Shown in pieces: positions 1-64,000 of a DNA stretch of 64,000 nt. The stretch comes from Algimonas ampicilliniresistens. GTDB taxonomy: Bacteria > Pseudomonadota > Alphaproteobacteria > Caulobacterales > Maricaulaceae. Numbering within the stretch: position 1 is the stretch's first letter; every line of letters starts with the position of its first letter. Location: the NCBI RefSeq assembly GCF_030159955.1, contig NZ_BSNK01000001.1, positions 620,001-684,000 on the forward strand, given 5' to 3'. The notes beneath the pieces were generated by a model that ran no database searches, was not told the DNA's origin, and saw only the letters and a program-made list of their open reading frames with translations. The position numbers and the translations under genes are program-made.

Positions 1-2
1 CG

Positions 3-74
3 GGCGCGATTTCGCGTGACCCGCGCCGGGCTCAATATCCGTTCCGCTATGCGGGGGACGATGTAGGATTTTAG
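3..74 (+). CDS. 3' end of an unidentified CDS (partial)
   Basis: A reading frame enters from the left edge and ends at TAG 72-74 with the peptide ending RYAGDDVGF. Its codon choice resembles the surrounding genes, but another frame also runs open to a stop at 64-66, so the frame is not certain. Too little is present to name a product. The 112 bases that follow, up to the start at 187, hold no gene that I can support; an AAGGAG Shine-Dalgarno sequence sits at their end. Confidence 0.25.
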   Translation, partial: GAISRDPRRAQYPFRYAGDDVGF

Positions 75-186
75 GCTCACAACTCATCCATGACCGCTGG
101 CAATGCGCAGGACAAGGGTAGAGGCGAGGCTCGCAAACCGCTAGGCGCAAGGCTGAATAGTTTAAAAGAGCCCCTAAGGAGCCCCC

Positions 187-1308
187 ATGAGCCTGCCTAA
201 AACCTACAAGACCCTGATCTCAACCGTCACAGAAGACGGTCAATTACGTATGGAAATGGTCGAAAAACCCATGCCTGTGCCTAAATCCGATCAGGTTCTG
301 ATCCGGGTTGAGGCTGCGCCGATCAATCCGTCCGATCACGGCGTCATGTTTGGCTACTCCGATATGTCCAAGGCCAGCAATGAGGACGGTGCGCTCGTCG
401 CGCCTATACCGCCTATGGGCATGCGCATGATGAAAGGTCGTCTTGGCCAAGCGCTGCCGATTGGCAATGAGGGCGCAGGTACGGTTGTTGCGGCGGGCGA
501 TAGCGATGCAGCACAATCCCTGATGGGTCGTACAGTCGCAGCTATGGGCGGCGGTATGTACACTCAATACCGTGTCGTTCCAGTGATGCAGGTTCTTCCG
601 ATCAATGAGGGCAATACGGCGCGCGACGGTGCGTCTTCCTTCGTCAATCCGCTCACGGCTCTTTGCTTTCCAGAAACGATGCGCAATGAAGGCCATACGG
701 CGATCGTGCATACGGCGGCGGCGTCTAATCTCGGTCAAATGCTGGTTAAGATATGTAAGGCCGACGGCGTGCCGTTGGTCAATATCGTCCGCAAGGACGA
801 ACAGGTGGCTCTGCTGAAAAGCATTGGCGCGACCCATGTGATCAATTCGTCCGACGATGATTTCATCCCGCAGTTGATCGACGCCGTCCATGAAACCGGC
901 GCAACGCTCGCCTTTGACGCCACAGGCGGCGGACGTCTCGCTTCCGATATTCTGACCGCGATGGAAGGCGCTGCAGCGCGTACGCCAGGGGCTTATTCAA
1001 TCTATGGCTCGATCCATCACAAACAAGTCTATCTCTACGGCTCGCTTGATCCGTCACCAACGATGCTGACGCGTGGCTATGGTATGGCTTGGGGTGTCGG
1101 CGGCTGGCTGCTGCCAAACTTCCTCGCCAAGGCCGGCATGGAAACAGCGATCCGTCTACGCCAACGGGTGGCGAATGAGCTGACCACTACTTTCGCCAGC
1201 ACCTATACGGATGAAATCAGCCTCGCCGATGCGCTCAATGCTGACATCGTCGCACGCTATAATGCGAAGAAGACCGGCGAAAAATTCCTGGTCAATCCGC
1301 AGCTCTAG
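187..1308 (+). CDS. Zinc-type alcohol dehydrogenase-like / quinone oxidoreductase (MDR superfamily)
   Basis: A 373-residue medium-chain dehydrogenase/reductase. The N-terminal GroES-like part has the MDR pattern PINPSDHG (about residues 46-53) and a GNEGAGTVV stretch near residue 93. The C-terminal Rossmann part contains the HTAAASNLGQML nucleotide-binding turn and FDATGGG. The structural-zinc cysteine cluster of true alcohol dehydrogenases is not visible, so an NAD(P)H-dependent quinone/enone reductase-like activity is the better guess; the substrate is unknown. The start has a good AAGGAG ribosome binding site. The SDR gene begins 4 bases after the stop, so the two are probably co-transcribed. 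Confidence 0.85.
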   Translation: MSLPKTYKTLISTVTEDGQLRMEMVEKPMPVPKSDQVLIRVEAAPINPSDHGVMFGYSDMSKASNEDGALVAPIPPMGMRMMKGRLGQALPIGNEGAGTVVAAGDSDAAQSLMGRTVAAMGGGMYTQYRVVPVMQVLPINEGNTARDGASSFVNPLTALCFPETMRNEGHTAIVHTAAASNLGQMLVKICKADGVPLVNIVRKDEQVALLKSIGATHVINSSDDDFIPQLIDAVHETGATLAFDATGGGRLASDILTAMEGAAARTPGAYSIYGSIHHKQVYLYGSLDPSPTMLTRGYGMAWGVGGWLLPNFLAKAGMETAIRLRQRVANELTTTFASTYTDEISLADALNADIVARYNAKKTGEKFLVNPQL

Positions 1309-1312
1309 CTCT

Positions 1313-2050
1313 GTGAAACCACTCGCTGATCAACGCATCCTCGTGACGGGCGCAAGCTCGGGGCTGGGGCGTGCGTTGGCAGTGAAGCTGGCCAGTGAGG
1401 GCGCGCAGGTTATCGCCACGGCGCGGCGTGAGGATCGTTTGCGCGACCTCGCAGACGCACATACGGGCATAGAGCCGCGCGTGCTCGATTTGATGAATGC
1501 GGATGCGATTGCCGCGTTTTGTGCCTCCGTCGGTTCATTAGACGGTGCGGTGTTGAATGCTGGTGTCACGGCGGTTGAGCGGTTTCTAGATGGTGCAGAC
1601 ATATCTGATGCCGCGATGGTGGACACCAATATCATGGCGAATGTGCGGTTGGCGCGCGCCTTGGCCGAACCGCTAAATGGCGGACGGCTTGTCCTTGTTG
1701 GCTCGCTCGCAGGTCTGGTCGCGCTGCCCTATCAAGCCGTCTATTCAGGCACGAAAGCCTTCATTCAGAATTTCGGCTTGGCTCTGCGCGCAGAATGGGC
1801 GGGTCGGGTCAACGTTGGTGTGTTTGCGCCCGGCGGAATCAAGACAGAAATGACTGAAATCGAGGCGCTGTCTAAATTGCAGGGCGCTCTCGCCGATGTA
1901 GACACGGTCGCAGGGGATTTGTTCCGCTTCTATTGTTCGGGCAAAGCGCTCCGCGTACCGGGCGCATCAAACCGTGCCGCGGTCATGGCGGCAAAATTCC
2001 TGCCGCGTCCCTTGCTTTCGCAATTGATGAAGCGCGTTTATCGTCCTTAA
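1313..2050 (+). CDS. Short-chain dehydrogenase/reductase (SDR)
   Basis: A 245-residue classical SDR. The cofactor motif TGASSGLG lies near the N-terminus, the NAG motif is present as LNAGVT, and the catalytic set appears as S in LVGSLAG and YxxxK in YSGTKAF. I chose the GTG at 1313 because it immediately precedes the family start (KPLADQRILVTGASSG), whereas the frame open further upstream lies inside the previous gene. It follows the MDR reductase by 4 bases and ends 4 bases inside the convergent metallo-hydrolase gene. The substrate cannot be told from sequence. Confidence 0.88.
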   Translation: MKPLADQRILVTGASSGLGRALAVKLASEGAQVIATARREDRLRDLADAHTGIEPRVLDLMNADAIAAFCASVGSLDGAVLNAGVTAVERFLDGADISDAAMVDTNIMANVRLARALAEPLNGGRLVLVGSLAGLVALPYQAVYSGTKAFIQNFGLALRAEWAGRVNVGVFAPGGIKTEMTEIEALSKLQGALADVDTVAGDLFRFYCSGKALRVPGASNRAAVMAAKFLPRPLLSQLMKRVYRP

Positions 2051-3018
2051 TCGAGGCAGACCCGTTCGCCGCGCTCGGCAATGTGGAATCCCATCCTGTG
2101 GACGGACTTACGCGCCTCAGAACCTGCCAGCCGCACTGGGTTCGTATGGTTGAGATGAAAGAACCGCACTTTGCGTTGCTCGCTTACGGGGAGGGTTGAA
2201 AACCGCTCCATCGAGTTTGACAATCGCGGATGTGGGATCGCAGACATATCGCGACCGGGCAGCTCATTATTATCGAAAAAGGTCGCGTCCAGATAGGCCA
2301 CGTCGACCGCCGCGATCATGTCTTCAATGCGTTTTCCGTGTTCCATTTCCCAGCGGTCCCAATCATCAATATCGGGCAGGAAGAGAATACTGCGCGACGG
2401 TCCGTCGATGACATATCCGACAGTTTCAGAATATTCGTCGCGGTGCGGCACGCGGTGGGGCGTGACTGACAGCTTGTCTCTGAGTTGGACTGCGCTGCCA
2501 TCTTGCAGCGGTTCAATCTCGATATTGTCATAACGAACCATCTGGTCCCACGGGCCATTCGCAGACAAATACTCCGCCATTCGCGGCATGGCATAGACGG
2601 GTAATCTGTTAGCGCCTGCGGACTCATGGCCGGCAAACATCAGACCCGCATAGTGACCGATATGGGCATGGGTGAGAAAGACGCCAGACAATCCGATCGG
2701 CATGTCCGCTTTGGCCGGACCTGCTTCTTGTTCCAGCAGATAGAGTTGCGCGCGAATATCTGGTGTGGCTTCGAACAGAAACCGCGATCCATCCTGGCGA
2801 TCCATCAGAACGCCTGAAGCGGCAAAAAGTCTCTGATCGGGATCGGCCCAAGCGGGATCTGCGTGGCGGTCGATTTGCGGCGCGCCGCCATCCTGACCAA
2901 TGCCGAGAACCATGAATTCGACATCGCAAGATGAGGGTTCAGGCGTGGATTCAGGGTCGAGCGTTGCGCAGGCCGTGGTTAGCGACAATAGGGCGGCGGC
3001 TAAGCAGGAACGCCGCAT
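2047..3018 (-). CDS. PqqB-like MBL-fold metallo-hydrolase lipoprotein
   Basis: A 323-residue protein with an N-terminal signal ending in a lipobox-like TTAC, so it is probably anchored in the cell envelope. The mature part resembles PqqB: a VLGIGQDGGAPQID stretch close to the start, the metallo-beta-lactamase metal motif as LTHAHIGHYAG, and a DATFFDNNELPGR stretch near the end. PqqB itself is a cytoplasmic protein of pyrroloquinoline quinone synthesis; here there is a secretion signal and no pqq neighbours, so a separate hydrolase role is more likely. Its stop is 1 base from the convergent SDR gene and its start lies directly downstream of parE on the same strand. Confidence 0.75.
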   Translation of the reverse strand: MRRSCLAAALLSLTTACATLDPESTPEPSSCDVEFMVLGIGQDGGAPQIDRHADPAWADPDQRLFAASGVLMDRQDGSRFLFEATPDIRAQLYLLEQEAGPAKADMPIGLSGVFLTHAHIGHYAGLMFAGHESAGANRLPVYAMPRMAEYLSANGPWDQMVRYDNIEIEPLQDGSAVQLRDKLSVTPHRVPHRDEYSETVGYVIDGPSRSILFLPDIDDWDRWEMEHGKRIEDMIAAVDVAYLDATFFDNNELPGRDMSAIPHPRLSNSMERFSTLPVSEQRKVRFFHLNHTNPVRLAGSEARKSVHRMGFHIAERGERVCLD

Positions 3019-5019
3019 TTAGACCTCGACCGCATCCACAAACTGCGCGTGTTCTTGAATATATTCGAAGCGAAGTTCCGCCTTCTTGCCCATCAACGTG
3101 TTGATAAGCGATTCTGTCGTGACCGTATCCGCCTCGTCGATGACGACGCGAGCGAGGGTGCGGGTCGTCGGGTCCATGGTCGTGACCTTGAGTTGGGCAG
3201 GGTTCATTTCACCGAGGCCTTTAAAGCGACCAATGTCAACTTTTGTACGACCTTTGAACTCGGTCTCCATCAGCTCCGCGCGTTGCAGATCATCCAGCGC
3301 ATAGACGGTCTTTCCGCCCGCGCTCATCTTATAAAGCGGCGGCATCGCCATATAGAGGCGGCCCGCTTCGATCAGGCCCGGTGTGAGGCGGAAGAAGAAT
3401 GTGATCAGTAGGGCGGCGATATGTGCGCCGTCCACATCCGCGTCAGTCATGATGATGACGCGTTCATAACGTAAATCGTCGAGGTCGAACTTCTTACCGA
3501 GACCGACACCGAGCGCTGTGCAGAGATCGCTGATCTCCGCATTGCGCAGGATCTTCTCGTTGGTCGCGCTCTCCACATTCAGGATTTTACCCTTAAGCGG
3601 CAGGATGGCTTGCGTCTTGCGATTGCGGGCCTGTTTGGCGGAACCGCCCGCAGAGTCGCCTTCCACGATGAAGAGTTCCGTGTCTTCACTGCCCCGTTGG
3701 GAGCAATCGGCGAGTTTGCCCGGAAGGCGTAGTTTCTTGGTCGCGCTTTTACGCTTCACGTCCCGCGCTTTGCGGCGGCGCAGCCGCTCATCGGCGCGCT
3801 CAATCGCCCATTCTAAGAGCTTTTGCGCTTCGTTGGGACGCGAGGCGAGGAAATGATCGAACGGATCGCGCACGGCGCTTTCGACAATGCGCGACGCTTC
3901 CGTATTGGACAGTCGGTCTTTGGTTTGTCCCTGAAATTCCGGTTGTTTAATGAAGGCAGAGACGAGCGCACCGGCGCCAAACATCACATCGTCTGGCGTG
4001 ACGTGGCTCATCTTCTTACCCATGCCCGTCAGCTCCGCATGGGCACGGAGGCCTTTTGTAATCGCGGCGCGGAAGCCTTGCTCATGCGTTCCGCCGCCAA
4101 GGGTCGGCACAGTATTGCAGTATGAGCGAACAAAGCTGTCTGCTTCCCCATAGCCCGCCGGGCTCCACGTGACCGCCCATTCAACGCGACCATGACCGCT
4201 ATCCTTTTTGGAGCGACCGGAGAAAATTTCTGTCAGGGTCGGTTTGCTGCCGATGGTCTCGGTTAGATAGTCCTTCAGCCCATCCGGAAAGTGAAAGACG
4301 GCCTCGGTCGGGGTCGGGCTGCCCTCTTTAATCTTGGCCGGGTCGCAGGACCAACGTATCTCGACGCCTGGCTGCAGATAGGCTTTTGCCCGCGCCATCT
4401 GGAACAGGCGCGCGGCGCGGAAGGCGGCGGTCTTGCCAAAAATCTCAGGGTCGGGGTGGAAGCGCACGGTGGTGCCGCGACGATTATTGATCGCGCCGAG
4501 CTTTTCGAGCTTGCCCATCGCCTTACCGCGCTGAAACCGCATCCGGTAAAGCTGTTTGCTTTTCGCGACTTCAACTTCGAGGAAATCGGACAGCGCGTTG
4601 ACGACGGACACGCCAACACCGTGAAGGCCGCCCGATGTCTCATAGGCACCGTCGCTAAATTTGCCACCGGAATGCAGCTCCGTCATAATGACTTCTAGTG
4701 CAGATTTATCTTTATATTTCGGATGTTTATCGATCGGGATGCCGCGACCATTATCAGTTACGGATAGATAGCCGTCTGCGTCCAGATGGACTTCGATGCG
4801 CGAGGCATGGCCAGCTACAGCTTCATCCATGGAATTGTCGATAACCTCGGCGAACAGGTGGTGCAGCGCGCGGTCATCGGTTCCGCCAATATACATACCC
4901 GGGCGCAACCGCACGGGCTCAAGCCCTTCAAGAACCTGAATGTCTTTGGCGGAGTAACTCGACTCAGCTGCGCCGCTAGTTGAATCAAGAAGCGAATCTG
5001 TCTTGCGAGCCGCAGGCAT
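3019..5019 (-). CDS. parE: DNA topoisomerase IV subunit B
   Basis: A GyrB/ParE-type ATPase of about 666 residues. GHKL ATPase motifs are visible (EVIDNSMDEA, VTDNGRGIPID, SGGLHGVGVSVVNALS), followed by the transducer domain and the TOPRIM domain (LFIVEGDSAGGSA, IMTDADVDGAHI). The sequence QKTKDRLSN-type switch region and the length without the gyrase-specific insert favour ParE over GyrB. An in-frame TTG at 5031 precedes it, but ATG 5019 gives a more natural N-terminus. It partners with ParC to decatenate daughter chromosomes. Bases 5020-5149 upstream hold no other gene. Confidence 0.93.
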   Translation of the reverse strand: MPAARKTDSLLDSTSGAAESSYSAKDIQVLEGLEPVRLRPGMYIGGTDDRALHHLFAEVIDNSMDEAVAGHASRIEVHLDADGYLSVTDNGRGIPIDKHPKYKDKSALEVIMTELHSGGKFSDGAYETSGGLHGVGVSVVNALSDFLEVEVAKSKQLYRMRFQRGKAMGKLEKLGAINNRRGTTVRFHPDPEIFGKTAAFRAARLFQMARAKAYLQPGVEIRWSCDPAKIKEGSPTPTEAVFHFPDGLKDYLTETIGSKPTLTEIFSGRSKKDSGHGRVEWAVTWSPAGYGEADSFVRSYCNTVPTLGGGTHEQGFRAAITKGLRAHAELTGMGKKMSHVTPDDVMFGAGALVSAFIKQPEFQGQTKDRLSNTEASRIVESAVRDPFDHFLASRPNEAQKLLEWAIERADERLRRRKARDVKRKSATKKLRLPGKLADCSQRGSEDTELFIVEGDSAGGSAKQARNRKTQAILPLKGKILNVESATNEKILRNAEISDLCTALGVGLGKKFDLDDLRYERVIIMTDADVDGAHIAALLITFFFRLTPGLIEAGRLYMAMPPLYKMSAGGKTVYALDDLQRAELMETEFKGRTKVDIGRFKGLGEMNPAQLKVTTMDPTTRTLARVVIDEADTVTTESLINTLMGKKAELRFEYIQEHAQFVDAVEV

Positions 5020-5149
5020 AGAGCTGTCCAAATCGGGGGAACGAAGCGTGAATCAGACCTGCAATATGAGCCTATTCGCCGTCCCGGCAAGGTCTAAAGG
5101 GTTAATGAAAACAAGGCGGACCTGAATGTTTTGTGGCTGTCTGTTCGCG

Positions 5150-7669
5150 CTACGTCAGCCAGCGGATCGGAACCATAGTTTCGCCGAAGGCCGGAGTTGG
5201 ATAGTCTGCAACAGCGGATATGACGCGGCTTTGAAGCGCGCTTTGAAGTTCGGGGAGCGCATCCGGAAATCGCGCGGCGTAGCGCTCTGGTACGCTCTCG
5301 ATAGGGGCCCCTGTCAGACCGAGTAGCCGCTCCCAATAGATGAGTTCAGTCCAGGCCTCACGGGCGTCGATCAATCGCTCTTCCCCAGTCAGGACGGCGA
5401 CGGCGTCCCAGAAATCTGCCATCATTAGGCCGCCCCGACGAAGTTTCGTATCAAACCGATCTGGGGGTACGTCCCGGATGCGCTCGTCAGCAATCTTACC
5501 CCACATATAATGCGCATCCGAGATCAACTGTTCTTGGTCACGCGGACGGGTGAGTGTGTCGGACAATACGGCCTCAACCTGTTCGCTCAACTCAGGCGTT
5601 CCCGCCACGACTCGTGCGGGCACAAGGGCGATATGCTCCCAGCTGCGCGCGGTTTCGAGATGATGGCGTTCAAAAGCTGAGACCGTCACAGCAGGCGGTC
5701 CCGAGCGTCCCGAAGGGCGTAACCGCATATCGAGCTCATAGGCGATACCCTCGCGCAGAGGAGTCGTTATGATGGTTCGCAGACGCCGAACCGCCTTGGT
5801 TGCCAGATCTCGATCCACCCCGTCCTCGAACAGGAAGACCAAATCAAGGTCGGACTGGGGCAACATGAGACGCTGACCCAATTTCCCAAGGCCGAGAACA
5901 GCGATAGGTAGGTCGGGTTCTCCGAGGTCGTCGCGCGCAATGGTCAAGGCGGTTTCGATGGCGCGTTCTGCCATGCTTGTCAGCCCGTTAGCGAGACCAC
6001 GCCAGTCCAACTGGCCGTTCAGAAACCCATGATAAGTTTGGAACAGGCCTTCATTCACAAACCGACGAAGCCGTTCCAACCTGGTCTCGTAATCGGTCTC
6101 CGCCAGAACGAACCGTGCGCTCGGCGGGGATGGGTCGAGAAACGTATCGATAATGTGCGGCGACTGTTCCAGTAGGACCGACATGTGCGGGCTATAGAGT
6201 AGGGGATCAATCAACGCATCGAGCAGCGCAGGATTGGTCGCGAGTAGAGACAAATATTGTTCAGAGCGTGAGAGCTTGTTCAGAAAACCGTCGATCCGTT
6301 GTACGGCCAAGTCCGGATTTTCGGCTTGCGAAACACGACGGGTCAACGCTGCCCCCAGCGGCTCTAGTCTTCCGCGCTGGGTCGCTCGAACACCTTGGCG
6401 GCGAAACCCGGATGTCCAATCATCAATGATGGGTTGCGAGGCCTCTGAGAAAATTGTGCTCTCCGATGGTGTATCCGAGGCGTCCTCAATCTCAAACATG
6501 GCAGTGAAACGGTGATGGACTTGCCGTCGATGCGACGTGGTTCTGTCCATGAGTGAATGCTGGTCTTCCCCCATCAATTCGGTGAGCTTAGCCCACGCCG
6601 CGTCAGTGTCTGGCAGGACATGTTCATGGCCATTGCGCATCATCTGCAAGGCGTTTTCCAACTGGCGGTGGTCACGATAGCTCTGCATGAGCGCCTCGGC
6701 TTCCGCCCGTTCGAGATGGCCTTCAGAGGCCAGAGCATCAAGCGCGTCGAGCGTATTGGTCGTGCGCAATGAATAGTGCTTGCCGCCCCAGATAAGCTGT
6801 TGGGCATTGGTGATGAATTCGATCTCGCGAATGCCACCTGTACCGAGCTTGACGTTAAATCCGAAGGGTTGGTCGAGGATCGGCTCGCGCTGTTCGCGTT
6901 CACGCTTCAACCGGGGATGCTCCAAATTGATCCTGGATTTCAGTGCGGCCAGTTCGTCAATCGTTCGGAAGTCCAGATTTTGTCGCCACAAAAAAGGTGA
7001 CAGTTCGGCGAGGAACTGGTTTCCCGTGTCTCGGTCACCCCCCACGACCCGAGCTTTAAGAAGGGCCAATCGGTGCCAAGGCAGGGCTCGAAAAAAGTAA
7101 AAATCCGCGGCCCGCTGTGTGCTCATCGTCAGGCCGGAGACGGAGGCTTCTGGCCTTAAACGCCAGTCAACACGATAGACGAAATCCGGATCATTGGGCG
7201 GCATCAATATCCGCGTCATCCGCTTCATGACCCGGTCGAGCACATAGGCTTGGCCCTTGGCCTTGGAGACGGGAAGATGATCAGGATCGAAATAGGTGAT
7301 TAAATCTATATCGGACGAAAAATTGAGGTCATGCCCGCCGAGCTTGCCGAGACCGAGAATGAAGACACCCTCTGGCGTGCCGGGCAATTTTTCGTGGGTC
7401 CAGGCCGATTGCAGGGCCACATTAATCGCCCGATCCGCGAAGGCGCTTTGTAATTGACCGAGCGCCGCATAAGGCCGGGCTTTGCGCAACGCTAAATATG
7501 CCCATCCAAGGGCGAAGCGGGCTTTAAGATCGGGTAAGTCTTCGGCGCTGGCAGCGTTAAGCGCCGCAATGGCGTCGTCCGCCATATGGTCGTCCGGCTC
7601 GCCAAAACGCTCGGCGAGACCGGATAGATAGGGACTATGCGAGAGGCTAGAAGAGCAGCCGGACAACAA
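5150..7669 (-). CDS. glnE: Bifunctional glutamine synthetase adenylyltransferase/deadenylase
   Basis: Contains both nucleotidyltransferase domains of GlnE: the N-terminal one as LGKLGGHDLNFSSDIDLI and the C-terminal one as LGKLGQRLMLPQSDLDLV. It attaches and removes AMP on glutamine synthetase in response to nitrogen status. The frame is open up to an ATG at 7753, but that start would overlap the upstream autotransporter by 107 bases. TTG codons at 7669 or 7666 leave only about 20 bases of overlap and just precede the family-like SPYLSGLAERF, so I prefer a TTG start, possibly coupled to translation of the upstream gene. About 839 residues, slightly shorter than usual for alphaproteobacterial GlnE. 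Confidence 0.9.
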   Translation of the reverse strand: MLSGCSSSLSHSPYLSGLAERFGEPDDHMADDAIAALNAASAEDLPDLKARFALGWAYLALRKARPYAALGQLQSAFADRAINVALQSAWTHEKLPGTPEGVFILGLGKLGGHDLNFSSDIDLITYFDPDHLPVSKAKGQAYVLDRVMKRMTRILMPPNDPDFVYRVDWRLRPEASVSGLTMSTQRAADFYFFRALPWHRLALLKARVVGGDRDTGNQFLAELSPFLWRQNLDFRTIDELAALKSRINLEHPRLKREREQREPILDQPFGFNVKLGTGGIREIEFITNAQQLIWGGKHYSLRTTNTLDALDALASEGHLERAEAEALMQSYRDHRQLENALQMMRNGHEHVLPDTDAAWAKLTELMGEDQHSLMDRTTSHRRQVHHRFTAMFEIEDASDTPSESTIFSEASQPIIDDWTSGFRRQGVRATQRGRLEPLGAALTRRVSQAENPDLAVQRIDGFLNKLSRSEQYLSLLATNPALLDALIDPLLYSPHMSVLLEQSPHIIDTFLDPSPPSARFVLAETDYETRLERLRRFVNEGLFQTYHGFLNGQLDWRGLANGLTSMAERAIETALTIARDDLGEPDLPIAVLGLGKLGQRLMLPQSDLDLVFLFEDGVDRDLATKAVRRLRTIITTPLREGIAYELDMRLRPSGRSGPPAVTVSAFERHHLETARSWEHIALVPARVVAGTPELSEQVEAVLSDTLTRPRDQEQLISDAHYMWGKIADERIRDVPPDRFDTKLRRGGLMMADFWDAVAVLTGEERLIDAREAWTELIYWERLLGLTGAPIESVPERYAARFPDALPELQSALQSRVISAVADYPTPAFGETMVPIRWLT

Positions 7670-10600
7670 TGCGACCCGTATGACGGATGAAGCCGTCGCG
7701 AATATCGCTGTCAAAGTCGAACCCGACCGATGAGAAGCCTGAGCCTGCAGCAACGCTGAAGCCGACTAAGATGCCCGAAGACGGGAAGTCTGCGGAAATG
7801 GTCTCGGCCAGGGCTGCATTATTGATGCCTGCAAAGCTGTAGCTCGTCAGGATCGGGTCAGACAGGAATTCATTGCGATAACCGACGCGGATCGATGGTT
7901 GGATCCAGGTCCTTTTTCCTTCAAATTTCGCGCCGAAATTCAGCAATCCAGAAACGGAACCGAGCTCGGATGTACGTTTGTCGACAGATAGAGCCACGCC
8001 GAGATCGCCAGCTTCCTCGTAGGCGTCTTCGGTGAGGCGAAGATAATCGAGACTGATGACGGGGCGGGCCCAGAATTTCTTGCCCATCGCAATGTCATAG
8101 CCTGCGCGCAGTGACCCTGACACATGTGTCCCGTCCCATTCGCCGGAGCTCTCTCCCGTGAAAGTGCCGACCCGGACGCGGCGGTTTTGCTCAAACTGGT
8201 TGAGGCCACCACCCACATAGGCGTCGATGCCAAGATTGCCAGACGCGAAACCGGCATAAAGCCCGGCTAGAACGGTTGTGACATCCAGCGGTTCATCGAT
8301 ACCAATCACGTCTTCGATTTCAGTCGAAGCAAAGCCAAAATTCACGCCAACAGCGTGAAACGGCCCAAGTGCTGTGTCTAGACCGCCAGTGAAGCCAAAG
8401 CCTTCCCCGCGATATTGTTCGGATAGACCTGCAAGATCGCGGTCAGCAAAGTATGCGAATTCTTGAATCCAAGCGCCACCGGGTTTGTCGGGTGAGCGTC
8501 TTGCGGCGTCGAGATGGTTAGCGACCGCGCCGGTCGCGCCGTCGGAGTTTGCGACAACAAATTGACGCGAGGCAGCGGCGAATTCTGGCAGAAGCTGGTT
8601 GTACGCGGCGTAGAACTCGCTGGCTGTCGATAGGTTTGCGACTTCATTGCCGAGGTCGCGGTTGTTCTGCAACGCCTGCAAGGTTGCGCCAAAAACGGAC
8701 TCGCCAAGGCCGATTTGCGTCGGGTCTAAGCCGAGGGCCGAGGCTTCACGCAGGTCAACGGTAATAACGAGGGTATTATTGTCGGCTGAAAACGCCGTAT
8801 CGAACAAAAAGCTACCATCATCCGCAGCGTTCAACGCGTCGATATCGTCAACCGTTAGGTTTGCGGCGGTCGCCAGATCAAAACTAGTTCCACTGCTGCC
8901 CACTGTATCGGCATTAATGATGTTACGAAGGATTGGATTGATTTGCGCGCCGTTGGCAAAGCTGATCGCGCCGCTGGCTTGTAAGGTGGACGCTCGACCG
9001 GTGTCGCCGTCAATGACAGGGCTGAAAGTCGAGCCATCGCCAAAGGCAGCAGACGTGATCGAAACAGGCTCACCATTGGTGATCGCCAAAATCGAATCGA
9101 CAACGTCAATCTCAAGGCCGTCTTGATTGGTAATGCTACCAGCAAAGTCTGAACCATTCAGGGACAGCACATCATCGCCAGCCCCGAAGTCAATATTGCC
9201 AGCGATCAACCCCGCTGTACTGGTGATAGAATCATTGCCTGACCCAAGCCGGATGTCACCGATGGTCTGCGGTACGAGAGGCACGACATCATCGTCTGGG
9301 TCTGTGTCGATGAGCGCTTCCTGCAAGAAGGTCACGCCGCTCGTATTGTTCGAGAGGTCGAGTGCGATGAGTGTGAAGTCAGTCTCTTGATTGCCATCGG
9401 CGTCGGAATTGCTGCCGACAGCCGTTAGAGACCCACGGTTCACGACATTGGAGAGAGTTCCTGACGCATCCCGTACAACAGTCGCTGTCCCATTTCGCCC
9501 GACGAGAATGGCCGTCATGACACTATCATTCACGAGCGAGTTCATTTCAGCGGTCGCGCCGATGTCAATCGCCGTGGCGATAACAGGCCGCGGCGAGGGA
9601 ATATTGTCAGCGTCAAAATAGACTTCGTCGGACGCTTCAGAAGCTTGCGCAATTATAACGCCGGTGTTGTTGAGACGTTCTGCAATCGCATTGTCGCCCA
9701 GCACAATCACCCGTGCTGTACCTGTGCCTAAATCGACGCCCTCAATGGGGCGTTCAACTGCGCCGACAAAGGTGGCAACTCGCATTGTTCCTGAATTGCG
9801 GATCCCGCCTTCCAGAGTTGCATCGGAGACGGATAATACGGTCGCGTCAAAATCATCATAGATGCCGGCAGCGGAAATGGTCCCAAGGTTGATGAAGGCG
9901 TAGAGTTCATCCGCGTCAAAACCATCGGCGGCCGGGTCAGTGATGGCCGAAACGGTTCCGACAGAAATTGGAGTGCCGTTACCATCGACAAGAATAGCAG
10001 GCGCAGAGCCGCTTTGCGTAATGTTGCTAACCGCGACGATCCTTGTGGTTTCAACACCGTCCGCGTCGGTTGATGTGACCGTCCGTGTCGTCAGGTTGAT
10101 ACCGCGTGCAATATTTCCGCCAACCGAGATGGCAGATCCAGCTTGGCCGAGATCCTCAGCGGTAAGGTCGAGCCGGTCAGCCGTAGAGTTGGGGTCAAAT
10201 GGGATACGGTTGGTAAAACGAAAGCCTGTATTTGAAATCGTGCTGCTTGATGCGAAACCCCCACCAATATCTGCGCCAATGTCGAACGCAGCAGAGCCTG
10301 TACCCGCAATATCGACCACTCCGGCACTGGACACATTGCCTGTGACGTTGCTGCCAATCCGGATACCAGCGCTTTCATCACCCCGGACTTGGATCCGTCC
10401 TTCTGTCGTCAGGTCGCCATCTAGACCTGCGCCAAGGGGCGTGTTCGATAGATTGATAGCATAGCTTTGATTGCCTTCGACCAGGATGATCGACGTCTCT
10501 TCCAGCGTGATGTTGCCGGTAAAGGGTGACGCGCCTGAGACAAGAATGCCGGTCCGACCTGTGCCTGAGGCAAAAGGCGTATCCTGCAGCGGATCATCAT

Positions 10601-10991
10601 CTGTGTTGGCTTGTTCGAATGTCTCGTCGACTCTGATGGTTCCAACGTGAGTAAAATTGCGATCTGCACCGCCTTCAAGCAACACACCGGTTGAGCCATC
10701 GACATCAGTAATCGTGATCACACCCGCATTGGTCAGATCATTGTCGGAATTCAGTGTTACGGCTGGGCCCTCATCCGTGAGGGTAACGGAGCCAGCAGCC
10801 GTGATAGTGACATCCGATGGTGTGCCGCCATCCCCTGCTGTCGCGGTATCTACAGGCGCCGTTCGGTCATCGGCAATTTCGACTTGAGCGATCGCCGGAG
10901 ACGCAATCAGCAAGGCAGCACTGCATAGCAGCGACGACCAGAGCGGGCGTTTTATAGAGCCATCAGAATGGGGGCGGGTTTGGCGAGCCAT
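7647..10991 (-). CDS. Autotransporter (type V secretion) outer-membrane protein
   Basis: About 1,114 residues. ATG 10991 is preceded by AGGGA and gives a clear signal peptide ending SPAIAQ near residue 36; an earlier in-frame ATG at 11069 would put 26 extra residues before it. A long passenger rich in Asp, Gly, Thr and Asn shows repeated beta-helix-like units (GTISAAG, SGTMRVAT, NTGVIIAQ) and Asp-rich GSGNDSI / GAGDDVL motifs near the centre. The last 280 or so residues match an autotransporter beta-barrel and end in phenylalanine (VVRLLF), as outer-membrane barrels do. The passenger's function is unknown. Bases 10992-11185 upstream are the divergent promoter region shared with lspA. Confidence 0.85.
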   Translation of the reverse strand: MARQTRPHSDGSIKRPLWSSLLCSAALLIASPAIAQVEIADDRTAPVDTATAGDGGTPSDVTITAAGSVTLTDEGPAVTLNSDNDLTNAGVITITDVDGSTGVLLEGGADRNFTHVGTIRVDETFEQANTDDDPLQDTPFASGTGRTGILVSGASPFTGNITLEETSIILVEGNQSYAINLSNTPLGAGLDGDLTTEGRIQVRGDESAGIRIGSNVTGNVSSAGVVDIAGTGSAAFDIGADIGGGFASSSTISNTGFRFTNRIPFDPNSTADRLDLTAEDLGQAGSAISVGGNIARGINLTTRTVTSTDADGVETTRIVAVSNITQSGSAPAILVDGNGTPISVGTVSAITDPAADGFDADELYAFINLGTISAAGIYDDFDATVLSVSDATLEGGIRNSGTMRVATFVGAVERPIEGVDLGTGTARVIVLGDNAIAERLNNTGVIIAQASEASDEVYFDADNIPSPRPVIATAIDIGATAEMNSLVNDSVMTAILVGRNGTATVVRDASGTLSNVVNRGSLTAVGSNSDADGNQETDFTLIALDLSNNTSGVTFLQEALIDTDPDDDVVPLVPQTIGDIRLGSGNDSITSTAGLIAGNIDFGAGDDVLSLNGSDFAGSITNQDGLEIDVVDSILAITNGEPVSITSAAFGDGSTFSPVIDGDTGRASTLQASGAISFANGAQINPILRNIINADTVGSSGTSFDLATAANLTVDDIDALNAADDGSFLFDTAFSADNNTLVITVDLREASALGLDPTQIGLGESVFGATLQALQNNRDLGNEVANLSTASEFYAAYNQLLPEFAAASRQFVVANSDGATGAVANHLDAARRSPDKPGGAWIQEFAYFADRDLAGLSEQYRGEGFGFTGGLDTALGPFHAVGVNFGFASTEIEDVIGIDEPLDVTTVLAGLYAGFASGNLGIDAYVGGGLNQFEQNRRVRVGTFTGESSGEWDGTHVSGSLRAGYDIAMGKKFWARPVISLDYLRLTEDAYEEAGDLGVALSVDKRTSELGSVSGLLNFGAKFEGKRTWIQPSIRVGYRNEFLSDPILTSYSFAGINNAALAETISADFPSSGILVGFSVAAGSGFSSVGFDFDSDIRDGFIRHTGRIVVRLLF

Positions 10992-11185
10992 GTCGTTGTA
11001 TTCCCTGCAAGGCCTGTCCGCCGGTGATCCCGGCGCGTTCGTGGACACAGCGAGCCTTAACGTGCACATCTCGCCTCGCCAATGAAAGAATGGTCATCAA
11101 CACAGTTGAATGTGTATTCAGTTAAGTCAGTCTGCAATCGACTGATGCTTGATGTGGCGGTCAGGGCGTGGCAGGCCGCCGCGTC

Positions 11186-11722
11186 ATGAGCGTTATGGAC
11201 AAACTCCGCCAAATTCCACTTGGGTATGGGCTATGGTTGCCAGCTGGCGTGGTTATCATTGACCAAGTCACGAAATGGGCCGCCACGCGCGCTTTTGATA
11301 AGACCATGAGCGTATGCGCGACTGAGCCTCAGATTAATGTCACACGGGAAATCAGCCCCATCGTCGATCTCTCCCTTCTTTGTAACGAAGGCGTCAGTTG
11401 GGGGTTGTTACAAGGCGATTCGCCGCTGAAGCGCTGGGGGCTTCTGTTGTTTGCGATCATTATGGTTGGCGTTCTGTTGAGTGCGCTCGCTAGCGCTCGG
11501 GATGCATTTTCGCGGCTGTCGCTAAGCCTCGTTATCGGCGGCGCGGTCGGAAATGCGATTGATCGCGCCCTGTTTGGTGCGGTCACAGATTTCGTCAACG
11601 CGTCCGATATTGGGTTCAATTATGTGTTCAATGTAGCCGATTCGGCGATCACAGTCGGCATCATCGGTCTTTTGCTGGCTTTGGTTCGCGACTGGCTAGC
11701 GGAGCGAAAAGCCAAAAGCTGA
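11186..11722 (+). CDS. lspA: Lipoprotein signal peptidase (signal peptidase II)
   Basis: About 178 residues with four hydrophobic segments. The family motifs are present: IIDQVTKW, LCNEGVSWG, GGAVGNAIDR, VTDFVN and FNVADSAI, including the two catalytic aspartates in the last two. The enzyme removes signal peptides from prolipoproteins in the inner membrane. A GTG six codons upstream (11168) is possible; the ATG at 11186 is chosen as the more conventional start. The next gene encodes a lipoprotein, one of its likely substrates, and this lspA-lipoprotein arrangement fits an operon. Confidence 0.93.
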   Translation: MSVMDKLRQIPLGYGLWLPAGVVIIDQVTKWAATRAFDKTMSVCATEPQINVTREISPIVDLSLLCNEGVSWGLLQGDSPLKRWGLLLFAIIMVGVLLSALASARDAFSRLSLSLVIGGAVGNAIDRALFGAVTDFVNASDIGFNYVFNVADSAITVGIIGLLLALVRDWLAERKAKS

Positions 11723-11812
11723 ATGGTTCTCGCTGTTAAATGACGATCTGCTCACTTGGCGCGCGCGACCCGGGTCGCTAAAGGCACACGTTGTAACTTA
11801 CGGGATTATCTC

Positions 11813-12358
11813 ATGTCGTTGAAAGCCAACACAGCTCTGATGGCCGCCGCTGCGTCCATGCTGGCCCTCTCAGGATGCGCCTCTGCGTCAAATGCACTGG
11901 GCCTGCGCAAGGATGCACCAAACGAATTTAACATCCTGACCAATGCGCCTCTGATTGTCCCGCCGGAGTATAATCTTCGTCCCCCAGCGCCCGGCGAAAG
12001 CTCACTGCTCGACAATTATTCCCAACAATCCGCGCGTGAAGCGCTGATGGGCGAAGTGGATCCGACAGAGCCGACTCGCGGCGAAATCGTGTTGCTGACG
12101 CGTGCCGGTGTTGGTCGCGCGGATCAGGAAATTCGCCTCAAGATTGATGGCCAGAATTCAGTTGAACGTAAATCGACCTCTCTGAGCAACCGCATTCTAT
12201 TCTGGCGTGATGGTCAGCAGTTTGATGGCGAAGGCAATCCCGTGCCGCTTGATGCTGAATCTGAGCAGCAACGTTTAGACTCAATCAGTCGTGTTACCGG
12301 TGGCGGCGAAGTTCGCGTTACGCGTCGTCCATCACAGGCGAAGCTTCCCGGTCTCTAA
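11813..12358 (+). CDS. bamF: DUF3035 lipoprotein, BamF-type subunit of the outer-membrane assembly machine
   Basis: A 181-residue lipoprotein with signal and lipobox LALSGC. Just after the signal comes the family hallmark of alphaproteobacterial BamF, FNILTNAPLIVPPEYNLRPP, a proline-rich stretch resembling the unstructured part of BamC. Its assignment to the BAM complex is family knowledge, not shown by this sequence. The ATG at 11813 is chosen because it directly precedes the signal peptide; the open frame further upstream has no natural N-terminus. It sits between lspA and mutL on the same strand. Confidence 0.8.
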   Translation: MSLKANTALMAAAASMLALSGCASASNALGLRKDAPNEFNILTNAPLIVPPEYNLRPPAPGESSLLDNYSQQSAREALMGEVDPTEPTRGEIVLLTRAGVGRADQEIRLKIDGQNSVERKSTSLSNRILFWRDGQQFDGEGNPVPLDAESEQQRLDSISRVTGGGEVRVTRRPSQAKLPGL

Positions 12359-12418
12359 ATCGTTTCATTGTGCCTCGCTGTGGCGGGGCGCTTTGAATCA
12401 GCCTAAGGACGCGACCTG

Positions 12419-14254
12419 ATGTCTCGTCCAACCATCCAGAAACTGCCAGCGCAGACCGTCAACCGCATCGCGGCGGGCGAAGTCGTGGAACGTCCGGCTT
12501 CAGTCATCAAAGAACTGGTCGAGAACGCGATTGATGCGGGCGCGCAGCAAATCGACATTCGTTATGAAGACGGTGGCCGGACCCTGATCGTGGTGTCCGA
12601 CGATGGTCACGGGATGAGCGCGGATGACATTCCGGTCGCACTGGAACGCCATGCTACCTCGAAGTTAAAACCATCTGACAAGGGGGAGTGGGATCTCCTG
12701 AACATCGCCTCATTGGGTTTTCGGGGTGAGGCGCTGCCATCTATTGCGTCGGTCTCGCGCCTAACGCTGACCAGTCAGGTTACCGATGCCAATGAAGCGG
12801 CAGAAGTCCGGGTTGATGGCGGTATTGCCAGTGCGGTGCGCCCGGCGCCCCGTCTTGGATTGCCGGGGACTCGGATCGAAGTGCGCGATCTATTCTACGC
12901 CACGCCGGCCCGACTGAAGTTTCTCAAGTCAGAACGGTCTGAGTCGCTCGCGATTTCGGACATTGTTAAACGCCTCGCCATGGCCAACCCGAGTGTCGGC
13001 TTTACGTCAGGCTCGCAGGTCCGGACCTCGATCAAACTCCCCGCTCAGACAGATAGCGATGAGGGTCGTTTGGCTCGTCTTTCAAATGTTCTGGGCGATG
13101 CATTCGGGCAGAATGCTGTCGCTGTCGATCAGACGCGCGACGATATCCGCCTGTCTGGCTATGCAGGACTGCCAACCTTTTCGCGCGGCAATACGCAACA
13201 TCAGTTTCTGTTCGTTAATGGTCGCCCGGTTCGGGATCGGCTGCTGCTTGGTGCGATCCGTGGGGCTTATCAGGACTTTCTGGCGCGGGATCGTCATCCG
13301 GTCGCCGCGCTTTATCTCGATGTCCCGCCGGAACAAGTCGACGTCAACGTTCATCCGGCGAAGACCGAAGTCCGGTTCCGCGCGCCCGGCGTTGTGCGTG
13401 GCCTAATCGTCTCGGCTTTACGTCGCGCCTTGGCCGATGCGGGCCACCGCGCCAGCACAACCGTGTCTGATTATGCGCTGGGCCGGATTCAGGCCGGGCA
13501 GGGTGCTTATGCTTATCAGCGCGATTACTCGCCTCAACCTTTCGCCGCTCCGCCGCCGGATATGCAACAACTACTCGATGGGCAAAGCGCGCGGGTTGAA
13601 GTCCACGATGCCCCACTGGCTTTCGATCCTGCGACGGGCGAAGTGCCTGCACAGCCACAACAACCATCGCAAGATTACCCACTCGGTCTGGCCCGCGCGC
13701 AACTGCATGAAACCTACGTCGTGGCGCAAACGACGGACGGTATTGTGATTGTCGATCAGCACGCGGCGCATGAGCGGCTGGTCTATGAACAGATGAAGCA
13801 GTCGATGAGTGGCAAAGGCGTGACGCGTCAAGCGTTGCTGATCCCTGACATTGTTGAACTCGGGGAGACAGATGCCACGCGCATATTGGCGCGCTCCGAA
13901 GAACTGGCCGAAATGGGTCTCATGCTAGAGCCCTTCGGTGTTGGCGCTGTGCTGGTCCGTGAAACGCCAGCTTTGTTGGGCAAGGTCGACGCACAAGGCT
14001 TGCTTCGCGATCTGGCCGATGATCTCGCTGAATATGACGAAGCCCTCTCGCTTAAGGAACGGTTTGAACATGTGTGCGGCACGATGGCCTGCCATGGCAG
14101 CGTCCGGGCTGGACGCCGCCTGATGGCCGAAGAAATGAACGCGCTCCTCCGTCAGATGGAAGCGACCCCGCATTCAGGCCAGTGTAACCACGGCCGTCCG
14201 ACCTATGTGGAACTAAAATTGGCAGATATCGAACGGCTATTCGGGCGGCGCTAA
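12419..14254 (+). CDS. mutL: DNA mismatch repair protein MutL
   Basis: A 611-residue MutL. The GHKL ATPase motifs are complete at the N-terminus ([38 protein letters not shown]). The C-terminal dimerisation domain carries [12 protein letters not shown], a CHGSVRAGR stretch and the end motif [11 protein letters not shown]. The Asp/Glu-rich endonuclease motif [12 protein letters not shown] resembles the DQHA(X)2E(X)4E nicking motif, so this MutL is probably an endonuclease, as in most bacteria lacking MutH. An AAGGA ribosome binding site precedes the ATG. The Sel1-like gene starts 4 bases after the stop. Confidence 0.95.
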
Positions 14255-14258
14255 GACT

Positions 14259-15038
14259 ATGGGTTTGATTTCAAAAAATAATTTGAAATTAGTCGCCACA
14301 GAATATGCCCCCATGCTTGTCGGATTGCGCATACCTGGGTTTGTAAAAATACATCTACGCTATCTTTTCAGTAATCCCTTTATCTGGGGGGTTCTCTTCC
14401 TTGCGCCTTTCATCATCGGTTTGTTCACAGTCTCTAGTTTCAGCCGGAATGTTTTGAAAACGAACCCGAGTGACTGGCAGATTTTTCTGATCGTTCTTTT
14501 CCTGATTGCGCTAGCCTTCTACTTTGCGGAACGGAACCGGACCTTCCGCGTGATTTATGTCCGTGCGATACCTACCATGGTCATCATAAATGGTGTTTTC
14601 ATCTATATTTTCGATGTGGGATCGCTCTTCGGCGGGTTGGTCGTTTTTTCGGTTTTAGCGCTTTTGCCCGCCTGGTTGTTGGGGAAGCTGTCCATGGGGA
14701 TGGGCTACCGGATGTTGAGCAATGGGGCGGATCGCAGTTACCGACCTGGTCGCGATTTCTACATGGATGGCCAGTATGATGAGGCCTTAGTTCATCTCGA
14801 ACGCGCTGCCAAACGTGGCCATATGAAGAGTCTCTATCTTCTCGGCCATGCGAATGAACACGGAAATGGTCTTGAGCTAGATCGGATCAAAGCGGCCTGG
14901 CTTTATGAAAAGTCGGCAAAAAAAGGATACAGACGGGCCCAAATCGCATTTGAGTCCCTGAGCGCATCATTCAGCGTGGAGGAAAAAGAAGCTTTTGAAA
15001 GCGACTTGGCACCCTCTGGGATCAATGATCTATTTTAG
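14259..15038 (+). CDS. Membrane protein with C-terminal Sel1-like (TPR-type) repeats
   Basis: 259 residues. The first 150 contain several hydrophobic segments (FIWGVLFLAPFIIGLF, FLIVLFLIALAFYF, VFIYIFDVGSLFGGLVV). The end of the protein has two Sel1-like repeats: a first with YMDGQYDEALVHLERAAKRGH and a second with NGLELDRIKAAWLYEKSAKKGY. Such repeats bind protein partners; the partner is unknown. Its codon use is richer in A and T than that of the mutL gene just upstream, which may mean a more recent acquisition. I do not recognise a specific named family. Confidence 0.7.
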   Translation: MGLISKNNLKLVATEYAPMLVGLRIPGFVKIHLRYLFSNPFIWGVLFLAPFIIGLFTVSSFSRNVLKTNPSDWQIFLIVLFLIALAFYFAERNRTFRVIYVRAIPTMVIINGVFIYIFDVGSLFGGLVVFSVLALLPAWLLGKLSMGMGYRMLSNGADRSYRPGRDFYMDGQYDEALVHLERAAKRGHMKSLYLLGHANEHGNGLELDRIKAAWLYEKSAKKGYRRAQIAFESLSASFSVEEKEAFESDLAPSGINDLF

Positions 15039-15123
15039 GATTGAAGCTAGCGGATATTGAGCGGTGTCAGCCTAGGTGTCGTAAGGCCGCGCTGACGAGG
15101 TAGTTGCTGCCGCTCTGTGCTGG

Positions 15124-15276
15124 CTAGACAAATAGGGGCGTGTCGTCTTCCATTGACGCTACCAGCGAGGCCGGAAATAGGTTCGCCTGAATGTCTTGCT
15201 CAATGTTTTGCGCATCGCCCTGTCGGGTTTCTTCCTTCATCATCAACACTGTTGCTTTTTCAATAAGGTCTTTCAC
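15124..15276 (-). CDS. Small protein of 50 residues, unknown function
   Basis: A clean short reading frame in what would otherwise be a 305-base gap. The GTG start at 15274-15276 follows a strong GGGAGGA ribosome binding site six bases upstream, and the frame closes at TAG 15124-15126. The product begins MKDLIEKATVLMMKEETRQG and ends DDTPLFV. It is acidic, has an amphipathic, helix-prone N-terminal half and no signal peptide or membrane segment. I recognise no family. The Shine-Dalgarno sequence and the in-frame codon pattern are the support; the rest of the gap (15039-15123 and 15277-15343) shows nothing. Confidence 0.6.
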   Translation of the reverse strand: MKDLIEKATVLMMKEETRQGDAQNIEQDIQANLFPASLVASMEDDTPLFV

Positions 15277-15343
15277 CGTTTTATCCTCCCATCTCTGAAG
15301 CTTATCACAGAAACGGAACGATCTGGTTAACGGCGCGCCGGCC

Positions 15344-15898
15344 TTACGCTTGCCTCATAAATAGCACGCGTGACGTACCCCACACCTTGTCGGATAGGAC
15401 GTCCCAACCTTTCGGTTCGATCTCGGCCTCGCGGGTCTCTTCTAGGATGACGATGCCGTCCTCCGCCAGATATTGTGGCAAGCGTCGCAAGACTGGAGAC
15501 CAGAGTTTTTTGCCGTAAGGCGGGTCCATAAAGACGTGAGTAAAGGGTTTAGGGCGGTTGCCAGGCGCGAGCTTCAGTTTGGTGGCGTCAAATCGGTGGA
15601 TGCGTGCTTCTTCGCCTAGACCGAAATGATCGAAATTACGTCGGATTGCGGCGAGGGCCTTCGGATGGCGTTCCACGAAGACGCAGAACTCGGCCCCGCG
15701 GCTGAGCGCTTCCAGCCCGAGCGCACCAGAACCCGCAAAAACATCCATGACAATCCCGCCGTCAAGCGGTGGGGACCACGGGGCATGATCGAGAATATTA
15801 AAGATCGACTCGCGTGTTTGATCGCTGGTCGGGCGCGTATTGCGCCCGTCCGGCGTGGCAATGGTTCGCCCCCGGTGATCGCCTGATACAATTCTCAT
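15344..15898 (-). CDS. rsmD: 16S rRNA (guanine(966)-N2)-methyltransferase
   Basis: 184 residues, the normal RsmD length. The N-terminus MRIVSGDHRGRTIATP and TRPTSDQTRESIFNIL are typical of the family. The SAM-binding motif is MDVFAGSGALGLEALSRGA and the catalytic (N/D)PPY motif is MDPPYGK. It methylates G966 of 16S rRNA during 30S maturation. The start overlaps the stop of the upstream pseudouridine synthase by 4 bases (TGATG-type junction), a conserved pairing in Alphaproteobacteria. Confidence 0.95.
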   Translation of the reverse strand: MRIVSGDHRGRTIATPDGRNTRPTSDQTRESIFNILDHAPWSPPLDGGIVMDVFAGSGALGLEALSRGAEFCVFVERHPKALAAIRRNFDHFGLGEEARIHRFDATKLKLAPGNRPKPFTHVFMDPPYGKKLWSPVLRRLPQYLAEDGIVILEETREAEIEPKGWDVLSDKVWGTSRVLFMRQA

Positions 15899-16878
15899 CG
15901 GCGCGTTGGTTTCGGGCGGTTTGCGTTGGGCCGGTTCGAACTCGATCGGTTTGAACTGGGATGCGGTTTACCCTGCCGGGCAGCGCCCTTCTTTGGCGGC
16001 GGACGTTTAGCATTTTGCGCCGCGGTATCCTTGACCTTCGGACCCTTATTATCGCCAGGTTTTACGTCCTTGCGAGCTTTGGCCGATGCGTGGGTGCCTC
16101 GTTTAGGGGGCCTGCGTTTATGTCGATCTTGTTCTAGCGGAATTTCGATCAAATGACCGAGTTGATCGCGGATGGTCTTGCGTTTGACCTCTTCGACGGC
16201 CCCGCGTTGTAAGGTCAGCAATTGGAACGGGCCGTAGCTCGTGCGGATGAGCCGATTGACGCGAAGATCAAGGGTTTCCAGCGCGCGTCTCACTTCGCGG
16301 TTTTTGCCTTCGCGGATCACGACCTGAACCCAGACATTATCGCCGCGTTCGCTTTCTAAGGTCGCTTCGATGGGACCGGTTTTATGACCGTCAATTTCGA
16401 TCCCAGCCATGAGCGTGTCGAGTTTCTCCTGCGTGGTCTTACCATAGGCGCGCGCGCGGTAACGGCGGCTAAATCCAGTGCTGGGCAGTTCTAATTGCCG
16501 CGCAAGTTCGCCGTCATTGGTGAGCAGGAGGAGCCCTTCGGATGTGAGGTCAAGTCGACCGACGCTAATCACGCGCGGCATCTCTTCCGGCAGAACGTCA
16601 AACACTGTTTTGCGTCCGCGCTCGTCTTTGTGACTGGTCACGAGGCCCGGCGGTTTGTGATAGCGCCAGAGGCGGGCTGGCTCTTTTGGGGCCAGCGGTT
16701 GATCGTCGACTTCAATTCTGTCTTTGGCGGTAACTGTAAAAGCGGGCGTCGTCAGACGCTTACCGTTGACGCTTACGCGACCGGCTTCGATCATCCGTTC
16801 AGCTTCGCGACGCGACGCGACGCCTGCGCGGGCGAGCCGCTTGGCGATCCGCTCAGAACTGTCTTCTGGCTTGACCAT
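15895..16878 (-). CDS. Ribosomal large-subunit pseudouridine synthase (RluB/RsuA family) with basic C-terminal tail
   Basis: About 327 residues from ATG 16878. An S4 RNA-binding domain (RLARAGVASRREAERMIEAG) is followed by the RsuA/RluB catalytic domain with SVGRLDLTSEGLLLLTNDGE, whose aspartate in GRLD is the catalytic residue. The last 80 or so residues form a Lys/Arg/Pro/Asn-rich tail with no fold, common in alphaproteobacterial RluB proteins and probably RNA-binding. The frame is open further upstream to 16950 but that part overlaps the divergent tadA start and has no family similarity. Confidence 0.9.
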   Translation of the reverse strand: MVKPEDSSERIAKRLARAGVASRREAERMIEAGRVSVNGKRLTTPAFTVTAKDRIEVDDQPLAPKEPARLWRYHKPPGLVTSHKDERGRKTVFDVLPEEMPRVISVGRLDLTSEGLLLLTNDGELARQLELPSTGFSRRYRARAYGKTTQEKLDTLMAGIEIDGHKTGPIEATLESERGDNVWVQVVIREGKNREVRRALETLDLRVNRLIRTSYGPFQLLTLQRGAVEEVKRKTIRDQLGHLIEIPLEQDRHKRRPPKRGTHASAKARKDVKPGDNKGPKVKDTAAQNAKRPPPKKGAARQGKPHPSSNRSSSNRPNANRPKPTRR

Positions 16879-16905
16879 AGGTCTGTCCCAACACACAGCG
16901 CGACC

Positions 16906-17400
16906 ATGACCATTCATGACAGCGACCGGGCTGCCCCCGATTATGCGCATATGGACCGCGCCTTGGCGCTAGCGCAAGCAGCGGCTGCGGCTGGCGAAGT
17001 GCCTGTTGGTGCCGTTATTGTGGATGCGGACGGACAAATCGTGGCAGAAGCGGCCAATGCACCCATCGCGCTGCATGATCCGACGGCACATGCCGAGGTG
17101 TTAGCGATCCGCGCGGCCTGTGAAATTGCTGGCAATTACCGCCTGCCGGGCCACACACTTTATGTGACGCTGGAGCCTTGCACCATGTGCGCGTCAGCTA
17201 TCGCCAATGCCCGGATTGCGCGGGTGGTTTATGCAGCCACCGATCCGAAAGGCGGCGCGGTTGAAAGCGGCGTACGGTTCTTTGACGCGCCGACCTGCCA
17301 TCATCGCCCTGAGATCGACGTAGGTTTGAAAGCTGACAAAGCCGCAGACATGCTGCGCGCTTTCTTCCGTGCCCGCCGCCAAGGAAAACCCAAAGCGTGA
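16906..17400 (+). CDS. tadA: tRNA adenosine(34) deaminase
   Basis: 164 residues with the cytidine/deoxycytidylate deaminase zinc motifs: HAEVLAI (His and catalytic Glu) and EPCTMCASA (two Cys ligands). TadA converts A34 to inosine in the tRNA-Arg(ACG) wobble position and is essential in most bacteria. The ATG at 16906 is chosen; the frame stays open upstream but runs antisense through the pseudouridine synthase. The gene is divergent from that synthase and overlaps the following transporter by 4 bases (GTGA). Confidence 0.93.
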   Translation: MTIHDSDRAAPDYAHMDRALALAQAAAAAGEVPVGAVIVDADGQIVAEAANAPIALHDPTAHAEVLAIRAACEIAGNYRLPGHTLYVTLEPCTMCASAIANARIARVVYAATDPKGGAVESGVRFFDAPTCHHRPEIDVGLKADKAADMLRAFFRARRQGKPKA

Positions 17401-18404
17401 AGTCCAATTTTCGTGAAGTCCAAAGTGAAGCCGCACTGGGCGATGCGGCGCTTGCGAGCGCTGAGACACGAGTGGACGGTGTTGGAATTGCGCTTGGCAT
17501 CACCGGTGCCGTCCTATTTTCGATGAAGGCCGTTCTGGTGAAGATGGCCTATGGCGTTGTCCCTGATTTACCCGCCGTGACCTTGATGGTCCTACGTATG
17601 GGGCTGTCATTCCCAGTCTATGTCGCCATTTTGTTGATCGCGCGGCGTGCAGGTGAGGGCCGGATTGGCTGGCGAGAAACAAGCGCGGCCATGTTGGCCG
17701 GGATGCTTGCCTATTATGTCTGCACCTTCCTTGATTTTCAGGGCTTGAAACATATCACCGCGCAGCTCGAACGCTTGCTGTTGTTTACCTACCCGGCCTT
17801 TGTCGTGATCTTTGGCGCGCTGTTTTTCGGAGGGCGGATTACGAAGGGTGGTTTGGCGTCTGTGGCGCTGGCCTATTCGGGTCTGGCCGTCGTCTTTGTC
17901 GGTGGCGACATCACCCAATCAGACAATCTCTGGCTCGGTGTTGGGCTGGTCCTCTTATGCGCGGCCTTGTTTGCGCTGTTTCAACTGATCGCCAAGGGCT
18001 TCGTCGATCGAATCGGCGCGCGCGTCTTCACATGCTTAGCGATGATCGGCGCGGCGACAGCCCTGATGGTCCATTTCCTTATCGCGAGCGGCGGCCCGTC
18101 GGGCATGATCGAGGCGCTGCGCCTGCCGCGCGAACTCTGGGCCATTGCGGTCGTCTTGGCGCTATTCTGCACCTTAGTACCGAGCTTTTTCATCAATATG
18201 GCGATTGGTCGGATCGGCGCGCAACTGGTGGCGATCCTCGGCATGGTTGGGCCGCTGGCCACAATTATTGCCGCTATTGTCGTGCTAGGTGAGCCGTTCG
18301 GACTTTGGGACGCGGTCGGGACGTTGATCACCCTGTCAGGGATCGCGCTTTATACGCGGCTCGGTCAGAAGAAGCCCAATAAGGCCAATCCGCGCCAGAC
18401 ATAA
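17397..18404 (+). CDS. EamA-family DMT transporter
   Basis: 335 residues with about ten hydrophobic segments arranged as two EamA repeats, for example ALGITGAVLFSMKAVLVKMA opening the first repeat and VGLVLLCAALFALFQLIAKG opening the second. It belongs to the drug/metabolite transporter superfamily; the substrate is unknown. It starts at a GTG overlapping the tadA stop and its 3' end overlaps the convergent TauE/SafE-like gene by 40 bases within coding sequence. Confidence 0.87.
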   Translation: MKSNFREVQSEAALGDAALASAETRVDGVGIALGITGAVLFSMKAVLVKMAYGVVPDLPAVTLMVLRMGLSFPVYVAILLIARRAGEGRIGWRETSAAMLAGMLAYYVCTFLDFQGLKHITAQLERLLLFTYPAFVVIFGALFFGGRITKGGLASVALAYSGLAVVFVGGDITQSDNLWLGVGLVLLCAALFALFQLIAKGFVDRIGARVFTCLAMIGAATALMVHFLIASGGPSGMIEALRLPRELWAIAVVLALFCTLVPSFFINMAIGRIGAQLVAILGMVGPLATIIAAIVVLGEPFGLWDAVGTLITLSGIALYTRLGQKKPNKANPRQT

Positions 18405-19114
18405 ACGCCGCCAATCACGGTGACGAGGATGCGGGTATAACGCTTGAACCCAATGTCGGAAAACCGACGCAACAAACGCGTACCTATAAAGGTGCCGCCC
18501 ATGACGGCGGGCACGGCCAAGGCAAACACCCACCACGGTGGGAGTCCCGCCAGACCCGCCCCACGTGCGAGCGGAATTCCGAAATAAATAATCTTGACCA
18601 AATGGCTGGCGAACATGGTCACGGCCTTGGTCGCAACAATTTGTTGCCGGGTCAGCGTGGTCTTGACGTAAAAGAAATCCAGCGCCGGTCCCGCAACACC
18701 TGCGGACAGGTTGAGGCCCATCACCATCGCCCCACATAGAGCCGCATGGGCGGGTTTCTGCGCATCCCCTGCTAACCAGTGTTTGGGCAGCCAGAGCAGG
18801 AGCGGCAGTAGGCCGAGCGCGAGGTAGAGCTGCGCCTTTGACGGCAGGAAGCTGACCGAAAGCATCAATAGCGCTGCGGGGAGTGCGCCCAGAGCGGTCC
18901 AACCCAGAATGTCCCAGCGCACATTATCTTTGAGGAGGAAGGCTCTGTAGCTGTTGGAGACAGACTGTACGGCGCCGTGAACCACCATCGCCTCAGCTAC
19001 GCCAAGGAAGACCGCGATCACGCCCATGAAGATCAACCCGCCCGCCATACCGAATAGCCCGGAGACAATGGCGGTCACGAAGGCGGCGGCAAGGATTATG
19101 GCGAAGGGATTCAC
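18365..19114 (-). CDS. TauE/SafE (TSUP) family membrane permease
   Basis: 249 residues with seven to eight hydrophobic segments. The first carries the TSUP signature ALxSGLxGxGGG-like VTAIVSGLFGMAGGLIFMG and a second copy is recognisable at GAMVMGLNLSAGVAGPALDF. Members move sulfite, sulfonates or other organic anions across the inner membrane; the substrate here is not known. It has a GTG start and no clear Shine-Dalgarno sequence. Its 3' end overlaps the DMT gene. Confidence 0.85.
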   Translation of the reverse strand: MNPFAIILAAAFVTAIVSGLFGMAGGLIFMGVIAVFLGVAEAMVVHGAVQSVSNSYRAFLLKDNVRWDILGWTALGALPAALLMLSVSFLPSKAQLYLALGLLPLLLWLPKHWLAGDAQKPAHAALCGAMVMGLNLSAGVAGPALDFFYVKTTLTRQQIVATKAVTMFASHLVKIIYFGIPLARGAGLAGLPPWWVFALAVPAVMGGTFIGTRLLRRFSDIGFKRYTRILVTVIGGVYVWRGLALLGFF

Positions 19115-19188
19115 GTTCGCGGCTTAGTCTGTTCTGACGTGATAATCCAACCTTGTCCGGGGCGACATTGGCGGTAGAGAGACAGCCT

Positions 19189-20577
19189 GTGACCAATACG
19201 CCTGAATTCACCGTCTCGGAACTTGCCGGGAATATCAAACGCACGATTGAAGGCGCGTTTGGGCGCGTTCGCGTTCGCGGCGAGCTCGGTCGTGTGACGA
19301 TTGCTAAATCCGGACATTGTTATCTCGATATGAAAGACGACCGTGCGGTCATCAATTCGATCATTTGGAAAGGGACTATGTCCCGCCTGTCTATGCGTCC
19401 CGAAGAAGGCATGGAAGTGATCGTCACCGGCAAGATGAGCACCTATCCGGGTCGGTCCAACTATCAGCTCGTCATTGAGAGCATGGAACTGGCCGGAGAA
19501 GGCGCGCTGATGGCGCTATTAGAACGGCGCAAGAAAGCGTTGGCCGCTGAAGGCTTGTTCGCGGCGGATCGCAAACGCGCATTGCCTTTTATGCCCAAAA
19601 CAATCGGTGTTGTGACATCCCCAACAGGGGCTGTAATCCGCGATATTTTGCACCGGATCTCGGACCGGTTTCCGGCCCATGTATTGGTTTGGCCTGTGCT
19701 GGTCCAAGGCGACAAAGCGGCTCAGCAAATTGCGGGTGCCATCACGGGCTTCAACCATGCGGACGGGTTTCCGAGGCCGGACGTTTTGATCGTGGCGCGC
19801 GGGGGCGGGTCGCTGGAAGATCTCTGGTGTTTTAATGAAGAAATCGTCGTCCGCGCGGCGGCCAATTCGACCATTCCTCTGATCTCCGCCGTAGGTCATG
19901 AAACGGACTGGACATTGATTGATTATGTGTCTGACCAACGCGCGCCAACCCCGACTGGGGCGGCTGAAGTCGCAGTGACGGTCCGGGATGATTGGCTAGA
20001 AACGCTCGCTGATATGGGGCTTCGCCTCACGCGGGGTTTGCGGCGCAGCGTGAAGGATCGAGAGGTTCGGTTAGGGGGGGCGCGTCTACCCAACCTCAAT
20101 TCTGTTTTGGGCCCTCCGGCACAACGACTGGATGCGGCGCGATTGCCGTCTTTGGCGCGGTTGCTCGATCCTAAACTCACGGTGCTAAGCGCGTTGGGGT
20201 CCAGGCTTACCTCCAGTGGGGCTGCGCAGCTTCGCCGCCGCGTCGATACGCAATCAAAAGATTTGTCGCGCGCCACAGCGGTCCTCGGCGGGGCGGTTCA
20301 ACGGAATTTGGATGATAAGGCGCGGCAATTGGACCGCGCGGCGTCATTGCTGAGTGCCTATAGCTATCAGGGCGTCTTGGCGCGGGGTTATGCCCTCGTC
20401 ACGGATATGGATGGCGGCGTCATTCGGTCGGCAGACGCGCCCCAGCCGGGCCAATCCGTGTCGCTTACTTTCGCAGACGGGAAGCGAGCCGCAGTGATTG
20501 ATGGGGCGACAACGCGTAAGAAAGTGACGAAGACACGGAAAACCAAACCGGACGAGCCGCAACACTCTTTATTTTGA
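19189..20577 (+). CDS. xseA: Exodeoxyribonuclease VII large subunit
   Basis: 462 residues. An OB-fold N-terminus (FTVSELAGNIKRTIEGAFG, VRVRGELG) is followed by the ExoVII catalytic region with IGVVTSPTGAVIRDIL, ARGGGSLEDLWCFNEE and SAVGHETDWTLID, then a long helical tail. The GTG at 19189 gives the family-typical start TNTPEFTVSEL; a TTG at 19153 also lies in frame. The enzyme degrades single-stranded DNA together with XseB. It is followed by the DUF2093 gene, a pairing seen widely in Alphaproteobacteria. Confidence 0.94.
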   Translation: MTNTPEFTVSELAGNIKRTIEGAFGRVRVRGELGRVTIAKSGHCYLDMKDDRAVINSIIWKGTMSRLSMRPEEGMEVIVTGKMSTYPGRSNYQLVIESMELAGEGALMALLERRKKALAAEGLFAADRKRALPFMPKTIGVVTSPTGAVIRDILHRISDRFPAHVLVWPVLVQGDKAAQQIAGAITGFNHADGFPRPDVLIVARGGGSLEDLWCFNEEIVVRAAANSTIPLISAVGHETDWTLIDYVSDQRAPTPTGAAEVAVTVRDDWLETLADMGLRLTRGLRRSVKDREVRLGGARLPNLNSVLGPPAQRLDAARLPSLARLLDPKLTVLSALGSRLTSSGAAQLRRRVDTQSKDLSRATAVLGGAVQRNLDDKARQLDRAASLLSAYSYQGVLARGYALVTDMDGGVIRSADAPQPGQSVSLTFADGKRAAVIDGATTRKKVTKTRKTKPDEPQHSLF

Positions 20578-20636
20578 TTAGAGCTATTCTGAACCGGGCT
20601 GTTTTAATTCCGTCGCCTACCCACTATGTCGAGGCC

Positions 20637-20849
20637 ATGAACATGTTCTTTCAAAAACAGGGTAAAGCGCAGCTGCACTATGGCAGCAGTGATTTTACCA
20701 TCCTCGAAGGCGGTAGCTACGTCACTTGCGCCGTAACCGGCGAAAAAATTCCGCTCGAAGAGCTTCGCTATTGGAACGATGAGCGGCAAGAAGCTTACAA
20801 AGATGCAGGCGCGGCGCTTAAAGGCTTTCAACGGGCCGGTGTAGCGTGA
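20637..20849 (+). CDS. DUF2093 domain protein
   Basis: 70 residues matching the small alphaproteobacterial DUF2093 family: LHYGSSDFTILEGGSYVTCA, then VTGEKIPLEELRYWN and an ending KGFQRAGVA. The single CxxxG-like turn and conserved YWxxERQEAY give the recognition. Function is unknown; it may be co-expressed with xseA upstream and the M23 peptidase gene downstream (4-base overlap). ATG 20637 was chosen because upstream in-frame residues do not match the family. Confidence 0.85.
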   Translation: MNMFFQKQGKAQLHYGSSDFTILEGGSYVTCAVTGEKIPLEELRYWNDERQEAYKDAGAALKGFQRAGVA

Positions 20850-21700
20850 GGCTTTTTGCGACGGCAGCCTTGTTGCTGGCCGCGTGTGGCGTCCAGATGC
20901 CGGCGCTGGCCCAAAACGCGAGTAGCGCGGCTATCAACTGTCACGGCATCACGAAACAGGGTGGCATGGTGATTTGCCGAACCGCCCCGAATGCAAGGGT
21001 CGAGATCGGTAGGGCCGAAGATGATACTTACGTCCAATCAGCAGACGGAAACGGTATTCTTATCATTGGGTTTGACCGCGATGAACCTGCGGCGTTCGCG
21101 CGTGTGGGTCAGCACCGCGTGAATTTCATGATTGAACCGCGCGACTACGACGTGTCGCGTATCAATGGCCTGCCGAAGAATATGGTCAGCGAATATACGG
21201 AAGAAGAGTTGATCCGCATTCGCGCAGCGACAGCGCGGAAAAAAATCGGCTTTGGTTCACGGGTTGCGGAGATTGGTTTTCGCGACGGTTTCATCTATCC
21301 CGTTACGGATCATAGAAAGACAACAAATTTCGGCGCGCAGCGCGTTTTGAATGGGGAATCGAAACGACCCCATTTCGGCGTTGATCTGGCTGCGCCCAAA
21401 GGCACGCCGATCCTCGCACCTGCTGACGGCATCATCTCGATGGCGGATGACGACATGTATTTCGAAGGCTCGCTCATCCTGATCGATCACGGGCAGGGGC
21501 TGATCAGCTATTATCTGCACAATGAGACTGTGTTGGTCGAAGCCGGGCAGCGCGTCAAACAAGGCGAGCAAATCGCGACCGTCGGTAGCCGAGGCCGCTC
21601 GACAGGGCCACATTTATGCTGGCGTCTGAAATGGCGCGGACGCAATCTCGATCCTGAACTTCTGACTGAATGGCCGAAAGGGCATAGCGACCATGGCTAA
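20846..21700 (+). CDS. Exported M23-family (LytM-type) peptidase or peptidoglycan-binding protein
   Basis: 284 residues with an N-terminal signal peptide (ending ALAQ). The C-terminal third is a LytM/peptidase M23 domain. The HxxxD zinc motif is HFGVD. The second motif, normally HxH, reads GPHLCWRL: the catalytic first His is present but the zinc-ligand second His is Cys, which could still bind zinc. It would cut peptidoglycan cross-links in the periplasm, or act as a non-catalytic regulator. It overlaps the chorismate mutase gene by 8 bases. Confidence 0.85.
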   Translation: MRLFATAALLLAACGVQMPALAQNASSAAINCHGITKQGGMVICRTAPNARVEIGRAEDDTYVQSADGNGILIIGFDRDEPAAFARVGQHRVNFMIEPRDYDVSRINGLPKNMVSEYTEEELIRIRAATARKKIGFGSRVAEIGFRDGFIYPVTDHRKTTNFGAQRVLNGESKRPHFGVDLAAPKGTPILAPADGIISMADDDMYFEGSLILIDHGQGLISYYLHNETVLVEAGQRVKQGEQIATVGSRGRSTGPHLCWRLKWRGRNLDPELLTEWPKGHSDHG

Positions 21701-22007
21701 AGCCCCTGAAGAGTGCCGGACGATGACGGATGTGCGCGAAGGCGTCGATGCGCTTGACCGCGAATTGGTGCGGCTGCTCGTGCAGCGGCAGGGCTATATG
21801 GACGCTGCAGCGCGGATCAAACCGAACCGCGATGCCGTCTATGACGCGGACCGGATCGAAGATGTCGTCGCCAAAGTGCTAACTGAGGCGCGCGCTCAGG
21901 GCCTCTCATCGGATATTGCCGAACCCGTTTGGCGCAAACTCATTGAACGCTGCATCGCGCATGAGTTCGAAGAGTGGGACACCACGCGTGAGAAGCGCTC
22001 CGCATAA
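21693..22007 (+). CDS. Chorismate mutase (AroQ class, type II)
   Basis: 104 residues, an all-helical CM_2 domain: REGVDALDRELVRLLVQRQG holds the N-terminal Arg and Asp of the active site, and YDADRIEDVVAKV the middle helix. It converts chorismate to prephenate for Phe and Tyr synthesis. It is not fused to prephenate dehydratase here. The start lies 8 bases inside the M23 peptidase gene, so translation may be coupled. A terminator-like hairpin follows directly. Confidence 0.85.
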   Translation: MAKAPEECRTMTDVREGVDALDRELVRLLVQRQGYMDAAARIKPNRDAVYDADRIEDVVAKVLTEARAQGLSSDIAEPVWRKLIERCIAHEFEEWDTTREKRSA

Positions 22008-22039
22008 ACAAAAAGGTCCCCAGCCATCGCCGGGAACCT
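22007..22039 (-). terminator. Intrinsic terminator of the acidic-protein gene
   Basis: Read on the minus strand, AGGTTCCC pairs with GGGGACCT (8 bp, one T-G) around a GC-rich loop and is followed by TTTTTGTTT. It terminates the minus-strand gene at 22066-22455 and may also stop the converging aroQ transcript. Confidence 0.75.
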
Positions 22040-22065
22040 CTTAGTCATTAGATTATTGAGCTGAT

Positions 22066-22455
22066 CTAGTCTTCTGGCGACCAGTCGCCCGTGACCATGC
22101 AAGAGCCATCGTCTTGGGCTTCCGTGCCTTCTGGGCACGCGACGGTTGCACTCACATTGGCGTCCACATCAACATCGACGGCCTCGTCCACGGCATCTGC
22201 AGCCTCTTCCATCTCGTCAGCGGCTTCGTCCATGGCTTCGTCAGCTTCGTCCATGGCATCATCAGCCGCGTCCTCTACAGCATCCGCGGCATCATCGGTT
22301 GCGTCCATAGTCGCGTCCATGGCGTGTTCGGCTGCATCGACGGCTTCACTTTCAACTTCTACGGTCGCGTCAACGTTAGCGTCCTGCGCAAAGGCGCTGG
22401 GCGCTGCAAGGAGGATGGCTAGGGCGGCTGCGCCGCTGAGCAATGTTTTCGTCAT
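22066..22455 (-). CDS. Exported, highly acidic Ala/Asp/Glu-rich protein
   Basis: 129 residues. A signal peptide ends in SAFAQ. Residues 35-105 or so are almost only Ala, Asp, Glu, Met and Val in a short-period pattern (DAMDEADEAMDEAADEMEEA), predicting one long acidic helix or a disordered stretch. The end has two cysteines in VACPEGTEAQDDGSCMVTG, probably a disulfide loop. I know no named family. It may be a periplasmic cation-binding or spacer protein, but this is a guess. The promoter lies in the 117 bases up to 22572, which hold no other gene. Confidence 0.7.
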   Translation of the reverse strand: MTKTLLSGAAALAILLAAPSAFAQDANVDATVEVESEAVDAAEHAMDATMDATDDAADAVEDAADDAMDEADEAMDEAADEMEEAADAVDEAVDVDVDANVSATVACPEGTEAQDDGSCMVTGDWSPED

Positions 22456-22572
22456 GATAGGTCCCTCTCAATATGATTCAGTTCTGCTGAACTGCTCAGA
22501 GAATACGGCGAGATTGCGACAGCATGCAAGAGTGGCAGGGGATTAACGCGGGGTTGCAGTTAACAAGCTGCG

Positions 22573-23001
22573 CTATTGAGGAACACTTGGATAGTACCAT
22601 ACGCGGCGGATTAAACCGTCCTCTAGCTGGTAGACTGTGAGCGTACTCTGAGCTTTGCGACTACCGTCCGTTGCGGTCCACGTGGCCGTTTCAGTCACGC
22701 TGACATAGTCGCCATTAATGCTCCAGTCTCGTAACGCGCCAGCGACGTCGGGCGTTGACGCGGTATAGTCTCGCAGGATTTTCGCGAGCGTGTCACGACC
22801 GCTGATGTCGACCCTGACGTCAGACTCTAAAACGCGGATCCACTCGATTTCTGGATGCTCGACGCTGCTCATCGCATCAAAATCTCTAGCGTTGAACGCA
22901 TCGACATGCGCAACGATCACGGGATGTGGTTCAGCGGCCTGCTGGCAAGCACTGAATAGGCTCGCTGCCACGATAAGAGCTGAAATCATCGGATGTTTCA
23001 T
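22573..23001 (-). CDS. SnoaL/NTF2-like lipoprotein
   Basis: 142 residues. It begins with a short signal and lipobox-like LFSAC. The mature part is a nuclear-transport-factor-2-like fold as in SnoaL-type proteins: VIVAHVDAFNARDFDAMSS, then DWSINGDYVSVTETATWT and a C-terminal RRVWYYPSV. Such domains bind small molecules; no function can be assigned. Start ATG 23001 overlaps the stop of the LpxL-like acyltransferase by 4 bases, so it is the last gene of the lipid A operon. Confidence 0.75.
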   Translation of the reverse strand: MKHPMISALIVAASLFSACQQAAEPHPVIVAHVDAFNARDFDAMSSVEHPEIEWIRVLESDVRVDISGRDTLAKILRDYTASTPDVAGALRDWSINGDYVSVTETATWTATDGSRKAQSTLTVYQLEDGLIRRVWYYPSVPQ

Positions 23002-23891
23002 GCGTCGCTCCGATAAATCAGTTTTGGCCAGCGTCGATGGACCCAGAACCATTGAGCAGGGTTTTCGCGAATTCGGTTCTCGATAAACCGCGTGACGGCT
23101 TCAACACCGGCTGCCACGTCGGCTTTGCGTTGACCAGTCTGGGTCCAGTCTAGAGGCGGGTAGAAGCGAACATGAAAGGTCGCTTTGTTTCGAACGACGC
23201 TCATGGGCAAAATGGGACGTTCCGTTTTGAGCGCCAGTCGCACCGCGCCCTGCGCTGTCATTGCATCGACGCCGAAAAACGGGATTTTGAGGCCCGTATT
23301 GAATTTCTGGTCGTTCATGATGGCGATTGATTCGCCATTGTGAAGGGCTTCGAACAATTCTCGTCCACCCCGATGGGTCGACTTTTGTACGAGAAACTTT
23401 GTGCCATAGGCTTCGCGTTGTTCGCGCACGCGGCGGTCAATCAGCGGATTGTTGATCTTGCGGTAGGTCACTCGCACCGGGCTGGAAGATTGAGTCAGCA
23501 CAGTCGCCATGACTTCCCAATTCGCAAAATGGCCTGTGGCGATTATCGCTGGCGCATTGGCCAGAAAGATGTCGAGCCCCTCAACCGTAACTCGGGCCTG
23601 ATCTTCGAACGCGCGAATTCGATCTGTGAGCGCGAACTCGGCGAAGGTGCGTCCGGTATTATCCCACTGTTCGGAGAGAAGACGTTTTAACTCAGCCTCA
23701 TTGGCGTCTGGAAACGCGATCTTTAGATTAGTTCGCGCAATCTTATGCTTGGATGTCAGAGGGCCGATCCCGCGTAAAATGACCCCGCCCAACCATGATA
23801 CGAAAGCAAAGGGCAGCAGACGTAATATCCCCGTTACCAGATCATAGCCGAACGCCTCGATCCGGTGGGTAAATGTGACGGGGTCGCTCAC
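22998..23891 (-). CDS. LpxL/HtrB-type lipid A acyltransferase
   Basis: 297 residues of the LpxL_LpxP_MsbB family. An N-terminal membrane segment (LLPFAFVSWLGGVIL) is followed by the acyltransferase motif HFANWE (HX4E), then NDQKFNTGLKIPFFG and the C-terminal RENPAQWFWVHRRW, which is characteristic of the family. It adds secondary acyl chains to Kdo2-lipid IVA at the inner membrane. It lies between lpxK and the SnoaL-like lipoprotein gene with 4-base overlaps on both sides. Confidence 0.92.
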   Translation of the reverse strand: MSDPVTFTHRIEAFGYDLVTGILRLLPFAFVSWLGGVILRGIGPLTSKHKIARTNLKIAFPDANEAELKRLLSEQWDNTGRTFAEFALTDRIRAFEDQARVTVEGLDIFLANAPAIIATGHFANWEVMATVLTQSSSPVRVTYRKINNPLIDRRVREQREAYGTKFLVQKSTHRGGRELFEALHNGESIAIMNDQKFNTGLKIPFFGVDAMTAQGAVRLALKTERPILPMSVVRNKATFHVRFYPPLDWTQTGQRKADVAAGVEAVTRFIENRIRENPAQWFWVHRRWPKLIYRSDA

Positions 23892-24904
23892 CTCACGCTC
23901 GGCGGCAATGTTGCGGCGCGGTTGATGATAGGATGCAATAATCGGCGGAGTGTCAGCTCGTCCTCAAACCGTACTTCGACAGGAAAGGCGTGGATGCCGC
24001 GTCGATAGCCCGATGGCAGACGGACATAGTCTTTCTCGGTCGTGATCAGCGCCGCGTCATATTCTGACGCCAAAACGAACAGACCTTCGATTTCCGTATC
24101 CGAGAAGCGGTGGTGATCGGCAAAGGGGATTTCTTCGACCAAATCTGCGCCCAAGCGGCGGAGTTGATCGAAGAATTTATTGGGCCGTCCAATCCCGGCA
24201 AAAGCATAGAGTCGTCCGCTCGGTGGTTGGGCTTTTGGGGCCAGATAGGCCGGGATGACAACCTGACCGGACAGTTGGTCGACTAGATGCTCATCGATCT
24301 CGTAATTGGGATCAGGCTTCATCAAAATCACAGCATCGGTTCGATCCAACGCATCCGATAAGGGTTCTCTTAGTGGCCCGGCGGGGAAGACGCAGCCATT
24401 GCCAAATCCGACTTCGCCGTCGACAACCAACAGCGACAGTGTTTTCTGCAGCAGCGGGTTTTGGTGCCCATCATCCATGATGATGGTATCTGCGCCTTCC
24501 GACACGGCGGCCACGGCTCCCTCATCACGGGCTGCTGCGACCCAAACTGGCCCGGCTCGCGCGATCAGCAGGGGTTCGTCGCCGACATCCTCAGATGTAT
24601 GGCGCGGCGTGACTGGGATGGGTCCTTTGAGCTGCCCCCCATAGCCGCGTGTCAAAGCGTGAGCATTGACGCCCATTCGGCGCAGGCTCTTAAGCAGATA
24701 GATCGCGACAGGGGTTTTTCCTGTTCCACCCAACGTGGCATTGCCAACGCAGATGACGGGCACGCCCGGGTCGAGCGGTACGGTCTGCGAATGTCTGCGC
24801 CGTCCAAACCACGCATAAATAGCGCCGAGCGGACGCAACAAGGTGCGGATCATCGGCGCACTCTCGCGGCCCTCGCGAATATTCCAGAACTCTGGCGGCC
24901 TCAC
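23888..24904 (-). CDS. lpxK: Tetraacyldisaccharide 4'-kinase
   Basis: 338 residues. The N-terminus (MRPPEFWN) and membrane segment are typical; the Walker A is GNATLGGTGKTP, with the DDGHQN motif at IIMDDGHQNP and the later LITTEKDYVRLP block. It phosphorylates the lipid A disaccharide at the 4' position. Starts within the waaA stop (4 bases) and ends within the LpxL-like start. Confidence 0.95.
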   Translation of the reverse strand: MRPPEFWNIREGRESAPMIRTLLRPLGAIYAWFGRRRHSQTVPLDPGVPVICVGNATLGGTGKTPVAIYLLKSLRRMGVNAHALTRGYGGQLKGPIPVTPRHTSEDVGDEPLLIARAGPVWVAAARDEGAVAAVSEGADTIIMDDGHQNPLLQKTLSLLVVDGEVGFGNGCVFPAGPLREPLSDALDRTDAVILMKPDPNYEIDEHLVDQLSGQVVIPAYLAPKAQPPSGRLYAFAGIGRPNKFFDQLRRLGADLVEEIPFADHHRFSDTEIEGLFVLASEYDAALITTEKDYVRLPSGYRRGIHAFPVEVRFEDELTLRRLLHPIINRAATLPPSVR

Positions 24905-26130
24905 AGCAATTGCTCCAATTCCCTGACGGTCCGGTTCAGTGACCCCGAACTATTCGCCGCGAACTGTGTCGCATTGGTGACCATCTCGTCCAGCTTTCCT
25001 GACAGGCCGTCTCGGATCAAACTGAGGGTTTCATCCTCATCTGCAATGCGAACGGAGTTGGTGTCGACCATGCGCCGATATAGATCGACAAAGCTCGCAT
25101 GATACGGGCCGCTAACCACAGGCACGCCCGCGCGTGCGGCTTCTAGTGGATTATGGCCCGTCAGGGATGGATCGAAAGATCCGCCCAAGACGCATATGTC
25201 AGCCAAGGCCAGCGCTAACCCCATCTCGCCCATCGTATCCATCACATAAGCATTAGCGTCAGTCGGGCGTTCCCCAGCGGAGCGAAGCGGGGCCTTGATG
25301 GCGTCAGCGATCGCAGGTCCGCGCGCTGGATGGCGGGGCAGCCAGATCATAAAGACGTCAGAGAGTTCGTCCCGCATCCGACGGAAAACAGCCTCTTCAG
25401 CTTCATGGGTGGAGGCGGCAAGCCAGATCGGGCGGTCGCCGATCTGTTCGCGCAATCGGTCACGTTCATCCGTATCGACACCGAGCGCATCGGCATCAAA
25501 TTTCAAACTGCCAATGTCGGGCACAGTCCGAATGGCGAGATCAGAAATCCCGTCTGCGGTTCGGCGATCTGCGGCCAGAATTGTGTCAAACGCGCCGAAT
25601 ACGGAGTTCGCAAGCGGGAGCCGCTTATGCCACCCTGCGATAGAGCCGTCACTCATACGAGCATTAATCAAAGCGAGCGGAATGCCGGCTCGTTCTGTGG
25701 TCCAAATCAGGTTGGGCCATAGTTCGCTTTCGGCAAAGACTGCGAGGTTCGGAAACCAGTAAGCGACAAAGCGCGCGGTTGCTCTCGGCGTATCGAGCGG
25801 CAGATATTGATGGAAGGCGCGTTCGGGCAGTTGTTCAGCCAGGAGATCGGCGGAGGTCCGCGTGCCGCTCGTCACCAGTACATGGCGATCCGGCTTTTCT
25901 AGCAAACGGTCGATGAGCGGGCGCAACATCTGCGTTTCGCCGACACTGGCACCGTGCAGCCAGATGAGTTCACCCGGGGGGCGCATAATTTCGCTCCGAC
26001 CGTAGCGTTCCTTTACCCGAGCTGGGTCCTCTTTGCCCGCTTTAATTCGTGTGCGAATCAGAAGGGGCAAAAAAGGCCCGATTAATGACGTGATGAGCCG
26101 ATAGCCAAATGGTGACTTGAACGGATTCAT
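24901..26130 (-). CDS. waaA: 3-deoxy-D-manno-octulosonic acid (Kdo) transferase
   Basis: 409 residues. An N-terminal membrane anchor is followed by the GT30 domain: LIWLHGASVGETQMLRPLID, then LINARMSDGS, WLAASTHEAEE and LGGSFDPSLTGHNPLEAA, the last being the C-terminal donor-binding signature. It transfers Kdo residues to lipid IVA. The length is slightly below the usual 420-430. Fourth gene (reading leftward from 26837, second) in the lipid A operon with 4-base overlaps. Confidence 0.95.
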   Translation of the reverse strand: MNPFKSPFGYRLITSLIGPFLPLLIRTRIKAGKEDPARVKERYGRSEIMRPPGELIWLHGASVGETQMLRPLIDRLLEKPDRHVLVTSGTRTSADLLAEQLPERAFHQYLPLDTPRATARFVAYWFPNLAVFAESELWPNLIWTTERAGIPLALINARMSDGSIAGWHKRLPLANSVFGAFDTILAADRRTADGISDLAIRTVPDIGSLKFDADALGVDTDERDRLREQIGDRPIWLAASTHEAEEAVFRRMRDELSDVFMIWLPRHPARGPAIADAIKAPLRSAGERPTDANAYVMDTMGEMGLALALADICVLGGSFDPSLTGHNPLEAARAGVPVVSGPYHASFVDLYRRMVDTNSVRIADEDETLSLIRDGLSGKLDEMVTNATQFAANSSGSLNRTVRELEQLL

Positions 26131-26837
26131 GCGGCCAACACGGGGGCATGGCCGAGTGCTCCATCAGCGTCAGCCATCAGGGCGTTCATCTCAGCTTCGA
26201 CGCGCGCACGTGCGGTTTCGATGTCATCATCACTGGCATCTTCGCTAATGTGTACGGGTGTACCCCAGACAATCTGGCCACGGCCAAAGGGTAGGGGCAG
26301 GATGAAGCGGTCCCAACTATTAAACTGACGTCGATTGGCGACCGAGAAGGTGCAAGGTTGGACCGGGGCCCCCGACAGGCGGGCAAGTCGAAACGGTCCA
26401 ATGGGGACGCGTTGGCGTGGTCCTCTGGGTCCATCCGGCGTGATCACGATACAGCCGCCACTCTCAATAGCGTCAAGGATTTCGCGTCCGGCTTTACCGC
26501 CGCCTTTGACTTTTGTTTTGGCGGCGTTTTTGGCTGATCCGCGAACCGTCGACAGACCGAGCCAGCGACACGTCCAAGCGACCACCGCCCCGTCGCGAGA
26601 CCGGGAGATCAGCACATGCGGATGCTGATAGCTCCGTTTCCAAGCACTGGTTAACAACAGGAAGCGCGAATGGAATGTAAGAGCGATAAAGCCCTCGTTG
26701 CCTTTGATAATGGGCTCAACCCGTTCTGGATAAAGGATGTCCCAGCGCGTCGTATATTTGACGAGTGTCATCCATAGCGCGACGAGACCGCCGAGTATGG
26801 CTTGCATGACTGCGGAGCGCATCAAGCGTTTGAACAC
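26127..26837 (-). CDS. DUF374 lysophospholipid acyltransferase-like protein
   Basis: 236 residues, first gene of the lipid A operon. DUF374 features are HSRFLLLTSAW, ISRSRDGAVVAWTCRWLGL and ITPDGPRGPRQRV, which places it in the PlsC/LpxL acyltransferase superfamily. Its acyl acceptor in Alphaproteobacteria is uncertain. The GTG at 26837 is chosen because AGGGAGG lies just upstream; the frame is open to 26909 but that would overlap the divergent phosphatase gene. The 47 bases between the two genes must hold both promoters. Confidence 0.88.
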   Translation of the reverse strand: MFKRLMRSAVMQAILGGLVALWMTLVKYTTRWDILYPERVEPIIKGNEGFIALTFHSRFLLLTSAWKRSYQHPHVLISRSRDGAVVAWTCRWLGLSTVRGSAKNAAKTKVKGGGKAGREILDAIESGGCIVITPDGPRGPRQRVPIGPFRLARLSGAPVQPCTFSVANRRQFNSWDRFILPLPFGRGQIVWGTPVHISEDASDDDIETARARVEAEMNALMADADGALGHAPVLAA

Positions 26838-26884
26838 AATAGCCCTCCCTGTTAACGGCCCTCTACAAATTAAGATGGGCGAAT

Positions 26885-27565
26885 ATGGCGGACTTAGGCG
26901 ACAAACCACTCGATCTCAACGACCCAAAAGATCGTAAGCAGGCCCGCTATGATCTGACTTGGGGGGATCACGGCTTCCTGCGCAAACGATTTGCCAATCG
27001 GCACGATATTGGTGGCGGCATGTACCGCGAAAATCAGCCGTCGCCCGAACGCATTCAGGTTTGGGCTGACGAGGGCATCAAAACGGTGATCAATCTGCGC
27101 GGTCCGTCGCCAAAAGGGTTCTATTTACTGGAGAAGGAAGCCTGCGAAAAACACGGTATCGCGCTTGAAAATTACCGCATGTATTCGCGGGATGTGCATA
27201 GCAAAGAGCGTCTGCTTGGGACCAAGGATCTGTTTGACCGGATCGAATACCCAGCCGTCATGCACTGTAAGAGTGGCGCAGACCGGACCGGGATTATGGG
27301 CGTGCTTTACCGCCACTTCCGGATGGGCGACACGATTGAAGAGGCGATTGACCAACTCTCATTCAGCTATCTGCATGTGCGCCACGGTAAGACGGGGATG
27401 CTCGACTTCTTTTTCGAAGATTTCCTGAAATATCAGGCGGATCATCCGGAGGTGAGCTTCGAGGATTGGGTTAAAGGCCCTTATGATCCGGTCGACGTGA
27501 AATCTCGATTTATGAGCCATTGGACTGGAAACGCGATAACAGAATGGTTGCTGCGACGGGAATGA
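26885..27565 (+). CDS. Dual-specificity/tyrosine-type protein phosphatase
   Basis: 226 residues. The PTP loop CX5R is present as HCKSGADRTG (Cys nucleophile and Arg), with a KTVINLRGPSPKGF region upstream typical of DSP-PTPase folds. An Asp general acid is probably in the YSRDVHS stretch. Substrates may be phosphoproteins or phospholipids; the divergent neighbour is the first gene of the lipid A operon, so a role in envelope lipid metabolism is possible but not shown. Confidence 0.85.
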   Translation: MADLGDKPLDLNDPKDRKQARYDLTWGDHGFLRKRFANRHDIGGGMYRENQPSPERIQVWADEGIKTVINLRGPSPKGFYLLEKEACEKHGIALENYRMYSRDVHSKERLLGTKDLFDRIEYPAVMHCKSGADRTGIMGVLYRHFRMGDTIEEAIDQLSFSYLHVRHGKTGMLDFFFEDFLKYQADHPEVSFEDWVKGPYDPVDVKSRFMSHWTGNAITEWLLRRE

Positions 27566-27638
27566 GATAAAAGCAGACGATTTGGGCTCCATTCCTCCCG
27601 TCGTGCGTAAATAAGGCTCGACCATAAAGGAACTGCCC

Positions 27639-28349
27639 ATGTCTTCCGCTAAAGTAGCTATCATCGTCACGTCGCATACCCAGATGGGTGGCCCGGATAC
27701 AGATCCGACAGGGGTCTGGCTGGAAGAGTTGACGACACCTTATTACGCGATGACCGATGCTGGTCTGGATGTTACCGTATTTACCATTGCAGGCGGCGAA
27801 GTGCCTGTTGATCCCCGTAGTATCGGTGGCGATGATGAGCCAGCTGCCAGTGTCAAACGCTATCGGGATGATGACGCCGTACAGGCGCTGTTCCACAACA
27901 CACCATCCGTCGAAGCGGTTGATGTCGCCAAATACGATGTTGTTTTCTTACCTGGTGGGCATGGGACGATGTTCGATTACCCAAAAAGCGAGACGCTAAA
28001 AAAGATCGTCGAAAGGACGATTGCCACAGACAAGATCATGGCTGCAGTCTGTCACGGCCCTGCGGGTCTCGTCACGGCCACAGACTCAAACGGTCAGTCT
28101 CTCCTAAAAGGCCGCCGCGTCGCAGGTTTCACGAATTCCGAAGAAGACGGCGTCGGCCTCAGTGAAACCGTTCCATTCTTATTGGAAGATCGTCTCAAGG
28201 CACTGGGTGCGAATTATGTATCGGGACCGGACTGGGCTCCGTTTGCCGTACGCGACGCGAGCCTGATCACCGGGCAGAACCCTGCATCAGCAACCGCTGT
28301 AACAGATTTGATTCTCGAGGTGCTGGAAGAACGCTCCGCAAAAGGGTAG
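27639..28349 (+). CDS. DJ-1/PfpI-family protein (Hsp31-like class I amidotransferase fold)
   Basis: 236 residues. The nucleophile elbow is AAVCHGPAGL, with a preceding DVVFLPGGHGTMFD. This subgroup includes glyoxalase III/protein deglycase-type enzymes such as HchA and Hsp31. The catalytic Cys and the following His are present; an acidic partner cannot be placed with certainty. The next gene, 9 bases on, encodes a glyoxalase-like VOC protein, so both could act on methylglyoxal, a link from context only. Confidence 0.85.
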   Translation: MSSAKVAIIVTSHTQMGGPDTDPTGVWLEELTTPYYAMTDAGLDVTVFTIAGGEVPVDPRSIGGDDEPAASVKRYRDDDAVQALFHNTPSVEAVDVAKYDVVFLPGGHGTMFDYPKSETLKKIVERTIATDKIMAAVCHGPAGLVTATDSNGQSLLKGRRVAGFTNSEEDGVGLSETVPFLLEDRLKALGANYVSGPDWAPFAVRDASLITGQNPASATAVTDLILEVLEERSAKG

Positions 28350-28358
28350 TCTCCGGGT

Positions 28359-28811
28359 ATGGAATATCTGCACACAATGGTTCGCGTGGCGGACATCGAC
28401 ACGGCAATCGACTTCTATTGCGGCGCGCTCGGACTGGAAGAGATGAGCCGTTACGATAATGAGGGTGGGCGATTCACCTTGGTCTTTCTCGCCGCGCCCG
28501 GAGACGCCGCACGCGCTAAAGAGGCGAAAGCGCCGATGGTCGAACTGACTTATAATTGGCCGAATGAGGACGTATCTGAGACCTACACGGGCGGTCGTAA
28601 TTTCGGTCATCTCGCTTACCGCGTCGAGGACATTTACGCGGCGTGTGAGCGTCTGCAGTCCAAAGGCGTGATCATTAATCGCCCGCCGCGCGATGGGCGC
28701 ATGGCGTTTGTCCGGTCCCCAGACGGAATCTCAATCGAGTTGTTACAAAAAGGTGAGGCTCTGCCGCCCAAAGCTCCATGGACCGATATGGAGAATGTCG
28801 GCAGTTGGTAG
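28359..28811 (+). CDS. gloA: VOC-family lactoylglutathione lyase-like protein
   Basis: 150 residues with two vicinal-oxygen-chelate modules. The start [20 protein letters not shown] and the metal/active-site residues in HTMVRV (His), [14 protein letters not shown] (Glu), [10 protein letters not shown] (His) and GISIELLQ (Glu) match glyoxalase I, the glutathione-dependent isomerase that removes methylglyoxal. It is slightly longer than E. coli GloA. Gene name is given from family resemblance, not from an experiment. Confidence 0.85.
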
Positions 28812-28909
28812 CTTCATTAGGCGAGGCCAATAGCAATTATAGACAATCTGAACCCACGAACGTGACGCCCGTCATTGCCGCGCTCGCTCTCGCCCGCTAG
28901 GCGGCAGGC

Positions 28910-30862
28910 GTGATTGCCGAAGCCGGACATATTGCCCTGATCCTCGCATTTGTCGTGGCCCTGTTGCAGGGTACGATCCCGCTGATCGGTGCGCAAATGA
29001 ATCACGGCCGCGCCATGGCTCTGGCTGAGCGTGCTGCGCTGGCACAAGCGTCTTTGCTCTTGGTGAGCTTTGCTTTGCTGACCACGGTGTTTCTGCGCTC
29101 GGACTTCTCCGTCCTGCTGGCCGCCCAACACAGCCATACGATGAAGCCGCTGCTCTATAAAATCAGCGGTGTGTGGGCGAACCATGAGGGTTCGATGCTG
29201 CTCTGGGTCGTCATCCTGGGGGTTTATGGCGCGATGGTGCCGCTGTTTGGTAAGTCGCTACCGCTCTCGCTCAAGGCGCGCGCGCTGGCCGTACAAGGCT
29301 TGCTCGGCGCGGGTTTTATCGGCTTTGTACTGTTCACCTCGAACCCGTTTGAGCGGCTCGACCCTATTCCACTTGATGGCATGGGTCTGAACCCATTGTT
29401 GCAAGATCCCGGCCTCGCGATCCATCCACCGCTGCTTTACATCGGCTATGTCGGGTTCAGCTTGGCGTTCTCATTTGCCGTTGCAGCGCTGATCGAGGGA
29501 CGTGTCGACGCCGTTTGGGCGAGGTGGTTGCGGCCTTGGGTACTTTTGGCTTGGAGTTTCCTGACACTGGGCATCACGATTGGCTCTGTCTGGGCCTATT
29601 ATGAGCTCGGTTGGGGTGGTTGGTGGATGTGGGATCCAGTCGAAAATGTCTCCTTCATGCCATGGCTTGCGGGTACGGCGCTGCTGCATTCAATCTTGAG
29701 CCTGCAACAGCGTCACAGCCTCGCCAACTGGACCGTCTTGCTCGCCATTTCGACCTTCTCGCTCTCCATGATTGGGACGTTCGTGGTCCGGTCTGGTGTG
29801 CTGGTCAGCGTGCATGCGTTTGCCGTCGATCCAGCGCGCGGCGTGGTGATTTTGGCCTTGTTGCTATTCTACACGGGCGCAGCGCTCGCGCTCTATGCGG
29901 TGCGCGCCAATACGCTACAACGCCGCGCGCAGCTCAATTTGGTCAGTCGGGAAGGCGGGTTGGTCGTCAATAATCTTGTTCTGGTCATCGCCACAGCCAC
30001 TGTCTTTCTCGGTACATTCTATCCGCTTTTCGTAGAGGCGACGACAGGCGAGAAAATTAGTGTCGGCCCACCCTATTTTGATGTCGTCTTTGCCCCCATG
30101 ATGATCGCGCTGATTGCCGTCATGGCTATCGCGCCAATGTTGAAGTGGCGCGAAGACAGTCTGGCACGCTACCGCTCTGTTCTGATTAAGGTCGCGGCTT
30201 TTTCTGCCGTGGTTGCTGTTTTGACCTATTTTCTCGGCAAGTCAGTGTTGGGCGCGCTGTCCTTCGGTTTTGCGGCTTGGCTGACGGCTGGCACGATTGC
30301 GTCTGTTCATCGTCGCACCGGGTTTACATGGTCGCGCTTACGGGCGCAGCCTGCCGGAACGTGGGGGTTTGTGCTCGCCCACCTTAGCGTTGCCATTTTT
30401 ACCGTTGGCGTCACCGCGATGAGCATCGGCGCGAAGGACGATGTCGCCCGTCTTGCGCAGGGCGATAGTTTGGACGTGGCTGGCTATACATTCACACTTC
30501 GCGGAACGGAGCAGGGCGCGCGCGACAATTTCCAATATCTCGCCGGGACGGTCGACGTAACGAAGGAAGGGCGTCAGGTCGCTAGTCTTGTGACGCAGCG
30601 GCGTTATTACCCAGTGCGTGAAATGTTCACGTCAGAAGCTGGTTTTAAATTGTCGCCGGGTGCGATGCTGTTTGCGGCGATTGGTGAAGGCGGCAATGAT
30701 GAAGGCGTGATTATCCGTGCCTATTATCAGCCAGGCGTGTTGTGGATTTGGATTGGGGCACTGCTCATGTCACTCGCAGGGTTCATCAGCATGGCGGACC
30801 AAAGATTACGATTGCCAAAACGCGATCAGGTTTCGCCCATCGTTGCGGTTCCTGCGGAATGA
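28910..30862 (+). CDS. ccmF: Cytochrome c-type biogenesis protein CcmF
   Basis: 650 residues, many membrane segments. The WWD heme-handling motif is WGGWWMWDPVENVSFMPW, and conserved blocks NHEGSMLLWVVILGVYGA and HPPLLYIGYVGF precede it. CcmF ligates heme to apocytochrome c together with CcmH in the inner membrane. GTG start at 28910. It overlaps ccmH by 4 bases (ATGA). Confidence 0.95.
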   Translation: MIAEAGHIALILAFVVALLQGTIPLIGAQMNHGRAMALAERAALAQASLLLVSFALLTTVFLRSDFSVLLAAQHSHTMKPLLYKISGVWANHEGSMLLWVVILGVYGAMVPLFGKSLPLSLKARALAVQGLLGAGFIGFVLFTSNPFERLDPIPLDGMGLNPLLQDPGLAIHPPLLYIGYVGFSLAFSFAVAALIEGRVDAVWARWLRPWVLLAWSFLTLGITIGSVWAYYELGWGGWWMWDPVENVSFMPWLAGTALLHSILSLQQRHSLANWTVLLAISTFSLSMIGTFVVRSGVLVSVHAFAVDPARGVVILALLLFYTGAALALYAVRANTLQRRAQLNLVSREGGLVVNNLVLVIATATVFLGTFYPLFVEATTGEKISVGPPYFDVVFAPMMIALIAVMAIAPMLKWREDSLARYRSVLIKVAAFSAVVAVLTYFLGKSVLGALSFGFAAWLTAGTIASVHRRTGFTWSRLRAQPAGTWGFVLAHLSVAIFTVGVTAMSIGAKDDVARLAQGDSLDVAGYTFTLRGTEQGARDNFQYLAGTVDVTKEGRQVASLVTQRRYYPVREMFTSEAGFKLSPGAMLFAAIGEGGNDEGVIIRAYYQPGVLWIWIGALLMSLAGFISMADQRLRLPKRDQVSPIVAVPAE

Positions 30863-31332
30863 GACCGTTCGCTTTCGTTCTCTTGCTGCCACTCTTGATG
30901 TTTGGGGAATCGTCCGCCTTTGCACAGCTTGATCCTGCACCATCCGAAACTTCCATCACAATATCGCCTGAGAATGAGGCGCGCGCGCGCGCACTGGGCC
31001 GCACGCTTCGCTGTGTGGTCTGCCAGAACCAGTCGATCGAAGAATCGGATGCCGAATTGGCGGCAGATATGCGGACCCTCGTCCGTGAGGCACTTTCGAG
31101 CGGGTCCACCGAAGCCGAAGTGACCGCGCTGATGCGGGACCGCTACGGCGACTATGTTTTGCTTAAACCGCCTGTTCAGGGCAATACGCTGGTGCTGTGG
31201 TTTGCGCCTCTGATCGCGATTTTTCTGGGCCTAGTTTGGTTCATCTCGTTGAAACGAAAACGTCAATCGGTCCCTGTTGAAGCCTTGTCTGACGAAGAGC
31301 GTGAACGGCTGGAGGCTTTGCGCCAGTCATGA
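30859..31332 (+). CDS. ccmH: Cytochrome c-type biogenesis protein CcmH
   Basis: 157 residues, of CcmH/CcmL type. A signal peptide ends ESSAFAQ. The redox motif RCVVCQNQSIEESDA gives CxxC, and a C-terminal membrane anchor (LVLWFAPLIAIFLGLVWFI) follows. It reduces or holds the apocytochrome heme-binding cysteines. ATG 30859 overlaps the ccmF stop. A ccmG gene, often placed between ccmF and ccmH, is missing at this locus. Confidence 0.95.
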   Translation: MRPFAFVLLLPLLMFGESSAFAQLDPAPSETSITISPENEARARALGRTLRCVVCQNQSIEESDAELAADMRTLVREALSSGSTEAEVTALMRDRYGDYVLLKPPVQGNTLVLWFAPLIAIFLGLVWFISLKRKRQSVPVEALSDEERERLEALRQS

Positions 31333-32114
31333 TCTGGATCGTCCTCATAATCGCCGCTTTGGCAACGCTGCTCGTTCTCGCCCCTGCCTTTGTCGGGCCG
31401 GTCGAAATGGATAGCGATGAGCGCGCTGATTATTTTGAGCAGATCGATGCGTTGGACGCGCGTGATGATCTCGATCCAGAGACCAAAGCGGCGGCGAAAC
31501 TCGCGCTAGAAAGACAAATTCTGAAAGCGGAGACGGCTGAGGCCGGAGGCGGCGGACGTTTTCTGGCGACGATTGCGTCCGTCGCTCTGCTGGGTGGCGG
31601 TGCAACTATCTATAATGTGGTGGGCCACCCTGAGCCGCTTGTGCAGGAAGTTTCTGAGGAAGACGGACTACTCCGGCAACTTGAAGCGCGCCTGGCGACG
31701 GACCGCGCGGACGATCCGCTAGGATGGACCCTTTATGCGCGCGCCTTGGCGTCGCTGGGGCGAACAAACGATGCGGTTCGCGCTTATGACCGTGCTCTCG
31801 CTTTGAATAATGATCCGGCGCTGCGGGCTGAGGCCGAAGCTCTATTGCGCGGCCCGTCACAGGAAGAAATAACCGCCGCGATGGAGATGTCAGAGGCGGA
31901 CCGCACCGATATGATTCGCGGCATGGTGGACGGCCTGGCCGCTCGGTTGGCCGAAAGTCCGCAAGATGCGCCGGGTTGGGCACGACTCATCCGCGCCAGA
32001 CTTGTGTTGGGTGATCCAGTCGACGACGATATTGCCAGCATGCGCAAAGCTTATGCTGATCGTCCGGCTGTCGCCGACCAGATCCTACGTGAAGCGGGAT
32101 ATGAAAGTCCCTAG
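31329..32114 (+). CDS. ccmI: Cytochrome c-type biogenesis protein CcmI
   Basis: 261 residues. Two N-terminal hydrophobic segments (IWIVLIIAALATLLVLAPAF and LATIASVALLGGGATI) flank a short cytosolic region, and a periplasmic TPR region follows (DPLGWTLYARALASLGRTND, DNAVRAYDRALAL-type repeat, DAPGWARLIRARLVLGD). CcmI chaperones apocytochrome c. Overlaps ccmH by 4 bases. The 147 bases after it contain no gene. Confidence 0.88.
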   Translation: MIWIVLIIAALATLLVLAPAFVGPVEMDSDERADYFEQIDALDARDDLDPETKAAAKLALERQILKAETAEAGGGGRFLATIASVALLGGGATIYNVVGHPEPLVQEVSEEDGLLRQLEARLATDRADDPLGWTLYARALASLGRTNDAVRAYDRALALNNDPALRAEAEALLRGPSQEEITAAMEMSEADRTDMIRGMVDGLAARLAESPQDAPGWARLIRARLVLGDPVDDDIASMRKAYADRPAVADQILREAGYESP

Positions 32115-32261
32115 GGACTCGGTCTGATAGTCCGTGTGTAGCGTTGCCTTGGAACACGCTGGGCACAAGGCTGGTGAAATATACTGCAAACTCCGCAATT
32201 CCTACGATGACAAAGGCGTTCAACCTTGGCAAAGCGCCCGCTTTCCACTCAGGAGACAAAG

Positions 32262-33320
32262 ATGAAGAGCATAGCCGTTCTGGGACTAGGCAAAGTTGGC
32301 GCATTGGCTGCGCAGTTGCTGGTCGATAGTGATTTCGCCGTAATTGGCGTCGATATGCATGCAGACCCTGACAAGCATAGTCACGAAGTTCGCCGTATTG
32401 ATGTGACCGATGCGGTCTCGCTCGGGGCGTTGTTCGCCGACGTGGACGCGGTGCTGTCCTGCTTACCCTATCACCTCAACATTGGCGTGTCCGATGTCGC
32501 GCATGCGGCGGGCATTCACTATTTCGATCTGACTGAGGATGTACCGACGACGAACCATGTTCGGAAGCTGGCCGAAACGTCCAAAGGGTTGATGGCACCA
32601 CAGTGTGGCCTTGCTCCCGGCTTTGTCGGCATTGTCGGCGCAGACCTGATTGCACACTTCGATGAGACCCGGTCTTGCCGGATGCGGGTTGGCGCGCTGC
32701 CGCAAAACCCGACAGGCTTGATGGGTTATGCGTTCAACTGGTCACCCGAAGGCGTTGTAAACGAATACCTCAATGATTGCGAAGTCATCGAAGACGGCGA
32801 ACGCAAGATGGTCTCGGCCATGGAATGGCGCGAAAAAGTCTTCATTGATGGGCTAGAACTAGAAGCCTTCACGACCTCGGGTGGGCTTGGCACGATGTGC
32901 GAGACCTATCTCGGTAAGGTCGACAATATGGATTATAAGACCATGCGCTATCCGGGTCACTTTGACCTGATGAACTTCTTCTTCCACGAGCTCCTGATGC
33001 GCGAAGACCGCGAAAAGGCCGGTGAAATCCTGATCAACGCCAAACCGCCGGTTGATCAAGATGTAGTCTATGTCCACGTCGCTGCCGAAGGGCTGATCGA
33101 CGGGAAATTATCGCGCAAAGAGTTTGTTGGCGCTTACAAACCGTTGATGATTGCAGGCAAGAGCCGCACGGCCATCGCTTGGACGACAGCGGGTTCCGTA
33201 GTCGCCGTGATCGAGATGGTCCGCGAAGGCACACTACCCAGCAGTGGCTTCCTCAAGCAGGAAGACATCTCGCTCGCCGCCCTGATGGAAACGCGTACCG
33301 GTAGTTTCTACACACGTTAG
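32262..33320 (+). CDS. Saccharopine dehydrogenase-family protein
   Basis: 352 residues. The Rossmann motif GLGKVGALAAQLLVDSDF opens the protein and GLAPGFVGIVGADL and TTSGGLGTMCETYLG lie in the middle, which match the saccharopine/lysine dehydrogenase fold. A clean AGGAG ribosome binding site precedes ATG 32262. It could oxidise lysine or a related amino acid; the exact substrate cannot be read. A strong terminator follows at 33365-33402. Confidence 0.85.
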   Translation: MKSIAVLGLGKVGALAAQLLVDSDFAVIGVDMHADPDKHSHEVRRIDVTDAVSLGALFADVDAVLSCLPYHLNIGVSDVAHAAGIHYFDLTEDVPTTNHVRKLAETSKGLMAPQCGLAPGFVGIVGADLIAHFDETRSCRMRVGALPQNPTGLMGYAFNWSPEGVVNEYLNDCEVIEDGERKMVSAMEWREKVFIDGLELEAFTTSGGLGTMCETYLGKVDNMDYKTMRYPGHFDLMNFFFHELLMREDREKAGEILINAKPPVDQDVVYVHVAAEGLIDGKLSRKEFVGAYKPLMIAGKSRTAIAWTTAGSVVAVIEMVREGTLPSSGFLKQEDISLAALMETRTGSFYTR

Positions 33321-33364
33321 CCTGAGTTTACGGAGACGCTGCGTTTAAGCGTCATTTCAAGATC

Positions 33365-33402
33365 AACACCGTCGGCCGAAACTCGGTCGACGGTGTTTTT
33401 TT
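33365..33402 (+). terminator. Intrinsic terminator
   Basis: AACACCGTCG pairs perfectly with CGACGGTGTT (10 bp, 13-nt loop) and runs into a seven-T tract. It ends the plus-strand saccharopine dehydrogenase-like transcript; the complementary strand has no T tract, so it is not bidirectional. Confidence 0.9.
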
Positions 33403-33473
33403 GTCCGGCCAACATATCCATTAGAACAGAGAACCCATTGCGAAACTTGATCGGCCTCAGTTGCAGCATCTTG

Positions 33474-34502
33474 TTAAGCCCCGAAAAGCTGCTCTGGCAT
33501 GTAGGCAAAGAGGGCCGCATCGCCACCCGTATGAACGAAGATCACTGTGTCGCCGGACCCATATTCGCCTGCCTTGATGAGGTCGATCAGCCCGGCCAGG
33601 CTCTTGGCCGAATAAGTCGGATCAAGGATTAGCCCTTCCAGTCGACCGGCTAAACGCAGCGCGTTCAAGCAGGAGGGATGCGGCTGCCCATATCCTGTTC
33701 CGGCCATGCCGGCACGCAGGTCGATGATGGATCGATCGAACGACCAATCCAGCATCTCTGCGGCTTCCACAGCAATCCGCTCGACGTCGTGCCGTACGCG
33801 CTCTGGTTCCCCGTCAATATCAAAGCCGATGACGGCTGTTCCGGGCAGCGCGATATTCGCGCCGAGGGCTAACCCAGCATGAGTACCGCCGCTGCCAGAG
33901 GCAAAGACGATGGCGTTTGGCGACAGTGCTTCATCATCGCATTGATGGGCGAGTTCGGCGCAGAGGCTGGAATAGCCGATGGCTCCCAGCGCATTGGAGA
34001 TACCGTAGGGCAGGATGGCCGGGTTGTGTCCGTCAGCGCGAAGCTCGTCGGCGATGCGGGCCATGGCCCCATTCGGATCGGCATCCCACGACACATCATG
34101 TTTGATGGCCCCAAATAATGTGTTCAATAGGGCGTTGCCGGAATTACTGTAACGGTCTGATTTTGACGCAACACGACCGTGAAACACGGCTAGATGACAT
34201 GGCAGACCCATTTTAGCGCACACCGCCGCCACCTGCCTTTGGCTGTTAGACTGAACCACCCCGCCGGACACAACACAGTCGGCACCCGCATCAATGGCGG
34301 CTTTCAAGACATAATCGATTTTCCGGAGCTTATTGCCGCCAAGGCCAAGCCCAGTCAGGTCATCTCGCTTGACCCAAATATCGGGTCCGCCAAGATGAGC
34401 GGAGAGGTTACGCAGAGGTTGAAGCGGCGTCGGCAGTTGCGCCAGCCCAAGACGGGGAAAGGCCGCAAGGCGACGGTCTAGGGCTGCGGCGTTCAATGTC
34501 AT
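33474..34502 (-). CDS. D-cysteine desulfhydrase / ACC deaminase-family PLP enzyme
   Basis: 342 residues. PLP-enzyme fold II: RLGLAQLPTPLQPLRNLSAH, then WVKRDDLTGLGLGGNKLRK where the Lys binds PLP. A glycine-rich phosphate loop is FASGSGGTHAGLALGA, and the end has TGGDAALFAY. It would act on D-cysteine or 1-aminocyclopropane-1-carboxylate; the literature on this subfamily shows many are D-cysteine desulfhydrases. Start at ATG 34502; folD lies 10 bases upstream in the same direction. Confidence 0.85.
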   Translation of the reverse strand: MTLNAAALDRRLAAFPRLGLAQLPTPLQPLRNLSAHLGGPDIWVKRDDLTGLGLGGNKLRKIDYVLKAAIDAGADCVVSGGVVQSNSQRQVAAVCAKMGLPCHLAVFHGRVASKSDRYSNSGNALLNTLFGAIKHDVSWDADPNGAMARIADELRADGHNPAILPYGISNALGAIGYSSLCAELAHQCDDEALSPNAIVFASGSGGTHAGLALGANIALPGTAVIGFDIDGEPERVRHDVERIAVEAAEMLDWSFDRSIIDLRAGMAGTGYGQPHPSCLNALRLAGRLEGLILDPTYSAKSLAGLIDLIKAGEYGSGDTVIFVHTGGDAALFAYMPEQLFGA

Positions 34503-34512
34503 GCTCAGTCCG

Positions 34513-35400
34513 CTAGATTGCCAGACCATCCGGGACGGCTAAACCTCGTCGCGCGCAGGCAGCGAGGACTGTGTTGCGCAGTAGGCAGGCAATGGTCATG
34601 GGGCCAACCCCGCCTGGCACGGGCGTAATCGCGCCGGCGACGGGTTCGGCTTCAGCAAAATCAACATCGCCGACCAATCGTGTGCCGGACTTACGGCTCG
34701 CATCTTCGATCCGGTTAATGCCGACATCAATGACGCAGGCTCCGGCCTTGATCCAGTCTGCTTTGACCATGTTGGGTCGTCCGACAGCCGGGATAAGAAT
34801 ATCCGCGCCGCGGCAGACAATCGACAAATTTTCAGTTCGGGAATGGGCGATGGTCACGGTGCAATTCTGCTCTAGGAAAAGCAGCGCGGTCGGTTTTCCG
34901 ACGAGGATAGAGCGACCAATCACAACACAATGTTTGCCAGTCAGATCGCCCAGTGTCTCCTTCGCTAAAATAACACAGCCAGTTGGCGTGCAAGGTCGCA
35001 GACCCGATTTGCCGAGCAGCAGCCGTCCCGCACTGACTTCGGTCAGCCCATCTACATCCTTGTCAGGGTCGATTTCAGCGATCACGCGGTTGCTGTTGAT
35101 ATGGTCGGGTAGGGGCAGTTGGACGAGAATGCCGTCCACATCGGGGTCGGCGTTGAGCGCGCGAACGGTTTCGACAACGGCATCTTCAGAAGTGTCGGCC
35201 GGGAGGCGCTGCTCAACACTATTCATACCGGTTTCGCGCGTGAATTTGATCTTGTTGCGGACATAGACGTGGCTAGCCGGGTCATCGCCCACGAGGACGA
35301 CGGCGAGTGTCGGCGTGACAGCGAGGCTTTTGACAGCCACAGCCACATCATTCCGTAGGCGTGCTGCGACCTGTTTGCCGTCGATGAGATTGCCGCTCAT
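34513..35400 (-). CDS. folD: Bifunctional methylenetetrahydrofolate dehydrogenase/cyclohydrolase
   Basis: 295 residues. Family motifs are complete: [58 protein letters not shown]-type cofactor site and the terminal [16 protein letters not shown]. It supplies one-carbon units. ATG 35400 gives the natural N-terminus [16 protein letters not shown]. Divergent from gspC. Confidence 0.95.
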
Positions 35401-35695
35401 GTCTAAATCTCCATGCGCTGGTAAGGGTGAGGCCGTGTTCTGAGCGCTATACACATGGCAACGAGCCTAAGTGAAGGATGTTCCGCGATGCTTGCAGTCG
35501 ACGTCTGAATTATTTTGGCCGTACGACACAACTAGACAGGGTGTTCTGTCCCCGGCAAACGTCGTGACTGTCGTAAAGCATTTGCAAAGGCGCGCTAGGG
35601 CGAGCTTTTCACCGACCGAGTTGGCACTGTTCCAAAGAGCGGCGTCGTATCAGAAGGGACCAGAGGCAGGGGATGATCAGTCCAATGATAGGCCA

Positions 35696-36517
35696 ATGAC
35701 AAGGTGGACCACCGCACCGTCGACGTCGCTTGTCTGGCTGCGTCGGGGTCTCTTGCTTGTGTTCACCGCGCTCGCAACGTGGCTGACGGTCAAGCTGATC
35801 TTGGCCATCGCTACACCATCGAGCCTATGGGAGCCGGTGATGATTGCGCGGCCGGGACCGTCCGCGACTACGGAAACTCGAACCTATGATTTTAGTTATA
35901 ATCCTTTCGCCGTTGGGGATGCCGACACCGTGGAAGTGCCCTCCATCGACCCGGCGGGTGATGCGCCAGAGACAACACTCAACCTCGAACTGAAGGGGTT
36001 ACGGTCGGGCGAAAACGGGACAGCTTTTGTGCAAACACCCGATGGGCAGGACGACAATTATTATATCGGCGATGAAATCATGCCGAACGTGATTTTACGA
36101 GGTGTCTTTCCCAACTATGTTTTGATTGAAGTGAACGGACAAACCCAACGTCTCACAACGGCGGATGCTAAGGCGGCCCGGGCGGCTGGACCCACGCCAA
36201 ACCAGAGCGCCACGCTGCAGACTTTGCGAAGCGCTGATGCGGCGACCCTGTTGTCGCAAGTCGAAATTCGACCTTATTTGGATATGGACCTCAACCGCGT
36301 CGGCGTGACCGTCAGCCCGCGATCATCCGCTATTGATCTGTCGACTTACGGGCTTCGCTCAGATGATATTATTACGCGGTTCGCCGGACAAAGCCTGACT
36401 AACGGCTTTCCGGATATTGCTGCGCTGCGACGTAGTGCTGGGTCTGGTCGACCGGTTGACGTTGACATCATCCGCGACGGCCAACCCATGACGATCACGA
36501 TCGGATCTTCTTCATGA
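35696..36517 (+). CDS. gspC: Type II secretion system protein GspC
   Basis: 273 residues: a short cytosolic N-terminus, one membrane segment (LLLVFTALATWLTVKLILAI), an HR domain (LNLELKGLRSGENGTAFVQT, GDEIMPNVILRGVFPNYVLI) and a C-terminal PDZ-like domain (GLRSDDIITRFAGQSLTNG). GspC links the inner-membrane platform to the GspD secretin. ATG 35696 is weakly supported by a Shine-Dalgarno sequence; the open frame upstream lacks any family similarity. Overlaps gspD by 4 bases. Confidence 0.88.
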   Translation: MTRWTTAPSTSLVWLRRGLLLVFTALATWLTVKLILAIATPSSLWEPVMIARPGPSATTETRTYDFSYNPFAVGDADTVEVPSIDPAGDAPETTLNLELKGLRSGENGTAFVQTPDGQDDNYYIGDEIMPNVILRGVFPNYVLIEVNGQTQRLTTADAKAARAAGPTPNQSATLQTLRSADAATLLSQVEIRPYLDMDLNRVGVTVSPRSSAIDLSTYGLRSDDIITRFAGQSLTNGFPDIAALRRSAGSGRPVDVDIIRDGQPMTITIGSSS

Positions 36518-38415
36518 CGTTCTTCAGTACCTCAAATTTTGGGCGGTCCTTGCTGCTAGGCGTAGCGCTCGCCATCGTGCCGATGACGCAGGCCTTCGCC
36601 GCAGACGATCATATGATTAGCCTGCAAGAAGCCGATATTCGCGATTTTATCGATGATGTGTCCGTGGTCACTGGTCGGACCTTCCTGGTTGATCCGCGTG
36701 TACAGGGCAAAGTCACAATCAGTAGTGAGAAGGCGCTGAACGACCGCGAAGTCTTCAATGTTTTCAAGGAAGTTTTGCGCGTGCACGGCTACACATTAGT
36801 GCGCACGCCGAACGGTGAATATCGAGTGACCTTGCTTCAGGGTAGCGCCCAAGACGCGCCGCTGACGACTTCGAACGGTGCGTCAGGCCAGATGAGCACG
36901 GCGATCATCAAACTGCGCGAGGCTGACGCCGCCGCCGCCGCGCGCCTCATTAAACCGGTGATGCACAGTCAGGGGCAAGTGACCGCCAACCCGAATGGAC
37001 GTGTTCTCGTTGTCACCGATTTTCCGGAAAATCTGCGCAAAGCCCGTGAGATCGCGACAGCGATGGAGAGCAGCAATGTCGCGCGGGAAATAATCCAACT
37101 CCGACAGCTTTCTGTCGTCGATGCGGAGGAAGCGCTGACCACACTAGGTGGGCAAACCCCACCTTATAAAGTTGTGGCGCTACCGGCGACTAATTCTCTG
37201 ATTATTGAGGCGAGCCCGGATGAAATGGTTCGTTTGCGCCAGCTCCTAGAGACTATGGATGTGGGCAGCGCCACACCGCGCGGCGCGATTAGCGTTGTGC
37301 CTCTGCGTTTTGCGAATGGGGCGGATCTGATCGAAATGATAGCAGGTCTTTTGCCAAGCTATGCGCAGGATGGTCAGCCCGCGCCGACTGTGGCCTATGA
37401 TGCGGGGTCAAATACGCTGGTGATTTCTGCCGAAGGAGAGACACAGGCTGAACTGACCGCCCTGATCCGACGCCTTGATGTCCGCCGTCCGCAGGTTCTC
37501 GTCGAAGCGCTGATCGTAGAAATCTCGGATGTCGCCGCGAAAGAACTCGGCGTGCAATTCGCTCTCGGCGATACGTCTGGTCAGACAATTCCGCTGATCT
37601 CGACCAATTATACGCGCAGTGCGCCAAACCTTCTCTCCCTCGCGGGGGCGCTGGGTGTCACTGGGGACGATGTTGATGAAGACACAAGAGCCGCCGCGCT
37701 AAGTACACTGACAGGTCTGAGCGGGGGGACCATAGGGATTGGCGGACGCAGCGGAGACGTGTTGTTCGGGGCGATCTTGAATGCGGTTGAAACTGACGAT
37801 GATAGTAATGTGCTCTCGACACCCTTTGTCACTACGCTCGACAACCAACCGGCGACCTTCCTCGTCGGCCAAGAAATTCCAATTACGACGGGCGAGGCGC
37901 TAGGGTCGGCCAATGTGAATCCTTTCCGCACCTTTGAGCGCAAAGAAGTCGGTATTCAGCTCGATGTGCTGCCGCAAATTTCCGAAGGCGACGTGATCCG
38001 CCTCGAGATCAGTCAGGAAGTGAGCTCTATTGCCGGGGTTCTGACCTCTGATGCCGGCGATTTTGTGACCAATAAGCGCCAAATCACAACGACGGTCCTC
38101 GCCAATGACGGTGAAATCATCGTGCTCGGTGGATTGCTTCAGGATGACGAACAGATCGATTTTGAGAAAGTCCCGGTTTTGGGAGACCTACCCGTTGTCG
38201 GTGGTCTGTTCCGCTCCAAGGGACAATCACGAACGAAGACGAATTTGATGGTATTCCTTCGTCCCACCATAATCCGCAATGCTGAAGACGCGCGTGAGTT
38301 AACGCAGAGCAGACTGAACCGGATGCGGCTCGAAGATGTGAACCAGAGCGGACGAACTCGGTCTAAGATTGATGAAATCCTGATTGATCCGCTACCAATG
38401 GAGCAAACCGAGTAA
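36514..38415 (+). CDS. gspD: Type II secretion system secretin GspD
   Basis: 633 residues. A signal peptide ends TQAFAADD, then come the N0 (ISLQEADIRDFIDDVSVVTG), N1-N3 domains (VRVHGYTLVRTPNGEYRV, NGRVLVVTDFPENLRKAR, PLRFANGADLIEMIAGLLPS) and the secretin domain (NVLSTPFVTTLDNQPATFLV, VLPQISEGDVIRLEISQEVS, VLGGLLQDDE, LMVFLRPTII). It forms the outer-membrane channel for folded proteins. Overlaps gspC and gspN. Confidence 0.94.
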   Translation: MTFFSTSNFGRSLLLGVALAIVPMTQAFAADDHMISLQEADIRDFIDDVSVVTGRTFLVDPRVQGKVTISSEKALNDREVFNVFKEVLRVHGYTLVRTPNGEYRVTLLQGSAQDAPLTTSNGASGQMSTAIIKLREADAAAAARLIKPVMHSQGQVTANPNGRVLVVTDFPENLRKAREIATAMESSNVAREIIQLRQLSVVDAEEALTTLGGQTPPYKVVALPATNSLIIEASPDEMVRLRQLLETMDVGSATPRGAISVVPLRFANGADLIEMIAGLLPSYAQDGQPAPTVAYDAGSNTLVISAEGETQAELTALIRRLDVRRPQVLVEALIVEISDVAAKELGVQFALGDTSGQTIPLISTNYTRSAPNLLSLAGALGVTGDDVDEDTRAAALSTLTGLSGGTIGIGGRSGDVLFGAILNAVETDDDSNVLSTPFVTTLDNQPATFLVGQEIPITTGEALGSANVNPFRTFERKEVGIQLDVLPQISEGDVIRLEISQEVSSIAGVLTSDAGDFVTNKRQITTTVLANDGEIIVLGGLLQDDEQIDFEKVPVLGDLPVVGGLFRSKGQSRTKTNLMVFLRPTIIRNAEDARELTQSRLNRMRLEDVNQSGRTRSKIDEILIDPLPMEQTE

Positions 38416-39092
38416 TGCGAGGCTTGCTCATCGGACTGGCGGTTCTGGCCGGGTTGGCCTCGCTGATCCGCTACTTCCCACTGTCTTGGGCCGGGACCGC
38501 TTTACCCAGTGGGGTCGGCACCTATTCTGGTACGATCTGGAACGGGCAGGTGAGTAACGTGCCCTTACTGGGCGCAGTCAGTGTGAATGGATCACTGGGT
38601 GGCGTGCAGATTCAAACCCCGCCCGGAGAGGTCACATTCTCAGGTGCTGTGACGCCAAATGGCGTGACGGATCTGGTTCTATCGATGCCCATTGCCCGTC
38701 TTCCTATGTCGGATACACGGCTTGAGGGTCTGGCGGGACGCATGTCTTTGCAGATTGATGAAGCCGTGATCAAGGACGGCGCTTGCGTGTCGGCAACAGG
38801 CCGGGCCTCAAGCGATGTGTTGGCGGCCAACCGGGGACGATTTCAATGGGCGGGCCCAGAATTGTCCGGCCCGGTCGACTGCATAGACGGGCGGCTTCGC
38901 GTTCAGTTGAGTGGCGAAGATGCCGGGCAGGCGGTCGCAGCTACAATCACGACCGGTCTCGACGGAATTTATCGCTCAGAGATCAGCGTCACGACGATTG
39001 ACGCGGCAGCGGGCAATGTCCTGACCTTGTTCGGCTTCAATCCGGCGGATGCAGGTCGTTACACACTGTCCGAGCAAGGGCGTTGGCGCTAG
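38415..39092 (+). CDS. gspN: Type II secretion system protein GspN
   Basis: 225 residues. An N-terminal hydrophobic segment (LLIGLAVLAGLASLIRYFPL) is followed by a beta-rich domain with GTIWNGQVSNVPLLGAVSVN, matching the GspN family's GxxWxG pattern. Its precise job in the type II machine is not known. The TAATG junction with gspD suggests coupling. Confidence 0.75.
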   Translation: MRGLLIGLAVLAGLASLIRYFPLSWAGTALPSGVGTYSGTIWNGQVSNVPLLGAVSVNGSLGGVQIQTPPGEVTFSGAVTPNGVTDLVLSMPIARLPMSDTRLEGLAGRMSLQIDEAVIKDGACVSATGRASSDVLAANRGRFQWAGPELSGPVDCIDGRLRVQLSGEDAGQAVAATITTGLDGIYRSEISVTTIDAAAGNVLTLFGFNPADAGRYTLSEQGRWR

Positions 39093-39101
39093 GCGTCCAC
39101 A

Positions 39102-39560
39102 ATGCGCGCTTCACTCCTTATCTCTGTCATCTGTTTGGCGGGCTGCGCGACGACCGCGTCTCAAGACCCGGAGCCGCTGGTGGAGGCTATTCCACCGGAG
39201 GCGCCAACCTCTGCTTCTGGGATGTCCAATAGGCTCAGTCCGCAAGTATTGGCGCCGGGCGAATGCGGGCTGTTTGCTTGGGAGAATGCCGCTGACCCCC
39301 GTTTCATTTTCTTCGCTAAGCCGGGCTCGGCTCTTTACGCGCCGCGAGAAGGCGCTGTCAGACAGTTGTCTGCTAAGGGTGATTTCCCGACGATGGATTA
39401 TGGTCCCGTCCAACTAACCTTAGGTCCATCAGAGGCAATGATTGAAGGTATTCGCTACCCGTCGGCCCGGCTTAAAGAGACGCTGGAGGATGGGTTCACG
39501 CGCATACAGCCCGTTGTCGTTCTACAGACGTGCCAAAGGTCCGAGGGCCGGTCCGGCTAA
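39102..39560 (+). CDS. Unknown lipoprotein in the gsp cluster
   Basis: 152 residues. A signal with lipobox (SVICLAGC) is followed by a Pro/Glu-rich linker and a compact region: LSPQVLAPGECGLFAWENAA, then FFAKPGSALYAPREGAVRQL and a final cysteine in VVVLQTCQ, with the Cys at GECG as a possible disulfide partner. I know no named family. Lying 9 bases after gspN and beside a prepilin peptidase gene, it could be a secretin pilotin-like or accessory lipoprotein; this rests on position alone. Confidence 0.6.
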   Translation: MRASLLISVICLAGCATTASQDPEPLVEAIPPEAPTSASGMSNRLSPQVLAPGECGLFAWENAADPRFIFFAKPGSALYAPREGAVRQLSAKGDFPTMDYGPVQLTLGPSEAMIEGIRYPSARLKETLEDGFTRIQPVVVLQTCQRSEGRSG

Positions 39561-40006
39561 AGGATGGCTTGCACGAGCCAGACGGCTCCGATCCCGATGG
39601 CCAGAAACGGACCAAATGGAATGCGCGTATCTCTTTGCTCGCCCTTCGGCAAAATATAGATCAGGGCGCTGACGCTGGCGATCAGAACAATGGCGGGCAG
39701 CGCCCACGCTCCGCACCAAGCGCCGCCGGCTGCCAACAATTTGGCATCTCCGCGACCAAGCCCGTCGCGTTTTCGGATCAGGCGGTAGAGAACCTCCACA
39801 GCCCAGAAGACGCCATATCCCAGCGCGGCACCCAGCAAATGCGGATAGAAATCTTCTGCTGTTCCAAATGCCCAGAGAAGCCCTGCGGCGATCAGCGGTA
39901 GAGTGATGATATTGGGCAGGCGATGCGTCGCCCAATCGATACGCGCGAGTTGGATCAGGGCGGTGATCAGCACGAGGCCGCTCAGAACTGTTATAACCAT
40001 CATCAT
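39557..40006 (-). CDS. A24-type prepilin peptidase (short form, no N-terminal methylase domain)
   Basis: 149 residues with five hydrophobic segments. The aspartate motifs of the family are LARIDWATHRLPN (first Asp) and GLGRGDAKLLAAGGAW (GxGD). It lacks the cytosolic cysteine/methylase domain of PilD/GspO, as in CpaA/TadV-type enzymes. It would cleave pseudopilin leader peptides, probably for the type II system whose other genes converge on it here, or for Flp pili. Its stop overlaps the lipoprotein stop by 4 bases. Confidence 0.85.
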   Translation of the reverse strand: MMMVITVLSGLVLITALIQLARIDWATHRLPNIITLPLIAAGLLWAFGTAEDFYPHLLGAALGYGVFWAVEVLYRLIRKRDGLGRGDAKLLAAGGAWCGAWALPAIVLIASVSALIYILPKGEQRDTRIPFGPFLAIGIGAVWLVQAIL

Positions 40007-40033
40007 AAGCTCGGTTTATCCGAAAAGCCTTTG

Positions 40034-40081
40034 GACGGAAGCGGCAAAATCCGTCATAGGCAGACGAGTCTTCCCCGTCTG
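40034..40081 (+). promoter_or_regulatory. Two hairpins in the mgtE leader
   Basis: In the 104 bases before mgtE, GACGGA/TCCGTC (40034-40055, 10-nt loop) and CAGACG/CGTCTG (40061-40081, 9-nt loop, followed by TTTAAG) form two stems. This might be a Mg2+-responsive leader, since mgtE genes in other bacteria are often controlled by such RNAs, but the sequence is not one I recognise as an M-box or ykoK element. An AGGAG site precedes the ATG. Confidence 0.35.
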
Positions 40082-40110
40082 TTTAAGAGCTATATGAACA
40101 GGAGCCGCGC

Positions 40111-41493
40111 ATGTCCGACACGCCCGATCTTCTGGAACAGCAAGACAATATACCCGATGATGGGCTTGCCACAGAAAACCCATTACTGTCAGCGCTGGAC
40201 CTGACCAATGATGATGAGTTTCGAATTCGTCTTGAGGGCCTGCATCCAGCCGACTTTTCGGACTTTCTAGAAGAACTGAACGACGCCCAACGAGAAGTTC
40301 TTGTGATGCGCGCTCCGGCGCTGATTACCGGGGAGCTTCTTGCCGAACTCGAAGACGATGTCGTCGAAGACGTCTTGCCCTTACTTGAGCCCGAATTGAT
40401 CGCAGACGCGCTCAATGAACTGGATTCAGACGATGTTACCCAGATCATGGAGGAGATGGAGGCGGGCCAGCGCGAGGACGTGCTGGAGGCTATGGAGCCG
40501 CTGGAGCGGGCCGGGGTTGAAGCGTCACTGGCCTTTGATGATGAGACAATCGGTCGTCTCATGCAGCGCGAGTTTGTCTCCGCGCCAGAATTCTGGACGG
40601 TCGGCGATACAATTGATCATATGCGCGACGCAGGCGAGGACCTGCCGGAGCTGTTCTTCAACATCTATATCGTCGATCCGCGCTTAAAGCCGATTGGCTA
40701 TGTCCCTGTATCCAAATTGATGCGTGCGCCGCGCGATACGACTTTGGCGTCCCTGATGGACCTTAAGGTATTCACCATCGCGCAGGACGTGGATCAGGAA
40801 GAGGCGGCCTATCTGTTTGAGAAGTATCATCTGATCTCGGCCCCCGTCGTGGACACCCAAGGTCGTATGGTCGGTATGATGACAGTCGATGATATCCTCG
40901 ACATTATCCAAGACGAGAACAAAGAAGACTTTCTGGCTCTCGCCGGGGTTAGCGATGCTGGGATTACGGATACGGCCTTTTCGACCGTACGGGCTCGCGC
41001 GCCTTGGTTGCTGGTCAATCTTGGCACAGCAATCCTCGCCTCCATTGTGATTGCGCGGTTTGATTATGCCATTGAGCAGATCGTTGCGCTGGCCGTGCTG
41101 ATGCCAATCGTTGCCTCAATGGGCGGCAATGCGGGAACTCAGGCGCTGACTGTGGCCGTGCGAGGGCTGGCGGAACGCGATCTGACCAAGGCAACGGCTT
41201 GGCGGGCCGTCCGGCGCGAAGGCGTGTCCGCCATGATTATCGGCATCATTTTCGCCTTTGCTTTGGCCGGGATCAGTTTCGTTTGGTTCGGAGATGCAAA
41301 ACTGGCGGGTGTGGCCTTTGTCGCCATGATCATCAATCATACCTTTGCGGGTCTGGCGGGTATTCTAATCCCTCTGGGTCTGAAACGTGCCGGGGCTGAC
41401 CCGGCGGTCAGTAGTTCGGTCTTTGTAACGACTGTAACCGATGTTGTTGGCTTTGCGGCTTTCCTTGGCTTTGCGGCTGCAGTCCTGCTCTAG
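40111..41493 (+). CDS. mgtE: Magnesium transporter MgtE
   Basis: 460 residues. N domain (LEGLHPADFSDFLEELNDAQ, ELDSDDVTQIMEEMEAGQ), two CBS domains (MRAPRDTTLASLMDLKVFTI, DTQGRMVGMMTVDDILDIIQ), then five membrane helices (RAPWLLVNLGTAILASIVIA, MPIVASMGGNAGTQALTV). The NAGTQ and the aspartate of the fifth helix are the Mg2+ pore residues. Good AGGAG ribosome binding site. Confidence 0.95.
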   Translation: MSDTPDLLEQQDNIPDDGLATENPLLSALDLTNDDEFRIRLEGLHPADFSDFLEELNDAQREVLVMRAPALITGELLAELEDDVVEDVLPLLEPELIADALNELDSDDVTQIMEEMEAGQREDVLEAMEPLERAGVEASLAFDDETIGRLMQREFVSAPEFWTVGDTIDHMRDAGEDLPELFFNIYIVDPRLKPIGYVPVSKLMRAPRDTTLASLMDLKVFTIAQDVDQEEAAYLFEKYHLISAPVVDTQGRMVGMMTVDDILDIIQDENKEDFLALAGVSDAGITDTAFSTVRARAPWLLVNLGTAILASIVIARFDYAIEQIVALAVLMPIVASMGGNAGTQALTVAVRGLAERDLTKATAWRAVRREGVSAMIIGIIFAFALAGISFVWFGDAKLAGVAFVAMIINHTFAGLAGILIPLGLKRAGADPAVSSSVFVTTVTDVVGFAAFLGFAAAVLL

Positions 41494-41614
41494 CACGATC
41501 GCTGCTTCCACGTTAGCAATGCATTAACCCTAGCCGCGCTCTCTTCTCCCCTGATAGGCGAATGCGGCATGTCCCTTGCAACTCCCTTCGGGTGAACCGC
41601 GCAAGAGTGCAATT

Positions 41615-43342
41615 ATGACCCGGACCCTGTCTATTTCCGATACAGGCCTACGCCTGATCAAGGCATTTGAAGGCTTTCGTCCCGTCGACCGAGAATTGGT
41701 CACGGGTGTGAGAGTCGTCGGCTATGGTCACAGGCTAGACTCAGATGACCCGGTCCATATGTCCCGGCGTGGGGCTGAAGAGCAATTGCTGCAAGATCTC
41801 GAGTTGATCGAAGAAATGGTCAATGATGAGGTCCATGCGCCGCTGAGCCAAGGCCAGTATGATGCGCTCTGCTCACTCGCCTTTAATATTGGCCCTGAAG
41901 CCTTTCGGGCATCCGATATCGTCCGCGCCATGAATAATGGCCGAGTGCTGGACGCTGCGAATGGATTTGATGTTTGGCGCAAGGCTACGATCAGCGGAAA
42001 GACCTATGTCGTTGACGCTTTGATGCGTCGTCGGACAGCTGAGAAATCTTTGTTCCTACGCAACGAACCGGCCGTTCCTGCCCCGTCAGCCCTTCTAATC
42101 CCAGAAGCCGATCCGTTCGCGCCCTTAGGCCCGACCGATGATGGCTTGCCAGAATTTACAGATACGACCGCAATTGGCATTGTGCCTGACGTTGCAATCG
42201 ATGCTGACGATGACTGGGTTGAAGACGAAGTCTCTGTTGCCCCTGAGACAAACTTATTAACGCTGCCGAAGATCAACACGCCGACGCAGGTTGAAGAAGA
42301 TGAGTTTGAGTCGGTCGACGCGGATGAGCTTGATGCGATGGCCAGCAATGATCTTGATGATGACGGATTTGCTGAAGCATATGATGATGAAGATGAAGAC
42401 GATGATGACTTAGAAGATTTCGATGAAAGCGACCTCGATGAAAGCGACCTCGATGAAGCGGGTATCGATGATGCTGAAGACGATTTCGAAGATTTTGAAT
42501 CTGAAGACGACGATCTGGATGGGGATGCAAATCTCAATCTCGCGGTCAACGATGATTTAGCTGTCCTAGGTCAAGACCCTGGCCAAGACCCTGGCCAAGA
42601 CTTGGGCGATGAGCCGAAACTTGACGATACAGAGGCTCCCGTCGACGCTGATGATGGCGATGATGACGATATTTATCAACTTCGGGCCGTCGATGCTGTG
42701 GATGTGCCGGAGCTTGAGGAAAACCTGCAGTCACCGATCGCAGCGGCGGCAGATTCATTGGGTGATCGACTAAGTGCGCTGTTGGATTCAGACGAAGAGG
42801 CTGAGCGTGACGAAGCCGTTGATTTGCCTGTATCATTGCTTCAACCGACCGATATGGAAGACGTTGATGCCGACTCTACGTCGCGGTCTAACCTTGTCTC
42901 TTTTCCTAAACGAGAAATTGTTATGGAAGAGGCCGTTGTCGAAGACACGATTGATGTGGCTGAAACAGTTTTGGACGATGTTGCGGAAGAGCCCGATCAA
43001 AAGGTTCTCGTAATCGATAATCTCGAAGCGGATGACGTGATGCGTTCGAGCCGCGATCCGGAAAATCCAGTGTTTGATCCAGATGGTGATCCGGTCGAAA
43101 ATGCCATGCGATATCTTGAACGACAGGCTGATGAAAAGGTCACGCGGAAGTCCGGTGGCGGTCTATGGGTGCCTTTGGCGCTTGGCGGGCTGTTAGTCGG
43201 CGCAAGTGCTGTCATGATTGGCCGTGGGGCCACACAGGTTCTGGACGCTTGGGGTCCAACGGCAGCTACGGCGTCTGCGATCACCGGTGGAGTCCTTGTG
43301 CTCTTCACAATCTATGCGGCCGCGCGCGGTAGGTTTGCCTAG
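41615..43342 (+). CDS. spmX: SpmX-type polar muramidase-like protein (GH24 domain, acidic linker, C-terminal membrane pair)
   Basis: 575 residues: an N-terminal lysozyme (GH24) domain to about residue 150 with no signal peptide, a long Asp/Glu-rich linker (about 155-510), and two closing membrane segments (GLWVPLALGGLLVGASAVMI and ASAITGGVLVLFTIYAA). This is the layout of SpmX, which localises DivJ at the old pole in Caulobacter; the linker is longer than I would expect from Caulobacter. Aligned without gaps to lambdoid lysozymes, the catalytic Glu is kept (E19, KAFEG) but the Cys/Asp is Leu28 and the Thr of GYGHT is Arg40 (GYGHR), so the enzyme is probably inactive or weak. ATG 41615 fits the family N-terminus (MTRTLSISDTGLRLIK). 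Confidence 0.88.
   Translation: MTRTLSISDTGLRLIKAFEGFRPVDRELVTGVRVVGYGHRLDSDDPVHMSRRGAEEQLLQDLELIEEMVNDEVHAPLSQGQYDALCSLAFNIGPEAFRASDIVRAMNNGRVLDAANGFDVWRKATISGKTYVVDALMRRRTAEKSLFLRNEPAVPAPSALLIPEADPFAPLGPTDDGLPEFTDTTAIGIVPDVAIDADDDWVEDEVSVAPETNLLTLPKINTPTQVEEDEFESVDADELDAMASNDLDDDGFAEAYDDEDEDDDDLEDFDESDLDESDLDEAGIDDAEDDFEDFESEDDDLDGDANLNLAVNDDLAVLGQDPGQDPGQDLGDEPKLDDTEAPVDADDGDDDDIYQLRAVDAVDVPELEENLQSPIAAAADSLGDRLSALLDSDEEAERDEAVDLPVSLLQPTDMEDVDADSTSRSNLVSFPKREIVMEEAVVEDTIDVAETVLDDVAEEPDQKVLVIDNLEADDVMRSSRDPENPVFDPDGDPVENAMRYLERQADEKVTRKSGGGLWVPLALGGLLVGASAVMIGRGATQVLDAWGPTAATASAITGGVLVLFTIYAAARGRFA
42422..42451 (+). repeat. Two exact 15-bp tandem repeats in spmX
   Basis: The unit GATGAAAGCGACCTC occurs twice in tandem and a degenerate third copy follows, coding for DESDL repeats in the acidic linker. 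Slippage here could change linker length between strains. Confidence 0.85.
42569..42604 (+). repeat. Three 12-bp tandem repeats in spmX
   Basis: The unit GGYCAAGACCCT occurs three times, the last degenerate, coding for the tetrapeptide GQDP repeated. It lies in the disordered linker and is another likely site of repeat-number variation. Confidence 0.85.
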
Positions 43343-43431
43343 CAATCCGTAAACGCCGCGGTGTCAGAGCCTTAATCTGTTTCGGCTACGGAACGATCAG
43401 ATTTATATACCGACGCTTCGGAGATGATTGA

Positions 43432-44451
43432 ATGACGACCCTTGCCGCACCTCGAAACATGGCAAAGACAAGCCGTAAAGACGCGTCTTTAAAGGCTGCC
43501 CGCGCGGCCATGAGCCCGTCCATATTAGACGGTTGGACCGACACTGAGACCCAGAACTTTCAGCGTGAAATCATGACTTTCCGGCATAAGCTTGAGGAAA
43601 CGGGTCTGTTTTCCGATGAGGCTCTGATTGATTTGTTGGAGCGTCATCCAAGCCATATGCTTGACGTTTGCACGATGGGTGCGACGGATGACCCGCTTTA
43701 TCCGAACAGGTTTCGGACGGGTGATTTCCGTGATGTGCCTGCCGCCGATATTCTGGCGGCGGCCAAGGCGGGTCGTATCTGGGTCAATGTTCGCCAAGCA
43801 ATGAATGTGCATGAGGACTATAAAGCCGTCCTCGACAAAATGTATGGTGGCCTAGCCGAGGCAACAGGTGGTCGCGTCTTTAATGCCAAGGGCGGCATTT
43901 TAATTAGCTCGCCTGTGGCTCGTGTTCCGTATCACTTCGACAAGACTGAAGTGGTCCTTTGGCACGTCCGAGGGCAGAAAACGGTCTATGTTTGGCCAGT
44001 GGACCAGACTTTCATTCCCGATACGGCGCATGAATCTAAGCTAACCAACATGCTTGATGATGATCTGCCTTATACGGCCGAATTTGAAGACCATGCGACT
44101 GTTCTACGCTTGCAGCCTGGACAAGGCGCGAGCTGGCCCCTCAATTCGCCGCATCGGGTCGACAACGAGACCTTCTGCGTATCGGTAACAACAGAATTTT
44201 CGACATCGGAAAGCGGGACTAAGAACGCGGCAATGATTACGAATGCCGTGTTGCGACGTTACTTTGGCATGAACCCGCTTTATGCGCAGGACGGCGCCAT
44301 GACACGTCAAATGAAGTCAATCATAGGTCGGATTGTTCGTCGGACACCTTTGGCCGCCGACACGACTCACACCGACCTTGTCACGTTCAAGATCGATCCG
44401 AAGGTTGAGGGCTATCTTGTCGACGTCGAACCGTTCGAAAGAACGTTCTAA
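43432..44451 (+). CDS. JmjC/cupin-like protein
   Basis: 339 residues. A cupin-type 2-oxoglutarate/Fe(II) oxygenase-like core is suggested by H168 and D170 in VPYHFDKTE, a WP in VYVWPVD, and H241 in WPLNSPHRVDN, which gives the HxD...H metal triad. The N-terminus is helical and without a signal. JmjC-like bacterial proteins hydroxylate ribosomal proteins or other substrates; no partner is visible. It starts 89 bases after spmX on the same strand. The exact family is unsure. Confidence 0.6.
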   Translation: MTTLAAPRNMAKTSRKDASLKAARAAMSPSILDGWTDTETQNFQREIMTFRHKLEETGLFSDEALIDLLERHPSHMLDVCTMGATDDPLYPNRFRTGDFRDVPAADILAAAKAGRIWVNVRQAMNVHEDYKAVLDKMYGGLAEATGGRVFNAKGGILISSPVARVPYHFDKTEVVLWHVRGQKTVYVWPVDQTFIPDTAHESKLTNMLDDDLPYTAEFEDHATVLRLQPGQGASWPLNSPHRVDNETFCVSVTTEFSTSESGTKNAAMITNAVLRRYFGMNPLYAQDGAMTRQMKSIIGRIVRRTPLAADTTHTDLVTFKIDPKVEGYLVDVEPFERTF

Positions 44452-45056
44452 AACAAACTATATGCTTTTTGCACCGGCGCGAAACTGCGGCGGTGGATTG
44501 GTGTGGGTCCCAGCCGTTGCAGCGCGTCCATATGATCGCGCGTGGGATAACCTTTGTGCCTCGCAAATCCGTAACCCGGATAACGGGCGTCGGCCTCAAT
44601 CATCAATTGATCGCGCGTCACTTTCGCGACGATTGACGCCGCCGCAATACTCAGGCTTTTCGCATCGCCTTTAATGATGGCCTCACCGGGACAAGGCAGT
44701 GCGGGCGGCAAGCGATTGCCATCGATCAGCGCAAAATCGGCTTTTAACGCCTTAACTGCGCGGCTCATCCCTTCCAAACTCGCCCACAAAATGTTCAAAC
44801 GATCGATTTCGGTCGGCTCAATCACGGAAATTGAGATTTTCGCGGCCGGAATGAGCGCGTTCAGGAGCCGTTCACGGCGCGTAGGCGATAGGGCCTTACT
44901 GTCGTTCAACCCTTCTGGGACGGATGACGCATCAAGAATGACCGCGGCGCAGACGACTGGCCCCGCTAGCGGACCGCGCCCGGCTTCGTCCACGCCGCAA
45001 ATGCGTGTGTAGCCGCTCGTGCGGGCGGCATTATGATGTGTCCGATCTGGTTTCAT
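44448..45056 (-). CDS. rnhB: Ribonuclease HII
   Basis: 202 residues. The active-site motif GVDEAGRGPLAGPVVCAAVI supplies Asp and Glu, SKALSPTRRE follows, and the Asp residues in FALIDGNR and KGDAKSLSIAAASIVAKVTRD (split here) complete the site. It removes RNA from RNA/DNA hybrids and single ribonucleotides. ATG 45056 is chosen as the family start is not extended further. Ends 4 bases inside the JmjC-like gene on the other strand. Confidence 0.95.
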   Translation of the reverse strand: MKPDRTHHNAARTSGYTRICGVDEAGRGPLAGPVVCAAVILDASSVPEGLNDSKALSPTRRERLLNALIPAAKISISVIEPTEIDRLNILWASLEGMSRAVKALKADFALIDGNRLPPALPCPGEAIIKGDAKSLSIAAASIVAKVTRDQLMIEADARYPGYGFARHKGYPTRDHMDALQRLGPTPIHRRSFAPVQKAYSLF

Positions 45057-45173
45057 GGGAGTGAACGGCCTCGAACCTTGGCACGGGACCTGCACAATTG
45101 ATGTGGATACAGGTCTTTTTGCCGCCGAATTGAAATGTTAGAAGACCTTAACCGGATTTTCCAGGAGTGAACC

Positions 45174-45608
45174 ATGCCTAACTTTAAGATTACCGCTATT
45201 CTGGCGGTTGCCGGACTGGCGCTGTCGACCGGCGCGTTTGCCCAAGACGCTGACACTGATGAGGCGACAAAAGCCGAAGCGGTAAAAATCGAAACGCCGT
45301 CGACCGAAGGTGTGGTGACCGATGCAGCGAGCTGTGAATATGAAGGTGGCTCCGTCATGGACCTAACCGACGGCACAATCTGCTTCATTCCAATCCGCGG
45401 TGTTGCGGCCAACACTCAAGTCTATGACGGCATGAAACTTGGCGTTATCCGTTGCGAAGGCAATGGCGCGTTTGCGAACGAGATTGCCACACCGAATGAT
45501 AGCTATTGCCGTGTCTATCTGACTGAAAAAGTCGAACAGAAAACACGCGAAGAGCTGGAAGCCGAACTGGCAGCGATGACGGCGGAAGAGTTGGAAGCTA
45601 ACAACTAA
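45174..45608 (+). CDS. Exported protein of unknown function
   Basis: 144 residues with a signal peptide ending GAFAQD. The mature part has four cysteines, at ASCEYEGG, GTICFIP, VIRCEGN and SYCRVYL, suggesting two disulfides, and a helical, charged end (EELEAELAAMTAEELEANN). An AGGAG site precedes the ATG, and a terminator follows. I recognise no named family; homologues in related bacteria would be expected as small exported proteins. Confidence 0.65.
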   Translation: MPNFKITAILAVAGLALSTGAFAQDADTDEATKAEAVKIETPSTEGVVTDAASCEYEGGSVMDLTDGTICFIPIRGVAANTQVYDGMKLGVIRCEGNGAFANEIATPNDSYCRVYLTEKVEQKTREELEAELAAMTAEELEANN

Positions 45609-45632
45609 TCCGTCTACACAATCTTTTGAATG

Positions 45633-45658
45633 AGCCCGGTCTAGCGATCGGGCTTTTT
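45633..45658 (+). terminator. Intrinsic terminator
   Basis: AGCCCG pairs with CGGGCT around a 10-nt loop and runs into five T bases, closing the exported-protein transcript. Confidence 0.85.
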
Positions 45659-45689
45659 CTTTGCGGGTGACAGAGCTAGACGCACTGTC

Positions 45690-46355
45690 GTGTTGATCGT
45701 CATCATTCCCACATTCCAAGCGCAGGCTGGCTTGTCGCAATTGCTACCTCAGCTTGTCGGCGAACGCATTGTCGTGGCTGACGGAGGGTCCACAGACGAA
45801 ACTCTACCCATGGCTGTGGCGAGCGGTGCGGTTTTGGCTGTGGGTGCGACCGGCCGGGGAGCTCAACTTCGTCTCGGGGCAAAGCTGGCGACATTGACAG
45901 GGGAGCCCGGTGACTGGTTTTTGTTCCTGCATGCCGATAGCCAATTACCAAAGACGTGGACGTCAGTTGTCGAAACCGCGATGGTTGAAGGCGAGCCGCG
46001 CTACTTTCGATTCAAGGCAGCAGCGACTGGGGTGAGAGCATGGCTGATGAACCAACTTGTGGCGCTGCGCTGCGCGACGCTGGGACTGCCCTATGGGGAT
46101 CAGGGATTGTTGATCCCTCGGACACTCTATGAACAGATCGGTGGTTACGCGCCAATGGCCTTGTTTGAGGATGTCGATCTGGTCGAGCGTCTTAGTAAAG
46201 TTTCGTCACTTCGACCATTGCCTGCCGAACTGACAACTGACGTATCGGCCCATTGGCGTGACGGTTTGTGGGCGCGTGGCACACGCAATCTTGGCCTGCT
46301 CTGGCGTTACAAACGCGGTGTCACGGTAGATGAACTCTTGCGAGCTTATCGCTGA
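45690..46355 (+). CDS. TIGR04283-type family 2 glycosyltransferase
   Basis: 221 residues. GT2 features are VIIPTFQAQAGL, IVVADGGSTDETLPM and FLFLHADSQLPKTW, followed by GLPYGDQGLLIPR and GGYAPMALFEDVDLVERL. TIGR04283 proteins are annotated as arsenosugar-type glycosyltransferases because some sit in arsenosugar loci; no arsM is seen here. It shares the TGATG junction with the next gene. Confidence 0.8.
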   Translation: MLIVIIPTFQAQAGLSQLLPQLVGERIVVADGGSTDETLPMAVASGAVLAVGATGRGAQLRLGAKLATLTGEPGDWFLFLHADSQLPKTWTSVVETAMVEGEPRYFRFKAAATGVRAWLMNQLVALRCATLGLPYGDQGLLIPRTLYEQIGGYAPMALFEDVDLVERLSKVSSLRPLPAELTTDVSAHWRDGLWARGTRNLGLLWRYKRGVTVDELLRAYR

Positions 46356-46954
46356 TGCGGCCCGAGCTTTATATTTTTGCCAAACGCCCTGCGATGGGTG
46401 CTGCAAAAACGCGACTTGCCCGCGACATTGGACCAACCCATGCGCAACGCCTTTACCGTGCGATGACGGCCAAAATTCTGCGCAATGTTACCGATCCGCG
46501 GTGGGACACCATCCTCTATGCGGCGTCGAGCAAGTCTATCGGATGCGTGCCGGCTTGGGATCGCTTGCCGCAAATGGCGCAACCGAGCGGATCGCTGTCA
46601 CCGCGATTGGCGCACGCTTTCACAGGGCCGCGCCGCCCAGTTCTCGTCATTGGAACCGATTGCCCGCAGGTCACAGCGCGTGATATTGCGGATGCGTTGT
46701 CGGCCCTGCGCTCACATCCGGCCGTATTCGGTCCGGCGAGTGACGGTGGATTTTGGCTGATGGGGGCGTGGGCACCATTAAGGTCTGACGTCTTCGACAC
46801 AGTGCGGTGGTCGAGCGAGCAGACCTTGTCTGATTTGGAAACACGACTGAACGGTCGCGTTGCGAAGCTGCGGATGTTGACCGATGTCGATGACGGCGAG
46901 GGTCTGCGCGCGTGGCGTCAGGGCGTTAGCAGACGCTATTCCGTCAAAGCCTGA
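46355..46954 (+). CDS. TIGR04282-type (DUF2064) glycosyltransferase-like protein
   Basis: 199 residues of the DUF2064 family: a start with FAKRPAMGAAKTRLARDIGP, then IGTDCPQVTARDI, FGPASDGGFWLMG and TLSDLETRL. It resembles nucleotidyltransferase-type transferases such as CofC. It overlaps the preceding GT2 gene by one base and its end overlaps the convergent beta-lactamase gene by 19 bases. Confidence 0.8.
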   Translation: MRPELYIFAKRPAMGAAKTRLARDIGPTHAQRLYRAMTAKILRNVTDPRWDTILYAASSKSIGCVPAWDRLPQMAQPSGSLSPRLAHAFTGPRRPVLVIGTDCPQVTARDIADALSALRSHPAVFGPASDGGFWLMGAWAPLRSDVFDTVRWSSEQTLSDLETRLNGRVAKLRMLTDVDDGEGLRAWRQGVSRRYSVKA

Positions 46955-47727
46955 TCGATCATCGCGACGGTCGCGTCGATGAGCGATAGGTTTGCGCCCT
47001 TACCATGTCCCGGCACGACGGTTCGCGCTTCCGAATAGGTCGCTTTGGTCCAGATTAGGGAGTCGCGCCACACGCTCAGATCCGCGTCGGCAGTGTTTCC
47101 GAGGGTTTGCGATCCGGCTCCACGCGCGGCGCAGCCTACATAGAGAATGTTCTCCTCAGGCAAATAGACGACGAGATTGTCTGGCGCATGACCATGACCG
47201 GGAAAGGCGATTTCGACCTTGCCGACCCGAGTGCGCGAACGCGGGTCTTTCAACGCTGCAACGGACGTATTCGGAACGGGCAAACCGGCTCGCGCGGCGA
47301 GTGTTGGTGTGTCGGGATGGGTGAAGACTTCAATCCCGGCGCGTTCTGCCGCGTCTACGCCTTGGGTTCGGTCGGCATGATGATGGGTGACGACCATTTT
47401 TGTAACAGGCTTTCCAGTTTCCTCTTTCGCCGCTTCGATTAGCGAGAGGGTCGCCAATTCGCCCCACGCGCCGTCCACGAGAGTCACCTCATCACCATCG
47501 ACCACGACCAGTCCGTTGACGGGAATGGGCGATTGGCCGGGCAGCAAGTAATTCGTTGTATGAACCCAAACGCCGTCCGCAATCGCAGATAAGGTGACGG
47601 GATAATCGGCGCGAAGCTGGGTCAGGAAAGTATCTTCAACAGTCGCGGGCGCCTCAGTGACAGTCGCGACGGGTTCGGTCCCGCACGCTGCAAGCAAGGC
47701 AGTAGACAAGATCAGCAGACGTTTCAC
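46936..47727 (-). CDS. Subclass B1-type metallo-beta-lactamase lipoprotein
   Basis: 263 residues from GTG 47727, which has GGAG eight bases upstream. A signal with lipobox LLAAC suggests membrane anchoring. The whole B1 ligand set is present: Zn1 ligands H115 and H117 (THHHADR) and H180 (GHGHAPDN); Zn2 ligands D119, C199 (YVGCAARG) and H241 (VPGHG). The LGNTADAD stretch matches the B1 LGN motif, and the region around HHADRTQG is close to BcII. Lys224 of many B1 enzymes is Arg here. Whether it hydrolyses carbapenems cannot be seen from sequence. Neighbours give no resistance context. Confidence 0.85.
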   Translation of the reverse strand: MKRLLILSTALLAACGTEPVATVTEAPATVEDTFLTQLRADYPVTLSAIADGVWVHTTNYLLPGQSPIPVNGLVVVDGDEVTLVDGAWGELATLSLIEAAKEETGKPVTKMVVTHHHADRTQGVDAAERAGIEVFTHPDTPTLAARAGLPVPNTSVAALKDPRSRTRVGKVEIAFPGHGHAPDNLVVYLPEENILYVGCAARGAGSQTLGNTADADLSVWRDSLIWTKATYSEARTVVPGHGKGANLSLIDATVAMIDQALTE

Positions 47728-47810
47728 GTAGGACACTCCAGAATTGATAGGTCGTCTTTGAATTGAAGATAGTTTGATTAGATGCATTTGCAAAAAACGC
47801 TCCAACTCTA

Positions 47811-48341
47811 TCAACCCGCCAATTCAGCTATTTTTGTGGCCGATCTAAGATTTCGGGCTGTTATCGCGACACCCAAATTTTTCTCAACCTGTGCCGCGAG
47901 TTTGGATCGTCCGATGCCTTCGGGGGCGTGGAGGTAGAAGACGCGGTCAATCAGCTCGAATCGCTCAGTTTGTTTTTGCAGTTCTTTGAGTTTCGATAGG
48001 TTGGTATCCACCGCCGCAGTAGAAAGAAAAAAGAGGTGGAGTGTCTTCGGGTCACTCGTTCCTTCGGGATAGGGATTATTGTTGATCGCCCTATCAAGGT
48101 CCCTCTTGCTGATGATCAATATCTTAGGGCGGAAGTTGAAAGCCTTTTCGATTTCATCGGCGATCGCCAGTCCAAGCTGTGTGGCGTCGGTCTTCTCACT
48201 TTCAAACACGGCATTGCCGCTCTGAATATAGGTTCGCACATTCTGAAGACCGAGACCTTTGAGAAGGTCGCGTAGATCCTTCATCGGCAGGATATTGTTG
48301 CCGCCAACATTGATCCCACGAAGCAGAGCGATCCAAGTCAT
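47811..48341 (-). CDS. DUF1697 protein
   Basis: 176 residues with the family opening WIALLRGINVGGNNILPMKD and the blocks NVRTYIQSGNAVFES and KLAAQVEKNLGVAITARNLR. Function unknown; the fold resembles a ferredoxin-like domain. It lies 7 bases downstream of the uracil-DNA glycosylase gene. The 83 bases to the beta-lactamase start show no other gene. Confidence 0.85.
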   Translation of the reverse strand: MTWIALLRGINVGGNNILPMKDLRDLLKGLGLQNVRTYIQSGNAVFESEKTDATQLGLAIADEIEKAFNFRPKILIISKRDLDRAINNNPYPEGTSDPKTLHLFFLSTAAVDTNLSKLKELQKQTERFELIDRVFYLHAPEGIGRSKLAAQVEKNLGVAITARNLRSATKIAELAG

Positions 48342-48347
48342 CAGAGT

Positions 48348-49112
48348 TTAGTCTTGCACCACATCCGCTAACCGCTCTCGCAATGTCAGCAAATCCTGCC
48401 AAGCTTCGGCTTTGAGGGCGGGTTGGCGGAGCAAGAAGGCGGGATGGTAGATGGGCAGGGCTGGGATATCGCCTGTGCCGACATTGATCGTCTGCCACTG
48501 ACCCCGGTTGCGCATGATGCCTGTAATGCCCGTCATGACTTGCATGGATGTGCCGCCTGCCAACAAAATGAGTTTGGGTTTCGCCAACTCAATGTGCCGG
48601 TTCACAAAGGGGCGGCAGAGCTCCAATTCGTCAGGGTCCGGCTTGCGGTTATTAGGTGGACGCCAGAAACAGACATTGGCGATATAGACATCGTTAGCCT
48701 CTGCACCGCCTGAATTGAGCCCGATCGCACCGAGCATTCGGTCGAGCAATTGCCCTGAGCGTCCTACAAAGGGCAGGCCCGCCTGATCTTCGTCGCGGCC
48801 CGGCGCTTCGCCGATAATCATCAAGTCAGCCTCAGGGTTGCCGCGCGCCAGCACGGCTTGTCGCGCGCTATCAGAGAGCGCGCCCGCATCATAGCTATCC
48901 AACGCTGCTTTCAGCTCTGCGATCGTCTTGCAGGCGGCGGCGATAGGGGCTGGATCAGACGCCGCAAATTTTGCCGGCTTAGGGGTTGGAGGCGGTGGTG
49001 TTTCGACGGGTTTAGTCCGAACACGACGAACGGACCGAGCCAAAGGCAAGTCCGGTGTTTCCACACCAGCGCGCTCATACCAGTCGAGCAGGGATCGCAA
49101 GGACGCTTCCAT
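48348..49112 (-). CDS. Uracil-DNA glycosylase (type 4-like, without the usual Fe-S cysteines)
   Basis: About 254 residues from ATG 49112. The uracil-binding motifs are GEAPGRDEDQAGLPFVG and the C-terminal IYHPAFLLRQP, with NVCFWRPPNNRKPDPDELEL in the middle. Type 4 enzymes normally hold a [4Fe-4S] cluster with a CxxC near the N-terminus and a Cys in the KCRPP motif; here both are missing (RPPNNR is preceded by FW). The N-terminal third is a Pro-rich linker. A GTG at 49166 is also in frame, so the start is unsure. It removes uracil from DNA. Confidence 0.85.
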   Translation of the reverse strand: MEASLRSLLDWYERAGVETPDLPLARSVRRVRTKPVETPPPPTPKPAKFAASDPAPIAAACKTIAELKAALDSYDAGALSDSARQAVLARGNPEADLMIIGEAPGRDEDQAGLPFVGRSGQLLDRMLGAIGLNSGGAEANDVYIANVCFWRPPNNRKPDPDELELCRPFVNRHIELAKPKLILLAGGTSMQVMTGITGIMRNRGQWQTINVGTGDIPALPIYHPAFLLRQPALKAEAWQDLLTLRERLADVVQD

Positions 49113-49231
49113 AAGATTGATATAGGCGCAATTAGCGCGCTCTGCTTGCCAGTTATGCACAGGCACGGATCAACGAAAATGTCGCACCTGCTGATTATGA
49201 AGATTAACAGTTTCGCCTGTTTTCCACTTTA

Positions 49232-49756
49232 ATGCCCGGTTCGCTTTCGCTAACAGCCAGACTGATGCTGCGTTTTGCCACCATTCTGCTCTTTGCACTC
49301 GCGGCCACTTGGTGGGTTCTGTCGGGCTATACGAAACCGCTCATTCTGACTTTGGGCGCGATCTCGATTGGTCTCGTACTCTTGATCTGTGCGCGCATGA
49401 GAATACTCGACCGCGAGACGGCCCCGTATATGACTTTGCCGCAGACCCTCGCCTATTTTGGCTGGCTGTTTGTTGAAATCGTCAAGGCGAATGTGGCCGT
49501 CGTTCGGGCTGTGCTGTCGCCAGATCTCGAAATCTCGCCAACCCTGACGAAAATTCCAACCAAAGGGAAAAACGATCTGGCCAAGACCATGTTTGCCAAT
49601 TCGATCACGCTGACTCCAGGCACGGTTTCGGTCGAGATGGCGGAGGATCATATCCTCGTACATGCGTTGCTCTCTGAGATGAGCGATCCCGATGATTTCA
49701 TCGAGATGGGCGAGCGCTCTGCTTGGGCTGTCGGGGAGGATGCGTCCGATGGGTGA
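49232..49756 (+). CDS. mnhE: Mrp-type cation/proton antiporter subunit E
   Basis: 174 residues, MnhE/MrpE family: TWWVLSGYTKPLILTLGAIS near the start, LPQTLAYFGWLFVEIVKANV in the middle and NSITLTPGTVSVEMAEDHIL-like block near the end. First gene of the Mrp operon; subunits F, G, the DUF4040 subunit, B, C and three large D-type subunits follow with small overlaps. The complex exchanges cytoplasmic Na+ (or K+) for protons. Confidence 0.9.
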   Translation: MPGSLSLTARLMLRFATILLFALAATWWVLSGYTKPLILTLGAISIGLVLLICARMRILDRETAPYMTLPQTLAYFGWLFVEIVKANVAVVRAVLSPDLEISPTLTKIPTKGKNDLAKTMFANSITLTPGTVSVEMAEDHILVHALLSEMSDPDDFIEMGERSAWAVGEDASDG

Positions 49757-50069
49757 CTTGATGCCTTACATCATGCTGGCGGCGACCTTGTTCCTCATTG
49801 TTGCGATGGCAATGATGCTGACCCGATTGATCGGTGGGCCAACGCTTTATGATCGGCTGTTGGCCGTCAATAGTTTCGGCACGAAGACCGTTCTGTTCCT
49901 CTGCGTCTTCTGTTTCATTATTGATCGGCCTGACGGGATCGACATTGCATTACTCTATGCGCTGATGAATTTCATCGCGACCATCGCGGTTCTAAAATTC
50001 TTTAATTACAGGGCATTGACAGTTGATCTCGGTCACTTGCCCGGTGCCGACGACGAGAATTTATCGTGA
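49749..50069 (+). CDS. mnhF: Mrp-type antiporter subunit F
   Basis: 106 residues, three hydrophobic segments. The MnhF motif appears as RLIGGPTLYDRLLAVNSFGT, with IDIALLYALMNFIATIAVLKF at the end. ATG 49749 overlaps the mnhE stop by 8 bases; the frame is open further upstream but overlaps mnhE. Confidence 0.92.
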   Translation: MGDLMPYIMLAATLFLIVAMAMMLTRLIGGPTLYDRLLAVNSFGTKTVLFLCVFCFIIDRPDGIDIALLYALMNFIATIAVLKFFNYRALTVDLGHLPGADDENLS

Positions 50070-50488
50070 TCGCCGCAGTTCTTACAATCGTGATGGCAGC
50101 CGAAGCTGTGGTCCGCGAAACCGTCAATGCGGGCGTTGATGTCGGGGCAATTCTCGCTTTCCTTCGCGATGTTGTGACCATTATCAGCCTGGCCGGAGGT
50201 TTGTTCTTCGTCCTCGCCGGTACGGTTGGCGTGATCCGTTTGCCAGATTTCTATACGCGTCTTCATGCGGCGGGCATGACTGATACATTGGGCGCTGAAC
50301 TGATCCTGTTTGCGCTGATGCTGCAATCGGATAATTGGCAGGTCATTGCTAAGCTTCTGCTGGTCGCTTTCTTCCTGTTTGTGACGTCTCCAACCGCCAC
50401 GCACGCCGTCGCCCATGCTGCTTATAAAGCGGGTGAGCGTCCGAAGCTTGGCCGCTGGCGCGCGCCCTCTTTGGAGGATGACACGTGA
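50066..50488 (+). CDS. mnhG: Mrp-type antiporter subunit G
   Basis: 140 residues, with FVLAGTVGVIRLPDFYTRLH, the MnhG hallmark, and HAAGMTDTLGAELILFALML following. GTG start overlapping mnhF by 4 bases. The N-terminus is longer than usual. Confidence 0.92.
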   Translation: MIAAVLTIVMAAEAVVRETVNAGVDVGAILAFLRDVVTIISLAGGLFFVLAGTVGVIRLPDFYTRLHAAGMTDTLGAELILFALMLQSDNWQVIAKLLLVAFFLFVTSPTATHAVAHAAYKAGERPKLGRWRAPSLEDDT

Positions 50489-51234
50489 TTGCGAACATTA
50501 TCGGGGCTGTCCCGACCTCTCCACTGATCTCCACGCTTCTGCTCGACATTGGGTTGTTGACGCTGCTGGTGATGGTCGCTTTCGCGATTGTCCGCATGCG
50601 CTCGCTCTTTGCCATCGTCATGCTGCAGGGCGTTTATTCCCTCGTCGCGGCGGCTTGGTTTGTGACGTTGGACGCTGTGGATGTCGCATTTACCGAAGCC
50701 GCGGTAGGCGCAGGCGTTTCCACCGTTTTGATGTTGGCTGCGATGCTGCTGGCAGACCGCGAATCGACTCCCGTTCCGATGTCACGCCAATGGGGTCCGC
50801 TCGCCGTCGTACTCATCGCGGGCATGGCGATGCTTTACGCTGTTCCAGATTTGCCCTCCTATGGCGATGCGAACTCACCTGCGAACAGCTATGTCGGGAC
50901 GGATTATCTGGCTCGGACAGCTGTTGAGATTGACGTGCCTAATGTCGTCACAGCCGTCCTCGCCTCATACCGGGGCTATGATACATTTGGCGAGGTGGTG
51001 GTGATTTTCGCGGCGGGGCTTGGTGTGCTTCTCTTGCTCGGCTTGGATGGCAATGCAGGTCGATTCCGCGCCCAGGTTATGGGTCGTAAGCTGTCAGACA
51101 CATCCGCCCCAACCGGCTCCACGGACAAAACCGCGTCCACGTCCCAGAGGCGCAAATCTTCGGGCGGCGGTGGTGGCAAATCCAGTCTCGGCGCACCGCC
51201 ATCCATTACGCGATATGAAGGCGGTGCATCATGA
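50485..51234 (+). CDS. Mrp antiporter subunit with DUF4040/MbhD-MbhE-type domain
   Basis: 249 residues: about six hydrophobic segments. The front half resembles the DUF4040 (MbhD) domain (VAFAIVRMRSLFAIVMLQGV, FTEAAVGAGVSTVLMLAAML), equal to the C-terminal part of MrpA in other bacteria, and the second half (ASYRGYDTFGEVVVIFAAGL) resembles MbhE. The end is a low-complexity Ser/Gly-rich tail. So MrpA is split here and this subunit takes over its C-terminal part. Confidence 0.82.
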   Translation: MIANIIGAVPTSPLISTLLLDIGLLTLLVMVAFAIVRMRSLFAIVMLQGVYSLVAAAWFVTLDAVDVAFTEAAVGAGVSTVLMLAAMLLADRESTPVPMSRQWGPLAVVLIAGMAMLYAVPDLPSYGDANSPANSYVGTDYLARTAVEIDVPNVVTAVLASYRGYDTFGEVVVIFAAGLGVLLLLGLDGNAGRFRAQVMGRKLSDTSAPTGSTDKTASTSQRRKSSGGGGGKSSLGAPPSITRYEGGAS

Positions 51235-51674
51235 ACCATGATCCGCATGTCCTGTTACGCGTCATTGCCAAATTTCTGATCCCGTTGATCGCGCTGTTTG
51301 CGTTTTATGTACAGTTTCACGGGGACTTTGGACCGGGCGGTGGTTTCCAAGCGGGCGTTATCTTAGCGGCGTCCATCATTCTCTATTCTCTGATTTTCGG
51401 ATTGGAAAACGCCAAGCAAGCCTTTCCACCGATTTTGATCCGCATCGGCATGAGTCTCGGTGTGCTGCTCTATGGCGGAACAGGTGTTGTCGCTTGGATG
51501 CAGGGCGGAGAGTTTCTGAACTATTCCGTGCTCGCCCATGACGCCATTCACGGGCAACATTGGGGTATTCTGGCGGTGGAGCTGGGCGTGTTCTGCACCG
51601 TAACGTCGGTAATGATTGCGATTTTTTACGCGTTCGGTTCGCGCCAGCCGCAAACCAGTGAAGAGGACTGGTAG
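51231..51674 (+). CDS. mnhB: Mrp-type antiporter subunit B
   Basis: 147 residues, four hydrophobic segments. MnhB motifs are FHGDFGPGGGFQAGVILAAS and the ILAVELGVFCTVTSVMIAIF stretch. Overlaps the DUF4040 gene by 4 bases; its stop is 2 bases from the GTG of mnhC. Confidence 0.92.
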   Translation: MNHDPHVLLRVIAKFLIPLIALFAFYVQFHGDFGPGGGFQAGVILAASIILYSLIFGLENAKQAFPPILIRIGMSLGVLLYGGTGVVAWMQGGEFLNYSVLAHDAIHGQHWGILAVELGVFCTVTSVMIAIFYAFGSRQPQTSEEDW

Positions 51675-51676
51675 GC

Positions 51677-52153
51677 GTGGAATACCTGTTTTCGCATTTC
51701 AATTATGTTGTCGTCATCGTGCTGATGATGACCGGGCTCTATGTCGTATTCGCGTCGCGAAACCTGATCAAGAAGCTCGTGGGGCTATCGACCTTTCAGA
51801 CATCAGTCTTCTTTCTTTATATCACGCTTGGCAAAGTTGCGTCAGGCCAGCCGCCGATCCTAGAAAAAGATCCCAGCTCGAAAAGTGGCTATGACGAACA
51901 TACAGCCTTTATCGACCCGGTGCAGCTGGCGGCGTCTGGAGACACTTACATCCTGCCGGGGCAAGGGAGTGAAATCCTCTATTCCAACCCACTTCCCCAC
52001 GTGCTGATCCTAACGGCCATCGTGGTCGGTGTCGCAACGCTTGCGATTGGTTTGGCGCTGACGGTTCGCATTCGCGAAGTTTACCAAACGATCGAGATGG
52101 ACGCGATCGAACAGCAAGACTTCCAGTATAATCTTGAGGGGATAGAGCGCTAA
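51677..52153 (+). CDS. mnhC: Mrp-type antiporter subunit C (NuoK-like)
   Basis: 158 residues. NuoK-like helices include VVVIVLMMTGLYVVFASRNL and ALTVRI at the end, with the family motif LPHVLILTAIVVGVATLAIG. An insertion of about 50 hydrophilic residues sits between helices two and three. Overlaps mnhD by one base. Confidence 0.9.
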   Translation: MEYLFSHFNYVVVIVLMMTGLYVVFASRNLIKKLVGLSTFQTSVFFLYITLGKVASGQPPILEKDPSSKSGYDEHTAFIDPVQLAASGDTYILPGQGSEILYSNPLPHVLILTAIVVGVATLAIGLALTVRIREVYQTIEMDAIEQQDFQYNLEGIER

Positions 52154-53667
52154 TGGATTGGCTCTCAACCCACGCTGTCGCTTTCGCGATCGTTCTGCCA
52201 TTGTTAATGGCGGCGGTTGTAGCGATGCTGCCAAACGTCAAGCGTTTGGCGTGGCTGGTCGCGCTGCTCGTGGCTGTCTTTGTGGCTGTCGCCGCATCTG
52301 TCGTGCTGCAAACACAGGCCGGTCTGGGCGAAATTATCTATGAAATGGGCGGTTGGGAGCCACCTTATGGCATCTCGCTTCGCATCGATGCGTTGAATGC
52401 GCCGATCCTGTTGTTGATCGCGGCAATGGCCGTCGCCACGCTTATTTACGCTGAGCCAGCGGTCGCATCTGAAGTTGAAGGCCGACGGTCCGGGCCGTTC
52501 TATGCGGCCTTCCTGCTCTGCGTTGCGGGTTTGATGGGCATGGTCGTCACGGGCGATGCATTCAACGTTTTCGTCTTTCTCGAAGTCAGTTCGATCAGCA
52601 CCTACACGCTGGTCGCTATGGGCGCGAACCGGGATCGACGAGCACTCTCCGCTGCGTTTAACTACCTGATCCTAGGGTCAATTGGCGCGACCTTCTTCGT
52701 CATTGGTGTTGGCTTCTTGTACGCGGAGACTGGGACGCTCAACATGGAAGATATGCGGTCCATTCTGGCAAATTTGGACGGCGGATCGCGGGTCGCGCAG
52801 GTCGCTTTCGGCTTTATCGTTGTGGGGCTCGGGCTGAAACTCGCCATGTTCCCGCTGCATACATGGTTGCCGGGCGCTTATGCTTACAGCCCGACCCTCG
52901 TGACAGCCTTTCTTGCCTCGACCGCGACCAAAGCGGCGCTCTATTTGCTCTATCGTTTCTGTTTCACCGTGTTCGATCCGAGCTTCGATTATGTGGCTGC
53001 GGTGCTGACCTATATCGTGACCGGGTTGGCTGTAACGGGAATGATCTTCTGCTCACTCCAAGCTTTATTCCAGACCGATGCGCGCCGGACGTTGGCGTTC
53101 TCATCCGTGGCACAGGTCGGTTATATGTTGCTTGGTATTGGGATCTTGACCGTGGCGGGTCTCGCCGGGGGCTATCTGCATCTGATCAACCATGCCGTCG
53201 TCAAAGGCGGTCTGTTCTTGGCGCTCGGGGCTATGTGGTACCGGTTCGGCATTACCCGCATCAGCGATATGGCTGGTCTGTCCAAGACCATGCCGATTAC
53301 AACAGCGGCCTTCACTGTGCTCGCGTTTAGTTTGATCGGTGTGCCGTTTACTGCCGGGTTCGTGTCTAAAGTGGCGCTGGCCGAAGCCGCCGCTGCAAAA
53401 GGATGGTGGTGGGCCGTGGGCGTGATCATGGTGACCTCAATCTTGGCACTGTTCTATATGGGGCGGATGATGATGGTCGCCTATTTCCGCGATCCGCCGA
53501 CCGTCGACGGCGTGGCGTGGAAACGTAATGAGGCACCAGCGCTGATGCTGATCCCAATCGTCGGCTTGGCTATTTTGTCCATTCTGATTGGGATGCGCGG
53601 TAACGTCTTCCTGACAGATATTGCCGAGAATGCTGCGTGGGTCATGCTGCCGGGGAGCGGGCTATGA
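52153..53667 (+). CDS. mnhD: Mrp-type antiporter subunit D
   Basis: 504 residues, about 14 membrane helices, of the NuoM/NuoN/MrpD family: FNVFVFLEVSSISTYTLVAM contains the conserved Glu, GLGLKLAMFPLHTWLPGAYA the conserved Lys and HTWLPGAY motif. It is one of three proton- or ion-pumping subunits in this operon. Overlaps the next gene by 4 bases. Confidence 0.92.
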   Translation: MDWLSTHAVAFAIVLPLLMAAVVAMLPNVKRLAWLVALLVAVFVAVAASVVLQTQAGLGEIIYEMGGWEPPYGISLRIDALNAPILLLIAAMAVATLIYAEPAVASEVEGRRSGPFYAAFLLCVAGLMGMVVTGDAFNVFVFLEVSSISTYTLVAMGANRDRRALSAAFNYLILGSIGATFFVIGVGFLYAETGTLNMEDMRSILANLDGGSRVAQVAFGFIVVGLGLKLAMFPLHTWLPGAYAYSPTLVTAFLASTATKAALYLLYRFCFTVFDPSFDYVAAVLTYIVTGLAVTGMIFCSLQALFQTDARRTLAFSSVAQVGYMLLGIGILTVAGLAGGYLHLINHAVVKGGLFLALGAMWYRFGITRISDMAGLSKTMPITTAAFTVLAFSLIGVPFTAGFVSKVALAEAAAAKGWWWAVGVIMVTSILALFYMGRMMMVAYFRDPPTVDGVAWKRNEAPALMLIPIVGLAILSILIGMRGNVFLTDIAENAAWVMLPGSGL

Positions 53668-55136
53668 GCTACGGCCCGGAAATGGCGATTGCGCTATTAA
53701 TGCTGATCCCGCTGGCGGCAGCGGTGCTCATACCAATTGTTGGACGGTCACCCAATTTGCGCGAGGGCGTAACCTTCGTCGCTGGGCTGCTCTTGCTCGC
53801 CAACGTAATCTATCTTTGCGGTCTGGTTGCCGGTGGCGCACGGCCCGAACTGCTGATCGGTAGTTTTGCGGGCATGTTTGAGATCAAGTTCCGGATGGAG
53901 CCTTTGGGCGCGATCTTCGCGGCGATTGCTTCGTCGCTGTGGATTGTGAACTCCATGTTCACGCTCGGCTACATGCGCGGCAATAGCGAGAAAAACCAAA
54001 CGCGCTTTTTCACCTTCGTCGCCATCGCTATTGCGTCGGCCATGGGAATTGCGGCGTCGGCCAATCTCATCACGCTTTTCATCTTTTACGAAGCTTTGAC
54101 AATCAGCACATTCCCGCTGGTCAGCCATAAAGGCGATGCCAAAGCGCGGCGCGGCCTGACGATTTACACGCTGATCTTAATGGGGACATCGCTCGGCCTG
54201 TTACTGCCCGCTATTATCGGGACACAAGTCATCGCCGGAACCACAGATTTCGTCTTGGGCGGCGTGTTCCCGGCGGATGTGTCGATGCTCGCTAGCTCGA
54301 CCCTGTTGGTTCTGTTTGCCTTTGGGATTGGTAAGGCCGCCCTGATGCCAGTTCATCCTTGGCTGCCCAACGCCATGGTGGCGCCGACGCCGGTCTCCGC
54401 TTTGCTGCACGCCGTGGCCGTGGTGAAGGCAGGCGTTTTCACCATGCTCAAAGTGGTCGTCTATACGTTCGGCACAGATCTCACACACCTGACGCCGAGT
54501 TCAAGCTGGCTCGCTTGGATCGCCGCCTTCTCAATTGTCGCGGCGTCCGTGATCGCGTTGCGACAAGATAATCTGAAAGCACGACTGGCATATTCGACCG
54601 TCTCGCAGCTGTCCTACATTACGCTCGGCGCGATGTTGGCGACCAGCTGGGGTATTATGGGGGGTGGTCTGCAGATCGTCATGCATGCGTGGGGTAAGAT
54701 CACACTTTTCATGGTGGCGGGCGCAATTTACACGATCGCGCATCGGACCAATGTCAGTCAGCTCGATGGCTTGGGCCGCAAACTGCCTTGGGTATTTGGT
54801 GCGTTTTTGGTCGCCTCGGTCAGTCTGATCGGTATTCCGCCCTTTGGCGGTTCTTGGCCGAAATTCTATCTGATGTGGGGCGCACTGGATTCCGGCAAGG
54901 CCGTGCTGATGGCGGCGCTCATTATTTCGTCGCTGCTCAACATTCTTTATCTGATGCCGATTGCCATTCGCGGCTTTATGAAGCCACCCGCCGACCCTGC
55001 GGCAGATGACATTATCGCGATTGAAGCACGCAAACATCGGTGGGTTATTATTCCTCCGGTAATTACCGCGATCGGCACCTGTGTGCTGTTCTTCGCTGCA
55101 CCGTGGATCATTCAATTTTTGGAGCCGATTATATGA
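53664..55136 (+). CDS. Second MrpD/NuoM-like antiporter subunit
   Basis: 490 residues, with the helices SANLITLFIFYEALTISTFP (conserved Glu) and GIGKAALMPVHPWLPNAMVA (conserved Lys, HPWLPNA). ATG 53664 overlaps mnhD by 4 bases. It resembles MrpD more than MrpA. Confidence 0.9.
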   Translation: MSYGPEMAIALLMLIPLAAAVLIPIVGRSPNLREGVTFVAGLLLLANVIYLCGLVAGGARPELLIGSFAGMFEIKFRMEPLGAIFAAIASSLWIVNSMFTLGYMRGNSEKNQTRFFTFVAIAIASAMGIAASANLITLFIFYEALTISTFPLVSHKGDAKARRGLTIYTLILMGTSLGLLLPAIIGTQVIAGTTDFVLGGVFPADVSMLASSTLLVLFAFGIGKAALMPVHPWLPNAMVAPTPVSALLHAVAVVKAGVFTMLKVVVYTFGTDLTHLTPSSSWLAWIAAFSIVAASVIALRQDNLKARLAYSTVSQLSYITLGAMLATSWGIMGGGLQIVMHAWGKITLFMVAGAIYTIAHRTNVSQLDGLGRKLPWVFGAFLVASVSLIGIPPFGGSWPKFYLMWGALDSGKAVLMAALIISSLLNILYLMPIAIRGFMKPPADPAADDIIAIEARKHRWVIIPPVITAIGTCVLFFAAPWIIQFLEPII

Positions 55137-55498
55137 CGACTCCGAACGAAAAAAATATGGAGGGTATCCATCCAGCCGCGAAACCATTCCTGTTTCTCGG
55201 CGAGACTAAGGTGAAGCGAAACTTCATCTGGATTCCATTGGCCGGGCTGATCATCGCCTCGATCATCGGCGTCTTTCATCCGCAGAAGCATCCAGCCCCA
55301 TTTGAAATGATCGGCGATATGCCAATCCCGGGCAGTTGGGCCATATTCGGTTTTCTAGCCTATTCCTTCATCGTTTTCGCCGCACCGGTCCTGTTCCGTC
55401 TGCTGGCAAAGCCTGAGACTTATTACGGGGAGGGCGGATTGCCTGACCCGGATGTGTCCACTGACCCTGAGATAACGGGGGAGGCGCATCATGATTGA
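55133..55498 (+). CDS. Small membrane protein in the Mrp operon
   Basis: 121 residues with two hydrophobic segments (FIWIPLAGLIIASIIGVFH and GSWAIFGFLAYSFIVFAAPV) and an acidic C-terminal tail. It has no MrpA-G counterpart I know. Overlaps on both sides imply it is translated with the antiporter subunits and probably belongs to the complex. ATG 55133 was chosen because it overlaps the previous stop. Confidence 0.75.
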   Translation: MTTPNEKNMEGIHPAAKPFLFLGETKVKRNFIWIPLAGLIIASIIGVFHPQKHPAPFEMIGDMPIPGSWAIFGFLAYSFIVFAAPVLFRLLAKPETYYGEGGLPDPDVSTDPEITGEAHHD

Positions 55499-57218
55499 TC
55501 TTTACCAGATCAACCCTGGCCTCTGGGTCATTCTAGCGGGTTTGATTTGCTCGGTTATGCCGGCGAATTCATTGCGTAAGGCGCTCGCCATTTTGGCACC
55601 GATCTTTGCCGCCGTTATGATCTTCAATATCTATGACAGCACCGAAGTGTTGGCCGGTCAGTTTGAAATTGGCGGCATTACGCTGACGACGTTGCGGATC
55701 GACAATCTGTCGGTGGTCTGGGGTTATTTGTTCTGTCTCGCTGGCTTCATCAACGCGATCTATGCGCTACATGAGAAGTCTTGGATTACGGACTCGTCCG
55801 CGCTTGTCTATACTGGGGCAGCCATTGCGGGTGTGCTCTCCGGCGATATGCTGTCGCTCTTTGTTTTCTGGGAATTGACGGCGATTTCGTCTGTCTTCTT
55901 GGTCTGGCAGGGTGGCGACAGGGCTTACGCCGCTGGTATCCGTTATCTGGTCATCCAAGTCTTTTCAGGCGTATTGCTGCTAGCCGGTGCAGTCATGTAT
56001 GCCAATGCAAACGGCGGCGACTTCACCTTTGGTTATATCGGGATTGATGCACCGGGCGCTTGGCTATTGCTGATCGGTATGGGGATCAAAGCGGGCTTCC
56101 CGATGCTGCATATGTGGATGCAGGATGCTTATCCGAAAGCCTCCATCACGGGCACAGTGATCCTGTCGGCCTTTACAACGAAGTTTGCCATTTATGCCTT
56201 AGCACGCGCCTTTCCGGGCACGGATCTGCTGATTTGGATCGGCTGTATCATGACGTGCTTCCCGGTCTTCTTTGCCGTGATTGAGAATGATCTGCGCCGT
56301 GTGCTGGCTTTCAGCCTCAACAACCAGCTTGGCTTTATGGTGGCCGGTATCGGTATCGGCACAACAATGGCCATGAACGGCGTTGTCGGACAAGTCTTCG
56401 TCCACGTTATCTTTAAAAGCCTCCTGTTTATGAGCATCGGCGCAGTGATGTATCGGACCGGTACGGCGAAGGCATCCGAACTCGGCGGGCTGTTCCGAAG
56501 TATGCCCTATACGACCGTGCTCTGTTTAATCGGGGCCGGGTCGATCGCGGCCTTCCCGCTGCTCGCGGCTTTTGTCACCAAAGCTATGATCTTGTCGGCA
56601 GCGGTCGAGGAGCACCTCTGGATACCCTTCGCGATGATGTTGTTCGCCTCTGCGGGTGTGATGGAACATAGCGGTATCAAAGTGCCACACTTCACCTTCT
56701 TTGCGCATGATAGCGGACGGCGGGTTAAAGAAGCGCCGTGGAATATGCTGGTCGCGATGAGCCTCGCCGCCTTGCTCTGTATCGTGCTGGCTTGGCCTTG
56801 GGGCGGATATGAGCTGCTCTATTCGATCATGCCTTATACGACCGATTATAAGCCCTACACGTGGGATCATGTGGTTTTCCAAATGCAGCTTCTCTTTGCC
56901 GCTATTTTCGCCTTCAATTTGCTTAAGCGATATAAGCTCTATCCGGCTGAGCGACGGGCGGAGATTGTCGATGCTGATATTCTCTACCGAAGAGTCGGGA
57001 AGAACATCGCTATATGGGCGGACGCGGTGTGGACGCGCCTGTCTGCGACTATGACCGCTTGGCGCGGACGCGGCATGAAACATATTGGCCGTCGCCTCTA
57101 TCATGCTTTCTCTCCTGCCGGGACGTTAAGTCAGGCGGCACCGTCCGGACTCCCGGCTGTTTTAACCGCGGCCGTGCTGATCTTTGTTCTGATTTTGGCC
57201 TATGTCGCCGGGGCCTGA
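55491..57218 (+). CDS. Third MrpD/NuoL-like antiporter subunit
   Basis: 575 residues: DMLSLFVFWELTAISSVFLV (conserved Glu), GMGIKAGFPMLHMWMQDAYP (conserved Lys and HMWMQDAY), plus two extra C-terminal helices. It is the longest D-type subunit and may fill the NuoL-like place of MrpA's N-terminal part. Ends 17 bases inside the mucR frame. Confidence 0.9.
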   Translation: MIDLYQINPGLWVILAGLICSVMPANSLRKALAILAPIFAAVMIFNIYDSTEVLAGQFEIGGITLTTLRIDNLSVVWGYLFCLAGFINAIYALHEKSWITDSSALVYTGAAIAGVLSGDMLSLFVFWELTAISSVFLVWQGGDRAYAAGIRYLVIQVFSGVLLLAGAVMYANANGGDFTFGYIGIDAPGAWLLLIGMGIKAGFPMLHMWMQDAYPKASITGTVILSAFTTKFAIYALARAFPGTDLLIWIGCIMTCFPVFFAVIENDLRRVLAFSLNNQLGFMVAGIGIGTTMAMNGVVGQVFVHVIFKSLLFMSIGAVMYRTGTAKASELGGLFRSMPYTTVLCLIGAGSIAAFPLLAAFVTKAMILSAAVEEHLWIPFAMMLFASAGVMEHSGIKVPHFTFFAHDSGRRVKEAPWNMLVAMSLAALLCIVLAWPWGGYELLYSIMPYTTDYKPYTWDHVVFQMQLLFAAIFAFNLLKRYKLYPAERRAEIVDADILYRRVGKNIAIWADAVWTRLSATMTAWRGRGMKHIGRRLYHAFSPAGTLSQAAPSGLPAVLTAAVLIFVLILAYVAGA

Positions 57219-57618
57219 TCAAGACATAGAATCCAACTCTCTGCTGGCTATGAGTGCTCAAGTCTTGGCCGCCTACGTTGGCAATCATTCTGTCGCCCCG
57301 GAAGACCTCCCTGCTTTGGCGCGGACGATCTACAATAGTCTTAAACACGCGCCGCGTGAGGCTGGACCCAAGTCAACCCGGACGCCTGCCGTTCCGATTT
57401 CGGAGTCCTTGACCGATACGCACATCATCTGCCTGGAAGACGGTAAGCCGTTTCAGTCATTGAAACGGCATTTGCGTGTCGCCTTCGGTCTGACGCCGGA
57501 TGAGTACCGCGAAAAATGGGGATTGCCTGCGGATTATCCGATGGTGGCCCCAGCCTATGCGCGTCGGCGATCCAAGCTTGCCAAGCAAACAGGCCTTGGG
57601 AAATCGTCCCGAACCTAG
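57202..57618 (+). CDS. mucR: MucR/Ros-family transcriptional regulator
   Basis: 138 residues. The Ros/MucR zinc-finger-like DNA-binding region reads ICLEDGKPFQSLKRHLRVAF with GLTPDEYREKWGLPADYPMV following, the family signature. The first Cys, Asp and His ligands are present, but the last His of the finger is not at its usual place, as in some Mesorhizobium Ros homologues. MucR proteins in Caulobacterales repress cell-cycle and envelope genes. ATG 57202 lies inside the last antiporter gene; ATG 57250 is the alternative. Confidence 0.9.
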   Translation: MSPGPDQDIESNSLLAMSAQVLAAYVGNHSVAPEDLPALARTIYNSLKHAPREAGPKSTRTPAVPISESLTDTHIICLEDGKPFQSLKRHLRVAFGLTPDEYREKWGLPADYPMVAPAYARRRSKLAKQTGLGKSSRT

Positions 57619-57804
57619 TTTGAGATGCGATATTCTGGTCTCAGTTGGGGGTCAGAAACCGAAACGAATCGGCTCCGAATCGAAAAGATGCCAAAAGGGG
57701 ACACTCGAACGCTCTTTATGGTTAACAAACCCTTGTCGCCGATTCGTTGATCCGTGATGGTCTGATTCGTGGGAAGACGATGAACCGGACCCGGGGGAAT
57801 AAGC

Positions 57805-58323
57805 GTGATCAAGGGAAACGCGTTGCGGCACCAGATGGTGCTTCCGCAACAACAAGAATTCTACGATTATTGGCGCCGCAAATGTCAGGGTTCCAAGCTA
57901 CCCTCACGCGCTGATATCGACCCGAGCGAGATCATGGCTCAGCTACCAATGGTCACTATCACTGAGCGGCATGCCGCCCCAGAAACGGACGCTGGACACC
58001 GTTATTTCTTTCGCCTCGCTGGCACAGGCTTTTGGCGCTTTTATGGCGATGAGATCCAAGGCCAGCATGTTGATGAACTCCCAATTGGCTGCCGGGCTGA
58101 CTATTGGCACCGCGTTCTGGATATGGTGATCGATCAGCGTCGACCGTTTCACGGCGTGACGAAGCCCAATACACCGGTCGGCTCGCATATGGCGCAATTT
58201 TGGCTTCGGCTTCCGCTCTCTGAAGATGGCGTCACAGTCGATACAATCCTCGGCTTTGATCATATCTGCCCGCTCGAAATGGTGGTTCAGCCACAAGACA
58301 CGCGTCAGAAAATCTACGCTTAA
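57805..58323 (+). CDS. PAS-domain protein (PAS_5 type)
   Basis: 172 residues. One PAS-like domain: FYDYWRRKCQGSKLPSRADI and ALPMVTITER-like region at the front, YFFRLAGTGFWRFYGDEIQG, and a closing ILGFDHICPL. It resembles the PAS_5 family common in Alphaproteobacteria; no output domain is attached. The 186 bases before it hold no gene. The mobile element is inserted 79 bases after its stop. Confidence 0.8.
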   Translation: MIKGNALRHQMVLPQQQEFYDYWRRKCQGSKLPSRADIDPSEIMAQLPMVTITERHAAPETDAGHRYFFRLAGTGFWRFYGDEIQGQHVDELPIGCRADYWHRVLDMVIDQRRPFHGVTKPNTPVGSHMAQFWLRLPLSEDGVTVDTILGFDHICPLEMVVQPQDTRQKIYA

Positions 58324-58394
58324 TTCAAGCGTTTATCCTTTGTTCCACAGAGTCAGGCCGGAACGACTCGTCATGCAGCCATAAATAGTATAGG

Positions 58395-58402
58395 AATATA
58401 AT
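58395..58402. repeat. Left target-site duplication (AATATAAT)
   Basis: Exact 8-bp copy of the sequence at 60881-60888. Removing the element and one copy restores a continuous region ending in the -10-like TATAAT upstream of the gene at 60942. Confidence 0.92.
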
Positions 58403-58429
58403 GGGGATTATATACTTGTGTGACCCAAC
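58403..58429 (+). repeat. Left terminal inverted repeat of the element
   Basis: 27 bp. Shares TTATATACTTGTGTGACCC and AAC with the reverse complement of the right end; the only differences are at positions 4 and 5. Confidence 0.92.
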
Positions 58430-58449
58430 TATTTGTGCCATAAGGTGGC

Positions 58450-59379
58450 ATGACCAAGGGTGCACAACAATTCGATAGTCTCTTTGACATGATGGAGGCG
58501 TTCCCTACGGAGCAACACGCCATTGACCATCTGCGCGCCCTGCGTTGGGGTTCGGACGACGAAGGCGCATATTGCCCGCATTGTGGTTCCACGCGCGTTA
58601 TGCACTTCTCTGACAACAAGACGCACAAGTGTTCCGATTGCCGGAAGCGCTTCTCTATCAAGGTCGGCACTATCTTCGAAGATAGCAAAATCAGCCTGCG
58701 CAAGTGGTTCATGGCGATCTGGTTGCTGACTTCGCACAAGAAAGGCATCGCCAGCACACAACTCGCCAAGGACATTAAGGTAACGCAGAAGACCGCGTGG
58801 TTCATGTTACACCGCCTACGCCATGCAACAGAGACTAAATCGTTCCAAGCGCCCCTGAAAGGCACTGTAGAGACAGACGAGACCTATGTTGGCGGTAAAT
58901 CTGCCAACCGTCACGCGCGTCAACGTGGCGTTGGTGTCCCTAAGCCGCCTAAATCAACCGTTGTCGGTATGATTGAACGCGGTGGCGAGGCCCGCGCCAT
59001 GCATATTCCTAACCCGTCACGTCGCAACTTGCACAATGCAGTTCGTGAAAACGTCGATACGTCCGCGCGCTTCATCACAGACGGTAACAACAGCTATCAG
59101 GGCCTTGGTGACACGTATGAGCATCACATTGTCCGTCACCATGCGGGTGAATATGTCTTGGATGGTGACGTTCACACCAACTCAATTGAGAGCATGTGGG
59201 CTATTCTAAAGCGCCAGATCATTGGTATTCATCACCACGTCTCACCAAAGCACCTGCAACAGTATGTCAATGAGGTCACATGGCGCTTCAATCGCCGTGA
59301 AGAAGGCGAAGGCGACCGCGTGAATAGCTTCCTATCCCGCACAGAAGGCCGTCTCACATACAAAGAGCTGACAGCATGA
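58450..59379 (+). CDS. IS1595-family transposase
   Basis: 309 residues, full length. An N-terminal zinc ribbon (YCPHCGSTRV, HKCSDCRKRFS) is followed by the ISXO2-like domain: TDETYVGGKS gives the first catalytic Asp, RFITDGNNSYQGL the second, and HTNSIESMWAILKRQ the third acidic or Asn position. No frameshift or stop is seen, so the protein may be active. Its ATGA end overlaps the next small frame. Confidence 0.94.
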   Translation: MTKGAQQFDSLFDMMEAFPTEQHAIDHLRALRWGSDDEGAYCPHCGSTRVMHFSDNKTHKCSDCRKRFSIKVGTIFEDSKISLRKWFMAIWLLTSHKKGIASTQLAKDIKVTQKTAWFMLHRLRHATETKSFQAPLKGTVETDETYVGGKSANRHARQRGVGVPKPPKSTVVGMIERGGEARAMHIPNPSRRNLHNAVRENVDTSARFITDGNNSYQGLGDTYEHHIVRHHAGEYVLDGDVHTNSIESMWAILKRQIIGIHHHVSPKHLQQYVNEVTWRFNRREEGEGDRVNSFLSRTEGRLTYKELTA

Positions 59380-59537
59380 CTGCCAAAGGGAATAAGCCGC
59401 CACTGGCGTTAGATATGCCCTTTGGGGAAGCGTTGGCGCGATTTGCGCAGACAGATCCCGATGAAATGGAAGGCGCTATCAGGATAAAGAAAGGGGGCCG
59501 TAAGCCCCCTCCCAAATCTAGTAAAAAACCGTCCTAG
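59376..59537 (+). CDS. 53-residue cargo protein, unknown
   Basis: The ATG overlaps the transposase stop (ATGA), so translation is probably coupled. The peptide starts MTAKGNKPPLALDMPFGEAL, continues with RFAQTDPDEMEGA and ends in a basic, Pro-rich tail (KKGGRKPPPKSSKKPS). The 3' end of the frame also forms a GGGGGC/GCCCCC hairpin (within 59494-59514). I know no function; similar short frames next to transposases of this kind may assist transposition. Confidence 0.6.
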   Translation: MTAKGNKPPLALDMPFGEALARFAQTDPDEMEGAIRIKKGGRKPPPKSSKKPS

Positions 59538-59540
59538 CAG

Positions 59541-59815
59541 TGTAGGCATCGGATGTGCGCTCGAACGTGCTCGATCCTGCCGAAGCGGCGTCGAGTGTAA
59601 GAGCGGACGTGGAAACAGAATCCTGAATAGGTCATATCGACCCTTTCATGCAAAGGTGCCCTTGCACAGATCGCTTCTGTATGTAAGATTCCGTTAGCGT
59701 CACGGGGTATCTTGCATACTCGCTAACCAGTGAGCAGCGCGGGCATACTACCGAACCAAGGGCCATCGAATCTCAACCCCTGCAAGGGTTTTGGTATCGG
59801 TGGTCCTTTTCGTTT
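59541..59815 (+). ncRNA. Candidate structured RNA region in the element, with a pseudoknot
   Basis: A 275-base stretch between two cargo frames with no coding frame of its own. On the plus strand: an 11-bp stem GTATGTAAGAT (59679-59689) with ATCTTGCATAC (59709-59719), an inner CCGT/ACGG stem (59691-59694/59702-59705), and a loop TAGCG (59695-59699) complementary to CGCTA (59721-59725) just after the stem, an H-type pseudoknot. A second 12-bp hairpin (59758-59769 with 59797-59808, two G-T pairs) encloses AACCC/GGGTT and is followed by TTTTCGTTTT, like a terminator. Further stems lie at 59649-59665. Whether it is transcribed is not known. Confidence 0.45.
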
Positions 59816-59817
59816 TG

Positions 59818-59851
59818 GGGTGCGCGCGTCGGTTCCGTGAACGCGCGACCC
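59818..59851. other. GC-rich inverted repeat between the structured stretch and the minus-strand cargo gene
   Basis: GGGT-(G)-CGCGCGT pairs with ACGCGCG-ACCC with one bulged G (11 bp). It lies 8 bases beyond the stop of the minus-strand gene and may end that transcript, although no T run follows on that strand. Confidence 0.5.
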
Positions 59852-59859
59852 TATTCTTA

Positions 59860-60282
59860 TCACATATCACCCTCCCTGTGATTGGACCCTGCAAGCACCC
59901 ATCGCTTGCCGTCTTTGTAGATATCCCCAGATTGCTTTAATCGGCTTAGCTGAGGAGAGAGGCTCGTTCGCGGGAAGCTTTTCCCGAAGCGTTCATTAAT
60001 CTTAGAAAGAATATCCAGCGCAATTAGACCGTCAGGGAAATCGGTGAGAACCAAACGAACCATCTGTTTGATAGACCGATAAGGTTCTGGGGCGGCCTCA
60101 CGCTTAGCCCGTTCAGGCTTCAAATTCTTGAACCCAGTAAGACTTTGCCCCCTTATAGCGGCTTCAGCCTTATCTAACCTGCTCATATCACCATAGAGTT
60201 CATCTAGCGTTGATTGCAAATCAAGTATCTTGATTGCGATTTCGGCGCGCTGCGCGGCAATATTTGCAAGGAGGTCATCCAC
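59860..60282 (-). CDS. Winged-helix-like cargo protein, unknown
   Basis: 140 residues from GTG 60282; an in-frame stop lies a short way upstream, so the start cannot be much earlier. No clear Shine-Dalgarno sequence is seen. Residues 1-45 look like a coiled coil (AAQRAEIAIKILDLQSTLDE), a Lys/Arg-rich linker follows, and the C-terminal 65 residues look like a winged helix: IKQMVRLVLTDFPDGLIALD, RTSLSPQLSRLKQSGDIYKD, KRWVLAG. It could be a regulator of the element's own genes. I do not recognise a named family. Its 5' region faces the tRNA promoter. Confidence 0.65.
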   Translation of the reverse strand: MDDLLANIAAQRAEIAIKILDLQSTLDELYGDMSRLDKAEAAIRGQSLTGFKNLKPERAKREAAPEPYRSIKQMVRLVLTDFPDGLIALDILSKINERFGKSFPRTSLSPQLSRLKQSGDIYKDGKRWVLAGSNHREGDM

Positions 60283-60347
60283 GTATTCATTGTAGTCGGC
60301 AGGACTTCATTTTACAAATAAAAGAGTCGCCAAAGACTACAAATTTA

Positions 60348-60356
60348 TGTGGATAA
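60348..60356 (-). promoter_or_regulatory. Perfect 9-bp DnaA-box match inside the element
   Basis: TGTGGATAA, the reverse complement of the consensus TTATCCACA, lies 66 bases upstream of the minus-strand cargo gene. One such match is expected by chance in about half of all windows of this size, so binding is unproven. Confidence 0.25.
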
Positions 60357-60373
60357 TCGTGTATTTCTCTAAG

Positions 60374-60445
60374 GAGTCCAGAACAAAATAGGAACATTGA
60401 CTACATCCGTTCCACTCTGTTCCGCCAAGACTTTTTTCTGGACTC
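60374..60445. other. Inverted repeat spanning the region upstream of the cargo tRNA
   Basis: GAGTCCAGA (60374-60382) and TCTGGACTC (60437-60445) are perfect 9-bp arms; the loop holds a GGAAC/GTTCC pair. The right arm contains the -35 hexamer proposed for the tRNA promoter, so the repeat could be an operator or a cruciform-forming element. No protein is known to bind it. Confidence 0.5.
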
Positions 60446-60467
60446 AGGTCTATGGGGTCCCTATATA
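60439..60467 (+). promoter_or_regulatory. Promoter of the cargo tRNA
   Basis: TGGACT (60439-60444, 4/6 of the -35 consensus), a 17-bp spacer, and TATATA (60462-60467). The expected transcription start is about 20 bases before the tRNA, a normal distance for a tRNA gene. Confidence 0.55.
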
Positions 60468-60492
60468 GGAGGTGACTGCACGCAACGGTCAC

Positions 60493-60582
60493 GGTGCTGT
60501 GTCAGAGCGGTTTAATGTGCCGGATTCCAAATCCGGTGGGGTGTTGTTGCCCCCGTGGGTTCGAATCCCACCAGCACCTCCA
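60493..60582 (+). tRNA. Class II, serine-type tRNA with CCA (tryptophan) anticodon
   Basis: Cloverleaf: acceptor GGTGCTG/CAGCACC (7 bp), anticodon stem CCGGA/TCCGG (5 bp) with loop TTCCAAA (anticodon CCA at 60527-60529, T33 and A37 present), a long variable arm of 18 nt (GGGG/CCCC stem), T stem GTGGG/CCCAC and loop TTCGAAT (all canonical), discriminator T, encoded CCA. The D arm TCAGAGCGGTTTAATG has the AG..GG..AA loop of tRNA-Ser, but one of three D-stem pairs is a T-T mismatch. SerRS recognises the long arm and not the anticodon, so serine charging is likely. The discriminator U73 is unusual for Ser (G73). Confidence 0.75.
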
Positions 60583-60795
60583 CTAAAATGGAGGTCGTTC
60601 TGTAGTCATCCGGGCGGAGAACAACCTCCGCCCCAACTTTCCTGCATGAATCTTAACTTGATATTTCTGTATTCTGGGCATAAATCAAAAATCAAGCGAT
60701 CTACTACAACAACCAGTCCTTGGGCTGAGTAGAGAGCCGCAGGGCCTCGCCCTGATCTAGGAGAGAGACCTAGGTGGAGGTGCATACACCAAATT
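60583..60795 (+). ncRNA. Structured trailer of the cargo tRNA transcript
   Basis: No protein frame with a natural start is visible. Just after the tRNA, TGGAGGT (60588-60594) can pair with ACCTCCA at the tRNA 3' end. GGGCGGAG/CTCCGCCC forms an 8-bp hairpin at 60612-60633. Later, CAGGG/CCCTG and CTAGG/CCTAG hairpins lie close together before a purine-rich stretch. The unit ends at the terminator at 60796. It may be a processed trailer or a functional RNA; nothing in the sequence decides. Confidence 0.35.
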
Positions 60796-60830
60796 AAACC
60801 CTAGTCTTCGGACTAGGGTTTTCTTGTTTT
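60796..60830 (+). terminator. Strong intrinsic terminator with TTCG tetraloop
   Basis: AAACCCTAGTC and GACTAGGGTTT form an 11-bp perfect stem closed by TTCG and followed by TTCTTGTTTT. It ends the tRNA transcription unit inside the element, 24 bases before the right inverted repeat. Confidence 0.92.
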
Positions 60831-60853
60831 ATATACGTCTGATTGCTGAAAAG

Positions 60854-60880
60854 GTTGGGTCACACAAGTATATAAGTCCC
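60854..60880 (-). repeat. Right terminal inverted repeat of the element
   Basis: 27 bp, 25/27 identical to the left end in inverted orientation. Confidence 0.92.
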
Positions 60881-60888
60881 AATATAAT
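60859..60888 (+). promoter_or_regulatory. Possible hybrid promoter formed by the insertion
   Basis: GTCACA (60859-60864, in the right inverted repeat; 4/6 of the -35 consensus) lies 18 bp before a perfect TATAAT (60883-60888), which is part of the duplicated target. It points to the gene starting at 60942, 53 bases on. Confidence 0.4.
60881..60888. repeat. Right target-site duplication (AATATAAT)
   Basis: Exact 8-bp copy of 58395-58402. Confidence 0.92.
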
Positions 60889-60941
60889 CCTCACTCTCAT
60901 GAAGTCGGACTAGGGTCGCGGCAAGAGATGAAGGAGGATAT

Positions 60942-61271
60942 ATGTCTCGCCGCAAAACAACCGATCCGATTGATCCCGCCCGCGCCAAGCTGGCTGTCGC
61001 TGCTGCCGCGCTTGAGTTTGGCGTACCCGATTTAGACTTAGGGCGTCCTGACCATCGTGCCCCCTTGATCGACTTCGCCCGCCAAGTCGCCATGTATCTG
61101 TCAGCCTGCATTTTTGGCATGACCATGACCCGTATTGGTGAGCTGTTTGGTCGTGACCGCTCCACCGTCAGCCATGCACTCAGAGTCATTGAGGACGGTC
61201 GCACGGATCCAGTTTTCGATGCAAAGATTGAACGGCTGGAAAGCTGGCTCGGTGCGGCGCCCATTCGATGA
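60942..61271 (+). CDS. DnaA domain IV-like helix-turn-helix protein
   Basis: 109 residues. The region ARQVAMYLSACIFGMTMTRI and GELFGRDRSTVSHALRVIED matches the DNA-binding domain IV of DnaA (helix-turn-helix plus signature, with the R and TxxH positions), without its AAA+ domain. The family is common in Alphaproteobacteria next to DUF6456 genes and is probably a regulator. ATG 60942 follows GAAGGAGG. It overlaps the next gene by 4 bases. The transposon is inserted in its promoter region. Confidence 0.85.
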   Translation: MSRRKTTDPIDPARAKLAVAAAALEFGVPDLDLGRPDHRAPLIDFARQVAMYLSACIFGMTMTRIGELFGRDRSTVSHALRVIEDGRTDPVFDAKIERLESWLGAAPIR

Positions 61272-62032
61272 ACGCACAGTCAGACCGTCTAAGGACGGAG
61301 CAATTATTGCGGAGCCTGCTACGCAGTGACGCTTTGATCCAACGTCAATCTATCCCCGGTGATTGGCCTGCTTTCATCCGCGGAGACCACCGAAAACGAC
61401 CTCTGTTCTGGGTGAATAGTGCAGATGTGGACGCGTTACTAAGCGATAAGGTGCTTGCCAATACCCCCAAAGGCGTCGGACTATCTGGGACCACCCGCCG
61501 CAGACTTTTACACGGTGCATCTGACCGGGAGATTGAAACCCGTACCGAATTTGTGCCGTCAGGTGTCGAACGGCCCGTTCGCCGGAACGTCCGTGGCACC
61601 GTCCTGCAGCGCCTGTCGCATCGGCGCGGACAGGACCGAGAACGACTCCTCAATGAGGCTCAGGTGACAGCGGCGCATCGCTATACTCAAGACCTCCTTA
61701 AGTCCGGCGAAGGTCATGTCGGAACGACTGACCCGTCTGCGCCGAAAGTTGACGGCACACGGCGGCATGATGCGGCTGAACGCGCCGCACTCACTCGCAT
61801 AGATGCCAATCGCTCACTTCAGTCGGCGCGTGACGCGCTCGGCCCGGATCTGTCTCGGTTGCTGAATGCAGTCTGCGGCGCAAATGAACGTTTAGAGGCC
61901 ATTGAACGGGCAGAGAATTGGTCGCGCGGGACCGGGCTCGCCATCCTACGTATGGCGCTAGATCGACTGACCCTCCATTACGGCACGGTCCCGGGCCAGT
62001 CCCATCCCCGATCAGATCGGGTCATTGGGTAG
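61268..62032 (+). CDS. DUF6456 protein
   Basis: 254 residues. The C-terminal half is rich in features seen in DUF6456 proteins: LLNEAQVTAAHRYTQDLLKS, DAAERAALTRIDANRSLQSA, LGPDLSRLLNAVCGANERLE and LRMALDRLTLHYG. The function is unknown, but this pair with the DnaA-like protein is conserved and lies next to GTA-like genes here. ATGA overlap with the preceding gene. Confidence 0.82.
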   Translation: MNAQSDRLRTEQLLRSLLRSDALIQRQSIPGDWPAFIRGDHRKRPLFWVNSADVDALLSDKVLANTPKGVGLSGTTRRRLLHGASDREIETRTEFVPSGVERPVRRNVRGTVLQRLSHRRGQDRERLLNEAQVTAAHRYTQDLLKSGEGHVGTTDPSAPKVDGTRRHDAAERAALTRIDANRSLQSARDALGPDLSRLLNAVCGANERLEAIERAENWSRGTGLAILRMALDRLTLHYGTVPGQSHPRSDRVIG

Positions 62033-62071
62033 ACACATCCTCGTCTGTCAGGGCCGACGCATAGTTGGTCC

Positions 62072-62368
62072 ATGACCGATTTAACCACGCCCGATCCGCA
62101 CCGCGCCGCAGCCCTGATTGCTCAGTTACAAGATAGGCTATTGGCGTTGGGCCAGGATGATGGGTCGCTCCCGACCGCGGAAATCGAAAAAACTGCCAAG
62201 GCGATCAACGTCCTAATCGACAGTCTTGAGAAGGCCGACCAATTCCTAGCCGAATGCGGTGAAACGGCTCGGCTTGGGGATCGGTTGACAGGGCCGTCGC
62301 GGCAGACATTGCTACGCAAAATCAAGCGCATGGTTGAAAATGGCGTGCTGGACGAACTCGATGAGTAG
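62072..62368 (+). CDS. Candidate small terminase subunit of a gene transfer agent
   Basis: 98 residues, helical: AALIAQLQDRLLALGQDDGS, EKTAKAINVLIDSLEKADQF and an acidic end LDELDE. It has the right size and the right place (directly before the large terminase, 8-base overlap) for the GTA g1/TerS protein, but I cannot confirm family membership from sequence. It may bind DNA or the large subunit. Confidence 0.5.
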   Translation: MTDLTTPDPHRAAALIAQLQDRLLALGQDDGSLPTAEIEKTAKAINVLIDSLEKADQFLAECGETARLGDRLTGPSRQTLLRKIKRMVENGVLDELDE

Positions 62369-63620
62369 TCACGCAAAGCTCGGTTTAGGTCCAGTCGAAA
62401 TTGATAATGTGCTGCGCGGCTGGAAGGCTCAGGCCCGATCTGATCAGATCGCGCCGGATGATCCTAACTGGTCGATCTGGATGGTGCTGGGTGGCCGCGG
62501 ATCGGGCAAAACCCGTGCGGGCGCGGAGTGGGTGTTGGAGCAGGTCAGGCGCGGCGCCGTTCGGATCGCGCTCGTAGCGCCGACCTTACACGATGCGCGT
62601 GAAGTCATGCTCGGCGGGGATAGTGGGCTGCTCAATGCTGACTTCAGAAATGAACGCCCCCGTTATGAGCCGACCCGGCGACGTGTTTTGTTTCCGAATG
62701 GGGCGATTGGCTATCTCTTTTCCGCGTATGACCCCGACAGTCTGCGCGGTCCGCAGTTTGATTGCGCGTGGGGCGATGAATTCTGCGCGTGGGCGGACCC
62801 CGATGCAGTGCTGTCAAACCTGCGTCTGGGACTAAGATTGGGGACGAGGCCCAGACTGTGTCTGACCAGCACTCCGCGTCCGATTGCTGCGCTCGACAGA
62901 TTGCTAGCTGATCCAGCGACGCGGTTGAGCAAAGCGCGGACCCACGACAATGCGGACAATCTCGCGCCCGGTTTCATTGCGGCGATGGAGGCGACCTATG
63001 GCGGGTCAAGCTTGGGCCGACAGGAATTAGACGGTGAGATTGTACGCGATCATCCCGGCGCGATTTTTCAACGCGCCGATATCGACACAGCGCGGGTGAC
63101 AGACGCTCCACTCCTGGACCGGATTATCATCGCACTTGATCCCCCCGCGACATCTGGCCGTAATGCGGACGCATGCGGCATCATTGTGGTCGGTCGTTGC
63201 GGAGAGGGGCGAAAGGCAGAAGGCTACGTTCTCTATGACGGTAGCTTATCCCGCGCCCGCCCGGAGGTCTGGGCCGCGCGAACCGTCGATCTTTTTCACG
63301 CTTATGACGCGGACTGTATATTGGCAGAAACCAATCAGGGAGGTGAGATGGTTGAGGCCGTCATTCACCAAATTGACCCAGATGTGCCAGTTCAGCGTCG
63401 TCATGCCCGTCGGTCGAAATCCACCCGCGCTATGCCTGTCGGCCTGCTTTACGCGCGTGGGCGGGTACATCATGTCGGGCGGTTTGATGCGCTCGAAGAT
63501 GAGCTCTGCGCTTTTGGCGGGCCGCATCAAAATGGAAGTCCTGATCGGATGGATGCGTTGGTCTGGGCCGTGGCTGACTTGCTTCTGAGGCAATCCCAGC
63601 CGAATTTGCGATTTCTTTAA
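62361..63620 (+). CDS. Gene-transfer-agent/phage large terminase subunit
   Basis: 419 residues. The ATPase Walker A is VLGGRGSGKTRAGAEWVLEQ, the Walker B is in DCAWGDEFCAWADPD, and a nuclease-type Asp is in IIIALDPPATSGRNADA, with a second in SPDRMDALVWAVADLL. This is the alphaproteobacterial GTA terminase type (RcGTA g2). It cuts and packages DNA. In true GTA clusters a portal gene follows; here the next gene is different. ATG 62361 is chosen as it follows the small-terminase stop. Confidence 0.88.
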   Translation: MSSHAKLGLGPVEIDNVLRGWKAQARSDQIAPDDPNWSIWMVLGGRGSGKTRAGAEWVLEQVRRGAVRIALVAPTLHDAREVMLGGDSGLLNADFRNERPRYEPTRRRVLFPNGAIGYLFSAYDPDSLRGPQFDCAWGDEFCAWADPDAVLSNLRLGLRLGTRPRLCLTSTPRPIAALDRLLADPATRLSKARTHDNADNLAPGFIAAMEATYGGSSLGRQELDGEIVRDHPGAIFQRADIDTARVTDAPLLDRIIIALDPPATSGRNADACGIIVVGRCGEGRKAEGYVLYDGSLSRARPEVWAARTVDLFHAYDADCILAETNQGGEMVEAVIHQIDPDVPVQRRHARRSKSTRAMPVGLLYARGRVHHVGRFDALEDELCAFGGPHQNGSPDRMDALVWAVADLLLRQSQPNLRFL

Positions 63621-63653
63621 CGTCGCATTTACTACAATTCTTCATTCATATAC

Positions 63654-63692
63654 CCATGCAATTGGAAACCGCCGTGCATGGCGGTTGAGGAG
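63654..63692 (+). promoter_or_regulatory. Mutually exclusive hairpins before the last gene
   Basis: AACCGCC/GGCGGTT (63667-63673, 63680-63686) and CCATGCA/TGCATGG (63654-63660, 63675-63681) share bases, so only one can form at a time. Both end right before the GAGGAG Shine-Dalgarno sequence (63687-63692). This could control translation of the following gene or be chance. Confidence 0.3.
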
Positions 63693-63698
63693 CCAAGT

Positions 63699-64000
63699 AT
63701 GGCGCAACACGCAAAAACAAAACGTCGTCAGATGGCTGATCTGCAGATTGAGCTGCGAAGCACAGATCGGCAACTTGGTCAGCTCAATTGGGAATTGGCG
63801 CAAGAATTGGTGACACTCGCGGATCAAGCCAATGACCCGGCCCCGCTCATCCAGGCCGTAGAGGCCCTTCGTTCTGCCACGCGCTACTACACATTCGAAG
63901 ACGCACCGCGCGAACATGCGATGATCCAGAAAGCAATTGCGGATACGTTGCTGTCTCTTGGTCAAAAGACTGGGGATCGGGATGCATTGACGACGGCGCG
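63699..64000 (+). CDS. Unknown protein, possibly TPR-like (partial at right edge)
   Basis: At least 100 residues; the frame runs off the window. The ATG follows GAGGAG by 6 bases. It starts MAQHAKTKRRQMADLQIELR and includes ATRYYTFEDAPREHAMIQKA and LLSLGQKTGDRDALTTA, a pattern resembling TPR-like repeats. It lies where a GTA portal gene would be expected. No function can be given. Confidence 0.6.
   Translation, partial: MAQHAKTKRRQMADLQIELRSTDRQLGQLNWELAQELVTLADQANDPAPLIQAVEALRSATRYYTFEDAPREHAMIQKAIADTLLSLGQKTGDRDALTTA

Follow-up and report, generated by a model that had tools for sequence, protein, structure and literature searches.

Within the 64,000-nucleotide stretch of DNA analysed here (the window), a short transposable element encloses a tRNA gene whose body resembles that of a serine tRNA and whose anticodon, CCA, reads the tryptophan codon UGG. 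The locus raises the question of whether this is a genuine tRNA gene of the element, from which tRNA it derives, and what it might do in the cell that carries it.

The tRNA gene and its carrier

The features of the element and its target site, in order of position, are as follows.

58395..58402, no strand: left 8-bp target duplication AATATAAT, identical to 60881-60888; single copy within AGGAATATAATCC in sister genomes
58403..60880, forward: IS1595-family element, 2478 bp, with a pair of terminal inverted repeats (TIRs) and an exact 8-bp duplication; the single full copy in the genome
58403..58429, forward: left TIR GGGGATTATATACTTGTGTGACCCAAC, from inverted-repeat analysis
58450..59379, forward: IS1595 transposase, 309 aa (PF12762, 138 bits; PF12760 zinc ribbon, 41.8 bits)
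59376..59537, forward: 53-aa junction ORF overlapping the transposase stop, from the ORF list; a 53-aa counterpart is present in L262
59860..60282, reverse: 140-aa passenger ORF, from the ORF list
60462..60467, forward: TATATA, a putative -10 element lying 31 nt before the tRNA
60493..60582, forward: tRNA gene with serine-type body, anticodon CCA and encoded CCA tail (ARAGORN, Rfam, reading by arms)
60527..60529, forward: anticodon CCA, reading UGG (ARAGORN, Rfam)
60537..60554, forward: 18-nt variable region TGGGGTGTTGTTGCCCCC, from reading by arms
60579, forward: discriminator U73, from reading by arms
60612..60633, forward: 8-bp G+C-rich hairpin downstream of the tRNA, from fold analysis
60796..60821, no strand: 11-bp terminator-like hairpin, called for both strands by terminator and hairpin calls
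60854..60880, reverse: right TIR, from inverted-repeat analysis
60881..60888, no strand: right target duplication AATATAAT, identical to the left copy

The sole tRNA call made by ARAGORN in the window was a tRNA-Trp(cca) at 60493-60582, and Rfam RF00005 matched 60493-60579 with 54.1 bits (gathering score 29, E 1.6e-9), confirming the complete tRNA with a CCA anticodon that the initial annotation had proposed. When the gene was read by arms, the acceptor stem (GGTGCTG/CAGCACC, 7 pairs), the stem of the anticodon arm (CCGGA-TTCCAAA-TCCGG, 5 pairs) and the T stem (GTGGG/CCCAC, 5 pairs) consisted entirely of Watson-Crick pairs, and the 3' end was formed by U73 followed by an encoded CCA. In the D region, TGTCAGAGCGGTTTAATGTG, the D stem was broken by a U10.U25 mismatch, the sole broken pair of the tRNA; the earlier descriptions of a cloverleaf canonical save for one D-stem pair, and of a long variable arm, both agree with this reading. 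Folded as single-stranded RNA, the tRNA gave a z of -3.2, with 1 of 200 dinucleotide shuffles equally stable, and the minimum-energy fold retained the acceptor, anticodon and T stems and lost the D stem of the cloverleaf. A scan with the sigma-70 consensus found no sigma-70-like promoter just upstream of the tRNA and did not report the TATATA at 60462; hexamers of the same quality occur within 50 nt of 18 of 39 host tRNA genes.

Elements of the IS1595 family are recognised by TIRs that begin with GG and by an 8-bp target duplication. Both were found here: inverted repeats of 53 nt (81%) place the TIRs between a GGGG start at 58403 and a CCC end at 60880, and the intact TIRs and duplication surround the tRNA inside a 1.69-Mb contig. 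Furthermore, the transposase matched both PF12762 (ISXO2-like DDE) and PF12760 above cut-off. A second IS1595 transposase of the genome, 45% identical, lies on another contig. The unoccupied motif AGGAATATAATCC was intact in 14 of 16 sister-genus loci of the homologous neighbour gene (L378-L393); of the remaining two, L388 has the motif with one mismatch and L378 is occupied by another IS1595-type transposase. The empty motif in the sister genomes indicates that the 2478-bp unit, tRNA included, inserted at this site, and together with the TIRs, the exact duplication, the DDE domain and the zinc ribbon it bears out the assignment of the carrier to the IS1595 family.

The motif AGGAATATAATCC, which is conserved, AT-rich and located upstream of a DnaA_C-like gene, is a repeated IS1595 target: elements are present there in the window and in genome G106 (L262), and in G044 a different transposase, judged by eye to be of IS1595 type, is adjacent to it (L378, 421-1380). 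Beside the element, 60942-63620 encodes a DnaA_C-like protein, a DUF6456 protein and a terminase large subunit, a cluster that we take to resemble a gene-transfer-agent or prophage head cluster.

Body, anticodon and discriminator

The window tRNA was compared with the 40 distinct host tRNA genes recovered, a complement that includes an ordinary tRNATrp and four tRNASer genes. Plain alignment scores were highest for tRNASer(CGA) and tRNASer(TGA) (28.0 and 27.5), with tRNATyr close behind (26.0), and lower for tRNASer(GGA), tRNATrp and the best tRNALeu (19.5, 17.5 and 10.5, respectively); the nearest host tRNASer shares 63 or 64 of about 95 aligned columns. The variable region of 18 nt equals in length those of the CGA and TGA isoacceptors, and that of the host tRNATyr is shorter (13 nt by eye). 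A published account places serine identity chiefly in the variable arm and not in the anticodon, and gives G1-C72 and G2-C71 as conserved in most bacterial tRNASer (PMC9976931); the window tRNA has both pairs and the long arm, with CCA in place of a serine anticodon. Bacterial tryptophan identity is attributed in the same source to G73, the anticodon and acceptor pairs (PMC9976931). The window tRNA has the CCA anticodon but neither the G73 nor the short variable region that the host tRNATrp displays, and it carries G1-C72 rather than A1-U72. Its acceptor and T stems differ from those of each of 8 compared tRNASer, yet are fully paired. By these comparisons the body of the window tRNA is closest to tRNASer, with tRNATyr nearly level by plain alignment; the combination of alignment scores, G1-C72/G2-C71, an 18-nt variable region and CCA agrees with the serine-type body and tryptophan anticodon first described.

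The anticodon arm of the host tRNASer(CGA), CCGGA-TTCGAAA-TCCGG, differs from that of the window tRNA only at G35, which is C in the latter, a change that turns a UCG reader into a UGG reader. The origin of the window tRNA would be most simply explained as a tRNASer(CGA) with this one anticodon change, G35C. The host tRNATrp anticodon arm differs from that of the window by one base pair, which makes an arm swap a second possible origin. The tRNASer(CGA) genes of the host and of the same genus (L147, L148) share with the window tRNA the anticodon arm save one base, the 18-nt variable region, G1 and G2-C71, and the two genus relatives also share U73; the window tRNA differs from them in its anticodon (CCA versus CGA), in acceptor and variable-stem sequence, in U10.U25 and in being borne on a transposon.

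The initial annotation had treated U73 as an abnormal discriminator that, with the D-stem mismatch, might make the tRNA a poor substrate for SerRS. Among tRNASer genes from loci of family relatives, 20 of 27 have U73, and since these loci were fetched by similarity to the window tRNA, the proportion is biased, but the existence of U73 is not. By isoacceptor, U73 was present in 18 of 23 GGA, both CGA and neither of two TGA genes, both CGA genes (L147, L148) coming from the same genus as the host. U73 is thus not abnormal in this bacterial family, and its use by tRNASer of relatives, including both same-genus CGA isoacceptors, weakens the idea of a poor substrate. However, all four host tRNASer genes have G73, and G73 is reported to be a tRNASer determinant in E. 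coli in vivo (PMC9976931), so the host SerRS may prefer G73.

Distribution of the tRNA and cargo of related elements

Genomes were searched with a pattern describing a tRNA that has a long variable arm and the loop TTCCAAA; the pattern requires exact conserved bases, so diverged cases would escape it. Among 399 genomes of the order it matched in 4, and among 398 of the phylum in 2, the samples having genomes in common; as judged by ARAGORN, three of the former matches and one of the latter were not tRNAs, and the remaining match in each sample was the window's own. A search of 138 family genomes gave no close homologue of the window tRNA: the best long matches, one of 76% over 71 nt and one of 71% over 90 nt, were both to tRNASer, and in many genomes the match was confined to 29-30 nt in the T arm (90%). 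Nine phage records matched the window tRNA, seven at annotated tRNA-Ser genes and two, unannotated, over 35 nt, as did eight plasmid-collection records, with no feature annotated beneath the best match. By the pattern search of 399 order and 398 phylum genomes, the window tRNA is an orphan.

The same pattern matched 22 stretches in viral contigs, with ARAGORN long-variable-arm tRNAs at four. These serine-like long-arm tRNAs of viral-collection contigs have the tryptophan anticodon CCA in two cases (L130, 8716-8797; L143, 11921-12004) and the glycine anticodon UCC in two others (L139, 12332-12418; L140, 2320-2404).

An initial count covered 88 loci at which an element was delineated, and in 85 of them the element exceeded 1.5 kb; when the passenger DNA of 23 relatives was inspected, nearly all had extra ORFs past the transposase. 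Eight of nine scanned passenger proteins had a Pfam match, and some also matched PADLOC models; the families were Bro-N (twice, one below cut-off), IrrE-like peptidase (twice), RhuM, D12 and N6/N4 DNA methylases, and SocA-like. These protein-carrying elements (L044-L096, L262) resemble that of the window in transposase, TIRs, duplication, a slot mostly downstream of the transposase and, by eye, often a similar junction peptide; they carry proteins, whereas the window element carries the tRNA and the 140-aa ORF. The junction peptide (by eye LDMxFxEALxRF..TDPKE) occurs in L044-L096, which are mostly alphaproteobacterial, and in some of them is part of a fusion with Bro-N, RhuM, a methylase or another protein. 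The 140-aa ORF matched no Pfam family at E 0.01 and none above cut-off, no PHROGs or PADLOC family at the limits used, and no relative in viral contigs; a suspected homology to the coiled-coil or winged-helix-like passengers (labelled by eye) of L118, L073 and L059 was unsupported.

The nearest element, L262, has a transposase 70% identical to that of the window and occupies the same motif with the same duplication. The two have in common their first 1.2 kb, with the transposase and the junction ORF, as well as the right end, and differ in the passenger in between, which indicates that the passenger slot is exchanged. The L262 element shows no tRNA, and a tRNA remnant was likewise rejected there, the local score of 10 lying close to the shuffle mean of 9.1 and being reached by 62 of 200 shuffles. 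At gathering scores, Rfam reported two tRNAs and one SRP RNA in 18 loci from close relatives. Neither tRNA was accepted as a passenger: that of L063 lies outside its element, and that of L049 precedes by about 1.9 kb a transposase around which no element was delineated.

Elements were then delineated by the joint presence of TIRs and an 8-bp target duplication. From 248 loci with 260 transposase hits, 121 hits without TIR and duplication and 42 repeats were dropped, leaving 97 distinct elements, five of which contain a tRNA; because the window was the starting point, the unbiased count is four of the 96 others. The four are L115 (596-670, anticodon ACU, a Chlorobiota MAG), L118 (2184-2255, anticodon CCU with G33, a Bacteroidetes MAG), L222 (2903-2979, anticodon CGC with two anticodon-stem mismatches) and L257 (5320-5394, anticodon GUU, ordinary in appearance), the last two from viral-collection contigs, and all four scored above the Rfam gathering score (L257 via L269, on the same contig). 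As in the window, each tRNA is enclosed by the TIRs of an element of IS1595 type that has an 8-bp duplication; unlike the window tRNA, all have a short variable arm, and the transposases are 42-45% identical to that of the window. ARAGORN found zero tRNAs in ten dinucleotide shuffles of the 96 elements (2.5 Mb). Among 1160 shuffled loci, 5 showed TIRs plus duplication by chance, all of them with nine mismatches; two of the 97 kept elements have nine mismatches and may be chance, and the weakest of the five tRNA carriers, L118, has six. Taken together, these data are evidence that IS1595 elements acquired tRNA genes more than once, and the cargo shows that their passenger slot accepts RNA genes besides protein genes.

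The tRNA density was 5 in 163 kb inside elements versus 20 in 536 kb of flanks; an enrichment inside elements was not seen, and no preference for tRNAs is claimed. The tRNA of L230, 189 nt past a transposase, was dropped for lack of TIR and duplication; the tRNAs of L082, L085, L103, L180 and L199 lay outside any delineated element; and for a second tRNA-like stretch suspected by eye after the L115 tRNA, Rfam gave no match. By alignment, a weak classifier of tRNA bodies, the tRNAs of L115 and, weakly, L118 came nearest to Arg tRNAs from the genomes that carry them; in a comparison with three foreign genomes only, the tRNA of L222 matched an Arg and a Thr tRNA equally well and that of L257 was nearest an Asp tRNA. 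With its ACU anticodon, the L115 tRNA would be an Arg-like body with an anticodon for a serine codon.

The initial annotation knew of no such tRNA as IS1595 cargo and would count its absence from other elements, with decayed copies elsewhere, against its own reading. Four more tRNA-bearing elements now accompany it, with tRNAs that differ from that of the window, and the same cloverleaf recurred in none. Among the titles and abstract openings listed in a literature search that covered few subscription journals, none described a tRNA gene as a passenger of IS1595 or of a transposon.

Possible roles of the tRNA

The window tRNA is a real, orphan, transposon-borne tRNA with a mismatch between body and anticodon, for which serine at UGG is the leading prediction. 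We favour, at a probability of about 0.45, a mobile serine-accepting tRNA that would decode UGG, derived from a tRNASer, seated in the IS1595 passenger slot and moved with the element as a unit. The tRNA would be transcribed at some level, possibly from the TATATA 31 nt upstream; SerRS, ignoring the anticodon, would charge it with serine; and the charged tRNA, competing with the host tRNATrp, would insert serine at UGG, producing a low-level misreading of tryptophan as serine that would travel with the element. Since frequent misreading of UGG as serine would come at a cost, weak expression or charging is to be expected. In E. coli, tRNAs of serine type that bear foreign anticodons are reported to insert serine at non-serine codons (PMC7609411). 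Several features speak against serine at UGG, namely U10.U25, the lack of a sigma-70 site, the near-equal tRNATyr score and the host G73.

It is somewhat unlikely, and yet conceivable, that the gene makes a regulatory or decoy tRNA-like RNA outside translation. The precedent is tRNAOther of Bacillus cereus, a second tRNA-like gene with a tryptophan anticodon that flanks a pathogenicity island (foreign DNA) and is described as poorly aminoacylated, absent from polysomes and regulatory (PMC3399842); this Bacillus gene, reported to act outside translation, is likened to the window tRNA by description only. The G+C-rich hairpin downstream and the oddness of three of the four other element-borne tRNAs (ACU on an Arg-like body in L115, G33 in L118, the mismatches in L222) would fit such a role, but pairs intact save for U10.U25 and an encoded CCA tail are needless for an RNA that does not translate. 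We also think it unlikely that a captured tRNASer gene is merely drifting as an idle passenger, functionless for element and host. Its single copy in the genome, the lack of homologues in the family genomes and in the order and phylum pattern searches, the D-stem mismatch, the exchanged slot of L262 and a tRNA density no higher than in the flanks would all suit it; however, pairing is complete in the acceptor, anticodon, variable and T stems despite the distance from the nearest host tRNASer, and drift should break more pairs, an argument whose force depends on the donor and on the time available for drift.

An extra tRNATrp, charged by TrpRS through its CCA anticodon, is improbable. The anticodon and, in Bacillus subtilis, G2-C71 and G4-C69 are listed among bacterial tryptophan determinants (PMC9976931), but against this reading stand G1-C72, U73 and a long variable arm where G73, A1-U72 and, as in the host tRNATrp, a short variable region would be expected. 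A chance fold or a misassembly, to which the occurrence of the tRNA in just one genome might point, is very improbable in view of the Rfam E value, the shuffled elements free of tRNA calls, and the intact ends around the tRNA in a long contig.

To return to the serine-accepting tRNA, a further and doubtful extension of it is that IS1595 elements repeatedly gain tRNAs in which body and anticodon have ceased to match. The elements would disperse these tRNAs as mobile variants of decoding, and selection would favour them as passengers in the way it favours the defence-type genes of sister elements; the tRNAs would either recode each new host's proteome at a low level or act against enzymes that attack or use tRNA. 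The candidate cases are a Ser body reading UGG (window), an Arg-like body with ACU (Chlorobiota) and an Arg- or Thr-like body with CGC (viral-collection contig).

Transfer RNAs occur on larger mobile elements, and both phage-borne tRNAs and misreading serine tRNAs with foreign anticodons are already known; an insertion element of 2.5 kb whose tRNA cargo is one anticodon-switched gene would make a very small mobile unit capable of altering decoding, and the window tRNA permits a direct test of serine at UGG. Allo-tRNAs, with which the initial annotation drew a parallel, are described as having a 12-bp acceptor branch arranged as 8/4 or 9/3, and one allo-tRNA pseudogene as overlapping a transposon-related ORF, from which a link to transposable elements was suggested (PMC7609411). 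The parallel holds for the serine-type sequence features and the foreign anticodon, but not for the structure: the acceptor branch of the window tRNA is 7/5, and by structure it is not an allo-tRNA.

The host tRNASer(CGA) (G000 C1:544601-544687, L032) has G1.U72, no encoded CCA and, by eye, an inverted repeat just upstream, odd features which suggest that the chromosomal UCG reader may itself be unusual.
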